Shown here: positions 1 through 64,000 of the stretch, in pieces
How positions within the stretch are numbered: position 1 is the first letter of the stretch
Layout: each line of letters starts with the position of its first letter
Origin: Selenomonadales bacterium
Lineage (GTDB): Bacteria > Bacillota > Negativicutes > Sporomusales > UBA7701
NCBI GenBank assembly: GCA_029975165.1
Contig: JARKPR010000035.1
Coordinates: 62,001 to 126,000, forward strand
Length of the DNA: 64,000 nt
Reading direction: 5' to 3'
Position numbers and translations under genes: made by a program
The notes under the pieces: generated by a model
Database searches by the model: none
Told to the model about the DNA's origin: nothing
Seen by the model: the letters and a program-made list of their open reading frames with translations, nothing else

Positions 1-23
1 ACGGAGAATTGGAGGTGGATAAC

Positions 24-491
24 GTGTCTATTTTAGCAGGGAAAAAAGTCATCATCATGGGCGACCGGGACGGTATTCCCGGGCCAGCTATCGCCGAATG
101 CGCCAATAGCGCCGGCGCCGATGTCGTCTTCGTCACGACCGAATGCTTTGTCTGAACGGCGGCAGGCACGGTGGATCTGCAGAACCAGGCCCGGATCAAA
201 GAATTGACCGAACAATACGGCGGCGAAAATATCGTGATGCTGCTCGGCGGTGCCGAGCCTGAAAGCGCCTCGATTGCCGCCGAAACGGTCACAGTAGGTG
301 ATCCGACCTTCGCAGGTCCGCTGGCAGGAGTCTCGTTGGGACTCAAAGTGTATCATGTCGTGGAACCGGAGATTAAGGCTGAATTTGACCCCAAGGTATA
401 CGAGGAACAGGTGGCGATGATGGAGATGGTTTTGGATGTAGACAATCTCGTCGCCGAAGTAGCGAAAATGCGCCAGGAAGGAAGCAAATAA
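24..491 (+). CDS. grdA: Glycine reductase component A, selenoprotein GrdA (UGA read as Sec)
   Basis: Small redox selenoprotein of the glycine/sarcosine/betaine reductase system; it carries the carboxymethyl-selenoether made by protein B to protein C. The GTG at 24 follows a GGAGGTGG site. The frame reads [17 protein letters not shown], then the active-site motif Cys-Phe-Val-Sec, with the in-frame TGA at 153-155 as codon 44, and continues to TAA at 489-491 (155 aa). CxxU at residue 44 is the known GrdA signature, so the TGA is decoded, not a stop; a conventional gene call would start late, near 171. grdC and grdD follow on the same strand and selC lies at 52974. Very secure. Confidence 0.97.
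156..182 (+). promoter_or_regulatory. Candidate bacterial SECIS hairpin of grdA
   Basis: Directly downstream of the UGA, GCAG (162-165) can pair with CTGC (177-180), leaving an 11-nt loop that contains GGU at 170-172, about 15 nt after the UGA. Bacterial SECIS elements lie inside the coding sequence just after the UGA and present a GGU-containing loop to SelB. The stem is short (4 bp), so the exact fold is tentative. Confidence 0.45.
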
Positions 492-580
492 GGAAGTAAG
501 TATCGGTCATGGCCACCGTCGTCGATGCTATCGGCGACGGTGGGTGATTATCTTGTTGGAGCAACGGAGGTCGTCATATC

Positions 581-2113
581 ATGCCTGTTGTCAAAGGGGT
601 AGGCTATTCGTTGATTCACGCCCCGAATATCCTTTACCATAACGGCACCACCCAGACCAGCGAACGCAAAAAGAACCCCCAATCCGAATATCTCGCCAAA
701 TTGGCCAATCACTTGCGTAGCTACGAAACGGCGCTGGCGTATGCCCCCAATCAGGTTTATATCGGCAACATCGGCATGGACGAACTAAGGTCCATCCCCC
801 GCCCCTGGTACTCCTCTCCGGTTGCCAAGGCCGACCGGTTTGGCCCCTATGGCGAGATCATGCCGGAGGACGAATTTTACGGCCTTATTAAAATAGCCGA
901 TTCTTTCGACCTCGTCCGGCTCGAGGCTGAGTTTTCGGCTGCGGTCAAGGCAAAGCTGGCCAGGCACCGCTATCTTGGCAATGAACTGATTAAGCGCTTA
1001 TCCGACGGCAAGGAACTGGCCCAGATCCAAAAACTGGTGGATGATCAGGGCGCAGAGGGACTCTTTATAGCCGGGCGACTGGTGGGCTGTGTGCGCTCGG
1101 CTCATGAAATAGACGAAAACTTATCCGCCCATGTCATGCTCGAAAATCTGGTGACGAAAGCATCCTCGCTTTTGCCGCTTTTCTATCTGCTAACAACGGC
1201 TGGCGCAAAACCGGCCGATATCGACTATATCATTGAGTGTTCGGAAGAAGCTTGCGGCGACATGAACCAGCGCGGCGGCGGCAACTTCGCCAAGGCGATC
1301 GGCGAACTGGCCGGGCTGGTCAACGCGAGCGGCAGCGATGTCCGCGGTTTCTGCGCCGGTCCTGTCCATGCCATATTACAGGCCGCATCCCTGGTAAAGT
1401 CCGGGGTATTTAAGAATGTCGCCGTTGTCGGCGGCGGCTCGGCCGCCAAGCTGGGCATGAACGGCAAAGACCATGTGAACAAAAACCTGCCGGTCCTGGA
1501 AGATATGCTGGGAACTTTTGCGCTGCTCATCGCCGCGGATGACGGCTTCAATCCCGTGATTCGCCTCGACGTGGTCGGCAAGCACAATATCGGCACAGGA
1601 TCTTCGCCGCAACAGGTAATGACGGCGCTGGTGGCCGAGCCGGCAGCCAAGCTTAACCTGAAATTGGGCGACATCGACCACTTCTCGGCCGAAATGCAGA
1701 ATCCGGAGATTACCGAACCTGCCGGAGCCGGTAACGTGCCTGAGGCCAATTACAAAATGATCGCCGCCCTGGCCGTAATGGCCGGCGAAATTGCCAGAGG
1801 CGAAATCCTCCAGTTTGTCGAAAAGCATGGCTTAATAGGCTTCGCCCCGACACAGGGCCATATACCGTCCGGAGTGCCGGCGCTGGGATACTTCCGCGAC
1901 CAGATCCTTGCCGGCCGGGCCAAGACCTGCATGCTTATCGGCAAAGGCAGCCTGTTCCTCGGGAGGATGACGAACCTGTTCGACGGCCTGTCGCTTGTCA
2001 TTGATAAGAACCCCGGTCTTAAGCCGGCAGAAACCGGGATCAGCAGGGACGCGGTCCGGCAACTTATCGCCGAGGCTTTGCGGGACATGGCCCAAAACCT
2101 TAAAAGGGGGTGA
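581..2113 (+). CDS. grdC: Glycine reductase complex component C, subunit beta GrdC
   Basis: Beta subunit of protein C (510 aa), which with GrdD releases acetyl phosphate from the acetyl group taken over from GrdA. The N-terminus MPVVKGVGYSLIHAPNILYH and full length fit GrdC. The protein has a thiolase/ketoacyl-synthase-III-like body with conserved cysteines near residues 220 and 225 (ECSEEACGD) and 258 (FCAGPVHA), and a glycine-rich strand VAVVGGGSAAKLG. The ATG has an ACGGAGG site about 8 nt upstream. It lies 89 bp after grdA and its stop abuts the grdD start, so the three genes form one operon. Cytoplasmic. High confidence. Confidence 0.95.
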   Translation: MPVVKGVGYSLIHAPNILYHNGTTQTSERKKNPQSEYLAKLANHLRSYETALAYAPNQVYIGNIGMDELRSIPRPWYSSPVAKADRFGPYGEIMPEDEFYGLIKIADSFDLVRLEAEFSAAVKAKLARHRYLGNELIKRLSDGKELAQIQKLVDDQGAEGLFIAGRLVGCVRSAHEIDENLSAHVMLENLVTKASSLLPLFYLLTTAGAKPADIDYIIECSEEACGDMNQRGGGNFAKAIGELAGLVNASGSDVRGFCAGPVHAILQAASLVKSGVFKNVAVVGGGSAAKLGMNGKDHVNKNLPVLEDMLGTFALLIAADDGFNPVIRLDVVGKHNIGTGSSPQQVMTALVAEPAAKLNLKLGDIDHFSAEMQNPEITEPAGAGNVPEANYKMIAALAVMAGEIARGEILQFVEKHGLIGFAPTQGHIPSGVPALGYFRDQILAGRAKTCMLIGKGSLFLGRMTNLFDGLSLVIDKNPGLKPAETGISRDAVRQLIAEALRDMAQNLKRG

Positions 2114-2118
2114 CCGTA

Positions 2119-3270
2119 GTGCAGCAAGCGAAACAAATGATTGCCGAAGTTTTAAACGAAGCCGCCGATATTATCGCCACCGGAAAAGCTGCGGTCAAGG
2201 CCAGAATCGGTTTAACCCTGCTCGGCAGCGAGCACGGCCCCGGTGAAGTCCTGGCCGGGGCCGAAGCTGCCCAGCGCCGGCTGCCCGACGCGAAGGTCAC
2301 CGTTATCGGGCCGGCCGATATTGCCACGGATTTAGCAAAAATCGCAGTAGCGGACGAGGAGGAAGGGCACAGGGTCGTCGATCGGCTGCTGGCGTCGGGG
2401 GATTTGGACGCGGTTGTCACCATGCACTACAATTTTCCCATCGGCACCTCAACAGTCGGTTTAGCCGTTACCCCTGCCCGCGGGGCCGCGATGTTTATCG
2501 CCTGTACAACCGGTACATCATCGACGGACCGGGTGGAAGGCATGGTCCGCAACGCCGTTTACGGCATTGCTGCCGCGAAAGCCTATGGGATAGCCAATCC
2601 TACGGTAGGAATCCTCAATGTCGACGGCGCCCGGCAGGTCGAGCGCGCTTTAAAGGATATGAAAGAACGCGGCTATAATATCGCCTTCGCCGCTTCACAC
2701 CGTGCGGACGGCGGCATAGTTATGCGCGGCAACGACGTCTTGGCCGGCACGCCGCAAGTGCTGGTTTGCGACAGCCTTACCGGCAATATTCTCGTGAAAA
2801 TGCTGGCGGCTTATTCTTCCGGCGGCAGCTACGAGGCCTTGGGGTACGGCTACGGACCGGGGATCGGCGAAAATTTCGGGAACCTGATCCACATTATCTC
2901 CCGGGCGTCGGGAGCGCCGGTTATTGCCGGCGCGATCGAATACGCGGCCGCCATGGTAAAAGGCAAGCTTACGGAAGTTGCGCGGGAAGAAATGAGCTCG
3001 GCTGCCAAAGCGGGACTTGCCGATATGGGCAAAAGCCCCAAAACAGTTGCGACGAATCTGGCAGACGCTCCCGCCAAAAAGGTCGTCAGCCAGCAGATAG
3101 CGGGCATCGATGTTCTCGATATTGAAAACGCCCAGCAGCTATTGTGGCGCAATAACATCTATGCCGAAACCGGCATGGGGTGTACCGGCCCGGTAATTCT
3201 CGTCGCGGATGAAGACCAGGAAAAGGCTAAAACGGTGCTTAAAGATGGTAAAATCATTAACGGTGAATAA
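2119..3270 (+). CDS. grdD: Glycine reductase complex component C, subunit alpha GrdD
   Basis: Alpha subunit of protein C (383 aa), related to PlsX/phosphotransacetylase folds; it forms the acetyl-enzyme thioester and yields acetyl phosphate. The C-terminal motif GMGCTGPVILV carries the conserved cysteine near residue 355, the acyl-accepting position in this family. Two GTG starts are in frame: 2110 overlaps the grdC stop, but the AAAGGGGG site at 2103-2110 is correctly spaced for 2119, which I prefer. grdC and grdD are almost certainly co-translated. A strong terminator follows, so this is the last gene of the glycine reductase operon. Confidence 0.94.
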   Translation: MQQAKQMIAEVLNEAADIIATGKAAVKARIGLTLLGSEHGPGEVLAGAEAAQRRLPDAKVTVIGPADIATDLAKIAVADEEEGHRVVDRLLASGDLDAVVTMHYNFPIGTSTVGLAVTPARGAAMFIACTTGTSSTDRVEGMVRNAVYGIAAAKAYGIANPTVGILNVDGARQVERALKDMKERGYNIAFAASHRADGGIVMRGNDVLAGTPQVLVCDSLTGNILVKMLAAYSSGGSYEALGYGYGPGIGENFGNLIHIISRASGAPVIAGAIEYAAAMVKGKLTEVAREEMSSAAKAGLADMGKSPKTVATNLADAPAKKVVSQQIAGIDVLDIENAQQLLWRNNIYAETGMGCTGPVILVADEDQEKAKTVLKDGKIINGE

Positions 3271-3339
3271 ACTTACAATCTACGGACAATTATCTTTAGC
3301 TAGCTTGTAGCCGGAATGGCAATATTATATTTGGCTACG

Positions 3340-3374
3340 AAAGGCCCTACAGCCGCTTGGCTAGTAGGGCCTTT
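3340..3374 (+). terminator. Intrinsic terminator after grdD
   Basis: Perfect 11-bp stem: AAAGGCCCTAC (3340-3350) pairs with GTAGGGCCTTT (3364-3374) around a 13-nt loop. The A/T ends allow use in both directions. It sits 70 bp after the grdD stop. Confidence 0.85.
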
Positions 3375-3423
3375 ATATAAACCAATTTTGCGCCGCCTGA
3401 CAAAACGACGCTCCGATTCCGCC

Positions 3424-3636
3424 TTAGCGGCCCTTTCGCCGCTCCTGCCGCCGCTTCGTGGACCTCTCTGTTAACAGATTTTGCACAGTCTCAAATGTCT
3501 CCTTGTCAATGATGGCTTCGTGTTGGCCGTCGAAAAATTCACCGTTAAACTTGACCTTTCCGATATAAACCGACTCGATTCCCGCCCAGCTAGCGAAGGA
3601 CAACCGGAAGTTCCAGTATAAGCTGTGATGACTCAC
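3424..3636 (-). pseudogene. Large serine recombinase fragment
   Basis: A minus-strand frame of 70 codons contains VYIGKVKFNGEFFDGQHEAI followed by IDKETFETVQNLL, the pattern of the recombinase domain of large serine recombinases (the segment after the catalytic resolvase domain). The catalytic N-terminal serine domain and the zinc ribbon/coiled coil are absent, and the N-terminal 20 codons do not look related. It is the stump of a phage or element integrase; together with the decayed genes that follow it marks a former insertion between the grd operon and the gntR cluster. Family assignment is by motif only. Confidence 0.6.
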
Positions 3637-3684
3637 ATGGTATTCGCCGACGGATTGCTTGGTTATTACGGCTTACGATCAAGG

Positions 3685-3978
3685 GTCAGGTGTATTTGAG
3701 GTCGGGCCATGGAGTACAAGGACAGGCTCAAGGAATCGTGGAGCGCATCTACCTTGGCGGCAGTGCTAACCTGAGCGGCGGCATGATCAAGGTCTATCGT
3801 CAGGTCATGCAGCATCATAAAAAAACAGGTAAGTCGACCGGGTGCCGCGGCTGACGGACGGTCTTACCAAGGCGACTTGGACTCGGCTTCCGGCACAATC
3901 CAGGCCAATATCGACTCCATCAGGTACAGCCTGGCGGCGGCGTATGAAAGAGATAAGGCCGTGTTTGGCGGAGTGTAG
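3685..3978 (+). pseudogene. Decayed reading frame, product not recognised
   Basis: Two adjacent plus-strand frames look like pieces of one gene broken by frameshifts. The first reads GQAQGIVERIYLGGSANLSG then GMIKVYRQVMQHHKKTG; the second, from about 3842, reads GAADGRSYQGDLDSASGT, then IQANIDSIRYSLAAAYERDK, ending AVFGGV at the TAG at 3976-3978. Composition is protein-like (alternating hydrophobic residues, amphipathic last 30 residues) but I recognise no family. No start codon with a ribosome site is visible. It sits within the recombinase/IS1595 scar, so it may be phage or element cargo. Confidence 0.35.
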
Positions 3979-4100
3979 ATTTGGTTGCATAATCAGTCCA
4001 AGAAAACGTCCGCACCTCCTTTCCTACATTTAATCGCCGCCGTTGACAGATGTAAACACAGCCAGTTTTGTAAATATTAGAATATTTATACTAAAGGACC

Positions 4101-4134
4101 TTGACTAAAAAAAATAGAGAGTATACACTGTATA
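4101..4134 (+). promoter_or_regulatory. Promoter with GntR-type operator, left copy
   Basis: TTGACT (4101-4106), a 17-nt spacer and TACACT (4124-4129) form a good sigma-70 type promoter. The -10 region lies inside the palindrome TATACACTGTATA (4122-4134). The same 16 bases, GTATACACTGTATATA, recur at 5906-5921 in front of the dehydrogenase gene. HutC-type GntR proteins bind such short AT-rich palindromes and usually control themselves and the adjacent catabolic genes, so this looks like the original autoregulated promoter of the gntR gene at 5070, now separated from it by a transposase relic and a small gene. Confidence 0.6.
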
Positions 4135-4169
4135 TAGACTAATCTTCATGCTAAGAGAAAAACAGAGGG

Positions 4170-4393
4170 TTAAGTTTACGCATTCGCACCCGCCCAGAGC
4201 CTTTAGGCTTCTTCGTACACATAAGCCTGCCTCGACTTTGTTCCTAATAAAGCCGAAAAGTATTGCAGGCAAGGCAGACAAAGCCATCCGGCCACCGTAT
4301 CTTTTTCAAATAATCAGTGCATGTTGCGTCATCAGAAAGCATTTTAACAAAGTCTCGATAAAGGTACTCGGGTGCTCAATACTTACCGACAAA
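4170..4393 (-). pseudogene. IS1595-family transposase N-terminal relic
   Basis: Reading the minus strand from about 4393, the frame gives TFIETLLKMLSDDATC, then TDYLKKIRWPDGFVCLACNT, closely following the N-terminal zinc-ribbon start of IS1595-type transposases (acidic helix, then R-W-P-x-G-F-x-C-x-x-C). A stop at 4244-4246 and a frame change follow; the other frame continues with CVRRSLKALGGCEC, plausibly the second cysteine pair. The catalytic DDE-like domain is missing. The plus-strand 107-codon frame across the same bases is most likely a shadow. Confidence 0.6.
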
Positions 4394-4480
4394 CCCCTGT
4401 TCCTCCGGCATTTAGAAAGCTATGAGTCTATTATGCCCGAACAGGAGCTATACCTCCATTTAAGAAATTAGAGCTTCTTG

Positions 4481-4517
4481 AAAGCCTATTGCTGACAATA
4501 AAGTAATAGGCTTTTGT
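4481..4517 (+). terminator. Terminator-like hairpin, left copy
   Basis: AAAGCCTATT (4481-4490) pairs with AATAGGCTTT (4505-4514), followed by TGTTT. The preceding GAGCTTCTT is repeated before the hairpin at 7072, so the two structures appear to be related copies. Confidence 0.65.
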
Positions 4518-4569
4518 TTCCCCATTATTTTACAATAGGCAGCACGGGGATATATAGTCTGGTCGACAT

Positions 4570-4662
4570 GGGAAAGAGTTTCCCGTTCTGCTTTACAAGT
4601 GATCTGCCAATCTCCTGCAAGTCCTGTTTGGCGGCCGGGCAACTGCCCGAGGGATTTGCAGG
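4570..4662 (+). promoter_or_regulatory. Structured RNA leader ahead of the Com-like gene
   Basis: Three nested or serial hairpins are visible. GGGAAA (4570-4575) pairs with TTTCCC (4579-4584). CCTGCAAGTCC (4614-4624) pairs with GGATTTGCAGG (4652-4662), 11 bp with one G-U. Inside that, CGGGC (4636-4640) pairs with GCCCG (4645-4649) over an AACT loop. CGCCCCCTTTT follows, then the ribosome site of the 4718 gene. It does not match riboswitch consensus sequences I know (TPP, SAM, cobalamin, c-di-GMP, Moco). It may be a cis-regulatory leader or a stable small RNA. Confidence 0.45.
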
Positions 4663-4717
4663 CGCCCCCTTTTGCTATTTTAATCGTCGAAGGAAGTATT
4701 AACTGAGGTGGGGCAAA

Positions 4718-4915
4718 ATGGAGTTAATTGATTTTCGTTGTGGGGTTTGTAACAGGCTGTTGGCACGGGTAAATGGTGAAGCCCAGATAAAATGTCCCCG
4801 CTGTAATACTTTAAATCTTATTAAGGGAACTGATTGTCAAGTTCTTGGACAGATAATTCAGGCTGACAATCGAAATCAGGATGGTAGGCATATTGCAACG
4901 CGGGTATGTTTTTGA
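4718..4915 (+). CDS. Com-like small zinc-ribbon protein
   Basis: A 65-residue protein whose first 40 residues read MELIDFRCGVCNRLLARVNG, then EAQIKCPRCNTLNLI: two CxxC knuckles (RCGVC and KCPRC) spaced as in Mu-phage Com, the small zinc finger that in Mu activates translation of mom mRNA. Relatives occur as stand-alone genes in many Firmicutes with unknown roles. A clear GAGGTGGGG site precedes the ATG. It lies directly downstream of a structured leader and upstream of gntR, within phage or IS debris, so a mobile origin is likely. The C-terminal 25 residues show no recognisable feature. An RNA or DNA target cannot be inferred from the sequence. Confidence 0.7.
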   Translation: MELIDFRCGVCNRLLARVNGEAQIKCPRCNTLNLIKGTDCQVLGQIIQADNRNQDGRHIATRVCF

Positions 4916-5069
4916 AAGACTGTTTGTGAGGCACATTGTTCTTTAGTAGCATAGAACATGAACTTGGGATGACCCTCCGGGATAGAATAACGAAGTCGGA
5001 CTATTTTTTGTAGCACCAATCAGGATAAATACGAAATAGCAAGATAAATAATGATTTTGGGAGTGAACT

Positions 5070-5837
5070 ATGAGCGTAAATCAGGCTGAGCCTTTATACC
5101 GGCAGATTTTGAGGGATCTGAAAGAAAAATTAGCGCAAAATATGTGGGCAATAGGGGATGCCTTTCCTACCGACAGAGAACTAATGGAGACATATGGGGT
5201 TAGTAGTATTACGATTCGAAGAGTAGTTTTGGAATTGGTCAATGAGGGTTGGATTGAAAGACGGCATGGTATAGGCACTTTTGTAAAAAAAGACTTGGTT
5301 GATCTTGGAAAAGCAGTAGGTTTCTTTGAGGAGGTCAGACGGAGAGGGAGGAAACCTACTGCCAAATTGCTTTATTCGGGAGAAGTACTTCTATCGAGCG
5401 AGATGATCGAGAACTATCCGAATCTAAAGGCTTTCAAGAATTCCAGAGTATATCTTATAAAAAGAGTCAATTACATAGACAATCTTCCTGTAGAACTGTC
5501 CGATAGTTTCTGGGATATTCAGTTTGGGAGCAGCCTGGCAAGGTTTGAACTGTCCTCCCAAGGTCTTTACGAGCTTATACGACATCATTTCGATTCGCAA
5601 ATTACGATTAGAGAACAAGAGTTAAAAGCGATTAGCGCTTCTCCGGAAGTGGCAAGGGAGTTAGAGATTAACGAAGGAACGCCGTTGCTTAGAGCCGATC
5701 GGATTTCATACGATAATTCGAAACGAATACTCGAAGTGGCGGTTATTATTTATCACCCCACGAATTACCGGTGTAAGATTGTGTCATCGAAAGAGCCCGG
5801 GTACCGTATAGATAGCAGAAATAATCCTATAGCGTAG
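5070..5837 (+). CDS. GntR/HutC-family transcriptional regulator
   Basis: 255 aa: N-terminal winged helix (residues 5-72; LYRQILRDLKEKL, FPTDRELMETYGVSSITIRR, ERRHGIGTFV) followed by a UTRA ligand-binding domain (about 90-240; LSDSFWDIQF, EGTPLLRADRISYD). HutC-type proteins repress catabolic genes and release DNA when the substrate or an early intermediate binds the UTRA domain. It is likely the local regulator of the dehydrogenase/TRAP cluster that starts 158 bp downstream; identical palindromes at 4121 and 5906 flank the gene and are its probable operators. Its AT-richer composition than the transporter genes may reflect a different history. The effector is unknown. Confidence 0.88.
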   Translation: MSVNQAEPLYRQILRDLKEKLAQNMWAIGDAFPTDRELMETYGVSSITIRRVVLELVNEGWIERRHGIGTFVKKDLVDLGKAVGFFEEVRRRGRKPTAKLLYSGEVLLSSEMIENYPNLKAFKNSRVYLIKRVNYIDNLPVELSDSFWDIQFGSSLARFELSSQGLYELIRHHFDSQITIREQELKAISASPEVARELEINEGTPLLRADRISYDNSKRILEVAVIIYHPTNYRCKIVSSKEPGYRIDSRNNPIA

Positions 5838-5905
5838 TTTGGCTTATCATGGCTGCCTTAGATGGACTAGCATAACTGATCTTAAAAGTATTTAGGGATG
5901 AGTCA

Positions 5906-5921
5906 GTATACACTGTATATA
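5906..5921. promoter_or_regulatory. GntR-type operator, right copy
   Basis: GTATACACTGTATATA, containing the palindrome TATAC-ACT-GTATA, identical over 16 bases to 4121-4136. It lies 75 bp upstream of the dehydrogenase start. A -35 element is not obvious here, so the exact start of transcription is unclear. Confidence 0.6.
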
Positions 5922-5995
5922 AACAGGGGGGCAAAAAGTACTATTGGTTTATCATAGAGAGCTTTGCCAATATATGGGAGGAGAAGGTTGCCACT

Positions 5996-7012
5996 ATGAG
6001 AGCATTGCGACTGCTTAAGCCTACTCAATTCGAGGTTATTGAAGCAGAAATTCCGCGGATTGCAAGTAATGAAGTACTGATAAAAGTCCATTACGCGGGA
6101 ATTTGCGGAAGCGATATACATATGTTTCATGGCAAAACAGCCCGCGTGAAATATCCTATTGTTCCCGGCCATGAATTTGCCGGTGAGATTGCCGAGATTG
6201 GCGATGGAAAGAACAATAGTTTGCGAGTCGGCGATCTGGTAACAATAAACCCTCTTATTACGTGTGGCAAATGTCTATCATGCACGACAGGCCGGAGCAA
6301 CATTTGTCCGAAATTCGGTCTATACGGCATTGATACTGACGGTGGATTTGCCGAGTATGTCAAAGTAGCGACCGATCATGTTGTCAAAATTCCCGCTGGT
6401 ATGCCTGCCGATGTCGCTGCCTTAGCCGAACCTTTTTCCGTTGGCTTTCATGCCGTCAAACGCTCCCAGTTACAGGTCGGTGATAAAGCCTTAGTTCTGG
6501 GAGCAGGGCCGATTGGTTTGATTGTAGCCTCGGTAGCGAAGGCCGCTGGTGCCGGTTCCATTCTCGTGAGTGAGAAAAACCAGTATAGACTGGATGTCGC
6601 GCGCAAAATGGGCTTTCAGGTTTATGATGATTCCGAAGGTGATTTGAAACGAAAAGTTGACGAAATAACCGGCGGCAATGGGGTGGATATCGTCTTCGAG
6701 GCTGCTGCGGCCCCAATTACATCGCTCAAAATGACCGCCTATTTGCGACCCGGCGGGACAGCGGTTATGGTAGGCGTTCACCGGGAATATGTACCGGCAG
6801 ACCTGGGAGCCGTCAATCTTCGCGAACTTAATATCATTGGTACGATGGTCTATACGCCGAACGACTTTAAAGCCGCGGTCGCCATGCTGCCGAGGATGGA
6901 TTCGCTACCGCTGCTAATCAGTCATAAGTTGCCGCTGGAAGCACATGACCAAGCATATAGTTCCATCGTTAACGGAAAAGATGCAATGAAGATCCTGTTT
7001 TATCCCAATTAG
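5996..7012 (+). CDS. Zinc-dependent medium-chain dehydrogenase (sorbitol/threonine dehydrogenase type)
   Basis: 338 aa, cytoplasmic NAD(P)-dependent alcohol dehydrogenase of the MDR family. Catalytic zinc ligands are visible as Cys37 (GICGSD) and His59-Glu60 (PGHEFAG); the structural zinc site is Cys90, Cys93, Cys96 and Cys104. The nucleotide fold is at GAGPIGLI near residue 170. This layout is typical of polyol, L-threonine and sugar-acid dehydrogenases, so the substrate is probably a polyhydroxy compound with an oxidisable secondary hydroxyl. It follows the operator at 5906 and is separated from the TRAP genes by a hairpin at 7072 that could partly terminate transcription. A role in the first oxidation of the imported substrate is an inference. 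Confidence 0.85.
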   Translation: MRALRLLKPTQFEVIEAEIPRIASNEVLIKVHYAGICGSDIHMFHGKTARVKYPIVPGHEFAGEIAEIGDGKNNSLRVGDLVTINPLITCGKCLSCTTGRSNICPKFGLYGIDTDGGFAEYVKVATDHVVKIPAGMPADVAALAEPFSVGFHAVKRSQLQVGDKALVLGAGPIGLIVASVAKAAGAGSILVSEKNQYRLDVARKMGFQVYDDSEGDLKRKVDEITGGNGVDIVFEAAAAPITSLKMTAYLRPGGTAVMVGVHREYVPADLGAVNLRELNIIGTMVYTPNDFKAAVAMLPRMDSLPLLISHKLPLEAHDQAYSSIVNGKDAMKILFYPN

Positions 7013-7071
7013 GGCCTAAGGCATTCACACTCCTGCATAGTAGACAACTTAATTTAACCCTGAGCTTCTTG

Positions 7072-7110
7072 AAAGCCTAGTACTGTAAAACGCAACGGTA
7101 TTAGGCTTTT
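7072..7110 (+). terminator. Terminator-like hairpin, right copy, between dehydrogenase and dctP
   Basis: AAAGCCTA (7072-7079) pairs with TAGGCTTT (7102-7109); further weaker pairing of GTAC with GGTA extends the stem. The 18 bases from GAGCTTCTT into the stem match the hairpin at 4481. It may set a ratio between the dehydrogenase and the transporter genes. Confidence 0.6.
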
Positions 7111-7262
7111 ATACTGAAACAACCGATATTCAATAAGCGGTATGGAGGGACTGACGCCTTGGGAAGATGTCCTTCTGCGGGGAGGGGTAATATAGGATAA
7201 GAAGACCGGTAGCAAATAAAAGGTAGCCTGATTTTCAAAAATGATTTGGAGGGATGGGAAGA

Positions 7263-8297
7263 GTGTTGAAGAGATTAGGGATATACTGTTTAGCTGTTCT
7301 GTTGGTGGCCAGTATTGCCGGTTGTGGCAGTTCAAACAAGCAGGCCGCGCAACCGGAAGCCAAGAAAATCGTTATGAAGTTTGCCCATACCAATACGCCA
7401 TCGCCACAAGATCCGTACCATGCTTATGCCGAGAAGTTCAAGGAACTGGTGGAAAAGGGCAGCAACGGCAGGATCGAAGTGCAGATTTTCCCCGGCGGCC
7501 AGATGGGCGGAGAACAACGGGCTTTCCAGGATGCCCAGAATAACATCCTGCAGGCCACCGTGGTTGCCGTAAACAACGCCTCGGTTTTCAGCGCTTCCCT
7601 CGGGGCGTTTGATTTGCCGTACATGTTCACGAGCCTGGACGATTTCAACAAGGTAATCAGTAGTTGCCGCGACAAGATTAACGAACGGCTGATGGCCGAA
7701 GCGCAGGTAAGAGCGATCTCCTGGACGCAACAGGGGTTCAGGGTCATCAGCAACAGCAAGAAGCCCGTGGAAAAAGTAGCCGACTTACAGGGGCTGAAGA
7801 TCCGGGTGCCGGAAAATCCCCTGCAAATCGCCGCGTTTAAGTCCTGGGGCTGCGAGCCTGTGCCGATCGGCGTAAGCGAGCTGTTCAGCGCCCTTCAGCA
7901 AAAGGTGGTCGACGGACAAGAGAATCCGTATGTCAGCTTATATACGAACAAATGGTTCGAAGTGCAGAAGTACGTGACCGAAATCCATTACAAGCTTTGG
8001 ATCGGGCCGGTTGTCGTGAATGAAAAATGGTTCCAGGGTCTGCCGAAAGATCTTCAGGAGGTTATTATCAAGGCCGGGCTCGAAACCGAAAAATACTGCA
8101 ACGATTTAGCGGTCAAACAAGAAACGGAAGCCAAGGCCAAGCTGCAGGAAAAAGGGCTGATTTTGTCCGGGACGCCTAAGGACGAAGCGGTTTGGAAAGA
8201 AAAGGCGATGACGGTCTGGCCCCAATTCTACAGCAAAATCGGCGACCCCTCGATTTTGGAAAGCTTCCTGAAGGTTCTGAACCGCAGCAAGCCTTAA
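7263..8297 (+). CDS. dctP: TRAP transporter solute-binding lipoprotein DctP
   Basis: Extracytoplasmic substrate-binding protein of a tripartite ATP-independent transporter, 344 aa from the GTG at 7263. GGAGGG at 7248-7253 is well spaced for this GTG and too close to the in-frame ATG at 7254. A lipoprotein signal ends at the lipobox VASIAGC. The DctP fold is clear: KIVMKFAHTNTP, FPGGQMGGE, and GLKIRVPEN, whose arginine in this family usually pairs with a substrate carboxylate. That arginine suggests an anionic ligand such as a sugar acid or another organic acid, though sulfonates are also known TRAP substrates. First gene of a seven-gene run. Confidence 0.92.
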   Translation: MLKRLGIYCLAVLLVASIAGCGSSNKQAAQPEAKKIVMKFAHTNTPSPQDPYHAYAEKFKELVEKGSNGRIEVQIFPGGQMGGEQRAFQDAQNNILQATVVAVNNASVFSASLGAFDLPYMFTSLDDFNKVISSCRDKINERLMAEAQVRAISWTQQGFRVISNSKKPVEKVADLQGLKIRVPENPLQIAAFKSWGCEPVPIGVSELFSALQQKVVDGQENPYVSLYTNKWFEVQKYVTEIHYKLWIGPVVVNEKWFQGLPKDLQEVIIKAGLETEKYCNDLAVKQETEAKAKLQEKGLILSGTPKDEAVWKEKAMTVWPQFYSKIGDPSILESFLKVLNRSKP

Positions 8298-8389
8298 AAA
8301 GTAGGTAGATGCCAGGTTCAGGCTGGCTTGCGCCGGCAGCGCCTGCCAGCCTGACCTACCGTAATCATACGGGGGGAGATACGCAATAT

Positions 8390-8908
8390 ATGGCAAAGAA
8401 TTACAAATTGTTGCTAACCAATTTCGAACAGATTGTTTGCGGGTTGCTGCTGACCTTTATTATGGTCATGCTGATTTCTCAGGTGATTGCCCGCTACATG
8501 TTCGGCGTGTCCTTCGCCTGGTCCGAAGAAATAACGCGGTTCGCGTTCCTGGCCATGGTATATTTGGCCGCCAGCATTGGGGCCCAGAAGGGAATCCATA
8601 TCAGGGTGACCGCCCACACCGGTTTTTTGCCGCTAAAAGCCCGGATGACGCTGTTGGCGTTCACGGATCTTCTGTGGGTGATGTTCAATCTGGTTGTCGT
8701 TTACCAGGGCTACGATCTGGTTTTGTCGATGGAAAGCAAGCCGCTTATATCGCCGGCGCTATCGTGGGATATGCGGTATGTTTTTGCGGTTATCCCGTTG
8801 GCTTTTTTCCTACAGACTCTCAGGATATTCGAGTATTGGTTCAAGCTGTACAGGCGTGGCTGGAAGGAGGCTGAAGCAGATGTCGATGCTAGCTCCCATA
8901 CCGCTTGA
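8390..8908 (+). CDS. dctQ: TRAP transporter small membrane subunit DctQ
   Basis: 172 aa from the ATG at 8390, chosen because GGGGGGAGAT lies 9-18 nt upstream; longer in-frame versions lack a ribosome site. Four transmembrane helices are visible (about residues 12-34, 47-68, 88-110, 130-150), with the DctQ-typical segment SFAWSEEITRFAFLAMVYLA. It pairs with DctM to form the sodium-driven permease fed by DctP. Its stop overlaps the dctM start by 29 nt, indicating translational coupling. Confidence 0.9.
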   Translation: MAKNYKLLLTNFEQIVCGLLLTFIMVMLISQVIARYMFGVSFAWSEEITRFAFLAMVYLAASIGAQKGIHIRVTAHTGFLPLKARMTLLAFTDLLWVMFNLVVVYQGYDLVLSMESKPLISPALSWDMRYVFAVIPLAFFLQTLRIFEYWFKLYRRGWKEAEADVDASSHTA

Positions 8909-10181
8909 GTGGCTGATATGGGTGGCTCTCTTTGTCTTTCTAGCCTTAGGGTCGCCAATTTTCACGTCGCTCGGTCTGGCTACTTTGGTTGTGCTCATTC
9001 AAAGCGATATACCCTTGCGGATAATCCCGCTGGATTTGTTCAAGGTGTCGGAAATGTTTCCGTTGTTGGCCGTTCCGGCCTTCGTCCTGGCCGGCTGTCT
9101 AATGGAAAAAGGCGGCATGGCGGCCCAGATTGTCGAAGTTGCCTCGATCTTCGTCGGCCGTATAAAAGGTGGGCTGGGGATCGTTACCGTGGTCGGCTGC
9201 ATGATCTTTGCTTCGATGATAGGTTCCGGGCCCGGCACGGTCGCGGCCATGGGAAGCCTGATGATACCGTCGATGATCAAAAGGGGCTACTCCGCGGATT
9301 ATGCGGCCGGGATATCGGCGACCGGCGGCACGCTGGGGATTCTTATCCCGCCGAGTAACCCGATGATAGTTTACGGGGTTATCGCGAATCTCTCGATTTC
9401 CACCTTGTTTATGGCCGGCTTTGTCCCCGGCTTCATCGTCGGCGGCGTTTTAATGTTGACGGCGTATGTACTGGCGCGCCGCGCGGGTTATCAAGGGAGC
9501 CTGGAGCGATACAGCTATAAAGATATAGTCGTCAAAGTCTATAAAAGCCTGTGGTCGCTGGCGGCCCCGGTAATCATCCTGGGGGTTATCTACGCCGGCG
9601 TGTGCACGCCGGTGGAGTCGTCGGCGATCGCGGTATTCTACTCGCTGTTCGTGGGCATGTTCATTACTAAAAAATTGAAGTTAAAGGAAATTTTGGATTC
9701 AATAGCCCTCACCAATACGACTACGGCCACCATGACGATTGTCGTCGGCGTGTCGCTGTTATTCGGCAGATTCATGACGATGTATCAGATCCCGCAAAAG
9801 CTGGCCGCCTTTATGCTCGGGGTAAGTGCCGATCCTTATCTGGTACTGCTTATGCTTGTTTTTCTGCTGTTCTTTCTCGGCATGTTCATGGAGACCCTGG
9901 CGACAATCGTCATTCTCGCGCCCATATTGCTGCCGATAACGACAAAGGTCGGGATCGACCCCTACTTTTTCGGCATAATCTGGGTAATGACGAATGAGGT
10001 TGCCCTGCTTTCGCCGCCGCTGGGCGTCAACGTATTTATCGCCATGAATTTGTCCGGGCTGTCGTTGGAGCGGGTAGCCAAGGCGGCCTTTCCCTATATG
10101 ATTGTACTGGCGGTGACAATACTGGTTTTGATGGCCTTCCCGTCGGTAATTCTGTTCCTGCCGAATTTGCTGAAGGTTTAG
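8880..10181 (+). CDS. dctM: TRAP transporter large permease subunit DctM
   Basis: 433 aa, the 12-helix permease of the TRAP system. The ATG at 8880 follows GGAGG of the upstream gene and gives the standard DctM N-terminus. Family hallmarks are MGSLMIPSMIKRGYS, ATGGTLGILIPPSNPMIVYG and the C-terminal VGIDPYFFGIIWVMTNEVAL. The length is normal and no motif is disrupted. Cotranscribed with dctP and dctQ upstream and five metabolic genes downstream with short gaps, so transport and catabolism are coordinated. Confidence 0.93.
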   Translation: MSMLAPIPLEWLIWVALFVFLALGSPIFTSLGLATLVVLIQSDIPLRIIPLDLFKVSEMFPLLAVPAFVLAGCLMEKGGMAAQIVEVASIFVGRIKGGLGIVTVVGCMIFASMIGSGPGTVAAMGSLMIPSMIKRGYSADYAAGISATGGTLGILIPPSNPMIVYGVIANLSISTLFMAGFVPGFIVGGVLMLTAYVLARRAGYQGSLERYSYKDIVVKVYKSLWSLAAPVIILGVIYAGVCTPVESSAIAVFYSLFVGMFITKKLKLKEILDSIALTNTTTATMTIVVGVSLLFGRFMTMYQIPQKLAAFMLGVSADPYLVLLMLVFLLFFLGMFMETLATIVILAPILLPITTKVGIDPYFFGIIWVMTNEVALLSPPLGVNVFIAMNLSGLSLERVAKAAFPYMIVLAVTILVLMAFPSVILFLPNLLKV

Positions 10182-10208
10182 CGCTAATAACGGATGGAGG
10201 TTTGCGTA

Positions 10209-10979
10209 GTGGAAGAAGTAGCTGGTTATCTGCTAACAGGCAAAAAGGCAATTGTTACCGGGGGGGCCTCGGGAATCGGCAAGGCAATCGCCAACGCCTT
10301 CGCCCGGGCTGGCGCCGATGTCGCCATAGTCGACCTGAACCTGGAAGACGCCCGGCAGGAGGCGCAAGCGATAAAAGAACTGGGCCGCGATTCCCTTGCC
10401 GTAAAGGTGGATGTAGCCAACCAGCAATCGGTCGAGAAGATGGCGGAAGAGGTGTACGACCGCTTCGGCCGAATCGACGTGCTTGTCAACAGCGCCGGCG
10501 TCAATCGCCGGATTCCCGCCGAAGATTTGGATGAAAAAGACTGGGACGCCGTGTTGGATATCAATTTGAAAGGTACTTTTTTGTGCTGCAAGTATGCGGG
10601 CAGAAAGATGATTGCCCAAAAAGGGGGCAACATCATCAATCTGGCGTCGATGTCAGGCATGATCGTCAACAAGGACAGAACTATTTCCGCCTACTGCGCC
10701 TCCAAGGGCGGCGTCGTGATGCTCACCAAGGCATTGGCGGTCGAGTGGGCCAAGCACAACATCCGCGTCAATGCCCTGGCGCCGGGCTATATCGTGACGC
10801 CGATCAATCCCTGGATGAGCGATACCGAAATATGCCGGCCAACTTTGGAACTGGTCCCCATGCAACGTTTCGGGGAGATATCGGAAATCTACCCGGCGGC
10901 CCTGTTCCTGGCATCGGCGGCGTCGAGCTACATCACCGGGACTATTCTGCCGATAGACGGCGGGTATATGGTTTATTGA
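10209..10979 (+). CDS. Short-chain dehydrogenase/reductase
   Basis: 256 aa classical SDR. The GTG at 10209 lies 8 nt after GGATGGAGG; the in-frame ATG at 10194 sits inside that site. Cofactor motif TGGASGIG (near residue 18), NSAG at about 95, catalytic Ser in NLASMSG and YxxxK in YCASKGG are present. An Asp ends the second strand (AIVDLN), so NAD(H) is likely preferred over NADP(H). The family includes gluconate 5-dehydrogenase-like enzymes acting on sugar acids and polyols. In the cluster it may interconvert a keto and hydroxy intermediate with the MDR enzyme at 5996. Substrate not assignable. Confidence 0.87.
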   Translation: MEEVAGYLLTGKKAIVTGGASGIGKAIANAFARAGADVAIVDLNLEDARQEAQAIKELGRDSLAVKVDVANQQSVEKMAEEVYDRFGRIDVLVNSAGVNRRIPAEDLDEKDWDAVLDINLKGTFLCCKYAGRKMIAQKGGNIINLASMSGMIVNKDRTISAYCASKGGVVMLTKALAVEWAKHNIRVNALAPGYIVTPINPWMSDTEICRPTLELVPMQRFGEISEIYPAALFLASAASSYITGTILPIDGGYMVY

Positions 10980-11033
10980 CATAGGCTTTGCCGCTACCGG
11001 GACATACCGCGCTATACGAGGGGGACACATACC

Positions 11034-11840
11034 ATGAAGGGTTGCATTGTGGTTGCCGAAGAGACCAAGTTCGGGCCGATTCCGCTAAAGGGACGGCTGG
11101 AAGAGACCTTGCCGCAATTGCCGCGGCTGGGGATTTCGCAGGTGGAGCTGAATCTGAAATATCCGTTCAGTCTGGAAAAACGCCAATTGAAGAAGCTGCT
11201 CGCGGATAATTCCCTCAAGGTGGCGGCCCTGGCGTCGGGATATCCTTATTTTATGGAAGGTATCAGTTTTACAGACGAAAGGGTTGAAGCCAGAGAGCAG
11301 GCCGTCGAGCGGATTTACCGCTATATCGAGCTGGCGGGCAGCCTGGAATCCCAGGTGATAATCGGTTCCATCCGTGGGCAGGTTCCGGGCGGCGTCGATG
11401 TTGAGGTTTCCTACGGCCGGTTCCTGGAGGCGATGGACAAGTGTCTGGCAAAGGCCCGGAGCGAAGGGGTAGTGCTGGCCCTGGAGCCGGTCAACAGGTA
11501 TGAGATGAATCTGGTCAATACGGTAGCGCAAGGGCTCGAAGTAATCGGCACGCTGAACAACCCTAATCTGAAACTGCTTGTCGATACTTTTCACATGAAT
11601 ATCGAAGAACCGTCGATATGTGAGAGTATCCGCGAAGCCGGTAGACATATCTCGCACGTGCATATTGCCGATAGTAATCGCTGGCCGATGGGTAAGGGCC
11701 ATATTGATTTCGACCCGATACTGGAAGCGCTTGGCAGTATAAACTATGAGGGGGCGCTCTCGGCCGAACTGCTCCCGCTTCCCAATCCGGGAGACGCGGT
11801 TAAAATGATTGTTGATTTCTTTAACCGCAAAGGATTATAA
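11034..11840 (+). CDS. Sugar phosphate isomerase/epimerase family protein (TIM barrel)
   Basis: 268 aa, AP-endonuclease-2/xylose-isomerase-like barrel as in D-tagatose 3-epimerase, hydroxypyruvate isomerase and IolE/IolI. Metal-ligand signatures are visible: ALEPVNRYE (Glu near residue 150), LLVDTFHMN (Asp and His near 185), HVHIADSNR (His near 210) and a final Glu in ALSAELLP. GAGGGGG precedes the ATG. It likely epimerises or isomerises a keto sugar or keto acid in the pathway. Despite the family name, many members act on unphosphorylated sugars, which suits a cluster without a kinase. Confidence 0.85.
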   Translation: MKGCIVVAEETKFGPIPLKGRLEETLPQLPRLGISQVELNLKYPFSLEKRQLKKLLADNSLKVAALASGYPYFMEGISFTDERVEAREQAVERIYRYIELAGSLESQVIIGSIRGQVPGGVDVEVSYGRFLEAMDKCLAKARSEGVVLALEPVNRYEMNLVNTVAQGLEVIGTLNNPNLKLLVDTFHMNIEEPSICESIREAGRHISHVHIADSNRWPMGKGHIDFDPILEALGSINYEGALSAELLPLPNPGDAVKMIVDFFNRKGL

Positions 11841-11929
11841 CGGGCCGCACGTGGGAAGCCGACTCATTGAGTGCCGGGGAGTAAAGACAGGGGACCTTAA
11901 GATGGCGAATAACAACTACGGAGGAGTTC

Positions 11930-12655
11930 ATGTATATCAACGGTGTCAAATACACCAAAGAAATGCTGGCGCAGATGATCGATCAAACATTGCTCGGCTC
12001 GGATACGACGGCAAGCAATGTTTCTGAGGTGTGCAGGCTGGCGAAGGAGTATTGCTTCAAGTCTGTTAGTGTAAATCCGTATTGGGGTGCGCTTGTCGCG
12101 AAGGAGCTGGCGGGAACCGGAATCGAGACGAATCTTGCCATCGGTTTTCCCCTCGGCTCGACGCCGACCGCTTGTAAGCTGTATGAGGCCAAGGAAGGAA
12201 TTAGGACTCTGGCCGGGCGGCCGGGGTCAATCGATATGGTTACCAATATCGGCCTGCTCAAGGACAAGGACTACAGACGCTACACCGCCGATGTTGCCGA
12301 AGTTGTTAAGGCAGGTCATGATGCCTCGATAGAGGTTAAAGCGATACTGGAGACGTCGATGCTGAACGACGGGGAAATTGCCACCGCTTGTGAGTGCACT
12401 GCCGAAGCCGGGGCGGACTTTGTCAAGACATCGACGGGACGTTTTGGCGGACCGCTTATCAAACATGTACGGATAATGCGTAAAGCGATCCCGCCGGGTA
12501 TGGGAGTAAAGTTTTCCGGGTTCGGATTATACAACGCGGCGGAGCTTGCCATCATGGCCATAGGCGCCGGAGCTAACAGGCTGGGTACACCAATCGGCCC
12601 CCAAATAGTTACAGAAATAGAGAAGTTCTATATGGATAAGGAATTGCGCGGATAG
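11930..12655 (+). CDS. DeoC-family aldolase with altered phosphate-binding loops
   Basis: 241 aa class I aldolase of the deoxyribose-phosphate aldolase family. The Schiff-base Lys166 (FVKTSTG), the assisting Lys194 (GVKFSG) and Asp102 (IDMVTN) are all present. Two regions that hold the substrate phosphate in E. coli DeoC differ: the G-G-V-R loop is G-F-G-L, and the S-S pair at positions 238-239 is N-R (GANRLG). The enzyme is therefore probably an active aldolase with a ligand other than deoxyribose 5-phosphate. Neighbours (TRAP transport, dehydrogenases, transaldolase-like enzyme, no thymidine phosphorylase or phosphopentomutase) also argue against nucleoside salvage. GGAGGAG precedes the ATG. 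Confidence 0.85.
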   Translation: MYINGVKYTKEMLAQMIDQTLLGSDTTASNVSEVCRLAKEYCFKSVSVNPYWGALVAKELAGTGIETNLAIGFPLGSTPTACKLYEAKEGIRTLAGRPGSIDMVTNIGLLKDKDYRRYTADVAEVVKAGHDASIEVKAILETSMLNDGEIATACECTAEAGADFVKTSTGRFGGPLIKHVRIMRKAIPPGMGVKFSGFGLYNAAELAIMAIGAGANRLGTPIGPQIVTEIEKFYMDKELRG

Positions 12656-12733
12656 GTTTTTTCCTTGATCGTGGAATGTACCAATTGTCCGGCGAATTAA
12701 ACTGGAACAATAGATTAGAGAGGACGAGAGATA

Positions 12734-13813
12734 ATGAGCAGAACGCAATATAAAAGCCCGTTGCATGAGATGGCCAGTACTACTGCCACCGATTTTTGGA
12801 ATGATTCTTGCTCGATTCCGGAACTGAAATATGCACTAGAATACGGCGCGGTTGGCGCTACGACAAATCCGGTAATCGTTAAGGATGTTCTGAAGAAAGA
12901 ACTGGGTTCATACCAGGATAGAATTGGGCAACTTGTACGGGAAATGCCGACAGCGTCCGAGGATGATATAGCATGGACTATAATCGAAGAAATGGCAGTG
13001 GCCGGAGCGAAATTACTGGAGCCCATCTATACTGCATCTAAGGGACAAAAGGGCAGAATCTCTATTCAGGCCAATTCCAAATATTTTAGAAATACCGAGC
13101 TAATGTTGGAGCAAGCGCTACGCTTCAATAAATTAGCGCCAAACATGCAAATCAAAATGCCGACTACAAAAGCAAGTATCAAAGCCTATGAAGAAGCTAC
13201 CTACCGAGGCGTTAGCATCAATGCCACCGTCAGTTTCACAGTTCCTCAGGCTCTAGCGGTGGCCGAGGCGGTGGAAAGAGGTTTGAAACGCCGGCAAGCG
13301 GAAGGATTCGATACATCGACCATGCATCCCGTATGTACGATCATGCTCGGGCGGCTGGATGACTGGCTGAAGAAAGTAGTTGCCCGCGATGATATTGTAA
13401 TCGACCCGATCTGCTTAGAATGGGCCGGGATTGCTGTCATGAAAAATGCCTATAAAATTTATAAGGAAAAGGGATATAGAACGCAACTGCTGATTGCCGC
13501 TTTCCGGAATCATCATCACTGGTCAGAATTCATTGGCGGCGACATTTCTATGACTATTCCCCACGCGTGGATTAAACGATTTAATGCGTGCGATATTGCC
13601 GTGGAAAGCCGCATTGATAAATCTGTTGATCCAGAAATCATCAAGCAATTGTCTAGGCGTATTCCCGATTTCAATAAAGCTTACCAACCAGACGGCATGA
13701 CGATTGGGGAATTTGACACATACGGTGCAGTAAACCAGACAATGCTTCAGTTCCTGGGCGGTTACGATGAATTAGTGGGTATCATCCGGGGATTTATGGT
13801 TAGCGCAAAATGA
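12734..13813 (+). CDS. Transaldolase-family protein, long form
   Basis: 359 aa, longer than the roughly 220-aa TalC/FSA type and different from TalB. The start region GAVGATTNPVIVKDV is the transaldolase strand-1 signature, IKMPTT carries the Schiff-base lysine, and GVSINATVSFTVPQA follows as in the family. Arginines at LGRLDDW and AAFRNHHHW match the positions that bind phosphate in transaldolases. Such long forms are usually annotated only as transaldolase-like and sit next to sugar transporter genes. Here it ends the TRAP operon and could transfer a three-carbon unit from a keto sugar to an aldose phosphate, removing the need for a dedicated kinase. That role is an inference. Confidence 0.82.
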   Translation: MSRTQYKSPLHEMASTTATDFWNDSCSIPELKYALEYGAVGATTNPVIVKDVLKKELGSYQDRIGQLVREMPTASEDDIAWTIIEEMAVAGAKLLEPIYTASKGQKGRISIQANSKYFRNTELMLEQALRFNKLAPNMQIKMPTTKASIKAYEEATYRGVSINATVSFTVPQALAVAEAVERGLKRRQAEGFDTSTMHPVCTIMLGRLDDWLKKVVARDDIVIDPICLEWAGIAVMKNAYKIYKEKGYRTQLLIAAFRNHHHWSEFIGGDISMTIPHAWIKRFNACDIAVESRIDKSVDPEIIKQLSRRIPDFNKAYQPDGMTIGEFDTYGAVNQTMLQFLGGYDELVGIIRGFMVSAK

Positions 13814-13915
13814 CCGGGCTATTATCCACGAAGTAAAACAGACGGTCAAGGAATACCGGATGGAGGAAAATCCCATTGAAGCATGATGTTTTTTAACTAT
13901 AGGCCTACCCTTCGT

Positions 13916-13940
13916 CCCCCAGCAATGGGGGCATTTTTTT
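13916..13940 (+). terminator. Intrinsic terminator of the TRAP/aldolase operon
   Basis: CCCCCA (13916-13921), a GCAA tetraloop, TGGGGG (13926-13931), then CATTTTTTT. Classic rho-independent terminator about 100 bp after the transaldolase-like gene. Confidence 0.9.
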
Positions 13941-14086
13941 GTCTGTGGAATATCCAAGTGGAATGAAATCTTCGCGGTTTTGAGGGTCAATTCCAAACCT
14001 AAACTATAATAGAGTAATGATGATTTTTTCGCGAAATGAACAATGCGGATTTATTAACCGATTAGTATAATTCGACAAACGAAAAG

Positions 14087-14240
14087 AAGCTTCTCAGGGA
14101 GATAGGCTTGTTGACAAAGGCTTTTCCGAAAAATATAGCATTGGCAAGCCCGCGTAAATGCTGGATTTGTCAATGCTATTTTTGCTGATTCCGGTCCGTA
14201 AAACTAGTTTGTCAACAAGCCCGAAATCCTGAGAAGCCTT
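14087..14240. repeat. 154-bp imperfect palindrome (MITE-like)
   Basis: The outer arms AAGCTTCTCAGG and GGCTTGTTGACAAA (14087-14118) are complementary to TTTGTCAACAAGCC and CCTGAGAAGCCTT (14208-14240). An inner pair, TATAGCATTGGCAA and TTTGTCAATGCTAT, folds the centre. It holds no reading frame. It lies between two convergent operons (stops at 13813 and 14331) and may serve as the terminator of the minus-strand operon or be a small non-autonomous element. The rest of 13941-14330 shows nothing else. Confidence 0.65.
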
Positions 14241-14330
14241 GATTATTTATGACGGAAAGTTGGGTCATCGGTCATAGATGAGGTTCTACATATTTCGCTA
14301 TCAACTTGCCTCAGCGGCGCTTGGAAGCAA

Positions 14331-14957
14331 TCAGGTTATTTTCCCGTCGGCATTATCCTCCAGCCTCTTGCTTAAGGCGTCTGCTTGTTCATATAGTACG
14401 ACCATGCGCCTTTTTATGTCCTCGACAAAACCGGTATCTTTTATCCCCGGCAGGTTAATCCGCACATTGTAAAGCGCCCCTTTGAGGCCGGCATGGGCCA
14501 AGAGCCCCGCCACAGCGGCGTCGCTGGCAGCGTTGATGTTACCGATAGTCAGAGCTTTGTCAGCCAGAGCCATAAGCTCAAGGCAAAGTTCGGCAACCTT
14601 AAGGGGCAGTAGGGTAGCTTTTTTGGTGGCCTCCTGGACGGCGGCCGTGCGGACCGCTTTTTGCTCCTCGCTGTCCTTGGGCAGCTTGAAGGCGGCCATG
14701 ACGGCGTTGAAAGCCTGGGTGTCCTCGTCGATGCAGGCGCTGAGCTTTTCCGTCAGGCCGCGGGCCTTGTCGAGGATGACCAGCGTGGCCCCATGGACCT
14801 CGGCGTATTTGGCGGACTTCACCGTGAGGCTGCAAACCATGGCGGTGAGGGCGCCGGCCAGCGTCCCGGCCAGGGCGGCCGTGCTGCCGCCGCCGGGGGC
14901 CGGGGAATCGGACGCGAGTTCGCTGATGAACTGGTTTACTGTTTTTTCGACAAGCAT
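14331..14957 (-). CDS. Formimidoyltetrahydrofolate cyclodeaminase
   Basis: 208 aa, the all-helical cyclodeaminase family (FTCD_C). It converts 5-formimino-THF to methenyl-THF and ammonia. The N-terminal signature FISELASDSPAPGGGSTAAL carries the conserved P-A-P-G-G-G-S loop of the folate site. A GGGGTGAAGG site lies just before the ATG at 14957. It is 13 bp downstream of the formiminotransferase gene, so the two activities that are fused in animals are here split into neighbouring genes, as usual in Firmicutes. Family relatives act as methenyl-THF cyclohydrolases (FchA), but the context favours the cyclodeaminase. Confidence 0.9.
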   Translation of the reverse strand: MLVEKTVNQFISELASDSPAPGGGSTAALAGTLAGALTAMVCSLTVKSAKYAEVHGATLVILDKARGLTEKLSACIDEDTQAFNAVMAAFKLPKDSEEQKAVRTAAVQEATKKATLLPLKVAELCLELMALADKALTIGNINAASDAAVAGLLAHAGLKGALYNVRINLPGIKDTGFVEDIKRRMVVLYEQADALSKRLEDNADGKIT

Positions 14958-14970
14958 ACCTTCACCCCGT

Positions 14971-15861
14971 TTACAGATTGTCCTCGAGCACCTGCTTGCG
15001 GCTGAAGCCTTCCAGCCGCAGGTAAAATTCGGCGGTGTCCAGCAGGGCCTGCATAGGCAGGAGGCCGACGATCTCGCTGCCGATGATGTTTACGCCGTAA
15101 CGGGCGGCTTCGGATTTGACGGTTTCGAAGACCCGGAAGAGCGGCGTACCGGTGTAGTCCAGCATGTTGATGGTTACCTGGGCGACCTGCCGGTCCTCGA
15201 TCATCACGCCCATGGCCCGCACGTACCTGTAACCGCCTTTGGCCTCGCGGATGCAGTTGGCGATTTTTTTGGCGATGCCGACGTCGCTGGTGCCGAGATT
15301 GATGTTATAGGCGATGAGGAACTGACGGGCGCCGACGACGGTGGCGCCCGCGGTTGGGTGCATGCGGGCCGGTCCGTAGTCGGGCCGCCTTTCCGGTTTG
15401 CCTATCTCCTCTTTGAGGCCTTCATACTGGCCTTTGCGGATATCGGGCAGGTTCTTGCGGGCCGGTGTCTTGGCGGCGGCTTCGTACATGTAGACAGGGA
15501 TGGCGAGTTTTTCGGCGATCTCCTGGCCGAGTTCATCGGCGAGAGCGACGCATTCCTCCATAGTAGCCTCTTTGACCGGGATGAAGGGGATGACGTCGGT
15601 GGCGCCGATGCGCGGGTGTTCGCCGGTGTGTTTTTCCATATCGATGAGCTCGGCGGCCTTGGCGCAGGCGGCGAATGCGGCCTTCTTGACGTCCCCCGGG
15701 GAGCCGACGAAGGTGACGACGGTGCGGTTATGGCTGGCGTCGGGCTTGACGTCCAGCAGACTGACGCCAGCGACTTTGCGGACTTCGCCTACGATAGCCT
15801 CGATGACTTCGGGCCGCCGGCCTTCACTGAAATTGGGAACGCATTCGATGAGTTTTGTCAT
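14971..15861 (-). CDS. ftcD: Glutamate formimidoyltransferase
   Basis: 296 aa. It transfers the formimino group of N-formimino-L-glutamate to tetrahydrofolate, releasing glutamate. The N-terminus MTKLIECVPNFSEGRRPEVI is the family signature; HTGEHPRIGATDVIPFIPV carries active-site residues, including the conserved histidine. GGAGGT precedes the ATG. It lies in an operon gltS-ftcD-cyclodeaminase. No hutH, hutU or hutI is in the window, so formiminoglutamate would have to come from histidine or purine breakdown encoded elsewhere, or be taken up. Confidence 0.94.
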   Translation of the reverse strand: MTKLIECVPNFSEGRRPEVIEAIVGEVRKVAGVSLLDVKPDASHNRTVVTFVGSPGDVKKAAFAACAKAAELIDMEKHTGEHPRIGATDVIPFIPVKEATMEECVALADELGQEIAEKLAIPVYMYEAAAKTPARKNLPDIRKGQYEGLKEEIGKPERRPDYGPARMHPTAGATVVGARQFLIAYNINLGTSDVGIAKKIANCIREAKGGYRYVRAMGVMIEDRQVAQVTINMLDYTGTPLFRVFETVKSEAARYGVNIIGSEIVGLLPMQALLDTAEFYLRLEGFSRKQVLEDNL

Positions 15862-15890
15862 AGCGTATTACCTCCATACTTAAGGTGATT

Positions 15891-17129
15891 TTATTTTGTC
15901 AGATAGTTGATAAACCAGACGATGTTGGGGATGCCGACGAGGTCGATGAGGACTGCGCCGCACAGGGGCACAACGAGAAAAGCCTTGTGAGACATGACGC
16001 CGTAGCGTTCGCAGACAGCGCCCATGTTGGCCACTGCATTGGGGGTGGCGCCGAGGCCGTGACCCATGAGACCAGCGACCATTACGGCAGCGTCGTAGTC
16101 TTTTCCGAGAGCCCGGAAGAGGACGAAAACGGCGAATAAGGCCAGGCATATCGTCTGAAGGACCAGGATAATGATGAGCGGCAGGGCCAGGTCGTAGAGT
16201 TCCCAGATTTTCAGGCTCATCATGGCCATAGTGAGGAACATGCCAATGGATACGTCGGCGATGATGTCGATGGAGTTAAGCCGCAGTTTTACGGCGGAGG
16301 CAGCATCGTTGAGGTTGCGGAAGATGATGGCCACAAACATGGCACCGACGTATCCGGGCAGTACGAAGCCGGTGAATTCCTTGATCTTGCCGGATGCCCA
16401 GGCTCCCAGGACCATAAGGACAAGGACGAGGCACATCATGCTGAGGACGTTGCGGCTGGTAACCTTTTCGCTTTCCTTGGTCAGTCCCACGGCATCCTGG
16501 TAGCTTTCGTAGCTTTCATTGCTGGTGCTGATGGAAACATTGTACTTGTCGATAAGCCATTTGGTCAGCGGACCGCCGGTAAGGCCACCGGCGATAAGGC
16601 CGTAGGTAGCCGAAGCGATGGCGACTGCAGTGGCACCCTTGACACCGAGTTGCTCGGCGGTGGGCCCAAAGGCCGCGGCGGCGCCGTGGCCGCCTTCCAG
16701 GGAAACGGCGCCGGCCATGACCCCCAGTACGGGGTGGATGCCAAGCAGATAGGCCAAGCCGGAGCCGAAAGCGTTCTGGAAGACAGCGATGAACCAGCAA
16801 GACACGAGATAAATAATGAGGGCGATGCCGCCTTTACGGAGAAGAGACAGGCTGCCGCCGATGCCGACGGTGGTGAAGAAGGCGATCATGAAGGGGGTCT
16901 GGAGGGTTGTGTCCAACTTGAAGCCAAGAACCTTCCCTTGCATCAAAAACAAGGCCAGCAGCGAAAAGGCGAAGCCGCCGATAACCGGCGCGGGGATGCA
17001 GAATCTTTCGAAGAAGGAGAATCGGCGCCGCATCTCGTAGCCGAACATAAGCAGCACCGCTGCCAGGGCGGTCGTGGTGATCAGATCAAGCTTGAGAGTC
17101 AAAAGTTTGCCTGCGTACTCGAAACCCAT
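15891..17129 (-). CDS. gltS: Sodium/glutamate symporter GltS
   Basis: 412 aa inner-membrane carrier of the ESS/GltS family, about ten transmembrane helices in two inverted halves. Each half carries the characteristic glycine-rich re-entrant loop: AGAVSLEGGHGAAAAFGPT and AGLMGHGLGATPNAVANM. The start at 17129 (MGFEYAG) follows AGGAGGTGC; the longer frame begins upstream of the candidate promoter. As first gene ahead of ftcD it probably imports glutamate or, speculatively, a glutamate derivative such as formiminoglutamate. Confidence 0.93.
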   Translation of the reverse strand: MGFEYAGKLLTLKLDLITTTALAAVLLMFGYEMRRRFSFFERFCIPAPVIGGFAFSLLALFLMQGKVLGFKLDTTLQTPFMIAFFTTVGIGGSLSLLRKGGIALIIYLVSCWFIAVFQNAFGSGLAYLLGIHPVLGVMAGAVSLEGGHGAAAAFGPTAEQLGVKGATAVAIASATYGLIAGGLTGGPLTKWLIDKYNVSISTSNESYESYQDAVGLTKESEKVTSRNVLSMMCLVLVLMVLGAWASGKIKEFTGFVLPGYVGAMFVAIIFRNLNDAASAVKLRLNSIDIIADVSIGMFLTMAMMSLKIWELYDLALPLIIILVLQTICLALFAVFVLFRALGKDYDAAVMVAGLMGHGLGATPNAVANMGAVCERYGVMSHKAFLVVPLCGAVLIDLVGIPNIVWFINYLTK

Positions 17130-17162
17130 AATGCACCTCCTGATTTTAGTGCCTGTAATAAT

Positions 17163-17178
17163 CGCACGAAACATGCCA
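17163..17178 (-). promoter_or_regulatory. Candidate sigma-54 (-24/-12) promoter of gltS-ftcD operon
   Basis: On the minus strand TGGCATGTTTCGTGCG: the invariant GG and GC are 10 nt apart as sigma-54 RNA polymerase requires, and 12 of 16 positions allow or match the consensus. The expected start, about 12 nt downstream, gives a leader of roughly 22 nt to the gltS ATG. The adjacent NtrC-type regulator has an intact GAFTGA motif, which supports this reading. Confidence 0.6.
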
Positions 17179-17199
17179 AGATGCGGCGGCTAAAAGATT

Positions 17200-17233
17200 A
17201 AAGACCTGTCGCCATCAGGCGTCAGGTCTTTTT
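17200..17233 (-). terminator. Terminator hairpin between response regulator gene and gltS
   Basis: AAAGACCTG (17200-17208) pairs with CAGGTCTTT (17223-17231), with an inner CGCC/GGCG extension. It sits 44 bp beyond the regulator stop and would insulate gltS from read-through; the U tract is better on the plus strand. Confidence 0.65.
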
Positions 17234-17276
17234 AAGTATGCGGGGGCATTTTTTGCCGGCCGGCCGGCAGAAAGGA

Positions 17277-18677
17277 TCATTTATCAGCGGCAGATTTTGC
17301 CGCTGCGGCAAAATCTGCCGCTGACGACGCGTATTCTTTCAGCTTATAGCGCAGATTGCGCTCGCTGATGTTCAGGATGCGGGCCGCTTCTTTGCGGCTG
17401 CCGCCGGTATGCTGCAGAGTATGGAGAATAGCCTTCTGCTCAATGGTGGCCAGGTCGTCGCCGACGAAGGCAGGGATAAGGCCGGCGCCCTCATGGGCGA
17501 TGACCGCCTGTCCCAGGTAGACGCCGTTCGGCAGATCCTCGGCGTAGACGCAGGACTCGCCGGCTAGTGCCACGGCATGCTCAATAATGTTTTCGAGTTC
17601 CCGGACATTGCCGCGGTAGGCATAGGCTCCGAGAATGCGCAGGGCGGCTGGATCGAGCTGGGCAACTTGCTTGCCGAACTTTTTATTGAACTTGTCGACA
17701 AAGTAGCCGACAAGCGGCGGTATGTCCTCCCGCCGCTCACGTAACGGCGGCATATGGACGTTAATGACGTTCAGCCGGTAATAGAGGTCCTCGCGGAAAC
17801 GACCGCGGGCGATCTCCTGGCGAACGTCGCGGTTAGTGGCACAGATAATCCGAACGTCAACGGTCTTGGCGAAAGCCGAGCCGACCGGGGTGATCTCCCG
17901 TTCCTGAACAGCCCGCAGCAACTTCGCCTGAAGATTGACATCCATTTCACAGACTTCGTCGAGAAAAATAGTGCCGCGATGGGCGGCTTCAAAGGCTCCG
18001 ATCTTGCGCTGGACGGCCCCCGTGAAGGCGCCGCGCTCATGGCCGAAGAGTTCGCTTTCGAGAAGGCCTTCCGGGATGGCGGCGCAATTGACGACGACAA
18101 ATTGCTCGCCCCGCCGGCTGCCGGTGAAGTGTACGGCCCGGGCGGCCAGTTCCTTTCCCGTGCCGCTTTCGCCGGTTATCATGATATTGGTGTTTATGTC
18201 TTTTACTTTTTCGATAAGCTGGAACACTTCGCCCATGGCCGGCGACTGGCCGATCATGCCGGCCTGCTCGGTCCAGGCGGCCTGCTGATCCCGCCAGTAA
18301 ACGACCTTGTTCTTCAGGCTGAGGGTTTCGACGGCATTTCCCAGCAGTGTGTGAAGTTCGTCGGTATTTATGGGTTTTGTTACATAGTAGAAGGCGCCCC
18401 TTTTCATCGCTTCGACCGAGGATTTTATGCTGCCGTAAGCGGTCATTATTATAACCACAGTATTGGAGTTGAAGGTTTTTATCTTGGACAACAACTCAAG
18501 ACCGTCACTTTCCCCAAGACGCAGATCGAGCAGTACAATGTCAAAGTCCTCGCGTTCCGTGAGTGCGAGGGCCTGTTCTTCACTGTTGGCAACGAAAACA
18601 TGGTAGTCGCTTTCAAGAGCAAAGGAAAGCGATGCACAGATGGCTGGTTCGTCATCAACTACGAGCAGTTTGTACAT
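17277..18677 (-). CDS. Sigma-54-dependent NtrC-type response regulator
   Basis: 466 aa: receiver domain (1-120; MYKLLVVDDEPA, phospho-Asp in LLDLRLGES), AAA+ domain (about 145-380; Walker A GESGTGKE, GAFTGA sigma-54 contact loop in HERGAFTGAVQ, Walker B GTIFLDEV), Fis-type helix-turn-helix at 425-450 (GSRKEAARILNISERNLRYKL) and an alanine-rich tail. The start at 18677 has GGGAGGCAAGG upstream; the longer frame runs into the kinase gene. It overlaps the kinase gene by 23 nt. It likely activates the -24/-12 promoter in front of gltS, the next operon on the strand. Confidence 0.93.
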   Translation of the reverse strand: MYKLLVVDDEPAICASLSFALESDYHVFVANSEEQALALTEREDFDIVLLDLRLGESDGLELLSKIKTFNSNTVVIIMTAYGSIKSSVEAMKRGAFYYVTKPINTDELHTLLGNAVETLSLKNKVVYWRDQQAAWTEQAGMIGQSPAMGEVFQLIEKVKDINTNIMITGESGTGKELAARAVHFTGSRRGEQFVVVNCAAIPEGLLESELFGHERGAFTGAVQRKIGAFEAAHRGTIFLDEVCEMDVNLQAKLLRAVQEREITPVGSAFAKTVDVRIICATNRDVRQEIARGRFREDLYYRLNVINVHMPPLRERREDIPPLVGYFVDKFNKKFGKQVAQLDPAALRILGAYAYRGNVRELENIIEHAVALAGESCVYAEDLPNGVYLGQAVIAHEGAGLIPAFVGDDLATIEQKAILHTLQHTGGSRKEAARILNISERNLRYKLKEYASSAADFAAAAKSAADK

Positions 18678-20643
18678 CCTTGCCTCCCGGATTTCCTGTC
18701 TGAAGTTGAATATAAACTTTCGTACCAGTGTCGGGCACGCTTTCGACCCAGAGCTTGCCGTCGTTTTCGACAATATATTGGTAGCTGATAGCCAGCCCAA
18801 GGCCGGTTCCGGTCGGTTTTGTCGTGAAAAAGGGGTCGAAGATACGGCTGCGGGTTTGTTCGTCCATACCGCAACCGTTGTCCTCTATAACGATGGTCCC
18901 AGCCTTGTCAGCCTCAGTCCATCTTATTGCTATCTGAGGCCTGTCAACTCCGGCCAAAGCGTCAATGGCGTTGAGCAAAGCGTTGATGACAACCTGCTGA
19001 ATTTGCTGCCGGTCGCCGTAGGCGCGGGCATCATCAGGCACCAGCAGACCAACCCGTACACCGGCGCTTTTGAGGCGGCCGCCGCATAATACCAGGACTT
19101 CTTGAACCAGGCCCTGAACATTGGTGAGCTGCCGCGAAGGCTTGCGGGGCTTGGCATAGTCGAGGAGGTTATTCACCATGGCGTCAACTCTTTCGACTTC
19201 CTGGGGCACGTAGAAACTGATTTTTTGCCGGAAGCTGGGGTTGTCGTATTTGGCCGGCAGCAGTTCGGCAAAAGTCTTGATTGATGTTAGTGGCGTCCTT
19301 ATTTCGTGGGCTATGCCTGCGACCAGGCTACCGAGGGCTTCCATCTTATCCTTGCGATAAAGCTGCTCGCGCAGCCGGCGTTCGACAGTGACATCGCGAA
19401 ACTCCAGCACCAGGACTTCAAGATGCCCAGAAGCCGTAAGACGGGTTATGGTGTACTCCATCAGATAGCCAAGGATAACGCGTTCGTCAGCAATCTTACC
19501 TTGGCCGGTTAGATCGCTCAACCCCGCAGGGAAGAATTCACCGATGGCGGTGGCGGTGTAATGGCGGCTGATGGCGTCGCGGCAGGCCAGATACTTGTCG
19601 GCATAGTCATTGACATACTGGACATAACCTTGTCCATCCAGGGTAACGATACCGTTGTAGCCGCTATTGAGGACTTTTTCTTTGTATAGATTTTCCTTTT
19701 TGATGTACTCATTACGTTCAAGCAGTTCTCTGTTGATGGCGGCGATTTCAGCGGTGCGGCGGTGGACTTCCTGCCGCAGGGCGTAACTAAGGTAAAGCAT
19801 AAGCGCAAGAGCTAATAGCAGGACGGCCAGAAAGGATAAAGCCATAACCAGCCTATCACGGTAATAGGCCGACGGGTAATCGATGGATTGACCAAACCAC
19901 TTACTATAGATTTTGTCGTATGTGCCGTTCTTCTTTATTTCCTCGATACCCTTTTGCATGATTCGCAGGGTCTGCATATCGCCTTTGCGGACGGCGACAC
20001 CATACCTGCCCGGCTCAATGTCGCTACCGGCTATTTTAACGAGGTCGACCTGCTTGTTTTTCTGGAGGATGTACTGGCCGGCGAGATTATTGCCGATTAC
20101 GGCCATAACCTGGCCGGCCAGCAGGCGGCTGAAAGCTTCTTCCTGGTCGGCGACTACGACAAGGTCGTAGTCGCCGCTGGCCTGCAAGCGTTGAAAGGCG
20201 ACGTCGCCGCCCTGGACAGCGATCTTGTGCCCGCGCAGGCTATCGAGATCGGTAACGACCGTTTCTTTGCGAACGAAGATACTCTGGGCGCTTGTCAGAT
20301 AGTCAACGAAATAATACTTGGCCGCTCGCTGCGCGTTGTATTTCATACCTTGGATGGCGTCAAGCTGGCCGACGTCGAGAGCGTCCAAGGCACTTGCCCA
20401 CGTCATTGGCTGGAATTCGATTTCGATGCCCGTCTGTAGAGCGACCGCTTTCATAATGTCGACATTGAAGCCTCGGTAAGCTTTAACGCCATCGACCTCT
20501 ACTACAAATTCGTAGGGCGGGAAGTTTTCGTCACCCCCCACCACATAGACGCGGTGCGGTTCAAGTCCCGACTCGGCATCGACCGGCACGGGGCCTGCGA
20601 GCATGGTTAACAGGGCAACACAGACAATTATGGCGGCTTTCAC
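18655..20643 (-). CDS. Histidine kinase with periplasmic amino-acid-binding-type sensor
   Basis: 662 aa. Signal peptide (1-23), then a family-3 solute-binding domain (about 30-255; FPPYEFVVEVDGV, YRGFNVDIMKAVALQTGI, GQLDAIQGMKYN), a transmembrane helix (about 267-288), a coiled linker, a PAS domain (about 310-425), HisKA with the phospho-His in AHEIRTPLTSI (near 450) and a GHKL ATPase (NALLNAIDAL, DNGCGMDE, GTGLGLAIS). The fold suggests direct sensing of an amino acid outside the membrane. Its partner is the NtrC-type regulator it overlaps. Neighbouring glutamate and formiminoglutamate genes make such compounds the natural ligand candidates; this is inference. Confidence 0.92.
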   Translation of the reverse strand: MKAAIIVCVALLTMLAGPVPVDAESGLEPHRVYVVGGDENFPPYEFVVEVDGVKAYRGFNVDIMKAVALQTGIEIEFQPMTWASALDALDVGQLDAIQGMKYNAQRAAKYYFVDYLTSAQSIFVRKETVVTDLDSLRGHKIAVQGGDVAFQRLQASGDYDLVVVADQEEAFSRLLAGQVMAVIGNNLAGQYILQKNKQVDLVKIAGSDIEPGRYGVAVRKGDMQTLRIMQKGIEEIKKNGTYDKIYSKWFGQSIDYPSAYYRDRLVMALSFLAVLLLALALMLYLSYALRQEVHRRTAEIAAINRELLERNEYIKKENLYKEKVLNSGYNGIVTLDGQGYVQYVNDYADKYLACRDAISRHYTATAIGEFFPAGLSDLTGQGKIADERVILGYLMEYTITRLTASGHLEVLVLEFRDVTVERRLREQLYRKDKMEALGSLVAGIAHEIRTPLTSIKTFAELLPAKYDNPSFRQKISFYVPQEVERVDAMVNNLLDYAKPRKPSRQLTNVQGLVQEVLVLCGGRLKSAGVRVGLLVPDDARAYGDRQQIQQVVINALLNAIDALAGVDRPQIAIRWTEADKAGTIVIEDNGCGMDEQTRSRIFDPFFTTKPTGTGLGLAISYQYIVENDGKLWVESVPDTGTKVYIQLQTGNPGGKDVQTARS

Positions 20644-20669
20644 TTTCAGGCCTCCGGAAGGGCTGGCGG

Positions 20670-21005
20670 TTATTTACGGATGAAATGAGGCATTTCGGAG
20701 GGAATTTCCATGGATAGTTCGACAAGGCCGCCGAGTTCACCGTCCCGATACCAGGGAGTCTGGTAAATTAGTTTTTTGACGCCGTTCTTTTCAATAGTAT
20801 AGCTGTTGGTCTCCCGGTTGGTTATGAGGCCACCGAGCTTTTGCCTCGAATCGGGCGAATGGCAGTCGTAAACACTATGGCCGATTAGCTGCCCGCCGCC
20901 GTATTTTTGGAATACTTCCTGCGACTTGTCATTCATTTCGAGGATTTTGCCGTCCTTGTCGATAACGGTAATCGCTACCTTAATCTCTTTGAACCATTCT
21001 TTCAT
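20670..21005 (-). CDS. Single PAS-domain protein
   Basis: 111 aa, essentially one PAS fold (IKVAITVIDKDGKILEMNDK, then SQEVFQKYGG, IGHSVYDCH). It has no output domain and no signal peptide. The ATG at 21005 has GAGGTGAG six bases upstream; a GTG at 21014 is a possible alternative. It lies 26 bp upstream of the histidine kinase gene in the same direction, so it is probably the first gene of the three-gene signalling operon and may modulate the kinase, whose own PAS domain it could contact. A cysteine in the DCHSPDS loop could hold a cofactor. Role not established. Confidence 0.75.
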   Translation of the reverse strand: MKEWFKEIKVAITVIDKDGKILEMNDKSQEVFQKYGGGQLIGHSVYDCHSPDSRQKLGGLITNRETNSYTIEKNGVKKLIYQTPWYRDGELGGLVELSMEIPSEMPHFIRK

Positions 21006-21270
21006 TTTTCTCACCTCATAATTCTTTTGTTCTATTCAATATCGCCATAGCAAATCCTGCGACGAAACCAAAGCTTCACCGCATACCTCTATCCATGAAT
21101 ACATGCAAATTATATGCCACTGTCAACCCGGGTCGCTATCACGGCGATCGAAGGAGAGAAACAATATTAATTCATTATTGGCCGGGATTCGCTTTGTAAA
21201 TAAGCGGGTCGAGTTTCCGGAGACACCCCATTTCCCCGGCGCTACATGTAACAGGATAGAGCCGCCTCAA

Positions 21271-21308
21271 AAAGGCAGAGCCGCACTATTAAGCGCGGCC
21301 CTGCCTTT
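21271..21308 (-). terminator. Intrinsic terminator of the uracil-DNA glycosylase gene
   Basis: AAAGGCAG-A-GCCGC pairs with GCGGC-C-CTGCCTTT around a short loop. On the minus strand it is followed by TTTTTGAGG, 15 bp after the stop. Confidence 0.85.
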
Positions 21309-21322
21309 CCGGCCCCCCGACC

Positions 21323-21994
21323 CTATCGCCCTCCCCGCCGCTCCAGCCTGCGCCCCTCGTACATCGCCAATAGATCCGGCTTCTCCGCCGACGCCAGCTC
21401 ATACCCCGGCGCCAGCTCGCGGCATCTCTCCACCGCCGCCTTCAGGTCGTAGAAAACCTCCCACTTCGCTTTCACCACGTCCTGACCGGTCAGCCGCAGC
21501 AGATACGCCGGGTGGTATGTCGCCATCGCCGGCACGCCGTACTTCGTCTCGAACCAGCGGCCCCTGTCCTTCGTGATCCGCGCGTCCGGACCCATCAGGT
21601 ACTTCAGCGCCACGCTTCCAAGGGCTACGATAACTTTAGGCCGCACGAGTGCCATCTCCCCGTCCAGCCAGTTCATGGCGCAGAAGCGGCCCTCATCGAC
21701 CGTCGGTGTCCGGTTGCCCTTTGGACGGCATTTTAAAATATTCGAGACGTACACGCGGTCACGGGTCACGCCGACGCTGGCCAGCGCCTTGTCCAGCAGC
21801 TGCCCCGACGGCCCCACCAGCGGCACGCCGTACTCGTCCTCCACGCCGCCCGGCCCCTCGCCGACGATGACCAAAGGGCTGTCTATCGCGCCGTTGTACG
21901 ATGTCGGCCCGATGGCGTCGCGGCGCAGCGGGCAGCGGTCGCACCCCAGCAGCGCCTCCTCCAGCTCGGCATGAGTCGCAAAAGACGTCAACAC
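21323..21994 (-). CDS. Type 4 (iron-sulfur) uracil-DNA glycosylase
   Basis: 223 aa. It removes uracil from DNA, starting base-excision repair. Motif A reads VGEGPGGVEDEYGVPLVG and motif B TYHPAYLLR, as in family 4/5 enzymes. Four cysteines placed as C-x2-C (LLGCDRCPLR) and C-x16-C (ILKCRPKGNR to RFCAMN) fit the 4Fe-4S cluster of this family. The GTG at 21994 follows GGAGGTGATG. It is monocistronic, divergent from serS. The C-terminal 30 residues, after the core, are arginine-rich and poorly conserved. Confidence 0.93.
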   Translation of the reverse strand: MLTSFATHAELEEALLGCDRCPLRRDAIGPTSYNGAIDSPLVIVGEGPGGVEDEYGVPLVGPSGQLLDKALASVGVTRDRVYVSNILKCRPKGNRTPTVDEGRFCAMNWLDGEMALVRPKVIVALGSVALKYLMGPDARITKDRGRWFETKYGVPAMATYHPAYLLRLTGQDVVKAKWEVFYDLKAAVERCRELAPGYELASAEKPDLLAMYEGRRLERRGGR

Positions 21995-22213
21995 CCTACA
22001 TCACCTCCGGGCTAACATTCGCCTCCCGCCGGCAAAATCCTCTTGCCGTCCGTGCCCGCCGCCGCTATTGACGCGCCCTCTGTCGCGATTTACAATAAAG
22101 AAGTAAGAGCTGGCGGAAATTGCCACAAAATCAGCGCCACTTACGCCACCCGCGTATACTGCGGCCCGCGGCCGCATACAATATCAGGCACACCGCCAAG
22201 GAGGACCCCCGTC

Positions 22214-23485
<1,272 letters not shown>

Positions 23486-23574
23486 CAAGGCGGCAACATC
23501 CGCCGCATATCGACGGAGGGGAGCACAGCCTGCACGCACCGCCGCCGGGCCAATCGCCTTCATAAATGCGAAAG

Positions 23575-23608
23575 AATAGGCCACTACTATAACAGTAGCG
23601 GCCTATTT
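23575..23608. terminator. Bidirectional terminator between serS and FAH-family gene
   Basis: AATAGGCC-a-CTACT (23575-23588) pairs with AGTAG-c-GGCCTATT (23594-23607), then TTAT. It lies between convergent genes, 17 bp from the minus-strand stop. Confidence 0.8.
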
Positions 23609-23625
23609 TATCGATACCTGAGCTA

Positions 23626-24486
23626 TCAGCCGACCGTGTTGCGCAGCACGCCGAGGCCGTCGATCGCCAGCTCCAGCTCGTCGCCGGCCTTCAGGAACCG
23701 CGGCGGCGTGAAGCCCATCGCCACGCCCGCCGGCGTCCCCGTCGCGATGATATCGCCCGGCTCCAGCGTGATGCCCGCCGAAATCGTCGCAATCAGCTCG
23801 GGAATCTTGAAAATCAGGTCGCCGGTACTGGCATTCTGCCTCAACTCGCCGTTCACCTTCGACGAAATCGTCAGCTTCTCCGGGTCCGGCACCGCGCTCT
23901 TGTGCACCAGGTACGGCCCCATCGGCGCGAACGTATCCAGCCCCTTGCCCATCAGCCACTGGGCGTGCTTCTTCTGCAGATCGCGAGCCGTCACATCGTT
24001 AATGATCGTATACCCGAAAACATGCTCCATCGCCTGCGTCGCCGGGATTCTCGCGCCCTGGCGGCCGATGACCACCGCCAGCTCCACCTCGTAGTCCAGC
24101 TCCGCCGTCAGATCGGCGTGGCTGTCGATCACCGCGTCCGGGCCGATCACCGCCGTCGGCACCTTCGAGAAAATCACCGGGAACTTCGGCACCGCCGCCG
24201 CTGCGTCCTTGGTCTTCTCGAACTCCAGCGCGTGCTCGCGGTAGTTCTTGCCGATGCAGAAAATATTCTTGCGCGGCCGGGGGATGGGCGCAAGCAGCCG
24301 CACCGCCGCCACGGCGATGCCCTCGACGTCGCCGGCGGCCAAAGCCTGCGCCGCCCTATCGAGGGCCGCCTGGCCCTGGTCGATAAACTCCAGCATCGTG
24401 CCGCCCAGCGGCAGCACCCTCTGCTTGTCGCCGCTCAGCACCCCTGCCTCCGCTTTGCCGCCATACTCGAATGTTACCAAATACAT
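23626..24486 (-). CDS. Fumarylacetoacetate hydrolase family protein
   Basis: 286 aa, FAH superfamily (hydrolases, decarboxylases and isomerases of 2-oxo-acid enols). A short N-terminal domain (MYLVTFEYGGKAEAGVLSGD) precedes the catalytic domain, with KNIFCIGKNYREHALEF, metal ligands in DYEVELAVVIG (E-x-E type) and GDIIATGTPAGVAMGF near the end. AGGAGG precedes the ATG at 24486; the longer frame to 24771 is untranslated leader. Members of this length often act as acylpyruvases or oxaloacetate decarboxylases. No operon partner identifies the substrate. Confidence 0.88.
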   Translation of the reverse strand: MYLVTFEYGGKAEAGVLSGDKQRVLPLGGTMLEFIDQGQAALDRAAQALAAGDVEGIAVAAVRLLAPIPRPRKNIFCIGKNYREHALEFEKTKDAAAAVPKFPVIFSKVPTAVIGPDAVIDSHADLTAELDYEVELAVVIGRQGARIPATQAMEHVFGYTIINDVTARDLQKKHAQWLMGKGLDTFAPMGPYLVHKSAVPDPEKLTISSKVNGELRQNASTGDLIFKIPELIATISAGITLEPGDIIATGTPAGVAMGFTPPRFLKAGDELELAIDGLGVLRNTVG

Positions 24487-24813
24487 ATCGTCAGCCTCCT
24501 TAAATATTGGCGTCGGCCATAGACCGAGAACCTTCCGCCATCCGGCCCTACTGGTAACCCCTTTTATAGTTTGCCGCTCATCCCCCTTCTTCCTCCTCCC
24601 ATTTTCCCCTCGGTTCCCGCATTCGTGCGGCCTCGCCAGCATCATAAAACACGCGAGAATGAACGCCATTGCCATCGCAACCGCGGTTTTCATTCTCCGG
24701 CCACCGCCGGCGCGCCAAACCTGACTAAATCGGCGATACTCTTTCCAGCAAAAAATTGCTATAATTAACATCAGTTTTTATAACAGCTTTATAAACAACC
24801 TGGAGGGATAACG
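24487..24813. other. Intergenic region with kimA promoter
   Basis: 327 bp between divergent genes. An extended -10, TGC-TATAAT (24767-24775), points toward the 24814 gene and leaves a leader of about 33 nt. That is too short for the c-di-AMP (ydaO) riboswitch that precedes kimA in Bacillus. Nothing else is recognised. Confidence 0.55.
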
Positions 24814-26658
24814 GTGCTGCGCGCCATCAGGCGGCTGCTGATCGGCAGGCCGCTGCACAACAGAGACCTACCCCACGAAAAACTGCCCAAATGGAAAGCC
24901 CTCTCCATCTTCTCCTCCGACGCCCTCTCTTCCGTGGCCTACGGACCCGAGCAAGTCATGCTCACCCTCGCCCTCGTGCCGGTCGGCGTCGCCTATGGCT
25001 ACATGGCCCCCGTCGTCCTCGCCGTTACCCTCCTCCTCGCCATCGTCGTCCTCTCCTACGTCCAGGTCGCCCGGGCCAACCCCGGCGGTGGCGGCGCCTA
25101 CGCCGTCGCCAAAAAGAACCTCGGCGAAATGCCCGCCCTCGTGGCCGCCGGCTCCGTCTTCGCCGACTACATCCTCACCGCCGCCGTCAGCGTCGCGGCC
25201 GGCACGGATGCCATCGTCTCCGCCTTCCCGGTCCTCATCGGCCACGAAGTCGTCCTCGACCTCGCCGTCCTCTTCGGCATCCTCATGCTCGTCAACCTGC
25301 GGGGCGTGCGCGAATCCTCCAACGCCTTCGTCCTGCCCACCTACGCCTTCCTGTTCGGCATGCTCGCCCTCATCGCCGCCGGCGTCTACCAGGCCTTCAC
25401 CGCCGCCCCGCAGCTCGTGCCGGCCGCCTCGACCGCCCGCCAGCCCCTCGACCTGGCGCTCCTCTTCCTCGCCCTGCGCGCCTTCGCCAACGGCTGCAGC
25501 TCCATGACCGGCATCGAAGCCATCGCCGACAGCGTGCCGATGTTCAAAGACCCGGCGCCCGTCAACGCCGTCCGCACCACCTACTGGATGGCCGGCATCC
25601 TCGGCCTCATGCTCGTCGGCATCTCCTTCCTCATCATCCACCTCCACATCATGCCGGCCGAAAACGTCACCGCCCTCTCCCAGATCAGCGAACAAATCTT
25701 CGGCCGCACCATTCCCTACTACTACATCCAGATAACCACCATGCTCGTCCTCTACCTTGCTGCCAACACCGCCTACAACGGCCTGCCCATCCTCCTGTCC
25801 ATCGTCGCCCGCGACGGCTACATGCCGCGCTACCTCGCCACCCGCGGCGAGCGGCTCACCTACTCCAACGGCATCATCCTCATAACCGTCGCCGCCGCCA
25901 TCCTCATCGTCGCCTACGGCGGCAACATCGAGCACCTCATCTCCCTCTACGCCATCGGCGTCTTCATCTCGTTCACCATCGCCCAGACCGGCATGGTCGT
26001 CCACTGGCAGCGGGAAAAGAGCCCCGGATGGCGGTTCAGAACCCTCCTCAACGCCCTCGGGGCCACAGCCACCGGCCTCGTCGTCGTCATCATCACCGTC
26101 GCCAAATTCCTCTACGGCGCCTGGATGATCCTCATCTTCATCCCCCTGATGATAAAACTGTTCAAAAGCATCCGCGCCCACTACGACAAAGTCGCCGCCC
26201 AACTCAGCATCCCCGCCGGCTGCAACGGCGAGCCGGAAGAAATCGGCCGGCACATCGTCATCGTGCCCGTATCCACCCCGACCCGCGTCGTCTACCGCAC
26301 CCTCAAATACGCCAGAACCATCGGCGACCAAGTAATCGCCGTCCACATCGCCGCCGGCGAAGACCAGGCCGCCGAGCAAAGGCTCAAGGAAAAATGGGCC
26401 TGTTGGCAGCCGGGCGTCGAACTCGTCATCCTCCACTCCCCTTACCGCCTCCTCATGCAGCCCCTCATCGCCTTCATCGAAAAGCAAGAACGGCGCAAAG
26501 CCCCCAACGACTACATCACCGTCGTCATCCCCGAATTTGAAACCAGGAAATGGTGGCACCGCCTCCTCCACAACCAGACCGGCTGGATCCTCCACACCAC
26601 CCTCGTCCTGCGGGAAAACGTCGTCGTCACCACCGTCCCTTATCATCTCAAAGATTAA
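24814..26658 (+). CDS. APC-superfamily permease, KimA/YdaO-like potassium importer
   Basis: 614 aa, about 12 transmembrane helices followed by a cytoplasmic domain of about 150 residues. The start region KWKALSIFSSDALSSVAYGP is characteristic of the YdaO/KimA group, high-affinity proton-coupled K+ importers in Bacillus that are inhibited by c-di-AMP; GGGGAYAVAKKNLG is the APC helix-3 segment. The C-terminal part (HIVIVPVSTPTRVVYRTLKY) has the USP-like fold of KimA. GTG at 24814 with GGAGGG. The trkH-trkA operon lies convergently next door, making this a K+ uptake neighbourhood. An amino-acid permease role cannot be excluded. Confidence 0.8.
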   Translation: MLRAIRRLLIGRPLHNRDLPHEKLPKWKALSIFSSDALSSVAYGPEQVMLTLALVPVGVAYGYMAPVVLAVTLLLAIVVLSYVQVARANPGGGGAYAVAKKNLGEMPALVAAGSVFADYILTAAVSVAAGTDAIVSAFPVLIGHEVVLDLAVLFGILMLVNLRGVRESSNAFVLPTYAFLFGMLALIAAGVYQAFTAAPQLVPAASTARQPLDLALLFLALRAFANGCSSMTGIEAIADSVPMFKDPAPVNAVRTTYWMAGILGLMLVGISFLIIHLHIMPAENVTALSQISEQIFGRTIPYYYIQITTMLVLYLAANTAYNGLPILLSIVARDGYMPRYLATRGERLTYSNGIILITVAAAILIVAYGGNIEHLISLYAIGVFISFTIAQTGMVVHWQREKSPGWRFRTLLNALGATATGLVVVIITVAKFLYGAWMILIFIPLMIKLFKSIRAHYDKVAAQLSIPAGCNGEPEEIGRHIVIVPVSTPTRVVYRTLKYARTIGDQVIAVHIAAGEDQAAEQRLKEKWACWQPGVELVILHSPYRLLMQPLIAFIEKQERRKAPNDYITVVIPEFETRKWWHRLLHNQTGWILHTTLVLRENVVVTTVPYHLKD

Positions 26659-26660
26659 TC

Positions 26661-26845
26661 TCAGACTGGCGATAAAGGCCCATCTGCGGCGTTGCTCCTT
26701 GGCTGCCATCCTCAGCGTACGTTCGTGTACGCGCGATGCTGTCAAACCGGTCCTATGCAAACAACGCATCTAAACATTGTCGCGGAGGAAACGGTGGTGT
26801 CAGCCTCCGGTGCGCCTTGCATCTGGACCTTTTTCACCAGTCTGA
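26661..26845. repeat. Intergenic palindromic repeat, copy 1
   Basis: The ends TCAGACTGGCGATAAAGGCCC and the complementary ACCTTTTTCACCAGTCTGA form the outer stem. The inner borders CCATCTGCGGCGTTGCTCC and GGTGCGCCTTGCATCTGG are shared with the copies at 33066 and 42328. The middle includes CCTCAGCGTACG, also in copy 3. Non-coding, placed directly after the KimA-like gene. Confidence 0.75.
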
Positions 26846-26862
26846 GGCTTTACCTACTAACT

Positions 26863-26890
26863 AAAAACGCCGCTCATCGAGCGGCGTTTT
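26863..26890 (-). terminator. Intrinsic terminator of trkA-trkH
   Basis: AAAACGCCGCTC (26864-26875) pairs with GAGCGGCGTTTT (26879-26890) over an ATC loop; T-rich flanks on both strands. It is 12 bp after the trkH stop. Confidence 0.88.
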
Positions 26891-26901
26891 CCCTTGCCTG
26901 T

Positions 26902-28386
26902 TCACAACCGGGAACTTCCCCGCCTGGCCGCGTACGGCCGCCAGAACTCGGGGTGGAACAGCACCAGCAGCGTAAACAGCTCCAGGCGGCCCAGCAGCAT
27001 ATCGGCCGTCAGCACCGCCTTGGCGAACGGGTGGACCGCGGCGTACGTCGTCGTCGGCCCCACCACGCCGAACCCCGGCCCCACATTGCCCAGCATCGCC
27101 GCCACCGCCCCCATCGCGTCGAACGGAGCCAGCCCGGTCGCGGCCACCAGTAGCACCGACACGAAAAAGATTAGGATATACAAGAAGAAAAACTGCAGCA
27201 CCATATGGAGCACCTCGGCGTCCACCGGCTTGCCGTCGATTTTCAGCGCCGCCACCAGCCGGGGATGGACGGCGTGCAGCAGCGACCAGGCGGCATCCTT
27301 CATCAGAATGAGCAGCCGCACCACCTTGATCCCGCCGGCCGTCGACCCGGCGCAGCCGCCGATAAACATCAGCAGCAGCAGGATAATCTTCGTCGCCGGC
27401 GGCCACTGATCGAAATCGGCCGTCACGAACCCCGTCGTCGTCATAATCGACACCACCGTGAACAGCGCGTCGCGCAGCCCCGTCGCCGGCGCGATCCCCG
27501 GTCCGCAATACAGCAGGGCGGTTACGGCAAGAGTGGAAAAAATCACGATCGCCAGATACACCTTAAACTCGCTGTTCGCGAGCAGCTTCCGCCAGCCCTT
27601 CTGCCACGCCAGGTAATACAGAGCGAAATTACCACCGGCCAGGAACATGAACAAAACGATGATAAGCTCGATCGCCAGGCTATCGTAATACTTGATGCTG
27701 GCGTTCTTCGTCGAAAAACCGCCCGTCGCCATCGTCGCGAACGTATGATTGACCGCATCGAAAAGATCCATTCCGGCCAGATAGAGGAGGACGACCTGCG
27801 CCGCCGAAAAAACCACATACATCTGCCACAGCCGTAGGGCCATCGTCCTGATGCGCGGCAGCACCCGCTCCACCGTCGGCCCGGGCGACTCGGCCTGGAA
27901 AAGATTCACCGCGTCCGCACCCACATTCGTCAGGAACACCACGAACAGCACGATTATCCCCATGCCGCCCAGCCAGTGGGTCATGCTCCGCCACAGCAAA
28001 AGGCTCGCGGGCAGCGCCTCCACGTCGGCGATGATGCTCGCCCCCGTCGTCGTCAGGCCCGACACCGTCTCGAACACCGCATTCAGATACGTCGGCACCC
28101 AGCCCGACAACCAATAAGGCAGGGCCCCCAGCGCACTGGCCAGCACCCACGTCCCGGCGGCCACCAGAAAACCCTCGCGGGTGCCGATCCGCCCCGGCTC
28201 CTCGCCGGCGTAATAAAGCATCGCCCCCAGGACCAACGTTATCGCCACCGACCAAACAAACGCCATAAAATCCGCTTCCCGGCGGACTAACGAATAAACG
28301 AGCGGTATCGCCATGAACAGGGCGTAAGCGGCGATAATCCGCCCCAGCAGGCGCGCGACGACCTGTATTCCCATGGTCTGCGTCAT
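26902..28386 (-). CDS. trkH: TrkH-type potassium uptake channel subunit
   Basis: 494 aa membrane protein of the Trk/Ktr/HKT superfamily. Four selectivity-filter repeats are recognisable: SGLTTTGAS, FATMATGGFS, SIMTTTGFV and AMLGNVGPGFG, the fourth being the usual divergent one. It forms the K+-conducting subunit gated by the TrkA ring. The start ATG at 28386 overlaps the trkA stop (ATGA), so the two are translationally coupled. Cell-membrane location. Confidence 0.95.
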   Translation of the reverse strand: MTQTMGIQVVARLLGRIIAAYALFMAIPLVYSLVRREADFMAFVWSVAITLVLGAMLYYAGEEPGRIGTREGFLVAAGTWVLASALGALPYWLSGWVPTYLNAVFETVSGLTTTGASIIADVEALPASLLLWRSMTHWLGGMGIIVLFVVFLTNVGADAVNLFQAESPGPTVERVLPRIRTMALRLWQMYVVFSAAQVVLLYLAGMDLFDAVNHTFATMATGGFSTKNASIKYYDSLAIELIIVLFMFLAGGNFALYYLAWQKGWRKLLANSEFKVYLAIVIFSTLAVTALLYCGPGIAPATGLRDALFTVVSIMTTTGFVTADFDQWPPATKIILLLLMFIGGCAGSTAGGIKVVRLLILMKDAAWSLLHAVHPRLVAALKIDGKPVDAEVLHMVLQFFFLYILIFFVSVLLVAATGLAPFDAMGAVAAMLGNVGPGFGVVGPTTTYAAVHPFAKAVLTADMLLGRLELFTLLVLFHPEFWRPYAARRGSSRL

Positions 28387-29726
28387 CCCCTGCCTTCGAC
28401 GAAATCGAGCACCTTGGCCGCGTTATCCGGCAGCGTGAACAGCACGATCCGGTCGCCGGGGGCCAGCACGCTGTTCCCCGTGGGGATGAAAGTCGCCTCG
28501 TCCCGCACCACCGCGCCCACCAGAACCCGGCGGGGGAACTTTATATCCTTCAGCGGCTTGCCCGCCACGCGGCTGCCCGCCTTCACCACCAGCTCGATCG
28601 CCTCCGCCTTCGCGCCCTCGAACAGCGTCACCGCCACGACCTCCTCGCGCCGCACCTGGCGGAGGATCGCCCCCGCCGTTAAAAGCCGCGGCGAAAACAC
28701 CACATCCACGCCCACCTGCTCCATCAGCGCGATGAACTCCGGCCGGCCCACGCGGGCGAACGTCTTCTGCGCCCCCAGGTGCTTGGCCATCAGCGCCACC
28801 AGCAGATTGAGCTTATCGTCGTCCGTCAGGCACACCACCGCGTCGTAATCGCCGATGCCCTCCTCGGCCAGCAGCTCGGCATCCGTGCCGTCGCCGCAAA
28901 TCACCGTCGTTTTGTCCGTCACCTTCGCCAGCTCCTCGCAGCGGCGCTTGTCCCGCTCGATCACCTTCACCGTATAGCCGCCATTCTCCATCAACTGCGC
29001 CAGATTGCGGCCGATCCGCCCCGCGCCGACGATCAGAATCCTTTCCACCCGCGAGCGCGTCTGGTCGAACTGCGCCTCGAGCTCGCGGATAGCATCCCGT
29101 TCGCCCAGGAAAAACACGCTATCGTTATCCTCCACAGCATCGCTGCCGGACGGAATAATCATCTTATTATGGCGCAATATCCCAGCGATAAGCACATTAT
29201 CGGGCAGCGGCAGATAACGCAGCGCCACCCCGCTGTACGGCGAATGCTCGCGCACCTTCACCTCCAGCAGCCGCACCTTGCCGCCGGCGAAATCCTCCAC
29301 ATCCAGAGCCGCCGGCGTCTTCAGGATCTGGCTTATCTCCACCGCCGTCACCATCTCCGGATTAATAATCAGATCGATCCCCAGCGTGCGGCCGAACGCC
29401 TGGCAATCCTCCTCCAGATACTCCGTATTGCGCACCCGGGCGATAACCTTCGGCACCCCATGCTGTTTCGCGGCCACGCAGGCAATCATGTTCACCTCGT
29501 CGCTGTCCGTCACCGCGATCAGCAGGCCCACATCGCCGGGGCCCACCTCGGCCAGCACCCTGGGGCTGGCGCCGTTGCCGGCGATCGTCATCACATCGAG
29601 ACTATGCTCGACGATCGCCCGCCGGTCGTCATCCTGCTCGATGACAATCACATCATGATTCTCCTGGGTCAGCCTCTGGGCCAGCGTAAACCCCACCTTG
29701 CCGGCGCCGACGATGACGATCTTCAT
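28383..29726 (-). CDS. trkA: Trk system potassium uptake regulatory protein TrkA
   Basis: 447 aa with two tandem RCK units, each an NAD-binding Rossmann half (MKIVIVGAGKVGFTLAQRL at 1; RILIVGAGRIGRNLAQLM near 228) and a TrkA_C half. It forms the cytosolic gating ring on TrkH and responds to nucleotides. The start at 29726 follows GGGAGAGGTGG; the ORF extends further upstream but without a ribosome site. First gene of the trkA-trkH operon. Confidence 0.95.
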   Translation of the reverse strand: MKIVIVGAGKVGFTLAQRLTQENHDVIVIEQDDDRRAIVEHSLDVMTIAGNGASPRVLAEVGPGDVGLLIAVTDSDEVNMIACVAAKQHGVPKVIARVRNTEYLEEDCQAFGRTLGIDLIINPEMVTAVEISQILKTPAALDVEDFAGGKVRLLEVKVREHSPYSGVALRYLPLPDNVLIAGILRHNKMIIPSGSDAVEDNDSVFFLGERDAIRELEAQFDQTRSRVERILIVGAGRIGRNLAQLMENGGYTVKVIERDKRRCEELAKVTDKTTVICGDGTDAELLAEEGIGDYDAVVCLTDDDKLNLLVALMAKHLGAQKTFARVGRPEFIALMEQVGVDVVFSPRLLTAGAILRQVRREEVVAVTLFEGAKAEAIELVVKAGSRVAGKPLKDIKFPRRVLVGAVVRDEATFIPTGNSVLAPGDRIVLFTLPDNAAKVLDFVEGRG

Positions 29727-29847
29727 GTCCACCTCTCCCGTAGTCAGAGCGCAGAAATATTGTTGCAAAATATGCAATCTTGAATACATTCGGTCCACCG
29801 GGAAAAAAACCTTCTCCCGGCAACGCGGCCCCGTCTCAATATTTTAC

Positions 29848-29877
29848 TTGACGGACCGGACGGCAACCGCCTATAAT
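29848..29877 (+). promoter_or_regulatory. Promoter of feoAB
   Basis: TTGACG (29848-29853), an 18-nt spacer and TATAAT (29872-29877). Transcription would start near 29884, inside the first Fur-box-like sequence. Confidence 0.75.
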
Positions 29878-29878
29878 T

Positions 29879-29950
29879 TAAATGAGAACAATTTTCAGCT
29901 GCCGCCCGGGGCGGCGATTTTTAACCGGTAAGTTGAGAATGATTATCAAC
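29879..29950. promoter_or_regulatory. Two Fur-box-like operators before feoA
   Basis: AAATGAGAACAATTTTCA (from 29879) and, better, GTTGAGAATGATTATCAAC (29932-29950). The second matches most positions of the 19-bp Fur consensus GATAATGATAATCATTATC and is itself an inverted repeat. Placed over and just downstream of the start point, they would block feoAB transcription when iron is plentiful. Confidence 0.72.
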
Positions 29951-29972
29951 GCAATGCGAGGAGTGATTTCCC

Positions 29973-30191
29973 GTGACCCTTGCCCAAGCCAAGCGCGGCC
30001 AGCGCGTAGAAATCGTCGCCATCCCCGACCCCGTCGTCCGGGCCCAGGCCATCCGCTTCGGCATTGCCGCCGGCGAACGCATCGCCTGCGCCGAAAAACT
30101 GCCCGCCGGACCAATCGTCATCGCCAAAGGCCGCCAGGAAATCGCCATCGGCCGGCGCCTGGCGGAAAACATCGAAGTGCGGCCCGCCTAG
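29973..30191 (+). CDS. feoA: Ferrous iron transport protein FeoA
   Basis: 72 aa SH3-like cytosolic partner of FeoB. The sequence MTLAQAKRGQRVEIVAI, RAQAIRFGIAAGERI and ending in IVIAKGRQEIAIGRRLA is a standard FeoA. GTG start with GCGAGGAG 10 nt upstream. First gene of feoA-feoB, 22 nt before feoB, downstream of two Fur-box-like operators, so iron-repressed expression is expected. Confidence 0.93.
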   Translation: MTLAQAKRGQRVEIVAIPDPVVRAQAIRFGIAAGERIACAEKLPAGPIVIAKGRQEIAIGRRLAENIEVRPA

Positions 30192-30212
30192 CGGCCGGAA
30201 GGAGGAACCGGC

Positions 30213-32057
30213 ATGCACTGCCACGACTGCCTCAGCCACATCGCCATCCCGGCCGGTGCCCGGAAAATCGTCCTCGTCGGCAACCCCAACGTCGGCAAAT
30301 CCGTCTTCTTCAACGCCCTCACCGGCTTATACGTCGACGTCGCCAACTTCCCCGGCACCACCGTCGACATATCCCACGGCCGCTACGGCGGCGACGTCGT
30401 CCTCGACACCCCAGGCATCTACGGCATCTCGTCCTTCAACGACGAAGAACGGGTCGCCCGCGACGTCGTCCTCGCCGCCGACCTCATCATCAACATCGTC
30501 GACGCCGTCCACCTCGAGCGCGACCTCTTCCTCACCCTCCAGCTCATCGACACCGGCCTGCCGGTCATCGTCGCCCTCAACATGCTCGATGAAGCCCGGC
30601 ATCAGGGCGTCGCCGTCGACGCCGACCTCCTGGAGCACCTGCTCGGCGTACCGGTCGTACCCACCGTCGCCGTGAAAGGGGAGGGGCTGGAAGACCTCAA
30701 AACCCGTCTTGCCGACGCCCGGCCCGGCATCAGCCCCCCCGACCTCAAGAAACAGCTGGCCGACATGGTGCGCACCGTCGCCGTCCCCGCCGAAGCCCTG
30801 CTCGTCCTTGAAGGCGACCCCGAAGTGGCCGACCGCCACGGCCTGGAGCCCGGCGGACAACGGGAAGAAATCTACCGCCAGCGGCGAGCGCGGGTCAACG
30901 ACATCGTCGGCCACGTCGTCCGGGAAGAAGCCTCCGGCGCCGGCTTCGCCGCCCGCCTCGGCCACTGGGCGCTCAGGCCCCTCACCGGCATCCCCCTCTT
31001 CGCCCTCATCCTCTACTGTATGTACTACCTCATCGGCGTCCTCGTCGCCCAGGACATTGTCGGCTTCACCGAGGAAACCCTCATGCAGGGACTTTACGAG
31101 CCGGCCGTCCGGGCCCTCGTCGGCCGCTTCGTCAGCGAAAGCTCCATCCCCGGCACCATCCTCATCGGCGAATTCGGCCTCCTCACCATGACCATCACCT
31201 ACATCCTCGGCCTGCTCCTGCCGCTCGTCGTCGGCTTCTACTTCGTCCTATCCCTGCTGGAAGACTCCGGCTACCTGCCCCGTCTCGCCACCCTCGTCGA
31301 CCGCCTCATGAACACCATCGGCCTCAACGGCCGCGCCATCATCCCCATGATCCTCGGTTTCGGCTGCGTAACCATGGCCACCATCACCACCCGCATCCTC
31401 GGCTCGCAGCGCGAGCGCACCATCGCCACCGCCGTCCTCGGCCTCGCCATCCCCTGCTCGGCCCAACTCGGCGTCATCGCCGGCATGCTCGCCGCCCTCG
31501 GTCCCAAATACATCGCCATCTACGGCGGCGTCATCCTCCTCATCCTCGGCCTCGTCGGCCGGATCCTCCACCGCGTCCTTCCCGGCCAGTCCACCGACCT
31601 CCTCATCGACCTGCCGCCGCTCCGCCTGCCGCGGGGCGAAAACGTCCTCAAAAAAACAGTCACCAAATCCTACGCCTTCCTCAAAGAAGCCGCACCCCTC
31701 TTCATGATCGGCGCCCTCCTCATCACCCTCCTCCAAGTCACCGGCCTGCTCGAAGTCATCCAGGACGGCCTCGCCCCCCTCACCCAAGGCCTGCTCAAGC
31801 TGCCGCGGGAAACGGCCACCGTCTTCATCATGGGCATGATCCGCCGCGACTTCGGCGCCGCCGGCCTCAGCGACATGGTCCTCGGCCCGGCCGAAACCCT
31901 CGTCGCCCTCATCGTCATCACCCTCTTCGTCCCCTGCATCGCCGCCCTCATCGTCATCCTCAAAGAGCGGGGCGTAAAAGAAGGCATGCTCATCTGGCTC
32001 GGCTCCTGGCTCGCCGCCTTCGTCGTCGGCGGCCTCGTCGCCCACATCATCATCTGA
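30213..32057 (+). CDS. feoB: Ferrous iron transporter FeoB
   Basis: 614 aa. It starts with a Cys/His-rich stretch (MHCHDCLSHI) ahead of the G domain: G1 GNPNVGKS, G3 DTPGIYGI, G4 NMLD. A helical linker domain and two gate domains follow (SYLPRLATLVDRLM-like region and GLNGRAIIPMILGFGC). It takes up Fe2+ across the inner membrane. It is shorter than the E. coli protein (773 aa) but within the Firmicute range. AAGGAGG precedes the ATG. Confidence 0.95.
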   Translation: MHCHDCLSHIAIPAGARKIVLVGNPNVGKSVFFNALTGLYVDVANFPGTTVDISHGRYGGDVVLDTPGIYGISSFNDEERVARDVVLAADLIINIVDAVHLERDLFLTLQLIDTGLPVIVALNMLDEARHQGVAVDADLLEHLLGVPVVPTVAVKGEGLEDLKTRLADARPGISPPDLKKQLADMVRTVAVPAEALLVLEGDPEVADRHGLEPGGQREEIYRQRRARVNDIVGHVVREEASGAGFAARLGHWALRPLTGIPLFALILYCMYYLIGVLVAQDIVGFTEETLMQGLYEPAVRALVGRFVSESSIPGTILIGEFGLLTMTITYILGLLLPLVVGFYFVLSLLEDSGYLPRLATLVDRLMNTIGLNGRAIIPMILGFGCVTMATITTRILGSQRERTIATAVLGLAIPCSAQLGVIAGMLAALGPKYIAIYGGVILLILGLVGRILHRVLPGQSTDLLIDLPPLRLPRGENVLKKTVTKSYAFLKEAAPLFMIGALLITLLQVTGLLEVIQDGLAPLTQGLLKLPRETATVFIMGMIRRDFGAAGLSDMVLGPAETLVALIVITLFVPCIAALIVILKERGVKEGMLIWLGSWLAAFVVGGLVAHIII

Positions 32058-32078
32058 CGACATCCCGAGGTGAAAACA

Positions 32079-32222
32079 ATGGCCAAGCAAACCTGTCCCC
32101 AATGCGGCAACCCCGTCAGCACCCCAGCCCTTCGCTGCCCGCGCTGCAACAAACTCCTCCTCGCCCCCTGCGGCGGCAACTGCAGCCAATGCCGCAAAGG
32201 CAAACAGGGCGCCTGCTCCTGA
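32079..32222 (+). CDS. Small double zinc-ribbon protein downstream of feoB
   Basis: 47 codons from the ATG at 32079, 21 bp after feoB, preceded by CCGAGGTG. It reads MAKQTCPQCGNPVSTPALRC, PRCNKLLLAPCGG, NCSQCRKGKQGACS: a CxxC...CxxC ribbon, then CGGNCSQC and a final Cys, nine cysteines in 47 residues. The position mirrors the small Cys-rich FeoB-associated proteins of other bacteria, but the sequence is a zinc-ribbon type. It could be co-expressed with feoAB and bind iron or zinc. Easily missed for its size; the dense, regularly spaced cysteines argue for a real gene. Confidence 0.65.
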   Translation: MAKQTCPQCGNPVSTPALRCPRCNKLLLAPCGGNCSQCRKGKQGACS

Positions 32223-32231
32223 CCGCGCGGC

Positions 32232-32945
32232 CTAAAACCCTCCCAGCGCCGGCCGCCGCTCGTTCAACCGCAATAGCTCGCTCACCGTCACCAGCTCGTA
32301 CCCCTCCGCCCGCAGCCGGTCGATGATAATCGCCAGCGCCCGCGGCGTCGGCAGCGGATACTGGCCGTCATGCAACAGCACGATACTCCCCGGCGTCGCC
32401 TGCCGCAGCACCGTCTTCACCACATCCTCCGCCGGCGGGCGGGCCCAGTCGTGGGGATCGACATCCCACAGCACCATCGTATAGCCCCGTTCACGGGCCG
32501 CCGCCACCACCGCCGCGTTGTAATGGCCACCGGGCGGGCGGAACAGCCGCGGCTTCACCGCCGTCCCGCGCCCGATCGCCTGCTCGGCGCGCTCCAGCTC
32601 GGCGGCCACCGCCGCCTTGTCCTGCCGCGTCAGCGAAATATGATGATACCCGTGCACCGCGATCTCGTGGCCGTCCGCCACCTCCCTCGCCAAAAGCTCC
32701 GGGCGGCGGTCCACGTTCTCGCCCAGCACGAAAAACGTCGCCCGTACGCCCTTCTCCTTCAGCACCGCCAGAACCTCCGGCGTCGTCTTGTAATGCGGCC
32801 CGTCGTCGATCGTCAGCGCGACCGCCCGCACCGCCGTCGACACATGGGAGACGACCTGCTCGTCCCGCCACAGCTCCGGCCGGGTGCCGACAGCCGCCGC
32901 CACCATGAACACCAGCACCGGCAAAAGCAATCGCCTCGTCTTCAC
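32232..32945 (-). CDS. Polysaccharide deacetylase family protein
   Basis: 237 aa. The GTG start at 32945 has GGCGGAGGTGG upstream and gives a signal peptide or anchor (VKTRRLLLPVLVFMVAAAVG). The NodB domain is complete: motif 1 LTIDDGPHYKTTPEVL, motif 2 EIAVHGYHHISL with both metal histidines, motif 3 LFRPPGGHYN, motif 4 WDVDPHDW and motif 5 GSIVLLHDG. It is likely an extracytoplasmic peptidoglycan or polysaccharide deacetylase, PdaA/B-like, possibly linked to sporulation. Monocistronic, convergent with the feo operon. Confidence 0.9.
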   Translation of the reverse strand: MKTRRLLLPVLVFMVAAAVGTRPELWRDEQVVSHVSTAVRAVALTIDDGPHYKTTPEVLAVLKEKGVRATFFVLGENVDRRPELLAREVADGHEIAVHGYHHISLTRQDKAAVAAELERAEQAIGRGTAVKPRLFRPPGGHYNAAVVAAARERGYTMVLWDVDPHDWARPPAEDVVKTVLRQATPGSIVLLHDGQYPLPTPRALAIIIDRLRAEGYELVTVSELLRLNERRPALGGF

Positions 32946-33017
32946 ACGCCCACCTCCGCCGTCCCTTCTCCTAAAAATATGCCGCACAGCCCAAATAATT
33001 CCCAACCGAGCAAAATG

Positions 33018-33055
33018 AAGCTGAAACGCCGGACCCAAGTCCGGCGTTTCAGCTT
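33018..33055. repeat. Perfect 17-bp hairpin
   Basis: AAGCTGAAACGCCGGAC (33018-33034), loop CCAA, GTCCGGCGTTTCAGCTT (33039-33055). It lies between the deacetylase and the chemoreceptor gene, directly before palindromic repeat copy 2. Neither strand has a strong T tract, so it is a weak terminator at best. Confidence 0.7.
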
Positions 33056-33065
33056 GTAGACAAAG

Positions 33066-33231
33066 TCAGACTGGTGAGAAAGGTCCAGATGCAAGGCGCA
33101 CCGGAAGAGCGCGCCGCGCCGCGGACAGCGGGAAGTACGCAAGCAAGCGCTCTGATAAGTCAGACGCACGACGCTTCAGCGACGATGCGGTCGCTTACAA
33201 CGCCGCAGATGGGCCTTTCTCACCAGTCTGA
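33066..33231. repeat. Intergenic palindromic repeat, copy 2
   Basis: TCAGACTGGTGAGAAAGG at 33066 is the exact complement of CCTTTCTCACCAGTCTGA at the other end. The inner borders CCAGATGCAAGGCGCACCGG and AACGCCGCAGATGG match copies 1 and 3 in inverted orientation; the central 90 bp differ from those copies. Confidence 0.75.
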
Positions 33232-33263
33232 ACGGCGGCCCTCCGGCCGCCGTCTTCTTATCC

Positions 33264-35237
33264 TTATACCCTGAACCTGGCCGCAGCCGTCTGGAGATCC
33301 TGGGCCAGGCCCGCCAGCTCCTGGCTGGAAGACGCGATCTCCTCCATCGCCGCCAACTGCTCCTCCGCGGCTGCCGACACAGCCTGCGTCTCGTCGGCCG
33401 CCTTCCGGCCGAGATCATCGATCTGCCTCACCGAACCGACGATCTTCTGGCTGCCGGCCGCCAACTGCTGCATGGCCGCCGAAATCTCCCTCACCTGATC
33501 GGACACCTGGGCCACAAGCGCGGCGATCTCCCGGAAAGCGGCCCCGGCAGCGTTCACGACCTCCGCTCCCGTCCTCACCTCGCGGGTGCCGGTATTCATC
33601 GCCGCCACCGCCTCGTCCGTATCCCCCTGGATCTCGCCGATCAGCGCCGCGATCTTCTTCGTCGCCTCCTCCGACTGCTCGGCCAGCTTCCGGACCTCCT
33701 CGGCCACCACCGCAAACCCCCGTCCCTGCTCGCCGGCCCGGGCGGCCTCGATCGCCGCGTTCAAAGCCAGAAGGTTGGTCTGGCCGGCGATACCCGCGAT
33801 CGCGTCCACGATCTGGCCGATCTCCTTCGAACGCTCGCCCAGCTTCGCCACCACCGCCGCGGAAGAAGTCACCGTCCGCTGCAACTGCTCCATCTGGGCG
33901 ACCGCCTTCTCCACCGTCCTGTCGCCGTCGTTCGCCTTCTCGGCCGCCTGGGCCGACCGGGCGGCGACCTGGTTGGCGTTCGTCGCCATAGCCTGGATGC
34001 TCGTCGACATCTGCTCGACCACCGCCGCCGTATCATTGGCCGCCGCCAACTGCTCGCCGGCGCCCGTCGCCACGCTGCCGATCGACACGGCGATCTGGTT
34101 AGCGGCCTGGGCCGACTGCTGGGCGCTGGCCGTAAGCTGCTGCGACGAAGACGCCACCCGCTCGGTGGCCCCCAGTACCTTCCCGATCAGCTCGCGCAGA
34201 TTGCCGGCCATCTGCTCGAAGCCCCGGCCGAGCCGGCCGATTTCGTCATTGCCGCTCACCTCGAGCTTGACCAGCGAAACATCGCCGCCGGCGATACGGC
34301 CGGCCGCCGCCTCCAGCATCCTGATCGGCATGGCCAGGCGGCGGGCGAACCACACGATCATCAACCCGGCCAATACCGTTACCACCACAATCGTTGTCAG
34401 CGAAATCTGCGTCAGCGTCGTCACCGCCCCGGTCACCTCGGCCGCCGGCACCGTCACCGCCAGCCCCCAGCCCATGCCCGGCACCGGCGCATACGCGTAA
34501 TGCCGGTCAATGCCCATCGCCGCCAAAGTCACATGTCCTCGCTCGCCCTTCACGATCCGCTCGGTAAGCGCCTTCCGTCCGGCGTCGGCCTGGGGATCGG
34601 TAAGAGGATTAACCTTCATCGCCACCGCCTTGTCGGGGTGGATAATCGTCAGGCCGTCCTGCTGGGAAACCAGCGCGTACCCCGTCTCGCCGACCTTGAC
34701 CGACAAAATCAGCTTGCTCAGCGCCTCCATATTGACCCCGCCGTACACCACCCCGGTCACCTGGCCGTCCTTCTTCACCGGCATCGCCACCACCACAATC
34801 GTATGGCCGGTGGCCTTCGACACCAGCGGCCCGGTGATCGACGCCTCGCCCTGTATCGCCCGGCGAAAATGCTCGCGGTCGCGGAAATTCCCTTTCACCC
34901 CGGTCGAGCTCACGAACTCGCCGGCCGGATTGGCGTAAGAAAAATCGTCGTAAAGCGGGCTCACCTTGGCAACACTATGCAGGAACGGTAGTATCGCCTC
35001 ATGGTCGCCGCTTTCCACCACCGGCACCGCCGCCATCATCGTCAGCTCGGCCTTGCGGGCCGCCAGCCAGTCGGCCGTATTTGCGGCCGTTACCGTCGCC
35101 TTCTCGTCCATCTCCTTCAATATGCTCTCGGAGATGATCTCCCGGGCCTTCCAATAGTTCAGCCCCCCCAGCACACTCAAGGAAACGAGGAAAATCGCCA
35201 GAATTATTACCGTCAGCCTAGTTTGGATGCTGCTCAA
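33264..35237 (-). CDS. Methyl-accepting chemotaxis protein with dCache sensor
   Basis: 657 aa. TTG start at 35237 with AGGGGG nine bases upstream. Transmembrane helix 1 (about 8-27), periplasmic dCache domain (about 33-275; [40 protein letters not shown]), transmembrane helix 2 (about 283-305), HAMP and a signalling domain with the hairpin tip [20 protein letters not shown]. It senses a small organic ligand outside and signals to CheA. Paralogue of the protein at 44885 (same architecture and length, very similar signalling half). No cheA/W in the window. Confidence 0.93.
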
Positions 35238-35529
35238 TGTTTGTTCCCCCTGTCTGATGCAATCCCAATAAAAATAATACGATAAAATTTGACAAAAACC
35301 CTTGTATTTTTTAACAAAATCGCTGAATTCTCCATCCCCGGCCGGCAGCTTCCTCTAACGGCGCACTTGCCACAGGTGAACTAACCGGCGAAAAAATGAA
35401 ATAAATTTAAGCAATAGTAATATTATTTTCGCTTTATGGTAGGAAAAGGAATATATTTGTCGAAAGAAATGCTTTGGCCAAATAATAGCTTTTGTCGAAA
35501 GAAGTATTTTCGGGCAAAGGAAGAATGTA
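35238..35529. other. AT-rich intergenic region
   Basis: 292 bp clearly lower in GC than both sides, containing the chemoreceptor leader and the upstream region of the 35530 gene. A direct repeat GTCGAAAGAA occurs at 35459 and 35493. No promoter can be assigned with confidence. Confidence 0.4.
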
Positions 35530-36099
35530 ATGGATTTTCTTAAAACCCAAAAAAACCAAATCGCTGACGTCATAATCCGCAACGGCTTTAAAATCAGCGA
35601 CTTTATTTGGGAAAAAGAACAAAGCCGGTTTCTCCATGACGGCAAAAACAAATCGCTGGTCTATAAACTCAAATATCAGCTCACCGACTACTACTTCATC
35701 TTCGACAATACCGACGACGGACAGGAATACAACACCTTCTCCCCCGGCGAAAAAAAACTGACCCAGAGCGTCGAATCCGGCAGCTGGGAACAGCAGCTGT
35801 ACTACCTCGGGCGGTGGCTGGAATATCTAAAGCGGGAGACCAACGCCCCCGACCTGTGGACGGAACTGACGAACCTCACGAAAACCGCCGACCCCGGCTT
35901 CGTCAACGTCACCGAACTCTTCGAATCGCCGGCCGTGAAAAAAGCTATCGACTACTCCGACATCACCTTCACCGGCGAAGAGAAAAAAGCCTTGTTCAGC
36001 GAACCGAAAACGCAGCTCGAACGGGAAGAAGAGATCGAAAAACTCATCGCCTTCGGCAAAGGCGACCTTGAACCCGGAAAAACCAACAAACCCATCTGA
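35530..36099 (+). CDS. Conserved-looking hypothetical protein
   Basis: 189 aa soluble protein with no signal peptide or membrane segment and no family I recognise. The first 65 residues (MDFLKTQKNQIADVIIRNGF, WEKEQSRFLHDGKNKSLVYK) look like an alpha/beta domain with aromatic-rich strands (YQLTDYYFIFDN). The middle is helical (WEQQLYYLGRWLEYLKRETN), and the acidic tail (LEREEEIEKLIAFGKGD) may be coiled. GGAAGAATGTA precedes the ATG. It stands alone between divergent and convergent neighbours with its own terminator. The AT-rich start of the gene and upstream region hint at acquisition. Confidence 0.7.
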   Translation: MDFLKTQKNQIADVIIRNGFKISDFIWEKEQSRFLHDGKNKSLVYKLKYQLTDYYFIFDNTDDGQEYNTFSPGEKKLTQSVESGSWEQQLYYLGRWLEYLKRETNAPDLWTELTNLTKTADPGFVNVTELFESPAVKKAIDYSDITFTGEEKKALFSEPKTQLEREEEIEKLIAFGKGDLEPGKTNKPI

Positions 36100-36110
36100 A
36101 CAAAAAACGA

Positions 36111-36139
36111 CGGGCGGTCCTCGAAACGAGGACCGCCCG
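36111..36139. terminator. Intrinsic terminator after the 35530 gene
   Basis: CGGGCGGTCCTCG, loop AAA, CGAGGACCGCCCG, 13 bp perfect. Usable on the plus strand for the hypothetical gene and on the minus strand (followed by TCGTTTTTTG) for the 36163 gene. Confidence 0.88.
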
Positions 36140-36162
36140 TTCAATCTGCCGATAAAAAGCCG

Positions 36163-36369
36163 CTAACCCGATATATGCAGCGGTTGCCCATGATTGAGAT
36201 GCTTGCTTAAATCGGCAAAATACCCTTCATATTGTTTGGCGACATCGGCTAAAACCTGCCGGCCCGGCAAATCCGTCAAATTGCTTTCCAAAGCGTATAG
36301 CACCAAGGCTTTATTCTTCAGGAGAGACAAACATTCGTCCAGATTGGCCAGCTCCCTTTGTGTAAGCAT
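36163..36369 (-). CDS. Small hypothetical helical protein
   Basis: 68 aa, predicted to be mostly two helices: MLTQRELANLDECLSLLKNK, then ALVLYALESNLTDLPGRQVL and YEGYFADLSKHLNHG. GGAGAG lies 6 bp before the ATG. The helix-turn-helix hairpin pattern resembles small spore-coat or ferritin-like fragments, but no family is clear. Monocistronic, sharing the terminator at 36111 with the gene in the opposite direction. Confidence 0.6.
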   Translation of the reverse strand: MLTQRELANLDECLSLLKNKALVLYALESNLTDLPGRQVLADVAKQYEGYFADLSKHLNHGQPLHISG

Positions 36370-36732
36370 ACTCTACTCTCCTTACAGAAATTGCCCCTTA
36401 ACCCCGAAAACTTCCCGCAATCTCTCAGGCCTAGAAAATAACGCATACATAGTATCCCTGAACAGAAACAAATTATGCGGCCAACTGCTGCCCGCCGCCG
36501 GGAAAATGTTCATCCCCGTCTACCGCCCTCCTTTTCCCGCAACTAACCTAAGGCATAGCGGATATTTCTGAAGTCAGTACGCCATTTCCGGCAACAGCGG
36601 GAAACCTGAGCATCATACCCAAGCCCGCGACCGGGGAAGGCTTATGAACGAATTAACCACACAAGGAATATCGGACATAAAAAGCGCAATCTATGCAACC
36701 TTCGCTTCCCAAGGAAACCTCCGCGTTACAAT
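36370..36732. other. Intergenic region, possible 32-codon frame
   Basis: 363 bp. The only candidate gene is ATG 36644 to TGA 36742 on the plus strand (MNELTTQGISDIKSAIYATF, then ASQGNLRVTIQW), preceded by GGGGAAGG; it overlaps the end of the yitT gene and may be chance. The remaining sequence shows no hairpin or repeat that I can name. Confidence 0.3.
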
Positions 36733-37596
36733 TCAGTGGTGAATAGCCTTCTTCTTGACCCTGCCGCCAATCACCTCGTGGACCTCCTGGATCGTCACAA
36801 AAGCCTTCGGATCCTTATCGTCGATGATCGCTTTCAGCTTAGCAATCTCCAGCCTGGTTACCACCGAATACAAAATATTCTTCGGCTCTTGGCTAAAGCC
36901 GCCTTGGCCGTGGATTACCGTAACGCCCCTGCCCAGCCGGGCCAGAAGCGTTTCCGCTATTTCGTTGGCGTTATCCGACACAATCATGACCCCTTTTGAT
37001 TCGTCAAGCCCCTCGATAGTGATATCGATCACCTTGAAAGCGACGAAATAAGCCACCAGCGAATACATCGCCTTGTCCCAGCCGAACACCAGCCCGGCGC
37101 TGCCCAGAATAAACACATTGAAGAACATAACGATTTCACCCACCGTGAAGCCGCTTTTTTTATCCAGGATGATCGCGACAATCTCGGTTCCGTCCAGTGA
37201 GCCCCCATAGCGGATAATCAGCCCGACCCCGGCGCCGACCAAAACCCCGCCGAAGGCGGCGGCCAAAAAAAGATCATGGGTCAACTCCGGGATGGGTTGG
37301 AAATAATACACCCAGTACGCAAGGGACAAAACGGAAAATAACGTAGATATGCAGAAAGTCTTGCCGATCTGCAAGTAACCGAGATAAAGGAAAGGCAGAT
37401 TCAGGAATACGATGAAAAGGCTCAGCGATATACCGGTGATATGGCTCGCCAATATCGAAATCCCCACGACGCCGCCATCGATCATCTGATTGGGTATCAG
37501 AAAGAACTCCAAGCCCGCCGCTGCCACCACCGAGCCGATAAAAAGCATAATATACTTTTTGCCATACTTGATAAACAGACTGCCTTTTGTTACCAT
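36733..37596 (-). CDS. YitT family membrane protein
   Basis: 287 aa: five or six transmembrane helices (DUF161/YitT_membrane; FLIPNQMIDGGVVGISIL, GGVLVGAGVGLIIRYGGSLDGTEI) followed by a C-terminal DUF2179 domain of about 90 residues (GVMIVSDNANEIAETLLARL, GQGGFSQEPKNILYSVVTRL). The family is widespread in Firmicutes with no settled function. GAGAGGAG precedes the ATG. It has its own promoter and an unusual leader hairpin with a T run (37692-37715), suggesting attenuation. Confidence 0.9.
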   Translation of the reverse strand: MVTKGSLFIKYGKKYIMLFIGSVVAAAGLEFFLIPNQMIDGGVVGISILASHITGISLSLFIVFLNLPFLYLGYLQIGKTFCISTLFSVLSLAYWVYYFQPIPELTHDLFLAAAFGGVLVGAGVGLIIRYGGSLDGTEIVAIILDKKSGFTVGEIVMFFNVFILGSAGLVFGWDKAMYSLVAYFVAFKVIDITIEGLDESKGVMIVSDNANEIAETLLARLGRGVTVIHGQGGFSQEPKNILYSVVTRLEIAKLKAIIDDKDPKAFVTIQEVHEVIGGRVKKKAIHH

Positions 37597-37691
37597 AAAT
37601 TAACTCCTCTCATTACTAAAAATATCGCTTAACCTCCTTCCGGCCACGAGACAGGCCGTTGATTTTCCCCCTGCTCCGCTGTACAAGAAAA

Positions 37692-37715
37692 AAAGGAGGC
37701 CGTTTACCAGCCTCC
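37692..37715 (-). promoter_or_regulatory. Attenuator-like hairpin in the yitT leader
   Basis: On the minus strand AGGAGGC-TGGTAAACG-GCCTCCT followed by TTTTTTC: an intrinsic terminator fold about 30-50 nt into the yitT transcript, some 95 nt before its ATG. The pckA terminator lies further upstream, so this one belongs to yitT itself. Confidence 0.65.
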
Positions 37716-37749
37716 TCCCTGAGCACATGCTTCGTATACTCTTAAAATA

Positions 37750-37779
37750 ATAGTACTAGCTAATCGTTGCCTTTGTCAA
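37750..37779 (-). promoter_or_regulatory. Promoter of yitT
   Basis: On the minus strand TTGACA (37779-37774), 18-nt spacer, TACTAT (37755-37750). The transcript would start near 37743 and run through the attenuator-like hairpin. Confidence 0.7.
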
Positions 37780-37835
37780 GTTTTCCACAATTTATCTCCT
37801 AAAAAAACAATTATTTCCTTGCCCTCCGGCCCTGA

Positions 37836-37877
37836 CAAAAAGTGGCGGGCGGTCCCCGCAAACGAGGGCCGCCCGCC
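37836..37877 (-). terminator. Intrinsic terminator of pckA
   Basis: GGCGGGCGG (37844-37852) pairs with CCGCCCGCC (37869-37877) with further inner pairing; on the minus strand followed by ACTTTTTG. It is 21 bp beyond the pckA stop. Confidence 0.85.
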
Positions 37878-37898
37878 TATGTGGGAGGAGGGGGTCAA

Positions 37899-39458
37899 TT
37901 ATGCGTTCGGTCCGGCGTCCGTAATCGCCGCCGGCACATCCTTGCCGAACTTCACGAAATTCCTCACGAACCGCTGCGCCAGGTCGGCCGCCGTCTTATC
38001 GTACGCCGCCTTATCGGCCCACGTCTGCCGCGGCCGCAGCACCTCCTGCGGCACGCCGGGGCACGTCACCGGCACATGGATATTGAACACCGGATCGAGC
38101 TCGTAGCCAACCTCGTCCAGTCCGCCCTCGATCGCCGCCGTCACGATTGCCCGCGTATACGGCAGCGACATCCGCTTGCCAACCCCGTACGGCCCGCCCG
38201 ACCAACCGGTGTTGATCAGGAAAACCCGCGTGCCGTGCTGGGCCAGCCTCTCGCCCAGCAGCTTCGCGTACGCCAGCGGCGACAGCGGCAGGAAGGGAGC
38301 CCCGAAGCACGACGAGAACGTCGCCTCCGGCGCCGTGATCCCCCGCTCGGTCCCGGCCAGCTTGCTCGTATAACCGGACAGGAAATGATACATCGCCTGC
38401 TCGCTGTTCAGCTTCGCCACCGGCGGCAGCACCCCGAAAGCGTCGGCCGTCAGGAACACGATCGTCTGCGGATGGCCGCCCACGCCGGGGATGACTGCGC
38501 CGGGGATATAATCCACCGGATAAGCCGCGCGGGTATTCTCCGTTATCGCCTCGCTATCGAAATCCGGCTCGCGGCTGGCCTCGTCAAGCACCACATTCTC
38601 CAGCACCGCCCCGAACCTGATCGCCTCCCAGATCTGCGGCTCGGTCTCGTGGCGCAGCTTGATGCACTTAGCGTAGCAGCCGCCCTCCACATTGAAAATC
38701 CCCCCGTCCCACCAGCAATGCTCATCGTCGCCGATCAGCCGCCGGCCGGGGTCGGCGGACAGGGTAGTCTTGCCCGTGCCGCTCAGCCCGAAGAACAGGG
38801 CGGTGTCGCCCTTCGCGCCGATGTTGGCCGAGCAGTGCATCGACAAGATGCCCTTGCGGGGCATGATATAATTCATATACGTAAAGACCGACTTCTTCAT
38901 CTCCCCGGCATAATGGGTACCGCCGATAAGCACCAGGCGGGCGGAAAAATCGAGAATGATGAACGCCTCGGAATTAGTGCCGTCGCGGGCCGGATCGGCC
39001 TTGAACCCGGGCAGGCAGATGACGGTAAAGTCCGGTTTCGGATTCGTGGGCGGCGCGTCGGGGCGCACGAACAACTGATGTACAAACAAATTCTGCCAGG
39101 CGAACTCGTTGATGAACCGCACGGCCAGGCGCTGGCCGCCTGCGCCGGCGAAGCCGTCGAAAACATAGAGCTCGCGGTTTTCGGCGTAAGATAACATCCG
39201 CTCGTACAGGCGGGCGAACTTATCGGCGGCAAAAGGCTTGTTGTTGCCCCAATCGATGACCTCATGGGTGTCCACCGTGTCGACGACGAACTTGTCGTTA
39301 GGCGAGCGGCCGGTATACTTGCCGGTCGCCACCCTGAGCGCCCCGCTGGCGGTCAGAATGCCCTCCCCGTTCTTGACAGCGTGCTCCATCAGCACCGGCG
39401 CCGGCAAATTGTTGTAACTCTTAGCCGCTTTCTTGAGCATCGTCAGATCGTAATCCAT
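37899..39458 (-). CDS. pckA: Phosphoenolpyruvate carboxykinase (ATP)
   Basis: 519 aa. It interconverts oxaloacetate + ATP with PEP + CO2 + ADP. The P-loop is [14 protein letters not shown]; the substrate loop [12 protein letters not shown] and the kinase-2 segment [17 protein letters not shown] are present, and [15 protein letters not shown] carries the metal-binding Lys/His. Length fits the ATP-dependent family. GAGGACG precedes the ATG. Monocistronic. Close to a glycerate module that feeds 2-phosphoglycerate and PEP, it connects three-carbon intermediates with the C4 pool. Confidence 0.96.
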
Positions 39459-39691
39459 ACGTCCTCTCTCCCTCGCTGTTAATATTCCTTAGTCTATGCA
39501 AATGCGCCTTTCCAATGCCAGCATCTTATTGCGGGACATTTTTTGACCCGCCACTTACTTTTACGTCCCGCCAGTTGCAAAAAGATGCGCCGGAGGACGT
39601 TGGTCTCCGTCACACAAACCTTCCGTCTATCGTCCTGCCGTGCCGGGCCGTTTCTTTCCTGTCGCCCGTACTGGCCCGGCGGCGCCGTTTA

Positions 39692-40840
39692 TTAAAAAAA
39701 CTCGATGGCCGTGCCCACCTTCACCAGCCGGCACAGTCGCGCCGCGGCCGCCTCGATCAGCTCCGCCGCCGACCCCATGCACTCCTCCAGCGTCAGCGGT
39801 CCGGGCACGATACTCATCAGCCCGTCGATCCCCTGGGCCAGCACATCGTTGCTGCCCTTGCCCAGGCCGCCGGACAGACACACCGTCGGCACGCCGAACT
39901 GCTTGGCAACTTTCGCCACCCCTACCGGCGCCTTGCCGTGGGCGGTCTGGAAATCAGTATTGCCCTCGCCGGTGATAACCAGCGTCGCATCCTTGACAAG
40001 CGCCGCGAAGCCGGTCGCCTCCAGCACGATCTCCACCCCCGGCCGCAGCTCGGCCGCGGTGAAAAACATCAGCCCCACGCCGAGGCCGCCGGCCGCGCCC
40101 GCGCCCGCGCAAGCGGCCACGTCCTTGCCGGTCGCCGCCTTCGCCACCGCCGCGTAATTCGCCAGCGCCGCGTCCAGCTCCGCAATTATCTCCGGGGTCG
40201 CCCCCTTCTGCGGACCGTACACCGCCGACGCGCCCCGCGGGCCGCACAACGGATTGTCGACATCACAGGCCACCATAATCTGCGTCTCGGCGAGCCGGGG
40301 ATCGAGACCCGTCAGATCGATGCTCGCCAGACCGGCTAAAGCAGCCCCGCCCTCGGCGAGCTCCTTGCCGTCGCCGTCCAGAAAACGGGCGCCCAAAGCG
40401 CGGGCCAGGCCCATCCCGCCGTCGTTCGTCGCGCTGCCGCCGATGCCGATGATCAGCTTGCGGATGCCCCTGTCCAGGGCCGCCTTCACCAGCTCGCCCG
40501 TGCCGTAGGTCGTAGTCACGCGGGGATCGCGCCGCTCCTTCGGCACCATCGTCAGACCCGAAGCGGCCGCCATCTCAATAACCGCCGTCTCCCCGTCGCC
40601 CAGCAGCCCCCAGTACGACTTCGCCGGCTCGCCCAGCGGGCCAGTGATGTTCTGCGGGATGACTGTCCCGCCGGTCGCCAGGACCAGCGCCTCCACCGTG
40701 CCCTCGCCGCCGTCGGCGATCGGCACCTTCTTCACCACGGCCGCCGGCCAAACCGCCAAGATGCCCCTCTCCATCGCCTTGGCCACCGCTACGGCCGACA
40801 GACTGCCCTTGAAAGAATCCGGGGCGACAACGATACGCAC
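39692..40840 (-). CDS. glxK: Glycerate kinase (GlxK/GarK type)
   Basis: 382 aa from the GTG at 40840, giving the canonical MRIVVAPDSFKGSLSAVAVA start; GGACGTGAG precedes it. Conserved blocks are VPIADGGEGTVEAL, ITGPLGEPAKSYWG, IIGIGGSATNDGGMG and VITGEGNTDFQTAHGKAPVG. It phosphorylates D-glycerate to 2-phosphoglycerate. Divergent from a CdaR-type regulator and 1.7 kb from a GntP permease, so the three probably form a glycerate (or sugar-diacid-derived glycerate) uptake and activation module. Confidence 0.94.
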   Translation of the reverse strand: MRIVVAPDSFKGSLSAVAVAKAMERGILAVWPAAVVKKVPIADGGEGTVEALVLATGGTVIPQNITGPLGEPAKSYWGLLGDGETAVIEMAAASGLTMVPKERRDPRVTTTYGTGELVKAALDRGIRKLIIGIGGSATNDGGMGLARALGARFLDGDGKELAEGGAALAGLASIDLTGLDPRLAETQIMVACDVDNPLCGPRGASAVYGPQKGATPEIIAELDAALANYAAVAKAATGKDVAACAGAGAAGGLGVGLMFFTAAELRPGVEIVLEATGFAALVKDATLVITGEGNTDFQTAHGKAPVGVAKVAKQFGVPTVCLSGGLGKGSNDVLAQGIDGLMSIVPGPLTLEECMGSAAELIEAAAARLCRLVKVGTAIEFF

Positions 40841-40906
40841 AACACTCACGTCCTTTACAATATGGGTAAGTATGCCCATTCCGACCACAAATGATCGATT
40901 ATCCTA

Positions 40907-40967
40907 ATTTTAGCGGCAAGCACCTTTTTTTTCAATTGTCTGACAACGCTAACCGTTTTTACCGGTT
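40907..40967 (-). promoter_or_regulatory. glxK promoter with palindromic operator candidates
   Basis: On the minus strand TTGAAA (40935-40930), 17-nt spacer, TAAAAT (40912-40907). Directly upstream are two inverted repeats, TTGTC-T-GACAA (40936-40946) and AACCG-N7-CGGTT (40951-40967), well placed to bind the divergently encoded regulator. The CAATTGT at the -35 edge recurs at 44037 in front of gntP. Confidence 0.55.
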
Positions 40968-41153
40968 GCCCTGCTTTACTGTATATATTGCACAATAAAC
41001 CTGGCCGCTTTACGTCCCGCCACCGCCAGATCAACAGTGGCCAAAAACGCCCGTTTTTACCTATAATCACGCCCTATAGTCCAACATCGCCCCTTATTCT
41101 CGCCGAAGATATGTTGTATAATAGAGCCATAACCATGAAACGAAGGTGAGACC

Positions 41154-42320
41154 GTGATCCTCACAAACGAGCTGGCCCAGCAGATCGTCGACAACATCAT
41201 GCCCATCGTCCGCCAGAACGTCAACATCATGAACCACGCCGGCATAATCATCGGCTCCGGCCAGAAACACCGGCTCAACAGCTTCCACAAAGGCGCCCGG
41301 GACGTAATCGACAGCGGCGCCGTCCTCGCCATCTTCCCCGAAGACCTCGACCGCTACCCGGGCGCCCTTCCCGGCCTCAACTGGCCGATCGTCCTCGCCG
41401 GGCAGACCGTCGGCGTCGTCGGCGTCTCCGGCCACCCCGACGCCGTCCGCAACACCGCCGAACTCGTCAAAATGATCACCGAACTCATCATGGAACGCGA
41501 ACTCCTCATGGAAGAATTCCGCTCCCAGTCCCACCTCCACGAACAATTCGCCCTCCAACTCCTCTCCGAGCACGCCGCCGCCAGCTACAGCCAAATTGAA
41601 GCCCGCGCCAAACTCCTCAAATTCGACCTCACCCTGCCCCGCCTCATCACCGCCCTCGACGTCAGCCCCATCCTCGAGAGCGCCTTCAGCCAATACGGCC
41701 CCTACGACCTCGTCTCCGCCCGCGCCCAGGAGAGCCTGCTCCAGCGCGTCGTCGCCGCCGGCGCCATCGCCGCCGAAGACATGGTCGCCTTCCTCGAAAA
41801 CAGACTGGTCATCTTCAAGCACTTCCCCCGCGGCGCCCTGCCTGCACGCATCGGCGAATGGGGCGCCTCCCTCGCCGGCCTGCTGGCCGCCGACAGCCGG
41901 GAAACCCCGCTGACCCTCGGCCTCGGCAGCCTCGTCGGCTCCCCCCTCAGGCTGCACGACTCCTACCAGGAAGCCCTCTTCGTCCTGGCCAGCCGCCGAA
42001 GCGGCGCCGGTCCCGCCTCCATCTACGACTTCGACCTCCTCACATCCTACCTGCTCCGCAACCCGCGCGGCATCGCCTCCTGCTCCGCCGCCCGCGACCT
42101 GCAGGACAAACTCAGCGAAAAAGTCGACGCCAGATACGACATGCGCAACACCATCCAGCGCCTGCTCGACAACAACCTCAACCTCGCCCTCACCGCCAAA
42201 GCCCTCTTCATCCACCGCAACACCCTCGTCTTCCGGCTCAAAAAACTCGAACAACTCACCGGCCTCACCCCGGCCCAGAAGATAAACCATGCTATACTCT
42301 GCAAAATCCTCTGTGGTTGA
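41154..42320 (+). CDS. CdaR-family (sugar diacid recognition) transcriptional regulator
   Basis: 388 aa: N-terminal diacid-recognition domain (about 5-135; LAQQIVDNIMPIVRQNVNIM, LNWPIVLAGQTVGVVGVSG), a middle GGDEF-like PucR segment and a C-terminal PucR-type helix-turn-helix (DNNLNLALTAKALFIHRNTL, FRLKKLEQLTG). In E. coli CdaR activates genes for glucarate, galactarate and glycerate use. Here it lies between glxK (divergent) and gntP, so D-glycerate or a related acid is the likely inducer. GTG start with AAGGTGAG; TATAAT at 41117-41122 is its probable -10. Confidence 0.9.
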   Translation: MILTNELAQQIVDNIMPIVRQNVNIMNHAGIIIGSGQKHRLNSFHKGARDVIDSGAVLAIFPEDLDRYPGALPGLNWPIVLAGQTVGVVGVSGHPDAVRNTAELVKMITELIMERELLMEEFRSQSHLHEQFALQLLSEHAAASYSQIEARAKLLKFDLTLPRLITALDVSPILESAFSQYGPYDLVSARAQESLLQRVVAAGAIAAEDMVAFLENRLVIFKHFPRGALPARIGEWGASLAGLLAADSRETPLTLGLGSLVGSPLRLHDSYQEALFVLASRRSGAGPASIYDFDLLTSYLLRNPRGIASCSAARDLQDKLSEKVDARYDMRNTIQRLLDNNLNLALTAKALFIHRNTLVFRLKKLEQLTGLTPAQKINHAILCKILCG

Positions 42321-42327
42321 ACTTCGA

Positions 42328-42442
42328 TTGCCGAGAAAACCCCATCTGCGGCGTTGCTCCTCGGCTGCCATCCTCAGCGTACGCTCGTGTACGCTTCCGG
42401 TGTCAGCCTCCGGTGCGCCTTGCATCTGGGGCTTTCTCGGCA
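42328..42442. repeat. Intergenic palindromic repeat, copy 3
   Basis: The ends TTGCCGAGAAAACCCCA and TGGGGCTTTCTCGGCAA pair with each other but differ from the outer stems of copies 1 and 2, i.e. the stem changes on both sides together. The inner core CATCTGCGGCGTTGCTCC, CCTCAGCGTACG and CCGGTGCGCCTTGCATCTGG is nearly identical to copy 1. Between the convergent cdaR-like and gntP genes. Confidence 0.75.
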
Positions 42443-42469
42443 ACCTCGGACTTTTCTTATCATAAATCA

Positions 42470-42501
42470 AAAAAGCAGGCGGTCCATACCGGACCGCCTG
42501 C
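42470..42501 (-). terminator. Intrinsic terminator of gntP
   Basis: GCAGGCGGTCC (42475-42485) pairs with GGACCGCCTGC (42491-42501); TTTTTTGATTT follows on the minus strand, 19 bp past the gntP stop. Confidence 0.88.
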
Positions 42502-42519
42502 CCTTTGTACCGTATCTTA

Positions 42520-43863
42520 TCAGATAAGGATCAGCGACAGCACCCACACCACAATCATGCCTGTCACGCCCTGCACCAGCGTCGCCAGCGTCTGCGTCTT
42601 ATACGCGATATCCACCGGGATATTCGAAAACTGCGACACCACCCAGAAATACGAATCGTTGGCGTGCGACACCACCATCGAGCCGCAGCCGATCGCCATC
42701 GTCACCAGCACCGCCCCCAGCGGCGACGCCATGCCCAGCGTCGCCAGCAGCGGATAAACGATCGTCGACGTCGTTATCAGCGACACCGTCGACGACCCCT
42801 GGGCCGTCTTGATCGCCGCCGCAATGATGAACGGCAGGAAAATGCCGAGATTGAACTGCGCCAGGCTCGTGCCGAGATAATTGCCCACCTTCGTCGCCGC
42901 GATCAGCGCGCCCAGCGAACCGCCGGCCGCCGTAATCATGATGATGGCCGCCGAATCCCGCAGCCCCTGTCCGACCCAGCCCGACAGCACCTCCTCGTTC
43001 AGCTTCGGCACCAGGAACAGGCACAGCCCCACGCCGATCAGCAGCGAAATCATCGGCTCGCCCACGAAATCCAGCGTCAGCTTGAACACGCCCTTGCCGA
43101 ACGGCAGCCCCGGGAAATTGGCCACCGACTTCAGGCCAATGAGCACGATCGGAACGACCAGCGGCGCGAAAGACGCCAACGGGCCCGGCAGCGTCTTGAA
43201 CTGGGCCATCAGCTCCTCGAACGTCATGCCGCCCTCGGGAGCGATATCGAACCGCTTCGAATACCGGGTCGCCCAGATATAACCGGCCAGCGCGCAGGGA
43301 ATCGCCACGATCAGACCCAGCGCGATCACCATCCCCAGGTCGGCCTTCAAATTATTGGCCGCCGCGATCGGCCCCGGGGTGGGCGGAACCAACACATGGG
43401 TGGAGTACAGGCCGGTCGAAAGCGCCACCGCCAGCACCGCCATCGACATGCCGGCCCGCTTGGCCAGCGACTTGTTCAGCGCCGACAGGATGACGAACCC
43501 CGAATCGCAGAACACCGGGATGGAAGTGATATACCCGATAACCGTCATCGCCAGCGCCGGGCGCTCCTTGCCCACGATCCTCAGGATAGTGTCCGCCATC
43601 GTCAGGGCCGCGCCGCTCCGTTCCAGCATCACCCCGATGATCGTCCCGCAGATGATCACGATGCCGATGGCGCGCACCGTATTGCCAAAACCATTGGCCA
43701 CGTTCGTCGCCACCTCGACCGGATTCATCCCGGCCGCGAAGCCCATCAGGAACGCCGACAGCAGCAGCGCCAGAAACGCATGGATCTTATACCTGGAAAT
43801 AGCAAGGACGATAAAAGCGATGACCACGAAGAGAATAACCAGCAACATCGGACCTTGAACCAC
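42520..43863 (-). CDS. GntP family permease (gluconate/glycerate type)
   Basis: 447 aa with about 12 transmembrane helices. GntP signatures: VIGYITSIPVFCDSGFVIL, STGLYSTHVLVPPTPGPIAA and GCGSMVVSHANDSYFWVV. I place the start at the GTG at 43863, six bases after GGAGGG, which gives the usual family length; an ATG at 43881 is possible but poorly spaced. It carries out proton-linked import of a sugar acid; with glycerate kinase and a CdaR-type regulator next door, glycerate or gluconate are the best guesses. Confidence 0.9.
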   Translation of the reverse strand: MVQGPMLLVILFVVIAFIVLAISRYKIHAFLALLLSAFLMGFAAGMNPVEVATNVANGFGNTVRAIGIVIICGTIIGVMLERSGAALTMADTILRIVGKERPALAMTVIGYITSIPVFCDSGFVILSALNKSLAKRAGMSMAVLAVALSTGLYSTHVLVPPTPGPIAAANNLKADLGMVIALGLIVAIPCALAGYIWATRYSKRFDIAPEGGMTFEELMAQFKTLPGPLASFAPLVVPIVLIGLKSVANFPGLPFGKGVFKLTLDFVGEPMISLLIGVGLCLFLVPKLNEEVLSGWVGQGLRDSAAIIMITAAGGSLGALIAATKVGNYLGTSLAQFNLGIFLPFIIAAAIKTAQGSSTVSLITTSTIVYPLLATLGMASPLGAVLVTMAIGCGSMVVSHANDSYFWVVSQFSNIPVDIAYKTQTLATLVQGVTGMIVVWVLSLILI

Positions 43864-44196
43864 GATAATCCCTCCGTTCATTTTCCCTTTATCCCATGCC
43901 GGGCCGCTCCCTCCGCGCCCCCTTTCCCGGTCCGGCGTCACGCCGCGCCATGAACGCCGCCCGGCCGAACACGCGCTGACCGTAACGGCCGTACCGGGCG
44001 TCCATCTTAATTTTATAAGTTTGCCGCCAATATTTACAATTGTTAATAATAATAACAAATAATGGGAAATAAAGCAAATATTATCTAAAATGCCCAATGG
44101 CCTTGGACGTTTTTTGTCCCGCCCCACCGGCAAAAAAACGGGCCGTCCGCACCGGACAGCCCGCCTGCTCTATTTCCCTTGCCGCCAAAGAGCGGC
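43864..44196. other. gntP leader and cheX terminator region
   Basis: 333 bp. On the minus strand TTGTAA (44039-44034), 16-nt spacer, TATAAA (44017-44012) is a plausible gntP promoter. The palindrome TTGTTA-N7-TAACAA lies just upstream at 44040-44058. The cheX terminator is at 44132-44163. Nothing else recognised. Confidence 0.45.
44132..44163 (-). terminator. Intrinsic terminator of cheX
   Basis: CGGGCCGTCCG, loop CAC, CGGACAGCCCG, followed on the minus strand by TTTTTTTGCC; 33 bp after the cheX stop. Confidence 0.88.
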
Positions 44197-44658
44197 TCAC
44201 ACCATGATGACATTGATCTCCATCGGGATATCGTCCACGAACATCTCGATATTGATCCGCTGCGCGTTGCTCACCGTGCTGGCGAAACTCTCGCCGGTTA
44301 TCACCGTCGGCGGGGAAATATCCAGCTTCGTGCCCCGCTTCTCCAGAATCATCGACGCGTTCGCCGCCAGCATATTGCCGAGCTCGGCGATCGCCGACTC
44401 CGCCATCGCGTCGAAAGAAGCCACCGGCATCCCCATCATCATCGTGCTGGCAATCTTCCTGGCCGCATCCACCGTCATATTATAAGCAATATTGCCGCGC
44501 ATCTGGTGGGTAAGGCCGATCACCACCATCACCCCGCGGCTGGCGATCTTGTTCGTCTCGCCAATGCTCATCTTGCCCCGCCTCACGCTCGAAAAGCCTA
44601 GCCCCGGCATAACCGTGCCGATGGCGGTCAAAAAAGGTTCGATCGCTCGTGCGTCCAT
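44197..44658 (-). CDS. cheX: Chemotaxis phosphatase CheX
   Basis: 153 aa CheC/CheX/FliY-type protein that dephosphorylates CheY-P. The E-x3-N-type active-site helix is present as AESAIAELGNMLAANAS, and the C-terminal strand VDDIPMEINVIMV is typical of CheX. Start at 44658 chosen because GCGGAGGACG precedes it. It follows the chemoreceptor gene at 44885 on the same strand with a 226-bp gap, suggesting a small chemotaxis pair. Confidence 0.88.
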   Translation of the reverse strand: MDARAIEPFLTAIGTVMPGLGFSSVRRGKMSIGETNKIASRGVMVVIGLTHQMRGNIAYNMTVDAARKIASTMMMGMPVASFDAMAESAIAELGNMLAANASMILEKRGTKLDISPPTVITGESFASTVSNAQRINIEMFVDDIPMEINVIMV

Positions 44659-44884
44659 TGCTCGTCCTCCGCGAAAATCGTTTCTACGTGTAATTGCCTT
44701 CACGTCTTTTGTGAATATTTTATCCCATGGCGGAGGGAGCGTCAAGGAAAATGCCTCCAGGGCGGCGCCCAAGCCCTGGAAGCGACGACTTATGCGGGCA
44801 CGCGTCAACCCGCCGCCGGCAGCCGGTCAGCCTGCTGGCCAACGCCCCGCAGGAAACCGCTGCCGTCATGCACGCCGCCTCCTC

Positions 44885-46858
44885 CTACAGCCGGAACCTG
44901 GCCACCGCGGCCTGCAGCTCCTCGGCCAGCTTCGCCAGCGCCTGGCTGGAAGAAGCGATCTCCTCCATCGTCGCCGACTGCTCCTCGGTCGCCGCCGACA
45001 CCGTCTGGGCCTGGCCGGCGGTCTCCTTGCTGATCGCATCGATATCGCGCACCGCGGCCACGATCTGCTGGCTGCCGGCCGCCATCTGCTGCACGGCCGC
45101 CGAAATCTCCCTCACCTGGGTGGCCCCGTGCGAAACCAGCGCCATAATCTCCTGGAACGAGTGTCCGGCGCCGGCCACGATCTCCGTGCCCGCCTTAACC
45201 TCCTGGGTGCCGGCATTCATCGCCGTCACCGCCTTATCCGTATCGGCCTGGATGACATTGACCAGCTCGGCGATCTTCTTCGCCGCACCCTGCGACTCCT
45301 CGGCCAGCTTGCGGACCTCCTCCGCCACCACCGCGAACCCCCGGCCCTGCTCGCCGGCGCGGGCCGCCTCGATCGCCGCGTTCAACGCCAGCAGGTTGGT
45401 CTGGCCGGCGATACCGGAAATCGTATCCACGATCTGGCCGATCTCCTTCGACTGCTCGCCCAGCTTCGTTATCGCCGCCGCCACCGTCTGCACGGCCGCC
45501 TCGATACTCGTCATCTGGCCGACCGCCTTCTCCAGCGCCTGGCCGCCGTCCTTGGCCTTATCGGCCGCCTGGGCCTGCTGCTCGGCCACATGATTGGCGT
45601 TGGCCGCGACCTCCTGAATGCCGTCCGACATCTGCGTCACCACCGACGCCGCATTATCCACCGACTTCAACTGCCGCTCGGCGCCGTTCGTCACCTCGGT
45701 TATCACCTGCGCCACCTGGGCCGCGGCCTGGGCCGTCTGCTCCGAGCTGGCCGTCAGCTCCTCGCTCGCCGCCGCCACATGATCGGTGGCCGCCCGCACC
45801 TGCCTTATCAAAGAACGCAAATTATCGCGCATCTTCACCAGCGCATCGGCCAACTGGCCCACCTCGTCCCGGGACGCGAACATCCGCTGCCGCTCGGAAA
45901 AATCCCCGGCCGCCACCTCATTGGCGAACGCCACCATATTACGCAGCGGGCCGACGATCCGCCGCGCCATAACTATCACCGCCAGCGCCGCCAGCACCAG
46001 CACAACCGCGATCGTCACCCCCGAAATCAGCGTCAGGGACGCCACCGCCCCCGTAACCTCCGCCACCGGCACCGTGACCCCCAGCGACCACTTCATCCCC
46101 GGCACCGGCGCATACGCCATAAACCTGTTGGCCCCACCCAGCTCGTACTGGTCCTGGCCCTTTGCCCCCTTTGCCATCTTATCCGCGATCTCCTTGATCT
46201 TCGGGCCGACACTGGCATCCGTCAAGTTATTGCGCTTCATCGCGACATCCTTGCTGGGATGGATGATCGTCAGGCCGTCGCCCTGCTGCAAAAAGGCATA
46301 TCCAGTCTGGCCAACCTTGATCGCCAGCAGTTCTTTGGTCAAAGCCGACATATCGATAGAACCGTAAAGAACGCCCGTCAGCCTGCCGTCCGTCTTCACC
46401 GGCACAGCCACCACCGTCACCAGATGGCCGGTCGTCTTGGAAACCACCGGATCCGAAACCGCCGCCTCCCCCTTGACCGCCTTCTGGAAATAATCCCGGT
46501 CGGCGAGATTAAGCGTATTCCCGGCAGAATTCACGCCCTCGCCGTTCGGCAGCACATAACCGATAGTATCGTAAACCTTGTTCACCTGCGCCACATTCGC
46601 GAGCAGCGGCACGATCGCCTGCCGCTCGCCGCTCAGCACCGCCGGCGCCACCGACAACACCGTCACCTCCCCCTTGCGGGCCTCCAGCCAATCGCCGACA
46701 TTGCCGGCGGCATTATCGGCGATGACGGCCATCTCCCTGGCGATACTCTCGCTGATAATCTCCCTGGCCTTCCAATAATTCAGGCCCCCCAGCGCTCCCA
46801 GCGCCACCAGGAAAATCGTCAGAATCACCACGGTAAGCTTCGTTTGCAAACTTCTCAT
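44885..46858 (-). CDS. Methyl-accepting chemotaxis protein with dCache sensor (second paralogue)
   Basis: 657 aa, the same length and layout as the 33264 protein: transmembrane helix 1 ([20 protein letters not shown]), dCache domain (about 33-275; [41 protein letters not shown]), transmembrane helix 2, HAMP and signalling domain with [28 protein letters not shown] precedes the ATG at 46858. The sensor halves differ clearly while N-terminal anchors and signalling halves stay close, as expected for duplicates that changed ligand. Upstream of cheX. Confidence 0.93.
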
Positions 46859-47065
46859 CCCCAGACCTCCTTCATTATTGCTGCAAATGCTACGGTGCTT
46901 ATATAACAACGTCCGTGCCCACGGGCCCGGCACGAAATCACAGTGCCGCCCCCGCCGCTGACCGGCGCGGCATCCTGCAAAAAAAATACAAATAACAACA
47001 ATCTTCGTCAAAATGCAATTTTATTTTACAATATTTGCCGGCGACAAATAAATCCGCCGCCGTCA

Positions 47066-47110
47066 CAAAAAAACCAGCCGCCCGTTGTTGTCCGACAACA
47101 ACGGGCGGCT
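47066..47110 (-). terminator. Intrinsic terminator of the PAS/PucR regulator gene
   Basis: AGCCGCCCGTTGTTGT and its complement ACAACAACGGGCGGCT form a 16-bp stem; on the minus strand GGTTTTTTTGTG follows. The stem begins only 14 bp beyond the stop. Confidence 0.88.
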
Positions 47111-47123
47111 GGCATCCGGCTCG

Positions 47124-49094
47124 TCAATTAAGCCCCGCAAGCCGCCACACCTTCAGATAAAGCGACACCAGTACCCTCGTCTCGAAAGAATCGAGCGACA
47201 TCCCCAGGATCTTCTCGATCCGCCTCTTGCGCCACAAGGCCGTGTTATGGTGGATGTACAGCCTCTGGGCCGTCGCCTTGAGATTCCCGTCCTCCAGGAT
47301 GCGCTCCAGCGTCGCCAGCAGATTATTTCCATGCCCCCGGTCATAGGCCGCCAGACCGCCGATCGTCCTCTCCGCGAGCGCCAGGCAATTTTTATCCTTC
47401 AACATCTGGAACGCAACCCGGAAAAGCCCGATATCCGCGTGATGAACGACACTGCGGGCCGCCTCCGCGCCGCCTACCAGCAAAGCATCCACCGCCTGCC
47501 GGTACAAACTCCGCAAATCCCAAGGCCCCTCGCCGGCGTCCGTCGTCGCCGCCACGCCCGCCTTCACCCGCAGGAACGCGAACCGCCCCTCCGCATCGCG
47601 CACAAGCCGCTCGGCGAACCGCGTCTGGCCATCCTTCGTCCGCAGCCCCTGGCCGGCCGGCACCAGCATCACGATATCCCTGCCGTTATTCCACGCCCAG
47701 CCCGGCTCCTTCTCCGCCAGCCAGACGGTAATATCCTCATTGCTCGCCGCCCTCGCCGTCACCCTATCCCCGGAAGGCCCCTCCAGGGCCGGCGGCTCGT
47801 CCCGCTCCGTCCGCAGCACCAGGCAACAGTGGTCGCCGCCGGTATCCACCCCGTATTGCGCCAGCCTCTCCGCCACAAGCGCCTCCGGGTCCTCTCCCGT
47901 CAACAGGCCGTTGAAAAACGCCGTCCGGCCGTACAACTGCGCCAGCAGCGTCAATCTGCCGGCCGCGGCCCTCTCCGCCGTCACATCGCGGACCTGCAGC
48001 GACACCGCCCGCCGCCCCCGGTAACAGCGCGCCATCGGCGTCGCCGCCACCGTCATCGTCCTCGCCGCCTCGCCCGCGCCGGCGCAAAACTCCCTCGTCC
48101 GCGGGCCACCATCGGCCAGCGCCGCCGCCACCATCCCCACAATATCTGCCGCTGCCGGCGGGGGCAGCACCGCCCGCACATTCTTCCCCTCCGGGCTCGC
48201 CCCGAACAGCGCCGTCTCCCCGAAAAAACGCAGAACGACGCCCGACTCGTCAAGGACCGCCAGCGCCGCCCCCGCCACGGCCCCCGACACCTCCTCCAGC
48301 ATCCCCAGCGTCTCCTTAGCCTTATCCTCCGCCCGTTTGCGCGCGCTGATATCCAGCGCCGCCGCCATCACATGCTGCTTCCCGCCGATCTCGATAAACC
48401 CGGCGCTCAACAGCGCCGTCAGCAACCGTCCGTCCTTCCGCCGCACCCTGGTCTCCCGCTCGCGCACCCTGCCGTCGGCCAGCAGACTCTCCCGGATCCT
48501 CGCCGGCGTCGTCGCCTCCGCCCACAGCCCCAGCTCCGTCGGCGTCCGGCCGCAGGCCTCCTCCCTGGCGAACCCCGTATCCCGCAGCCACGCCTCGTTC
48601 ACCTCGGCATACCTCGCCTCGGGCCACGTCATGATCGCCATCGCCAGCGGATTATCGAAAAAAGCCTTCAGCATACACTCCTGCGCCCGGTGCCGGTCGC
48701 CCGCCTCGCGGCAGAACACCGCCAGCTGCCGCCCGGAAACATCGTGCGCCAGCGCATAATAGCACCGCGGCAGCCCGTCTGTGCCCTTCAGGGAATGCAG
48801 CCACGCCTCCACCGGCACCCGCCGGCCGTCGCTGCGCAAGCAGTCCGTCTCCAGCCGCGCCGGTCCTCCCGACCTCAGATGCTCCTCCAGTATCGCCGCC
48901 AAGCGGTCGCGCTCATCGTACGGGATCAGGCCGGGCGGCTGCGGCAGAGCCAGCAGCTCCGCCCGCGTATACCCTGTCAGCCGGCAAAAAGCCTCGTTCA
49001 CCGCCAGCGGCCGGCCATCCGCGTTCCAGGCCGCGAACGGCAGCGGACTATGTATCGCCAGCGTTGCCAAAACATCTTCACAACAATAACACAT
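47124..49094 (-). CDS. Multi-PAS sensor regulator with PucR-type helix-turn-helix
   Basis: 656 aa from ATG 49094 (frame open to 49193; the AGGGGG before 49094 is somewhat distant, so the start is uncertain). Three PAS-like segments: LAIHSPLPFAAWNADGRPLA (1), FFDNPLAMAIMTWPEARYAE (2), and a more diverged third around AALAVLDESGVVLRFFGE. A GGDEF-like PucR middle region and a C-terminal PucR-family HTH (ATAQRLYIHHNTALWRKRRI) follow. A short Cys-rich start (MCYCCED) is notable. It probably senses a redox or small-molecule signal and activates transcription. Its target is unknown; no obvious divergent operon partner. Confidence 0.82.
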   Translation of the reverse strand: MCYCCEDVLATLAIHSPLPFAAWNADGRPLAVNEAFCRLTGYTRAELLALPQPPGLIPYDERDRLAAILEEHLRSGGPARLETDCLRSDGRRVPVEAWLHSLKGTDGLPRCYYALAHDVSGRQLAVFCREAGDRHRAQECMLKAFFDNPLAMAIMTWPEARYAEVNEAWLRDTGFAREEACGRTPTELGLWAEATTPARIRESLLADGRVRERETRVRRKDGRLLTALLSAGFIEIGGKQHVMAAALDISARKRAEDKAKETLGMLEEVSGAVAGAALAVLDESGVVLRFFGETALFGASPEGKNVRAVLPPPAAADIVGMVAAALADGGPRTREFCAGAGEAARTMTVAATPMARCYRGRRAVSLQVRDVTAERAAAGRLTLLAQLYGRTAFFNGLLTGEDPEALVAERLAQYGVDTGGDHCCLVLRTERDEPPALEGPSGDRVTARAASNEDITVWLAEKEPGWAWNNGRDIVMLVPAGQGLRTKDGQTRFAERLVRDAEGRFAFLRVKAGVAATTDAGEGPWDLRSLYRQAVDALLVGGAEAARSVVHHADIGLFRVAFQMLKDKNCLALAERTIGGLAAYDRGHGNNLLATLERILEDGNLKATAQRLYIHHNTALWRKRRIEKILGMSLDSFETRVLVSLYLKVWRLAGLN

Positions 49095-49331
49095 ACTCTG
49101 CAAATCCCCCTGGCCGCTTCCCGCCTGCCGCCCGACTACTCCGGCGCCGCCGCCAGGCCCCGAAACCAAGCCTTCATCGTCATATCCCCCCATACCGACA
49201 ATTAGCGACTATTTCCCTGCGCACCATCCCTATTCCTGCGTCAGGCTGCCGATAAAGCCCCGTCCGTGGCAGGGAAGGGCGGGGGGCGCGGCGAATCAAA
49301 CCGGGAGAAAAACTCAAGGGGGGCGGAAGAC

Positions 49332-49685
49332 ATGATCACCGAATGGATGGCGCTCGCCACCGTCGTCCTGCTGCTGGCCATCTCCGGCGCCGCCAACGCC
49401 GGCGCGATCGCCGGCAGCCTCGCCGGCTTCTCCGTCTGGCTGGGCGTCTTCGCCGGCTACAAACTCTCGCGGCGCATCAACGGCGAGTACAGCCCGCTGG
49501 CCTACGTCTACGCCCTGGCCTTCACCGCCGTCCTGCGCTACCTCGAAATCGTCCACCTCATCCCCGCCGCCGGCGGCTTCAACCCCGAAACCGACCCCGC
49601 GCGCATCGTCTGGCCGCTCGTCGCCAGCCTCATGGTCATGGCCTTCGTCCGCATCGCCCTAAGGCTCCGCGCCGCGCGGCGCTAG
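49332..49685 (+). CDS. Small membrane protein of unknown function
   Basis: 117 aa, three or four transmembrane segments (MALATVVLLLAISGAANAGA, GAIAGSLAGFSVWLGVFAGY, YVYALAFTAVLRYLEIVHLI, PLVASLMVMAFVRIALRL). The ATG at 49332 follows AAGGGGGG. I do not recognise a family. The Gly/Ala-rich first two helices and charged loop KLSRRINGEY suggest a compact integral protein. Monocistronic with its own terminator. Confidence 0.68.
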   Translation: MITEWMALATVVLLLAISGAANAGAIAGSLAGFSVWLGVFAGYKLSRRINGEYSPLAYVYALAFTAVLRYLEIVHLIPAAGGFNPETDPARIVWPLVASLMVMAFVRIALRLRAARR

Positions 49686-49713
49686 CCCGCGGCCCCGCCG
49701 CCGCCCCGAAAGC

Positions 49714-49751
49714 AAAACGCCCGGCAGGGGTCCCCCCCCTCCGGGCGTTTT
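49714..49751 (+). terminator. Intrinsic terminator of the 49332 gene
   Basis: AAAACGCCCGG (49714-49724) pairs with CCGGGCGTTTT (49741-49751). Confidence 0.85.
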
Positions 49752-49855
49752 CCGTACCCGCGCCTCAAACCACACTGCCAGCCCTTTCCTCTAACCGCAT
49801 ACTGTTTTCTACTGGGTGTCAAACGGCGGCAGTCATATCGACTGCCGCCGCCGTT

Positions 49856-49884
49856 TTAAAAAGAATGCCGGCCCGGAGGCCGGC
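49856..49884 (-). terminator. Intrinsic terminator of amtB-glnK
   Basis: On the minus strand GCCGGCC-TCCG-GGCCGGC, then ATTCTTTTT; 20 bp after the glnK stop. A second, larger GC hairpin (GGCGGCAGTC/GACTGCCGCC) follows at 49823-49846. Confidence 0.85.
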
Positions 49885-49903
49885 GAGAGAGGTAGCAAAG
49901 TTG

Positions 49904-50281
49904 CTATTTCTTCGCCGGTATATCCTTGGGGTCCTTGATAGCGTCGGGGCCTTCCTCGCCGGTGCGGATGCGGACCGCGTTCTCCAGCGGGTAGACGAAG
50001 ATCTTGCCGTCGCCCACATTGCCGGTGCGGCAGACGCGCTTGGCCGTCTCCAGCACCCTTTCCACCGGCACCTCGCACACCACGATTTCGATCTTGACCT
50101 TGGGCACGAGATTGATCGACACTTCCTTGCCCCGGTAGATTTCCTTATAGCCCTTCTGCAGCCCGCAGCCATAGACCTGGGTCACCGTCATGCCCGTTAC
50201 GGCGATGGCGTTCATGGCCTCCTTAAGCTCCTCGAGCTTCTCGGGGCGGGTAATGATCTCTATTTTCGTTATCTTTTCCAC
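49904..50281 (-). CDS. PII nitrogen regulatory protein (GlnK type)
   Basis: 125 aa PII signal protein. T-loop GCGLQKGYKEIYRGKEVSIN and C-loop motif TGNVGDGKIFVYPLE are clear. The residue matching Tyr51, the uridylylation site of E. coli GlnK, is Val (RGKEV rather than RGAEY), so covalent control by GlnD is unlikely and ligand binding (ATP/ADP, 2-oxoglutarate) probably dominates. GTG start with GGGGAGG. It lies 15 bp downstream of the ammonium channel gene that it probably blocks. The C-terminal extension (DAIKDPKDIPAKK) is longer than usual. Confidence 0.93.
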   Translation of the reverse strand: MEKITKIEIITRPEKLEELKEAMNAIAVTGMTVTQVYGCGLQKGYKEIYRGKEVSINLVPKVKIEIVVCEVPVERVLETAKRVCRTGNVGDGKIFVYPLENAVRIRTGEEGPDAIKDPKDIPAKK

Positions 50282-50296
50282 GCAGATCGCCTCCCC

Positions 50297-51733
50297 TTAT
50301 GAATTCAAGCCGACTTCAGCCGCCTTTGCCTGCTGGATGGCGAACGGCGCCTGCTGGGTTATGGGCGAGCCGGCCGCGAAATCCTGGTAAGCGTAGCCGC
50401 GTTCGCCGTGCTCGGTGATATCGAGGCCCTGCACCTCCTGCTCCGGAGTTGCCCTGAGCGGCATGAACGCCCCGACCAATTTCAAAATGATGTAAGTGCC
50501 TGCGATGGCGATTGCCCAGCTTGCCGCCACGCCGATAACCTGCGTCGTGAGCTGGCCGGCGTTGCCGTAGAACAGGCCGTCGGCGCCCGCCTCGTTGACT
50601 GCCTTGGAGGCGAACAGGCCGGTGGCGATGGCCCCCCAGGTGCCGCCGATGCCGTGGACGCCGAAAACATCCAACGCGTCGTCGTAACCCAGCTTGGCCT
50701 TTGCGATGCTGACCGCGAGGTAGCAAATGACGCCTGCGCCCAAGCCGATTATTACCGACGGCAGGGGAGCGACGAACCCGGCCGCGGGGGTGATGGCGAC
50801 AAGACCGGCTATACAACCCGAGGCGGCGCCCAGAACGGTGGGTTTGCCATGATGGAACCATTCGGCGAAAACCCAGGATAGAGTGGCGGCGGCGGCGGCG
50901 GTATTGGTGGTGACAAAAGCGCTGGCCGCCAGGCCGTTGGCGCCGAGGGCGCTGCCGGCGTTGAAGCCGAACCAGCCGAACCACAGCAGCGCGGCGCCAA
51001 GAACCGTCATCGGCAGATGGTGGGGCAGCATGGCTTCCGAGCCATAGCCGCGGCGCTTGCCGATAACCAGGGCCACAACAAGACCCGATACGCCGGAAAG
51101 AATGTGAACGACAGTGCCGCCGGCGAAGTCAAGGACGCCGAGGGCCGTCATCCAGCCGCCGCCCCAGACCATGTGGGCCACGGGATCATATATTATCGTA
51201 GCCCAGATCAGGATGAATGCCAGAAAAGCGGGGAACCGCATGCGCTCGGCGAAAGCGCCGGTGATCAGGGCGGGAGTGATTACGGCAAACATCCCCTGGA
51301 AAACCATGAAAGCCAGATGAGGAATAGTGGCAGTGGCGCTGTTCGGTTCCATGCCGACACCCTGCAGGCCTAAAAAGTCAAGGCCGCCTATTATGCCGCC
51401 GACATCGGAACCGAACGCCAGGGTATAACCCCATAGAACCCACTGCACGGAAATGAGAGCAACGATGAAGAAACTTTGCATAATGGTCGATAAAGCATTC
51501 TTCGTTCTAACCATGCCCCCATAGAAAAGGGCCAATCCCGGCGTCATCAGCATTACCAGTGCGGCCGACGCCAGCACCCAGGCCGTGTCGCCCGTATCGA
51601 TCTTAGGCGGCTCGGCGGAGGCCGCGGCTGCGGCGGCAGGCGCAACCTCCTCGGCCGCAAGGGCGATAGGGGCGAAAATAGCGGCAATCAGCAAACATAA
51701 ACCGATAACAGTCCAAAACTTTCCTTTCGTCAC
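50297..51733 (-). CDS. amtB: Ammonium transporter AmtB
   Basis: 478 aa with an N-terminal signal peptide (LLIAAIFAPIALAAEE) and an Ala/Pro-rich linker before the Amt core, 11 helices. TPGLALFYGGMVRTKN, the pore-histidine segments GGTVVHILSGVSGL and FGVHGIGGTWGAIATGLF are intact. GTG start at 51733 with GGAAGGGGTG. It forms an operon with PII. Its leader holds a strong promoter and an attenuator-like hairpin (51855-51881), suggesting conditional expression by nitrogen status. Confidence 0.95.
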   Translation of the reverse strand: MTKGKFWTVIGLCLLIAAIFAPIALAAEEVAPAAAAAASAEPPKIDTGDTAWVLASAALVMLMTPGLALFYGGMVRTKNALSTIMQSFFIVALISVQWVLWGYTLAFGSDVGGIIGGLDFLGLQGVGMEPNSATATIPHLAFMVFQGMFAVITPALITGAFAERMRFPAFLAFILIWATIIYDPVAHMVWGGGWMTALGVLDFAGGTVVHILSGVSGLVVALVIGKRRGYGSEAMLPHHLPMTVLGAALLWFGWFGFNAGSALGANGLAASAFVTTNTAAAAATLSWVFAEWFHHGKPTVLGAASGCIAGLVAITPAAGFVAPLPSVIIGLGAGVICYLAVSIAKAKLGYDDALDVFGVHGIGGTWGAIATGLFASKAVNEAGADGLFYGNAGQLTTQVIGVAASWAIAIAGTYIILKLVGAFMPLRATPEQEVQGLDITEHGERGYAYQDFAAGSPITQQAPFAIQQAKAAEVGLNS

Positions 51734-51854
51734 TTGGGAACACCCCTTCCATTCTCATTTTTCATGATATAATGGCGCGTTCCACCTCTCGAAATAAACA
51801 CAGGAGGCGCCGGCAAAAGTCGCCGACGCCATCGTCGCCCGCAAAACGCACAAA

Positions 51855-51881
51855 AGCCTCCGTAGCTGAACTACGAAGGCT
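51855..51881 (-). promoter_or_regulatory. Attenuator-like hairpin in the amtB leader
   Basis: On the minus strand AGCCTTCGTAG, loop TTCAG, CTACGGAGGCT, followed by TTTGTGCGTTTT. The bases just before it, AGGC-GACGGA-GCCT, can form a competing hairpin with a six-base loop that uses the left arm of the terminator, the arrangement of ANTAR-type antitermination. The loop begins with G rather than the usual A, so this is tentative. A second GC-rich hairpin (GGCG-C-CGGC / GCCG-A-CGCC) follows at about 51806-51830. Confidence 0.5.
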
Positions 51882-51913
51882 CCGTCGCCTGCTTCTCTAT
51901 TTATGGTATAAAA

Positions 51914-51942
51914 TATACCAGGCTTCGCCCCGGCTGTCAACA
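51914..51942 (-). promoter_or_regulatory. Promoter of amtB-glnK
   Basis: On the minus strand TTGACA (51942-51937), 17-nt spacer, TATATT (51919-51914). The transcript starts near 51907, about 25 nt before the attenuator-like hairpin and 175 nt before the amtB start. Confidence 0.8.
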
Positions 51943-52052
51943 GATTTCTTCCGTCTGAAAATTCCCTTTTTCGTCCCGCGGTCATTTGACATTTTCCCCC
52001 GTCTCTGCCATACTCATTTATGAACAACCACCGACCGCGAGGAGGCATGCGC

Positions 52053-52874
52053 ATGGCCAGACTACGGGTGGGCGCCGTCGCCTGCCCCGCCGGAGTAAAC
52101 GCCGTCGACGGCAACCTTGCCGCCGCCGCCTCCTGGGCTTCCCGGGCGGCCGGGGAAGGTCTCGACCTGCTCCTTTTCCCCGAGCTCAGCCTCACCGGCT
52201 ACCACACCGCCGGCCGCGAGGCCGCGCCGCTTGCCGCCGGCCACGCCGCCTGCCGGCGCATGGGCGAGCTGGCCGCCGAACACCGCCTTGTCCTTGCCGC
52301 CGGCCTCGCCTGGCGCGAAGGAAGCGCCAAATACATCGCCCACGGCCTGTGGCTCCCGGACGGCGGCTTCCATCTATATAAAAAAACCCACCTCGGCCAG
52401 CGCGAGCGCCGCGAATACGCCGCCGGCGACGACCTGCCCGTCTTCGCCCTCCCCCAGGTCACCGCCGGCATCCAGCTCTGCCTTGAGCAGCATTTCCCGG
52501 AAATAGCCCAAACCCTCGCCCTCAAAGGCGCCCAACTCATTCTCAGCCCCCACGCCACCCCGCGCCTCACCGCCGCCGACCGGCGCGAAAGCTGGCACAT
52601 TTCGCTGCGCGCCAGGGCCTACGACAACTGCGTCTACATCCTCGCCGCCAACCAGGTCGGCGACAACGGCCAGGGCACCGTCTACCACGGCGGCGCGCTC
52701 CTCGTCGGCCCCACCGGCGCCGTGCTCGCCGAGGACTTTTCCGGCCGGGAGGCCATGATCGCCGGTGAGATCGACCTCGACCAGGTCGCCGGCGCGCGCA
52801 CCACCCCCCAGGGAATGTGCCGGCGGTTTTACGCCCGCGAACGCCGCCCCGAACTTTACCGCTGGGAAAAATAA
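52053..52874 (+). CDS. Carbon-nitrogen hydrolase (nitrilase superfamily)
   Basis: 273 aa with the Glu-Lys-Cys catalytic triad: Glu in LLLFPELSLTGY, Lys in LYKKTHLGQRER, Cys in GIQLCLEQHFPE (more often C-W/Y-D-x-x-F-P-E; here C-L-E-Q-H-F-P-E, which keeps the catalytic pattern). It hydrolyses an amide or carbamoyl compound; substrate unknown. ATG 52053 is best spaced from GCGAGGAGG; ATG 52047 also possible. It ends just before the selC region and uses the GC-rich codon style of the core genome. Confidence 0.88.
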   Translation: MARLRVGAVACPAGVNAVDGNLAAAASWASRAAGEGLDLLLFPELSLTGYHTAGREAAPLAAGHAACRRMGELAAEHRLVLAAGLAWREGSAKYIAHGLWLPDGGFHLYKKTHLGQRERREYAAGDDLPVFALPQVTAGIQLCLEQHFPEIAQTLALKGAQLILSPHATPRLTAADRRESWHISLRARAYDNCVYILAANQVGDNGQGTVYHGGALLVGPTGAVLAEDFSGREAMIAGEIDLDQVAGARTTPQGMCRRFYARERRPELYRWEK

Positions 52875-52973
52875 CCGCATAGCGGTAATGTCAGAATGGT
52901 GTATAATAAAATGTACGATAAAATACCAGTGAAAATGCCAGAAAAATGTTCGTAAATGCCAGATAATGCCAGT

Positions 52974-53070
52974 GGGGGCGGAGGGGGCCTGGTGGCTCCT
53001 GCGGTCTTCAAAACCGTTTGCGGGGTGCTAACCCATCCCGGGTGGGTTCGATTCCTACACGCCCCCGCCA
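52974..53070 (+). tRNA. selC: tRNA-Sec (anticodon UCA)
   Basis: 97 nt including CCA. Acceptor GGGGGCG (52974-52980) pairs with CGCCCCC (53060-53066), discriminator G, then encoded CCA (53068-53070). The anticodon arm CGGT-CTTCAAA-ACCG places TCA at 53008-53010, which reads UGA. A long variable arm (GCGGGGTGCTAACCCATCC region) and T arm GTGGGTTCGATTCCTAC follow. The length and UCA anticodon identify selenocysteine tRNA, consistent with the Sec codon in grdA. Upstream, TATAAT at 52902-52907 and four near-repeats of ATGCCAG precede the gene. Its 3' side borders a foreign AT-rich segment. Confidence 0.95.
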
Positions 53071-53100
53071 CAGTAAAATCAAGGCTTATGGGGTTTTTAT

Positions 53101-53173
53101 AAATGGAAGTAATAAATGGCCGTTCGGCCAATTATTACTTCCATTTGTGTTTGGTCAATTAATACTTCCATAT
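53101..53173. repeat. Three copies of a 21-bp repeat downstream of selC
   Basis: Copy 1 (inverted) AAATGGAAGTAATAAATGG at 53101-53121; copy 2 GGCCAATTATTACTTCCATT at 53126-53146; copy 3 GGTCAATTAATACTTCCATA at 53153-53173. Copies 1 and 2 face each other across 4 bp with one mismatch. Clusters of 20-22-bp repeats in this arrangement resemble transposase (TnsB) binding sites at the ends of Tn7-like elements. The stretch 53174-53298 holds nothing else recognisable. Confidence 0.55.
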
Positions 53174-53298
53174 AAAGCGATAAAGTCTACTGGCCATTGA
53201 TGGATTGTATAGGATAATATACCAGTAATGAATATGGGGGAGTGAATTTTTATTGGAGGGACAAAATATTCTCAAGAATACAAATATTGAGTAGAAGA

Positions 53299-53982
53299 AT
53301 GAACAATAATAGCTATAGTACACTTTACAAAATTGAGCCTATTGGGTTTGGTACTGCTTATGTTGAATCATTAACAAGCTATATTTATCGGCTTTCACGT
53401 GAACACTGTGTGAGCGCCGGAGACATTTTGTCCGATGTAATTACTCCGGTGACAGGTAAAGCATATTTAACTAATGGGTTTCAAAGATCTTGCGATCCGG
53501 TTTATAAAAATTCTTATAAAATTAACGGAATGGATCAAGAAGCTAGAGATTTTGTAAGTGCTTTACAAGAATTAACTCACGTCAATTCATTAGAATTTTT
53601 GACATTGCTACCTCTCAATTGGCTACCAGCTAAAGGAATGATAAAACCTTTTCAGTCTTGGTGTCCACTGTGCTATGAGGAATGGTCATCCACAAAACAG
53701 CCGTTATATACTCCGTTGATATGGAGTATTATTCCCGTAACATTTTGTAATCGTCATCAAGTTCCCTTAGTGAATAGTTGTCATAAATGCAATAAAAAAA
53801 TCCTCTATCTCTCCCGAAACGGACGAATTGGTTATTGCCCCAATTGCGGCGCATGGTTAGGACAAGAATACAATGATGTTGCGTACAGCGCATTTTTTAC
53901 ATATGATCAATGGGCTTCTGAAAAAGTCGCTCTAATTATTGAGAAGTGCAAGAAAGCTGCCTCAAGAACCGTAAATTTATAG
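53299..53982 (+). CDS. TniQ/TnsD-family target-selection protein, probably truncated
   Basis: 227 aa from ATG 53299 (frame open from 53242). It starts LYKIEPIGFGTAYVESLTSY, the typical TniQ opening, followed by SREHCVSAGDIL and zinc-finger pairs: WCPLCYEEW, FCNRHQVPLVNSCHKCNK and GYCPNCGAWLG. TniQ proteins guide Tn7-like transposases to a chosen site. The reading frame ends soon after the second finger, shorter than most TniQ/TnsD proteins, and its last codons overlap an ATPase fragment, suggesting an internal deletion. It lies right beside selC and reads away from it. AT-rich, unlike the core genome. Confidence 0.8.
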   Translation: MNNNSYSTLYKIEPIGFGTAYVESLTSYIYRLSREHCVSAGDILSDVITPVTGKAYLTNGFQRSCDPVYKNSYKINGMDQEARDFVSALQELTHVNSLEFLTLLPLNWLPAKGMIKPFQSWCPLCYEEWSSTKQPLYTPLIWSIIPVTFCNRHQVPLVNSCHKCNKKILYLSRNGRIGYCPNCGAWLGQEYNDVAYSAFFTYDQWASEKVALIIEKCKKAASRTVNL

Positions 53983-54650
53983 CATTTTGCATTGATGAGG
54001 CGCAACATATTTTTAAAGGAATTCGTCCAGACAAATTTTTGCATCAGTTCGATATTGTGAAAACACTAGTGGAAAAAACTCAAGTCGACCACATATTATT
54101 CGGCGTATATGACTTAATAAATCTGATCCACATTAGTGGACAGATGACCAATAGAACCAAAGTCGTGCACTTTTCAAGATACATGCCTGAGAATATTACA
54201 TACTTTCAGGAGGCGCTATCTGCATTGCGGAATGTACTGCCAATAGAATCCGACATTTTTGAGGATATTTATCTTGAGTATTGTTACAACCAAACGATCG
54301 GGTGTGTAGGAAGTTTAAGTAAGTGGCTTACAACCTCACTAAACACAGCCTTGAGGGCAGGAGATAAACAATTGACTATCCATCACTTAAAGCAGCATGC
54401 TCTATCAAAAAGGGATGTTGCCACATTATTGGCTGAAGCTCAACGAAACGAGAAAAAAGTCGAAGCCTTACTAGAAAAGGCCGATTTTAATGACTTCGAC
54501 AATAATATAAGGCAGGGTGCAATTAGTATAGAGAATTTGAAGAGTGATAATGCGAGAGTGCATAGTAAACATACACCTTTCCAGAGAACCCCTACCCGGG
54601 ATGAAACGGGAGGATACTTTAAACGAAACACAGGGACTGATAAGGAGTAA
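53946..54650 (+). pseudogene. TnsC/TniB-like AAA+ ATPase lacking its N-terminus
   Basis: 234 codons. Near the start stands a Walker B segment, FIAFCIDEAQHIFKGI, followed by DHILFGVYDLINLIHISGQM (sensor 1-like) and the TniB-type lid (VGSLSKWLTTSLNTALRAGD, LTIHHLKQHALSKRDVATLL). The Walker A half that must precede it is absent, and the first codons overlap the tniQ frame, so tniQ and this gene look fused by a deletion. A tail of about 60 polar residues follows. In Tn7-like systems this ATPase links target protein and transposase; this copy cannot bind ATP normally. Confidence 0.72.
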
Positions 54651-54692
54651 GTCTAACACAATAGATAACATTTCGGAGGTGTATAAACTAGT

Positions 54693-55220
54693 ATGGCCAT
54701 TGTAAACGATGTACTCGTTGAAGAATATATCCGCTTATCTGAGAAATTGGAGTTCTACTCGATTAAGAAATCAGATGCCCCCCTCAAAATCATGGTGGAA
54801 ATAAAAAAGGATATAGACTTTATCGAGAAGGCCTTTGCTGCGAACAACATCGATCTAGCTCAAGAAGTTGTTTTAATGCAAATAAATGAGTGTGAGCGAG
54901 ATAGGAGGAGAAAGAAACAAAATTATGAGAGTACCGAATCTCCAGAAAGGAAGAACGAGCCCCAAAAGGGATACCGAGAAGAAATGAAAAAGGCCTCTCA
55001 GGACTTGCGCTTCATGCAAGATTGTAACGATGTCATGAAGCACTTCTCGCAAGCAGACGAAGAGGTATTAGCTAAGCCAGGGACTGACAGGAGGGATTCT
55101 TGTGAAAGTATTTTGGACGAAAGAAAAGATCAACGATTTCCTGAGGGCAAATTATCCCCTAAGCTGACTAGCTCGGCCCAAAAGATGAGTCCGACGGGCA
55201 CCAGGAACAAAATGAAATAG
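54693..55220 (+). CDS. Unknown protein of the Tn7-like remnant, coiled-coil
   Basis: 175 codons, GGAGGTG upstream. The first 70 residues are helical (MAIVNDVLVEEYIRLSEKLE, KDIDFIEKAFAANNIDLAQE), followed by a highly charged, Lys/Glu-rich stretch (ERDRRRKKQNYESTESPERK). No family recognised. The last 25 residues lie in the edge of an IS481 relic, so the natural C-terminus is lost. Same strand and spacing as the tniQ and ATPase genes, hence likely an accessory component of that element. Confidence 0.5.
   Translation: MAIVNDVLVEEYIRLSEKLEFYSIKKSDAPLKIMVEIKKDIDFIEKAFAANNIDLAQEVVLMQINECERDRRRKKQNYESTESPERKNEPQKGYREEMKKASQDLRFMQDCNDVMKHFSQADEEVLAKPGTDRRDSCESILDERKDQRFPEGKLSPKLTSSAQKMSPTGTRNKMK
55102..55167 (+). 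pseudogene. 5' stub of a further gene cut by IS481
   Basis: GTG 55102 sits 7 nt after GGAGGG and opens MKVFWTKEKINDFLRANYPL, then stops where the IS481-derived sequence begins. The good ribosome site and protein-like start suggest a fourth gene of the element, truncated after about 20 codons. Confidence 0.4.
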
Positions 55221-55606
55221 CAACTCATACTAACTAGCGCCAATAGTTTTCTAAGCGGGGTGCCCTCCCCCGCTTTGTTACGGTAGCCCAGATGCGGCCT
55301 TTCGGTGTTGTAGTCGACCAACCAGGTATCCAGGTCTTCCTGCAGAGCCTCGACTGTCTCGTAGAACTTCTCCCGGAATACGATCCGGAAGAATTCATCC
55401 AGCGCCGTCAGGTTGAACCGTTCAACGAAGCCATTGGTTTTGGGATTTCGCACTTTTGTCCGCCGGTGTTCAATGTCGTTAAGCGCCAGGTAAAGCTCGT
55501 AGGGATGAGTTTCCCGCCCGCAGAATTCGCGTCCGTTGTCCGTTAATATGGCGCCTACAGCTAGTTTCTTTTCTTGATAAAACGGCAGTGCTTCGTTACG
55601 TATTGA
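55215..55606 (-). pseudogene. IS481-family transposase fragment
   Basis: Minus-strand frame with the C-terminal part of an integrase core: AILTDNGREFCGRETHPYEL, HRRTKVRNPKTNGFVERFNL, then LVDYNTERPHLGYRNKAGEG. The second Asp and the Glu of the DDE triad (TDNGREF and NGFVERF) are present, the N-terminal HTH and first Asp are not. The flanking 55140-55214 and 55607-55670 look like remaining IS ends. GC-richer than its surroundings. Inactive. Confidence 0.8.
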
Positions 55607-55737
55607 ATATCGGGAGTATCCCACAATCTGTGTAAACGCAAGATTGGCGCAAAACAACAGAAATTTTCAGGGGGCAGATCAGCCGGTATGGTTGGTTTGT
55701 CCTTGCTAGCATTATTGAAAAGGTTTTGGCTGTCAAG

Positions 55738-56163
55738 CTAGTCGAGCCTGTCAGCAAAGAATATTTCCAGTTGGGAATGGATTTGGCTCCAGTCCTGGCG
55801 GCAGCCTGTCCATTTTTTCGTAATATCGAATCATCGCCAGGTACAGCATTTTTAGCAGACTGTCGTCCGTCGGGAAAATCGATTTGGATTTCGTTACCTT
55901 ACGAAGTTGACGGTTAAAACTTTCAATCGCATTGGTGGTATAGATCAAGGTTCTGCCTTCATGCGGGTATTTAAAATAGGTGGATAAATTGGCCCAGTTG
56001 GCCCGCCACGACAAAGCGATCTTCGGGTATCTCTTGCTCCATTTTTCATCGAAGGAATCAAGCTGGTAGGATGCCGTCTGCTCATCTACGGCGGTATATA
56101 CCTTCTTCAGATCGGCCATCAGCTCTTTGATATCCTTGTAGGAGATAAACCTGGGTGAATGAC
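55738..56163 (-). pseudogene. IS256-family transposase fragment with frameshift
   Basis: Minus strand: VRHSPRFISYKDIKELMADL, KVYTAVDEQTASYQLDSFDE, WRANWANLSTYFKYPHEGRT, LIYTTNAIESFNRQLRKVTK are the conserved C-terminal half of IS256/mutator transposases. After LLKMLYLAMI the frame slips at an A run; the other frame continues with KKWTGCRQDWSQIHSQLEIF to a stop at 55738. The N-terminal half, with two of the catalytic acids, is gone. The junction at about 56163 joins it to an unrelated plus-strand coding end. Confidence 0.85.
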
Positions 56164-56290
56164 GCACTGCTGGTGCGACGTGACCACCGGTGAAGTAGTC
56201 TCGATGGTCCGGGAGGCCATCCGCCGCGGTGAGCAGGCCATGGCTGGGGAAGCCAAGGCGAACGGCGCGGTGCATCAGGATGCGGAATAA
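56159..56290 (+). pseudogene. 3' end of a GC-rich gene truncated by IS256 sequence
   Basis: A 43-codon frame ends DVTTGEVVSMVREAIRRGEQ, AMAGEAKANGAVHQDAE and a TAA. Its codon choice is that of the GC-rich core genome and unlike the AT-rich neighbours, so it looks like the surviving tail of a chromosomal gene. The first seven codons are at the IS256 junction. Product not recognised. Confidence 0.4.
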
Positions 56291-56594
56291 AAGGTAATTA
56301 AAGAGTAGTACATAAGTGACCAGTATTCGCAGGAGGTTTTATCAAAAAGGTGACAAAATAGGAACGTCCCTTTCGTTACTCTTTCGTTACCTTTATGGCG
56401 GAGTTAAATTAATTTGCGATTTTTACCGGATTGGAAAACAACACCCGTATATCAACATGTGTACAGGTGTTGTTTTTTTATTCGCCCGAAATGGGCGGTT
56501 ACTATAGGGTGAAAATCCCGAACGGGCCTGGTTAACGCACAGCTTATGAAAAGCAGGGGCTTAGAGCGGCTAGCCATCAGATAAATACAAAAGG
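56291..56594. other. Intergenic region with a terminator and possible group II intron debris
   Basis: AACAACACC (56437-56445) pairs with GGTGTTGTT (56466-56474), followed by TTTTT, an intrinsic terminator on the plus strand. Beyond it, 56490-56580 contains GGGTGAAAATCCCG, AACGGGCC and CTTATGAAAAGCAGGGG, reminiscent of domain I of bacterial group II introns but too short to be sure. No gene seen. Confidence 0.4.
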
Positions 56595-58427
56595 TTACTC
56601 ACTCAGTCGCATATACACCAATGTGCAAAATACGCCGTCCTTGGCGCTGAACCTTGCCGCGCCGCCGTATTTTCGCGCAACGGCAGCGACTGAGGACAGT
56701 CCCAGGCCCTCTCCCTCTTGCTTGGCGGAAAGGAATATGCCGTCTCTCTCCCGCAGCTGCCCGGCAAAGCTATTCTCCACTGTGAGCGTCAAGCGGCCGT
56801 ATTCCAGGCAGCTGTTCAGCCGGATGAAGCGTTCCCCTGCCGTCATGCGCTCACAGGCTTCTACCGCGTTTTCTAACAGATTGCCGACCAAGATGCACAA
56901 ATCGCTTTCCAGCATTTGGTCAAGTTCGCTGGGAATGGTAAAGAAAAGCTCTGTTGTAATACTCGCGGTTTTGGCGGTAGCAGCGTAATGGGTGGCGACT
57001 GTGTTTACCGCATAGTTTTCGCACAGCCGGATGTCTTTGTCTGCAGGTACCTGCCTGATTAGCGAGTCTATATATGCACTCAGCTTTCCCAGATCACCTT
57101 GTTGGCCCAGCCCCCGCAGGACGGCAAGATGATGGCGGATATCATGCCGCTGCGCTTTCACCGCTGCATTGTTTTCCTCCATTTTGCGGTATTGCTGCCT
57201 TTGCTGTGCCAACTGGCGGGTAGTGGCGGCTATCTTGTATTCTAGACGCGTTTTTTCCATAGCCGTGCGCAGCGACTGACGCGCATACAGGCCGCTGATA
57301 ATAGCGAGGGAAATGACAAAGATCCATATACCGAACTGAAAGATAACCGTCAGCAAATTGGTCAGACGCAACCAGTAATTGAGCACCTCCATCACCATAG
57401 CTGCCGCCAGCGGAATTACTGCGGGAGCAAACCACTTTGCCGCCGGATTCTGGCACCGGAAATGGTCCCACACAAGGCTGACGGCGAATGCCACAAACCC
57501 CAGTGGCATAATGACGTGAAACCAGTACAGGCTCCTGATAAAATCCATTTTGCCGATGAACTGCAGTATCAGAGCGACGGCTATGGCGGTATAATGCACC
57601 CACAATATGATCTGGAGCGGCCATCTGCCTTTATGACTTAGAATCACCAGTCCGAAGCGCAGGAGTGGAATGGTAAAGAGAAACAGTCCCATATAGTCCA
57701 TGTTATACAGCAATACAGGGTATGGCAGTAGGAAAGCGCTCAGTTCGCACTCTCCCAGATCCCATACGCCAACCGACAGGGAAAACAGTCCCAGCCACAA
57801 AAGGGACGAGCCGGAGGCATCCTTAAACAGGAACATCAGGGATAACAAGCTAAGGGCCAGTCCAAGGAAAATCAGGATGATAGAAAGCAATAGCGTAAAA
57901 CCGTCAGTGCGGACTTGATCGGCCAAAAGGGCCGCCTCAGTGCCCGCCGCCAGCGCCGGCACCGACAGTGTGCTTCGCTGTGTTGGCGACAAATATTCCG
58001 CCCGCAGGTCAACCGTCCCCGCATAGCCAGCCAGCGGCACAATAGTCAGTATGGCCGGCGGATCATTCATATAGGCTGGATAGCTGCCGGGCTGTCCGGT
58101 TTCCAGTATCAAAGCCCCGTTCACATACAGCCGCAAGGGTGCAAATATCGCCTTAATCAGCAGGCTGTCGCCGTGATTTACTTCCGTTTGCGCCGTCAGG
58201 ACAACCAGGCTGCGGGGCGCGAGGTTGTCAAGCTTGGCAGGCAGGCTGATGGCGGCGGGTTCCTGGCCGTTAATCTGTACTGTCATGCCGGTGACCGGGC
58301 GTGGCTGTTCCTGATAGGCTGAGGCAAGCGGCTTGTACGGCAGGGAAAACCATACCAGCGCAGCCAGCGTCGCCGCCAGCAGGATAACAGAGAGGGCGGC
58401 TATTGTTTTTGACTTTGTTGTGGTCAT
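56595..58427 (-). CDS. Membrane histidine kinase (7-TM, SpoOB/GHKL type)
   Basis: 610 aa. Anchor helix (about 9-29), extracytoplasmic beta-rich domain (about 35-175; QINGQEPAAISLPAKLDNL, APLRLYVNGALILETGQPG) resembling the 7TMR-DISM extracellular type, seven transmembrane helices (about 180-400), a coiled linker, the DHp motif KAQRHDIRHHLAVLRGLGQ with the phospho-His, and a GHKL ATPase with NLLENAVEACER and GEGLGLSSV. It is coupled to a LytTR regulator whose stop overlaps its ATG (ATGA). The AgrC-like kinase half suggests peptide or small-molecule sensing; no agrB/agrD-like gene is visible. Confidence 0.88.
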   Translation of the reverse strand: MTTTKSKTIAALSVILLAATLAALVWFSLPYKPLASAYQEQPRPVTGMTVQINGQEPAAISLPAKLDNLAPRSLVVLTAQTEVNHGDSLLIKAIFAPLRLYVNGALILETGQPGSYPAYMNDPPAILTIVPLAGYAGTVDLRAEYLSPTQRSTLSVPALAAGTEAALLADQVRTDGFTLLLSIILIFLGLALSLLSLMFLFKDASGSSLLWLGLFSLSVGVWDLGECELSAFLLPYPVLLYNMDYMGLFLFTIPLLRFGLVILSHKGRWPLQIILWVHYTAIAVALILQFIGKMDFIRSLYWFHVIMPLGFVAFAVSLVWDHFRCQNPAAKWFAPAVIPLAAAMVMEVLNYWLRLTNLLTVIFQFGIWIFVISLAIISGLYARQSLRTAMEKTRLEYKIAATTRQLAQQRQQYRKMEENNAAVKAQRHDIRHHLAVLRGLGQQGDLGKLSAYIDSLIRQVPADKDIRLCENYAVNTVATHYAATAKTASITTELFFTIPSELDQMLESDLCILVGNLLENAVEACERMTAGERFIRLNSCLEYGRLTLTVENSFAGQLRERDGIFLSAKQEGEGLGLSSVAAVARKYGGAARFSAKDGVFCTLVYMRLSE

Positions 58428-59158
58428 GTTTTGCCGCCTTTTTCCTTTAGCTTGCGCAACAGATAATTCTCGTAGGCTTCAGACGCTTGCTTCATACTCT
58501 GATGACGGATATACACCCTGTCTCCGTTGTGCATAGTGAAGATTTTTTGCTCCCAGTCAAGGCTTTTCACATGCTTTAGATTGACAATATAGCTTTGGTG
58601 GCAGCGCAAAAAGTATTGCGGCAGCAGGGGTTCGATGTGTCTGAATTTTACCGTCTGGCTGGTTCTGAGTGTGCCTGACAGTGTCTTGACGATGGCGGCA
58701 CGATTCTGTTGTTCAAAATACAAGACACTGTCCAACGGAATGTCCCGGTACTCGCCCCCTATGAGCAGCTGGATATAAGCGGCGGTCTTGCGTTTTTCTT
58801 GTGCAATGCTCAGAACGTCAGCTACTTCTTCCGGCATGACCGGCTTTTCGATATATTTCGGCGCGTTCAGCCGGTAGCTTGCCAGCGTATGCTCGGTACT
58901 GGTGGTGGTAAAGACAAGCGTCACCGCCGTATCTGTCTCACGGATTTTGGCGGCGGCATCAATTCCTAGCAGTCCGCTCATATAAATGTCCAGAAAAATC
59001 AAATCATATCGTCCTGTTTGATGTGCCGCCAGCAAAGCTTCACCGGAGGAAAAGGTCTCATATTCGACAGGTATGGTGCTTGCAGTCATGCAGGAAAGCA
59101 GGTGGGACATATCCTGTTCGTTATCTTCGCAAACGGCAACTTTGAGTGGTGTGGGCAA
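58424..59158 (-). CDS. LytTR-family response regulator
   Basis: 244 aa from the TTG at 59158, six bases after GAGGTG; the upstream extension to 59209 lacks a site. Receiver domain (LKVAVCEDNEQDMSHLLSCM; phospho-Asp in YDLIFLDIYMSG), then a LytTR DNA-binding domain (LDSVLYFEQQNRAAIVKTLS, FLRCHQSYIVNLKHVKSLDW). Partner of the kinase encoded directly downstream with a 4-nt overlap. Targets unknown; the TpsB-like gene is transcribed divergently some 400 bp away. Confidence 0.9.
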   Translation of the reverse strand: MPTPLKVAVCEDNEQDMSHLLSCMTASTIPVEYETFSSGEALLAAHQTGRYDLIFLDIYMSGLLGIDAAAKIRETDTAVTLVFTTTSTEHTLASYRLNAPKYIEKPVMPEEVADVLSIAQEKRKTAAYIQLLIGGEYRDIPLDSVLYFEQQNRAAIVKTLSGTLRTSQTVKFRHIEPLLPQYFLRCHQSYIVNLKHVKSLDWEQKIFTMHNGDRVYIRHQSMKQASEAYENYLLRKLKEKGGKT

Positions 59159-59559
59159 AACGGTCACCTCACAGTATAGTATAGCAGAAAACAAATTATA
59201 TTTCGTCAACGTAAAGTATGATAAAAGGCAATTTATTTTTTGGAATCATATATTCGCATCATTGTCAAGTGTGAAACTCACTGGATATCCAAGCGTTTTC
59301 GTCGCTGGACACGCCGATAACTTCTCTGCATAATTTAAAGCAGAGAAGATAGAGAAGATGCTGATACTGTCAAAAGGATGTGATTGCCAACAATCAAGCC
59401 GTGATCGACGAGTTGAACAACGTGACCAAGAAAGGAATAAAGCTAGTTTACGTTATTGGAAAATTATTTACGCATTTGAGAAAAAATAAGCTGGCTGATA
59501 TTTTGTAATAAGTAAAGTTATTACGATCTAGCAGTGATAAAAAAAGGTATGGTAGTACT
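59159..59559. other. Divergent intergenic region with a hairpin
   Basis: AT-rich. CTTCTCTGC (59321-59329) pairs with GCAGAGAAG (59340-59348). A decayed coding fragment at 59386-59463 is listed separately. No LytTR-type direct repeat pair could be assigned with confidence. Confidence 0.4.
59386..59463 (+). pseudogene. Fragment of a second metallophosphoesterase gene
   Basis: The frame reads ANNQAVIDELNNVTKKGI then KLVYVIG, aligning with ARNNQIVIDELNKVMHAGIK and LVYVIG of the intact protein at 61623 (about residues 132-158). Identity at the DNA level is only moderate, so it is the relic of a paralogue, not a recent copy. It runs on as GKLFTHLRKNKLADIL to a stop. Confidence 0.65.
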
Positions 59560-61038
59560 ATGAAATTAGCAGCGTACACAAAAATCTATCGACAGATACA
59601 AAAAGTTATTATCCTTCCTGTAGCAACTGTTTTACTAGCACAAGGAGCGGTAGGGTATGCAGATCCCGTTGCGGTTGCACCGCCTGATGTTGAAAGTGTC
59701 CTGCGTGTCACTCCTCCAGACAAGGCGATAGTTCCCCGGGAGAATCCGAAAGTTGGTGCTACCCCTAACGAAAATCCACCAATTATTGGCGATATCATAC
59801 TAATAAACAATTCTGGAATTAATGATGCTGTTATCCGTCTTCAGATGGACGCTCTGAAACCGGGTGACTACATAACTGAAGCCAAGCTGGAGCGTTCCTT
59901 GCTATTGATCAATGACCTGGCGGGTGCCAGGGCTAAAATTACTCCGAAGCCGGGCAAAGAAGTCGGCACCATCGACTTGATTGTGGAGATAACACCGGTT
60001 AAGAAACTTGCTAATTTCGCACTTAGTATGAACAACGTCGGCAACGCAGAGTACGGTACTAATCAAATCGGTCTGGCGGGGGGCTTTAGCAACATTAGCG
60101 GAATTGGCGACAAGCTGTCTTTTAGAAGCATAACCACTGGTCAGGATTTGGGTGGCGCCATCTTGGTGTATCAAAGGCCGGGATTCACTTCGGGCAGTCA
60201 ATTCATCTTCTATACGTTCAAACTTCGCTACACGCTCGGCGGACAACGTAGCTACCTTAATGCCTACGGCGCCGTCAATGGTATTCATGCCGGTTGGAAC
60301 TACTACTTGCATCGGTCACGCGATTTCAACCTCCAATTTCAGTCAGGTTGGGAATACAAGCAACGGCAAGATACGATAAATCTGATTCATCAGGAAGCCG
60401 ACAAAACAATGCATAACGTTATTGCCGGATTGGTTGGTGACAGCAATGATAGTTGGGCCGGCGGCGGTAATAACAGCTTTTCCATAATGTACAATAAGGG
60501 CCGATTAATTATGGATACCGGCTATGCGCAATACGCAGATACCCAATATCAAAGTGCGGGCGATTTTGATCGCTGGAAATATAGTTTTATTCGCCAGCAG
60601 TATATTGCCAAGCGACTTAGCGGAACATTCTCTTTTAACGGCCAATATACCGACAAAAACCTGGAGATATCCCAACAACTGGCTATGAGTGGAATTAATG
60701 GAGTACGAGCCTATCCCCAGGGTGAAGTGTCCGGTAACAAGGGGTGGCTGGCTAGATGTGAAGTAAAGTGGGCTATGACACCCAGCCAAAAAGGGCGAGA
60801 ACAATGGCAACTTGTTGGTTTTTATGATGCCGGTAAGGCGGAAATCAATGCGAAACCATGGCCTGGTGTTACCGATAACAGCATCTTTCTGCGCGGTACC
60901 GGTATCGGTATCAATTGGAATGATCCAGGCAAGAGGTCGATAAAAATCTCCTATGCTTGGAAGGTAGGGCATGTGCCGGCTAAATTCGCTACGAATGCCA
61001 AGGGCTATCTGTGGATACAGACAGTGAGCTACTTGTAG
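59560..61038 (+). CDS. ShlB/FhaC/TpsB-family outer-membrane translocator with one POTRA
   Basis: 492 aa. Signal peptide (KVIILPVATVLLAQGAVGYA), a Pro-rich linker, a single POTRA-like domain at about 75-150 (GDIILINNSGINDAVIRLQM, GDYITEAKLERSLLLINDLA) and a 16-strand barrel of alternating residues ending with aromatic-terminal strand GYLWIQTVSYL. The TpsB/Omp85 motif V-R-x-Y appears as GINGVRAYPQGEVSGNKGW. Typical TpsB proteins have two POTRAs and about 550 residues, so this is short. It secretes a partner TpsA protein; no such gene is seen nearby. Its presence requires an outer membrane. Confidence 0.82.
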   Translation: MKLAAYTKIYRQIQKVIILPVATVLLAQGAVGYADPVAVAPPDVESVLRVTPPDKAIVPRENPKVGATPNENPPIIGDIILINNSGINDAVIRLQMDALKPGDYITEAKLERSLLLINDLAGARAKITPKPGKEVGTIDLIVEITPVKKLANFALSMNNVGNAEYGTNQIGLAGGFSNISGIGDKLSFRSITTGQDLGGAILVYQRPGFTSGSQFIFYTFKLRYTLGGQRSYLNAYGAVNGIHAGWNYYLHRSRDFNLQFQSGWEYKQRQDTINLIHQEADKTMHNVIAGLVGDSNDSWAGGGNNSFSIMYNKGRLIMDTGYAQYADTQYQSAGDFDRWKYSFIRQQYIAKRLSGTFSFNGQYTDKNLEISQQLAMSGINGVRAYPQGEVSGNKGWLARCEVKWAMTPSQKGREQWQLVGFYDAGKAEINAKPWPGVTDNSIFLRGTGIGINWNDPGKRSIKISYAWKVGHVPAKFATNAKGYLWIQTVSYL

Positions 61039-61312
61039 AGTGTGTTTACTCGGCCATTTCCAATAGCATTATCAGCGGACTGTCCCTGGTTGCCCTTTTG
61101 CTTTGCTCCGGTTTCAGTTACTGGGTGGCGCGCTCGATCGTCAAATCGGTGGGCTTGGTCACCAATGCACTGGGGGAGGATGCCAACGGCAGTTTGAGAG
61201 TGCAGGAATTGGATATCGCGACAACCAATGAAATGGGTAAACTGGCGGTTTGTAGATACCATTTCCGGCATCGCCGGTCAGACAAATTTTCTTGCCCTTA
61301 ATGCCGCTCCGC
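61036..61312 (+). pseudogene. Chemoreceptor (MCP) scar with internal deletion
   Basis: The frame after the TpsB-like stop reads IISGLSLVALLLCSGFSYWV, ARSIVKSVGLVTNALGEDAN, TTNEMGKLA: a transmembrane helix and HAMP. Then, out of frame, [19 protein letters not shown] at 61252-61308 is the tip of a signalling domain. Some 250 residues between HAMP and tip are missing. It is what is left of a methyl-accepting chemotaxis gene. Confidence 0.75.
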
Positions 61313-61393
61313 CTCCACCATGTAAATCCGGAATAGCCAAAAAGCTTGGTAGGGTTCGGGTACCTCCACCAGCCAAAACCGGATATATGGGGA
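61308..61393 (+). repeat. Direct repeats CCTCCACCA...CCGGA (two upstream copies; third at 63129)
   Basis: CCGCCTCCACCATGTAAATC (from 61308), GGTACCTCCACCAGCCAAAA (from 61367) and TCGCCTCCACCATCCAAATC (from 63129), each continuing into CCGGA. They bracket the metallophosphoesterase gene. GGTTCG precedes two of them, giving a resemblance to the T-arm and CCA end of a tRNA. Confidence 0.5.
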
Positions 61394-61622
61394 AGATCGG
61401 ATTAATGATACAAAAGAACCGTCCCCGTGCATCCGGGAATTCTCAAAGGTATGAGCGAACAGGCATAGAGTATCTATCATGAAGATATTGGCGGTTTTAC
61501 CGTCAATAGGTATTGAATTTGCAATCAATGGTTTTTTACATCAAACTGTGATTGACAGGGGGGAGCGGGACGATGAGCCTGTCTCCTTGCCCATCCTATC
61601 CAGACAAAGGGGGAAGCAAGCT

Positions 61623-63014
61623 TTGACAAGAGTAAGCGGATTATCCAGACGGGAGTTTTTGAAAAGGGCGGCTATGGGGGGGCTGGCTCTGACGACAAGT
61701 GCAATGGCCGGTTCATTTTTATTTACCGACAGTGCTGCGGCTGCGGGGTTGACAGCCGGGCGAGATATACAGCCGCTGTGGCAAGCCGGTAGCCGCAAAA
61801 ATAAAATTGTTGTCGTAAGTGATCTGCATTTTGGTATTGACGATAGTTTTACTGAGACTGTACATAACAGAGAGCTTTTTGTTAAATTTTTGCAGAAGCT
61901 GCAGCAGACGACAGACGTAAGAGAACTGGTTATTGCCGGTGATTTTCTTGATGAATGGTTTTTGCCGCTGGATTATGGCCCGGTAAATGATTTACAAGAA
62001 TTCTTTTTCCAGGTAGCGAGGAATAACCAGATCGTTATCGATGAGCTTAACAAAGTGATGCACGCAGGCATCAAGCTGGTCTATGTCATAGGCAACCACG
62101 ACATGAATATGGATGCCGGAATATTGGGCAGCCTGTTGCCTGGAATTATCGAGATACATGATGCGAAAGGGGTTGGAAGATATATCACCGGAGATCGCGA
62201 GGAAATTGTCATCGAGCATGGCCATCGTTATGACCCTTATTCAGCCCCTGATCGGGTATCAAACCGGGAGCTATGTAAGAGTGATGCCACGATGTACCCG
62301 CCGGGCTATTTTTATGCTCGCATGGGGGCTAGTTGGGTCATGGAGCATAAGCCAAAGATAAAAAAGAACTATCCGGTGATTAATAATGTTCCTGATTCAA
62401 CGAATACGGATCAAATGGGAGCTTATGTGTATGCCAAATTATTGGAGAAGTTATTTAACAGGATTACAGAAAAAAGCAGCTTTGAGGATAAAATATTTAC
62501 GGTAAATACCTGCGGCTTCCATGGCAGCTATTCATTGAAGGATATGTACCCGGTGGAACAGTCTGACGGCACGATTTCCGCACCGGTATTGTTCCGTAAT
62601 TTCCAGCGTTCCTGGGAAGAACGGCAGGAAATGAATGACGTGTGGGTTAAGATTCCGTTTTTGGAAGCGGGAGCTGGCGCTTTGTCACCCAAATATTTTT
62701 ACGGTTGCGCTGGGAAACAATATTTGGATGGCAAGGATGCTTCCTATGATGTTGTAGTGTTCGGGCATACGCATGTTCCGGAGTTCCAGCAGAATGGAAA
62801 GAAATTTTATGTCAATTCAGGCACTTGGGTAGATTCCAATTCCAATTATCCAACAGCCACTAGAACATTTGTGGTAGTAGAAACGGGAGCTGTGGACAAT
62901 GCCGTTTTGTATGAATATAGGCAAGACGGTTCTCTGAATGATTTATCCTTACAGGTGGGGTCAGTTGCGGCGAACCGTGCCACTGGTAATGGCGAAGAAT
63001 GGCATAAAGTTTGA
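61623..63014 (+). CDS. Tat-exported calcineurin-like metallophosphoesterase
   Basis: 463 aa from the TTG at 61623, nine bases after AAAGGGGG; the frame is open from 61479 but without a ribosome site. The N-terminus MTRVSGLSRREFLKRAAMGG is a clear twin-arginine signal, cleaved near ADSAAAAG. Metal motifs: VVSDLHFGIDD, VIAGDFLDEW, YVIGNHDMNMD, VIEHGHRYDP and VVVFGHTHVPEF, the full D-x-H, G-D, G-N-H-D, G-H-x-H set. It is a periplasmic or surface phosphatase/phosphodiesterase folded in the cytoplasm before export. Flanked by short direct repeats. Confidence 0.88.
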   Translation: MTRVSGLSRREFLKRAAMGGLALTTSAMAGSFLFTDSAAAAGLTAGRDIQPLWQAGSRKNKIVVVSDLHFGIDDSFTETVHNRELFVKFLQKLQQTTDVRELVIAGDFLDEWFLPLDYGPVNDLQEFFFQVARNNQIVIDELNKVMHAGIKLVYVIGNHDMNMDAGILGSLLPGIIEIHDAKGVGRYITGDREEIVIEHGHRYDPYSAPDRVSNRELCKSDATMYPPGYFYARMGASWVMEHKPKIKKNYPVINNVPDSTNTDQMGAYVYAKLLEKLFNRITEKSSFEDKIFTVNTCGFHGSYSLKDMYPVEQSDGTISAPVLFRNFQRSWEERQEMNDVWVKIPFLEAGAGALSPKYFYGCAGKQYLDGKDASYDVVVFGHTHVPEFQQNGKKFYVNSGTWVDSNSNYPTATRTFVVVETGAVDNAVLYEYRQDGSLNDLSLQVGSVAANRATGNGEEWHKV

Positions 63015-63170
63015 TGCTAGAGCATTTGTCATTAAGCTTGGTCAGAAAATCACCGTAAGGCAGGATACAAAGGGAAGGTTCTTTTGTGTTATTTTGCCTC
63101 CCAATTAGGGTGGATTTGCAAGGTCACGGTTCGCCTCCACCATCCAAATCCGGAATTCTGACAATTTCAA

Positions 63171-63210
63171 CAAAAAACCTTCTTTGCCAGCCCTGGCAGA
63201 GAAGGTTTTT
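63171..63210 (+). terminator. Intrinsic terminator
   Basis: AAAAAACCTTCTTTGCCAG (63171-63189) pairs with CTGGCAGAGAAGGTTTTTT (63192-63210), then GT. Upstream 63015-63170 contains a short frame ending VRQDTKGRFFCVILPPN that I cannot place. Confidence 0.85.
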
Positions 63211-63564
63211 TGTCGTCTTTAGCGAAGAAAAAGCTTGCAACGATACGGGAAGCGAGTTAGATGACGACATACGCTCCGAGAGAAAAAACTGCGAAATCTG
63301 GTTATAGAAAAGATTAAGGAAAAGTTTCCTGAATCAAATGTTGATGACGTTAAATTTAGTGTGGTAACATTTCCTGATGACGAAAAGAGATGCCAGTTAT
63401 GAACCTAAGGAGAAGAAATAGACCTGAACGAAGCCAGTAATACTTGGTTTAGAAAGTATGGTTGGGATGGTGCTAAAATTCATAGCCATTTTGACAATAT
63501 TGAATTGGTTTGGGATCCTCAACCCCGCTTTACATCAGGGTTGAATGGACTTTACTTAAATTGA
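63211..63564. other. Decayed coding pieces, not recognised
   Basis: Plus-strand fragments VIEKIKEKFPESNVDDVKFS (ending near 63402) and NTWFRKYGWDGAKIHSHFDN, ELVWDPQPRFTSGLNGLYLN (ending at the TGA at 63562-63564) are protein-like but in different frames with stops between. No family recognised; possibly remains of small element-borne genes. Confidence 0.35.
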
Positions 63565-64000
63565 TAATTTCGGCGAACCGAAAAAGAGAGTCTGCCAATT
63601 ATCGAATGTATGCAATAAAAAAATGATCTGGTGGACAGAGATTTATCCATTCGGTAACTAAAGATTTATTCCTTATTCAACAATTTATAAATCAGGAGAT
63701 TCTTCAAAAATGCCATCCTCATTCTTCCTCTTTTGCCTTTCATTCCGCTGGTGGAATTAGAAAAGTGCATCAGTACACTGCGGTGCGAAATGGCTTTTCC
63801 AATTTGACCTTACCGATTTTTTTTACGATGTTACCGAAATTGATGTGTATCAAGTTTTCAAAGCAATGGGATATCGAAATTTATTGTCTTTTGAACTCGC
63901 GAGGTTGTGTACAACTACCCGCCTACCACGAGGCCAGAAACGACTTCTTTCACATAATGATGGGGGTTATGGCGATTTCCCATATTCTGAGAAATTTGGC
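63565..64000 (+). pseudogene. Reverse transcriptase, frameshifted, running off the window
   Basis: Three plus-strand frames join into one protein: ISANRKRESANYRMYAIKK, then SGGQRFIHSVTKDLFLIQQF, CHPHSSSFAFHSAGGIRK, then ASVHCGAKWLFQFDLTDFFY, DVTEIDVYQVFKAMGYRNLL. These match reverse-transcriptase blocks: K-K-S-G-G-x-R, S-F-A-F-H-S-A-G-G-I, and K-W-L-F-Q-F-D-L-T-D-F-F with the first catalytic Asp, followed by a LARLCTTTRLPRG segment. Frame changes near 63624 and 63766 make it non-functional unless the sequence has errors. The spacing is retron-like or defence-RT-like rather than obviously group II. The catalytic YxDD block lies beyond the edge. Confidence 0.72.

Follow-up and report, generated by a model that had tools for sequence, protein, structure and literature searches.

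The selC locus and its empty counterpart

The DNA examined here is a stretch of 64,000 nucleotides (hereafter the window), in which the tRNA-Sec gene is followed at once by the left end of a Tn7-like element that continues beyond the last base of the window. The features at this junction are as follows.

52974–53071, + strand: selC (tRNA-Sec) with an encoded CCA, the attachment gene (ARAGORN; Rfam RF01852, 75.5 bits)
53081–53097, + strand: selC terminator, 5′ half only (AAGGCTTATGGGGTTTT), split by the insertion, as judged from intact hairpins (AAGGCTTCCGAGG..CCTCGGAAGCCTT) in relatives
53093–53097, unstranded: first copy of the target duplication GTTTT; the second copy, 64882–64886, lies outside the window
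53098–53171, unstranded: left end, with terminus TATAAAT, a palindromic pair of sites and a third site (site offsets as in genomes G101 and G102; architecture scan; folding)
53098–64000, + strand: window part of the Tn7-like element (both ends homologous to those of the intact G102 element; same target duplication on each side)

An initial annotation of positions 52974–55220 had described three repeats 3′ of selC. These were confirmed (about 20 bp each; chance alone would give 0.04 matches in the window), except that the first copy (53103–53121, +) faces the opposite way from the second and third (53126–53144 and 53153–53171, both −). Genome-wide, these three are the only strong copies. They are not native selC flanks: three congeneric genomes (G001, G002 and G004) have a whole terminator hairpin after selC (for example AAGGCTTCCGAGGTTTTTACCTCGGAAGCCTTTTT) and lack the repeats; in the window the hairpin ends after its first half and the repeats start there. 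We predict from their sequence and arrangement that the three repeats are the transposase-binding (TnsB-type) sites of the left end.

Before insertion, the selC site would have read ...CTTATGGGGTTTT, followed by the 3′ half of the terminator. This distal half was not found anywhere in the assembly, and its place is taken by an older left end and then NRPS genes. GC content is 39–51% in the element versus 58–64% in its flanks. A second copy of selC lies outside the window in the same genome (L039:10777-10872; G000:C3:52777-52872), 62 kb upstream; its flanks differ from those of the first copy, and transposon-end sites are absent from its vicinity.

Both ends of the element and its target duplication

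The full element spans 53098–64881 (11,784 bp), with its right end 881 bp past the end of the window; the segment first annotated covers just the first 2.1 kb of its 11.8 kb. The left terminus lies 27 nt after the selC CCA, within the selC terminator. Left-end sites sit at offsets 0(−)/+23/+50, exactly as in G101 and G102, and this pattern of an inverted pair plus a direct third site scored 41–51 in eight genomes (background ~39 or less), with a score of 51 for the window.

The proposal that matching sites and a 5-bp duplication should be found at the far end was borne out beyond the window. Right-end sites lie at 64729, 64759, 64835 and 64858 (L018, just beyond the window; the fourth is weak), in the same order as in G102 and with the same spacings of 30 and 23, giving arrays of three left and four right sites spaced as in G102. 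A site matrix trained on the G101 and G102 sites alone gave its highest ranks across 100 kb to the end sites of this element (reversed-sequence control maximum 10.8), and chance sites at 55976 and 58422 fell among the weaker top-ranked matches. After the right terminus, which reads ...TTCACA, comes GTTTT, and the identical pentamer stands just before the left terminus. When the termini were tested for TGT...ACA, the right one had ACA and the left one TAT, versus TGT in relatives.

Directly after the second GTTTT lies another palindromic left end (64887–64933, TGCAAAGGGAAGCATAAAATGGTCAATTGGCC...), whose site sequence differs from that of the first. The two left ends share the same base position at selC, and the simplest reading of the distal one directly after the duplication is that selC has been used at least twice. 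The distal end probably stems from an older insertion and breaks off at NRPS-like genes (recognized by eye; L018 from ~960, G000:C3:126960 on). Genome G761 has a like tandem of ends at ssrA, the tmRNA gene. In G929 (L094:10127-10977), two ssrA genes stand in tandem with a transposon-end-like sequence after each; this is probably a tandem insertion, and it looks as if an element or tandem insertion brought its own tmRNA gene.

Core genes fused by a deletion, and decayed cargo

The genes and gene remnants inside the element are listed below.

53242–53982, + strand: remnant of tniQ/tnsD that retains only the N-terminal TniQ core (PF06527, E = 3.9e-17; probable ATG start at 53299)
53884–53952, + strand: deletion junction, where the C-terminal part of tniQ, the complete tnsA/B fusion gene and residues 1–156 of tnsC have been lost (alignments and tblastn against intact TniQ, TnsAB and TnsC)
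53946–54650, + strand: tnsC/TniB remnant, C-terminal half, with Walker B (CIDEAQH) and without Walker A (PDB TnsC 8fcu_Q, E = 1.3e-23)
54693–55220, + strand: ORF of 175 aa, possible cargo (no convincing family; no relative in intact elements)
55130–56275, − strand: two transposase fragments, an rve_3 integrase core (55130–55657) and a Mutator-family fragment (55751–56275) (Pfam)
56595–59209, − strand: cargo, GHKL sensor kinase and LytTR response regulator (Pfam)
59560–63014, + strand: cargo, ShlB/FhaC-like outer-membrane protein (59560–61038) and Tat-type metallophosphoesterase (61479–63014) (Pfam, NCBIfam)
~61228–61301, + strand: possible chemoreceptor fragment (by eye)
63680–64000, on to 64546, + strand: frameshifted pseudogene of a retron-type reverse transcriptase, of which the window has the start (RVT_1; RT_III-A, E = 2.6e-72; reading frames)

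A TniQ-type gene next to selC and a TnsC/TniB-type ATPase lacking its Walker A half had both been recognized in the initial annotation, and both hold. The TniQ remnant retains ~205 of the 406–443 residues of intact relatives (39–40% identity over residues 13–205) and matches TnsD in the PDB (8v32_J, E = 1.1e-41) and TniQ_IB in PADLOC (E = 6.8e-33); in a TniQ tree it falls among the upstream-TniQ group, with a support of 0.06 for its exact placement. The TnsC remnant aligns from residue 141/157 of its relatives (G101, G102 and G004 compared) at 31–36% identity. No TnsAB remnant was found in the element, and none of this lineage in the genome at 1e-20. Alignment with intact relatives upholds the suggestion that the tniQ-ATPase overlap is a deletion fusion: a single deletion, which we put at ~3.9 kb from lengths in G102, took away the end of tniQ, the entire gene for the transposase and the N-terminal half of tnsC. 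Because these parts are gone, the element is dead. As for the two further same-strand genes once described here, one is evident (54693–55220, no relatives found) and the second is not.

The internal deletion, the IS fragments and the broken retron-type reverse transcriptase show later decay. No Cas domain was seen in the element ORFs scanned, in an element whose deletion leaves room for one earlier. A short dispersed motif resembling CCTCCACCANNNAAANCCGGA has three copies in the element (61312, 61363 and 63134) and one beside the right end of its counterpart in G004 (L017, ~15330). Elsewhere in the same genome, contig C34 (L016:10457-17934) carries another, distinct set of Tn7-like genes, in which a TnsD of 672 aa and a TniQ of 335 aa accompany TnsA-, TnsB- and TnsC-like genes.

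Intact relatives reside at ssrA

The window TniQ had matches in only three other genomes of the class. Intact sets of tniQ, a tnsA/B fusion and tnsC lie behind ssrA in G101 and G102, and the G102 element has TGTGACT...AGTCACA termini and an ATAGA duplication in the ssrA terminator. A TnsAB alignment used as query recovered more members in several Bacillota groups, giving thirteen relatives with tniQ–tnsA/B fusion–tnsC in other Bacillota genomes (the G781 set is partial). The TnsA-TnsB fusion was seen in G101 by Pfam and is alignable over its full length in G102, G004, G430, G752 and G761; the window's own gene is deleted. Against the PDB, the relatives' proteins matched TnsAB (9bw1, E = 2e-299), TnsC (E = 3e-103) and full-length TnsD (E = 2e-72). 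Relatives of the window tnsC were absent from viral contigs, with one weak match in genome contigs; two cyanobacterial plasmid matches also turned up.

Wherever the left end was located, it adjoined ssrA (9/9: G101, G102, G430, G752, G761, G783, G929, G938 and G1000; not located in G004, G781, G1033 and G1189). In eight of these the terminus lies 28–32 nt past the CCA (the exact terminus is uncertain in G929), compared with 27 nt at selC. Their target duplications include ATAGA, GCTAC, TAATG and ATTTT, and ATGTG in G761. Upstream of the left end in G761 (L062), the T-loop of ssrA is apparently broken by an intron-like insert, suspected to be group I.

No intact member of the lineage was found at selC. 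The initial annotation had suggested that this lineage targets selC, with homologues of its tniQ at sites unrelated to selC counting against the idea. The tniQ homologues do lie elsewhere, with all nine located relatives beside ssrA, and the lineage is no selC specialist. The insertion at selC in the window nevertheless stands on direct evidence: the two ends of the element, its target duplication and another left end at that very point.

What was inserted at selC

We conclude that the window holds a dead Tn7-like transposon of a TnsA/B-fusion lineage that homed to selC (probability about 0.9). The Tn7-like origin first proposed for the remnants is supported by homologous ends, the 5-bp duplication, TniQ and TnsC homology, and empty sites in relatives. 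A more complicated history, which we consider unlikely yet worth keeping in view, is a composite island: at least two tandem Tn7-like elements at selC, with a deletion fusing the left part of one to the right part of another and the matching target duplications arising from repeated use of the site. Tandem insertion did occur, since a further left end follows directly, and it is seen again in G761 and probably in G929. The left-end sites (ATTACTTCC) are also unlike the right-end sites (TATGCTTCC). However, the intact G430 element alone displays the same left/right difference (TTTTACTTC on the left, TATGCTTCC on the right), and one deletion within one element accounts for the tniQ-tnsC junction.

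That the element came down near selC through untargeted transposition or another target pathway, the tRNA gene being coincidental, strikes us as improbable. Two points favour it, the truncation of the selector gene and the absence of intact relatives from selC, but a distance of 27 nt is close to the relatives' 28–32 nt behind ssrA, and the same base position was used by two left ends. We give very little credence to the repeats being native selC flanks, or to an ordinary tyrosine-integrase island with tniQ and tnsC as unrelated debris. G001 and G002 apparently have an integrase-type gene behind selC (by eye), so the site may attract other islands; against this, the relatives lack the repeats, the ends match those of the ssrA Tn7-like elements in both spacing and sequence, and the scanned ORFs of the element yielded no integrase gene.

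How selC may have been chosen

For a transposon homed to selC, the probable first step was binding of a full-length TniQ/TnsD-type protein to the 3′ end of selC. This protein would then have recruited TnsC and the TnsAB transposase, and the transposase would have inserted the element into the terminator loop, 27 bp downstream of the CCA, producing the 5-bp GTTTT duplication. The lost C-terminal part of TniQ may have read the selC sequence, and the insertion point is presumably fixed by TnsD-type binding at the 3′ end of the RNA gene. The terminator loop was struck at selC, in G102 and in G430 because it lies at the insertion distance. Insertion into a terminator was rejected as a general rule, as G752 and G783 have no obvious spanning hairpin by eye, and distance is the better rule. 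Likeness to ssrA was likewise rejected as the cause of selC targeting: in a ranking of 27 tRNA genes from part of the element's own genome by 3′-end similarity to ssrA, selC came tenth, behind tRNA-Tyr and tRNA-Ser.

The left end folds at −31.0 kcal/mol in the window (z −8.2) and at −32.4 in the distal copy (z −6.7), compared with −14 to −22 at ssrA, and this hairpin could now serve as the selC terminator. More broadly, and only tentatively, there may be a Bacillota-wide, CRISPR-free TnsAB family that homes to tRNA-like RNA genes (ssrA, selC) and inserts 27–32 nt past the CCA, often in the gene's terminator, with the left-end hairpin replacing the terminator that is split. If true, insertion would do no harm to an important RNA gene.

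With the present element, selC joins the landing sites of Tn7-like elements, as does ssrA by way of the intact relatives. The literature searched contains no report naming either gene as a Tn7-like attachment site, and cyanobacterial work on the lineage (PMC9881144) may list them. The intact ssrA-homing sets, with their exact ends and duplications, are directly testable as protein-guided insertion systems, and comparison of TnsD C-termini could reveal how recognition moves between RNA genes.

Comparison with known Tn7-like systems

Like Tn7, which homes to glmS with TnsABCDE, the lineage combines TnsD-type homing downstream of a conserved gene with a 5-bp target duplication and arrays of ~20-bp sites; Tn7 differs in its separate TnsA and TnsB and in its target. 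A further difference is that the two inner left-end sites of the window lineage oppose the terminal one.

We take PDB entries 8fcu, 8v32 and 9bw1 to be TnsAB, TnsC and TnsD structures of the type I-B2 CAST PmcCAST (Tn7744). These are the closest solved proteins to the relatives' TnsAB, TnsC and TnsD, and the window's TniQ and TnsC remnants match the same entries. PmcCAST targets tRNA-Val, whereas the target here is selC and that of the relatives ssrA; moreover, no Cascade or cas gene was seen here, in a copy that has suffered a deletion, or among the relatives' core genes. Type I-B2 and I-D CASTs share a fused TnsAB and a tRNA-targeting TnsD (PMC11406308), and homing by the type I-D CyCAST inserts 30–33 nt downstream of tRNA-Leu (PMC10293859). 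CyCAST thus resembles the present lineage in its TnsAB fusion, in TnsD homing and in a distance near the 27–32 nt found here, but it carries a type I-D CRISPR system and its target is tRNA-Leu.

Because its proteins are closest to the 8fcu/8v32/9bw1 set, whose TnsD homes to tRNA genes, the window element is, by homology, a predicted new member of the tRNA-homing TnsAB lineage, related to the I-B2 and I-D CASTs and with selC as a putative new target. A Bacillota group that has no visible CRISPR parts is thereby tied to the lineage behind the type I-B2 and I-D CASTs.
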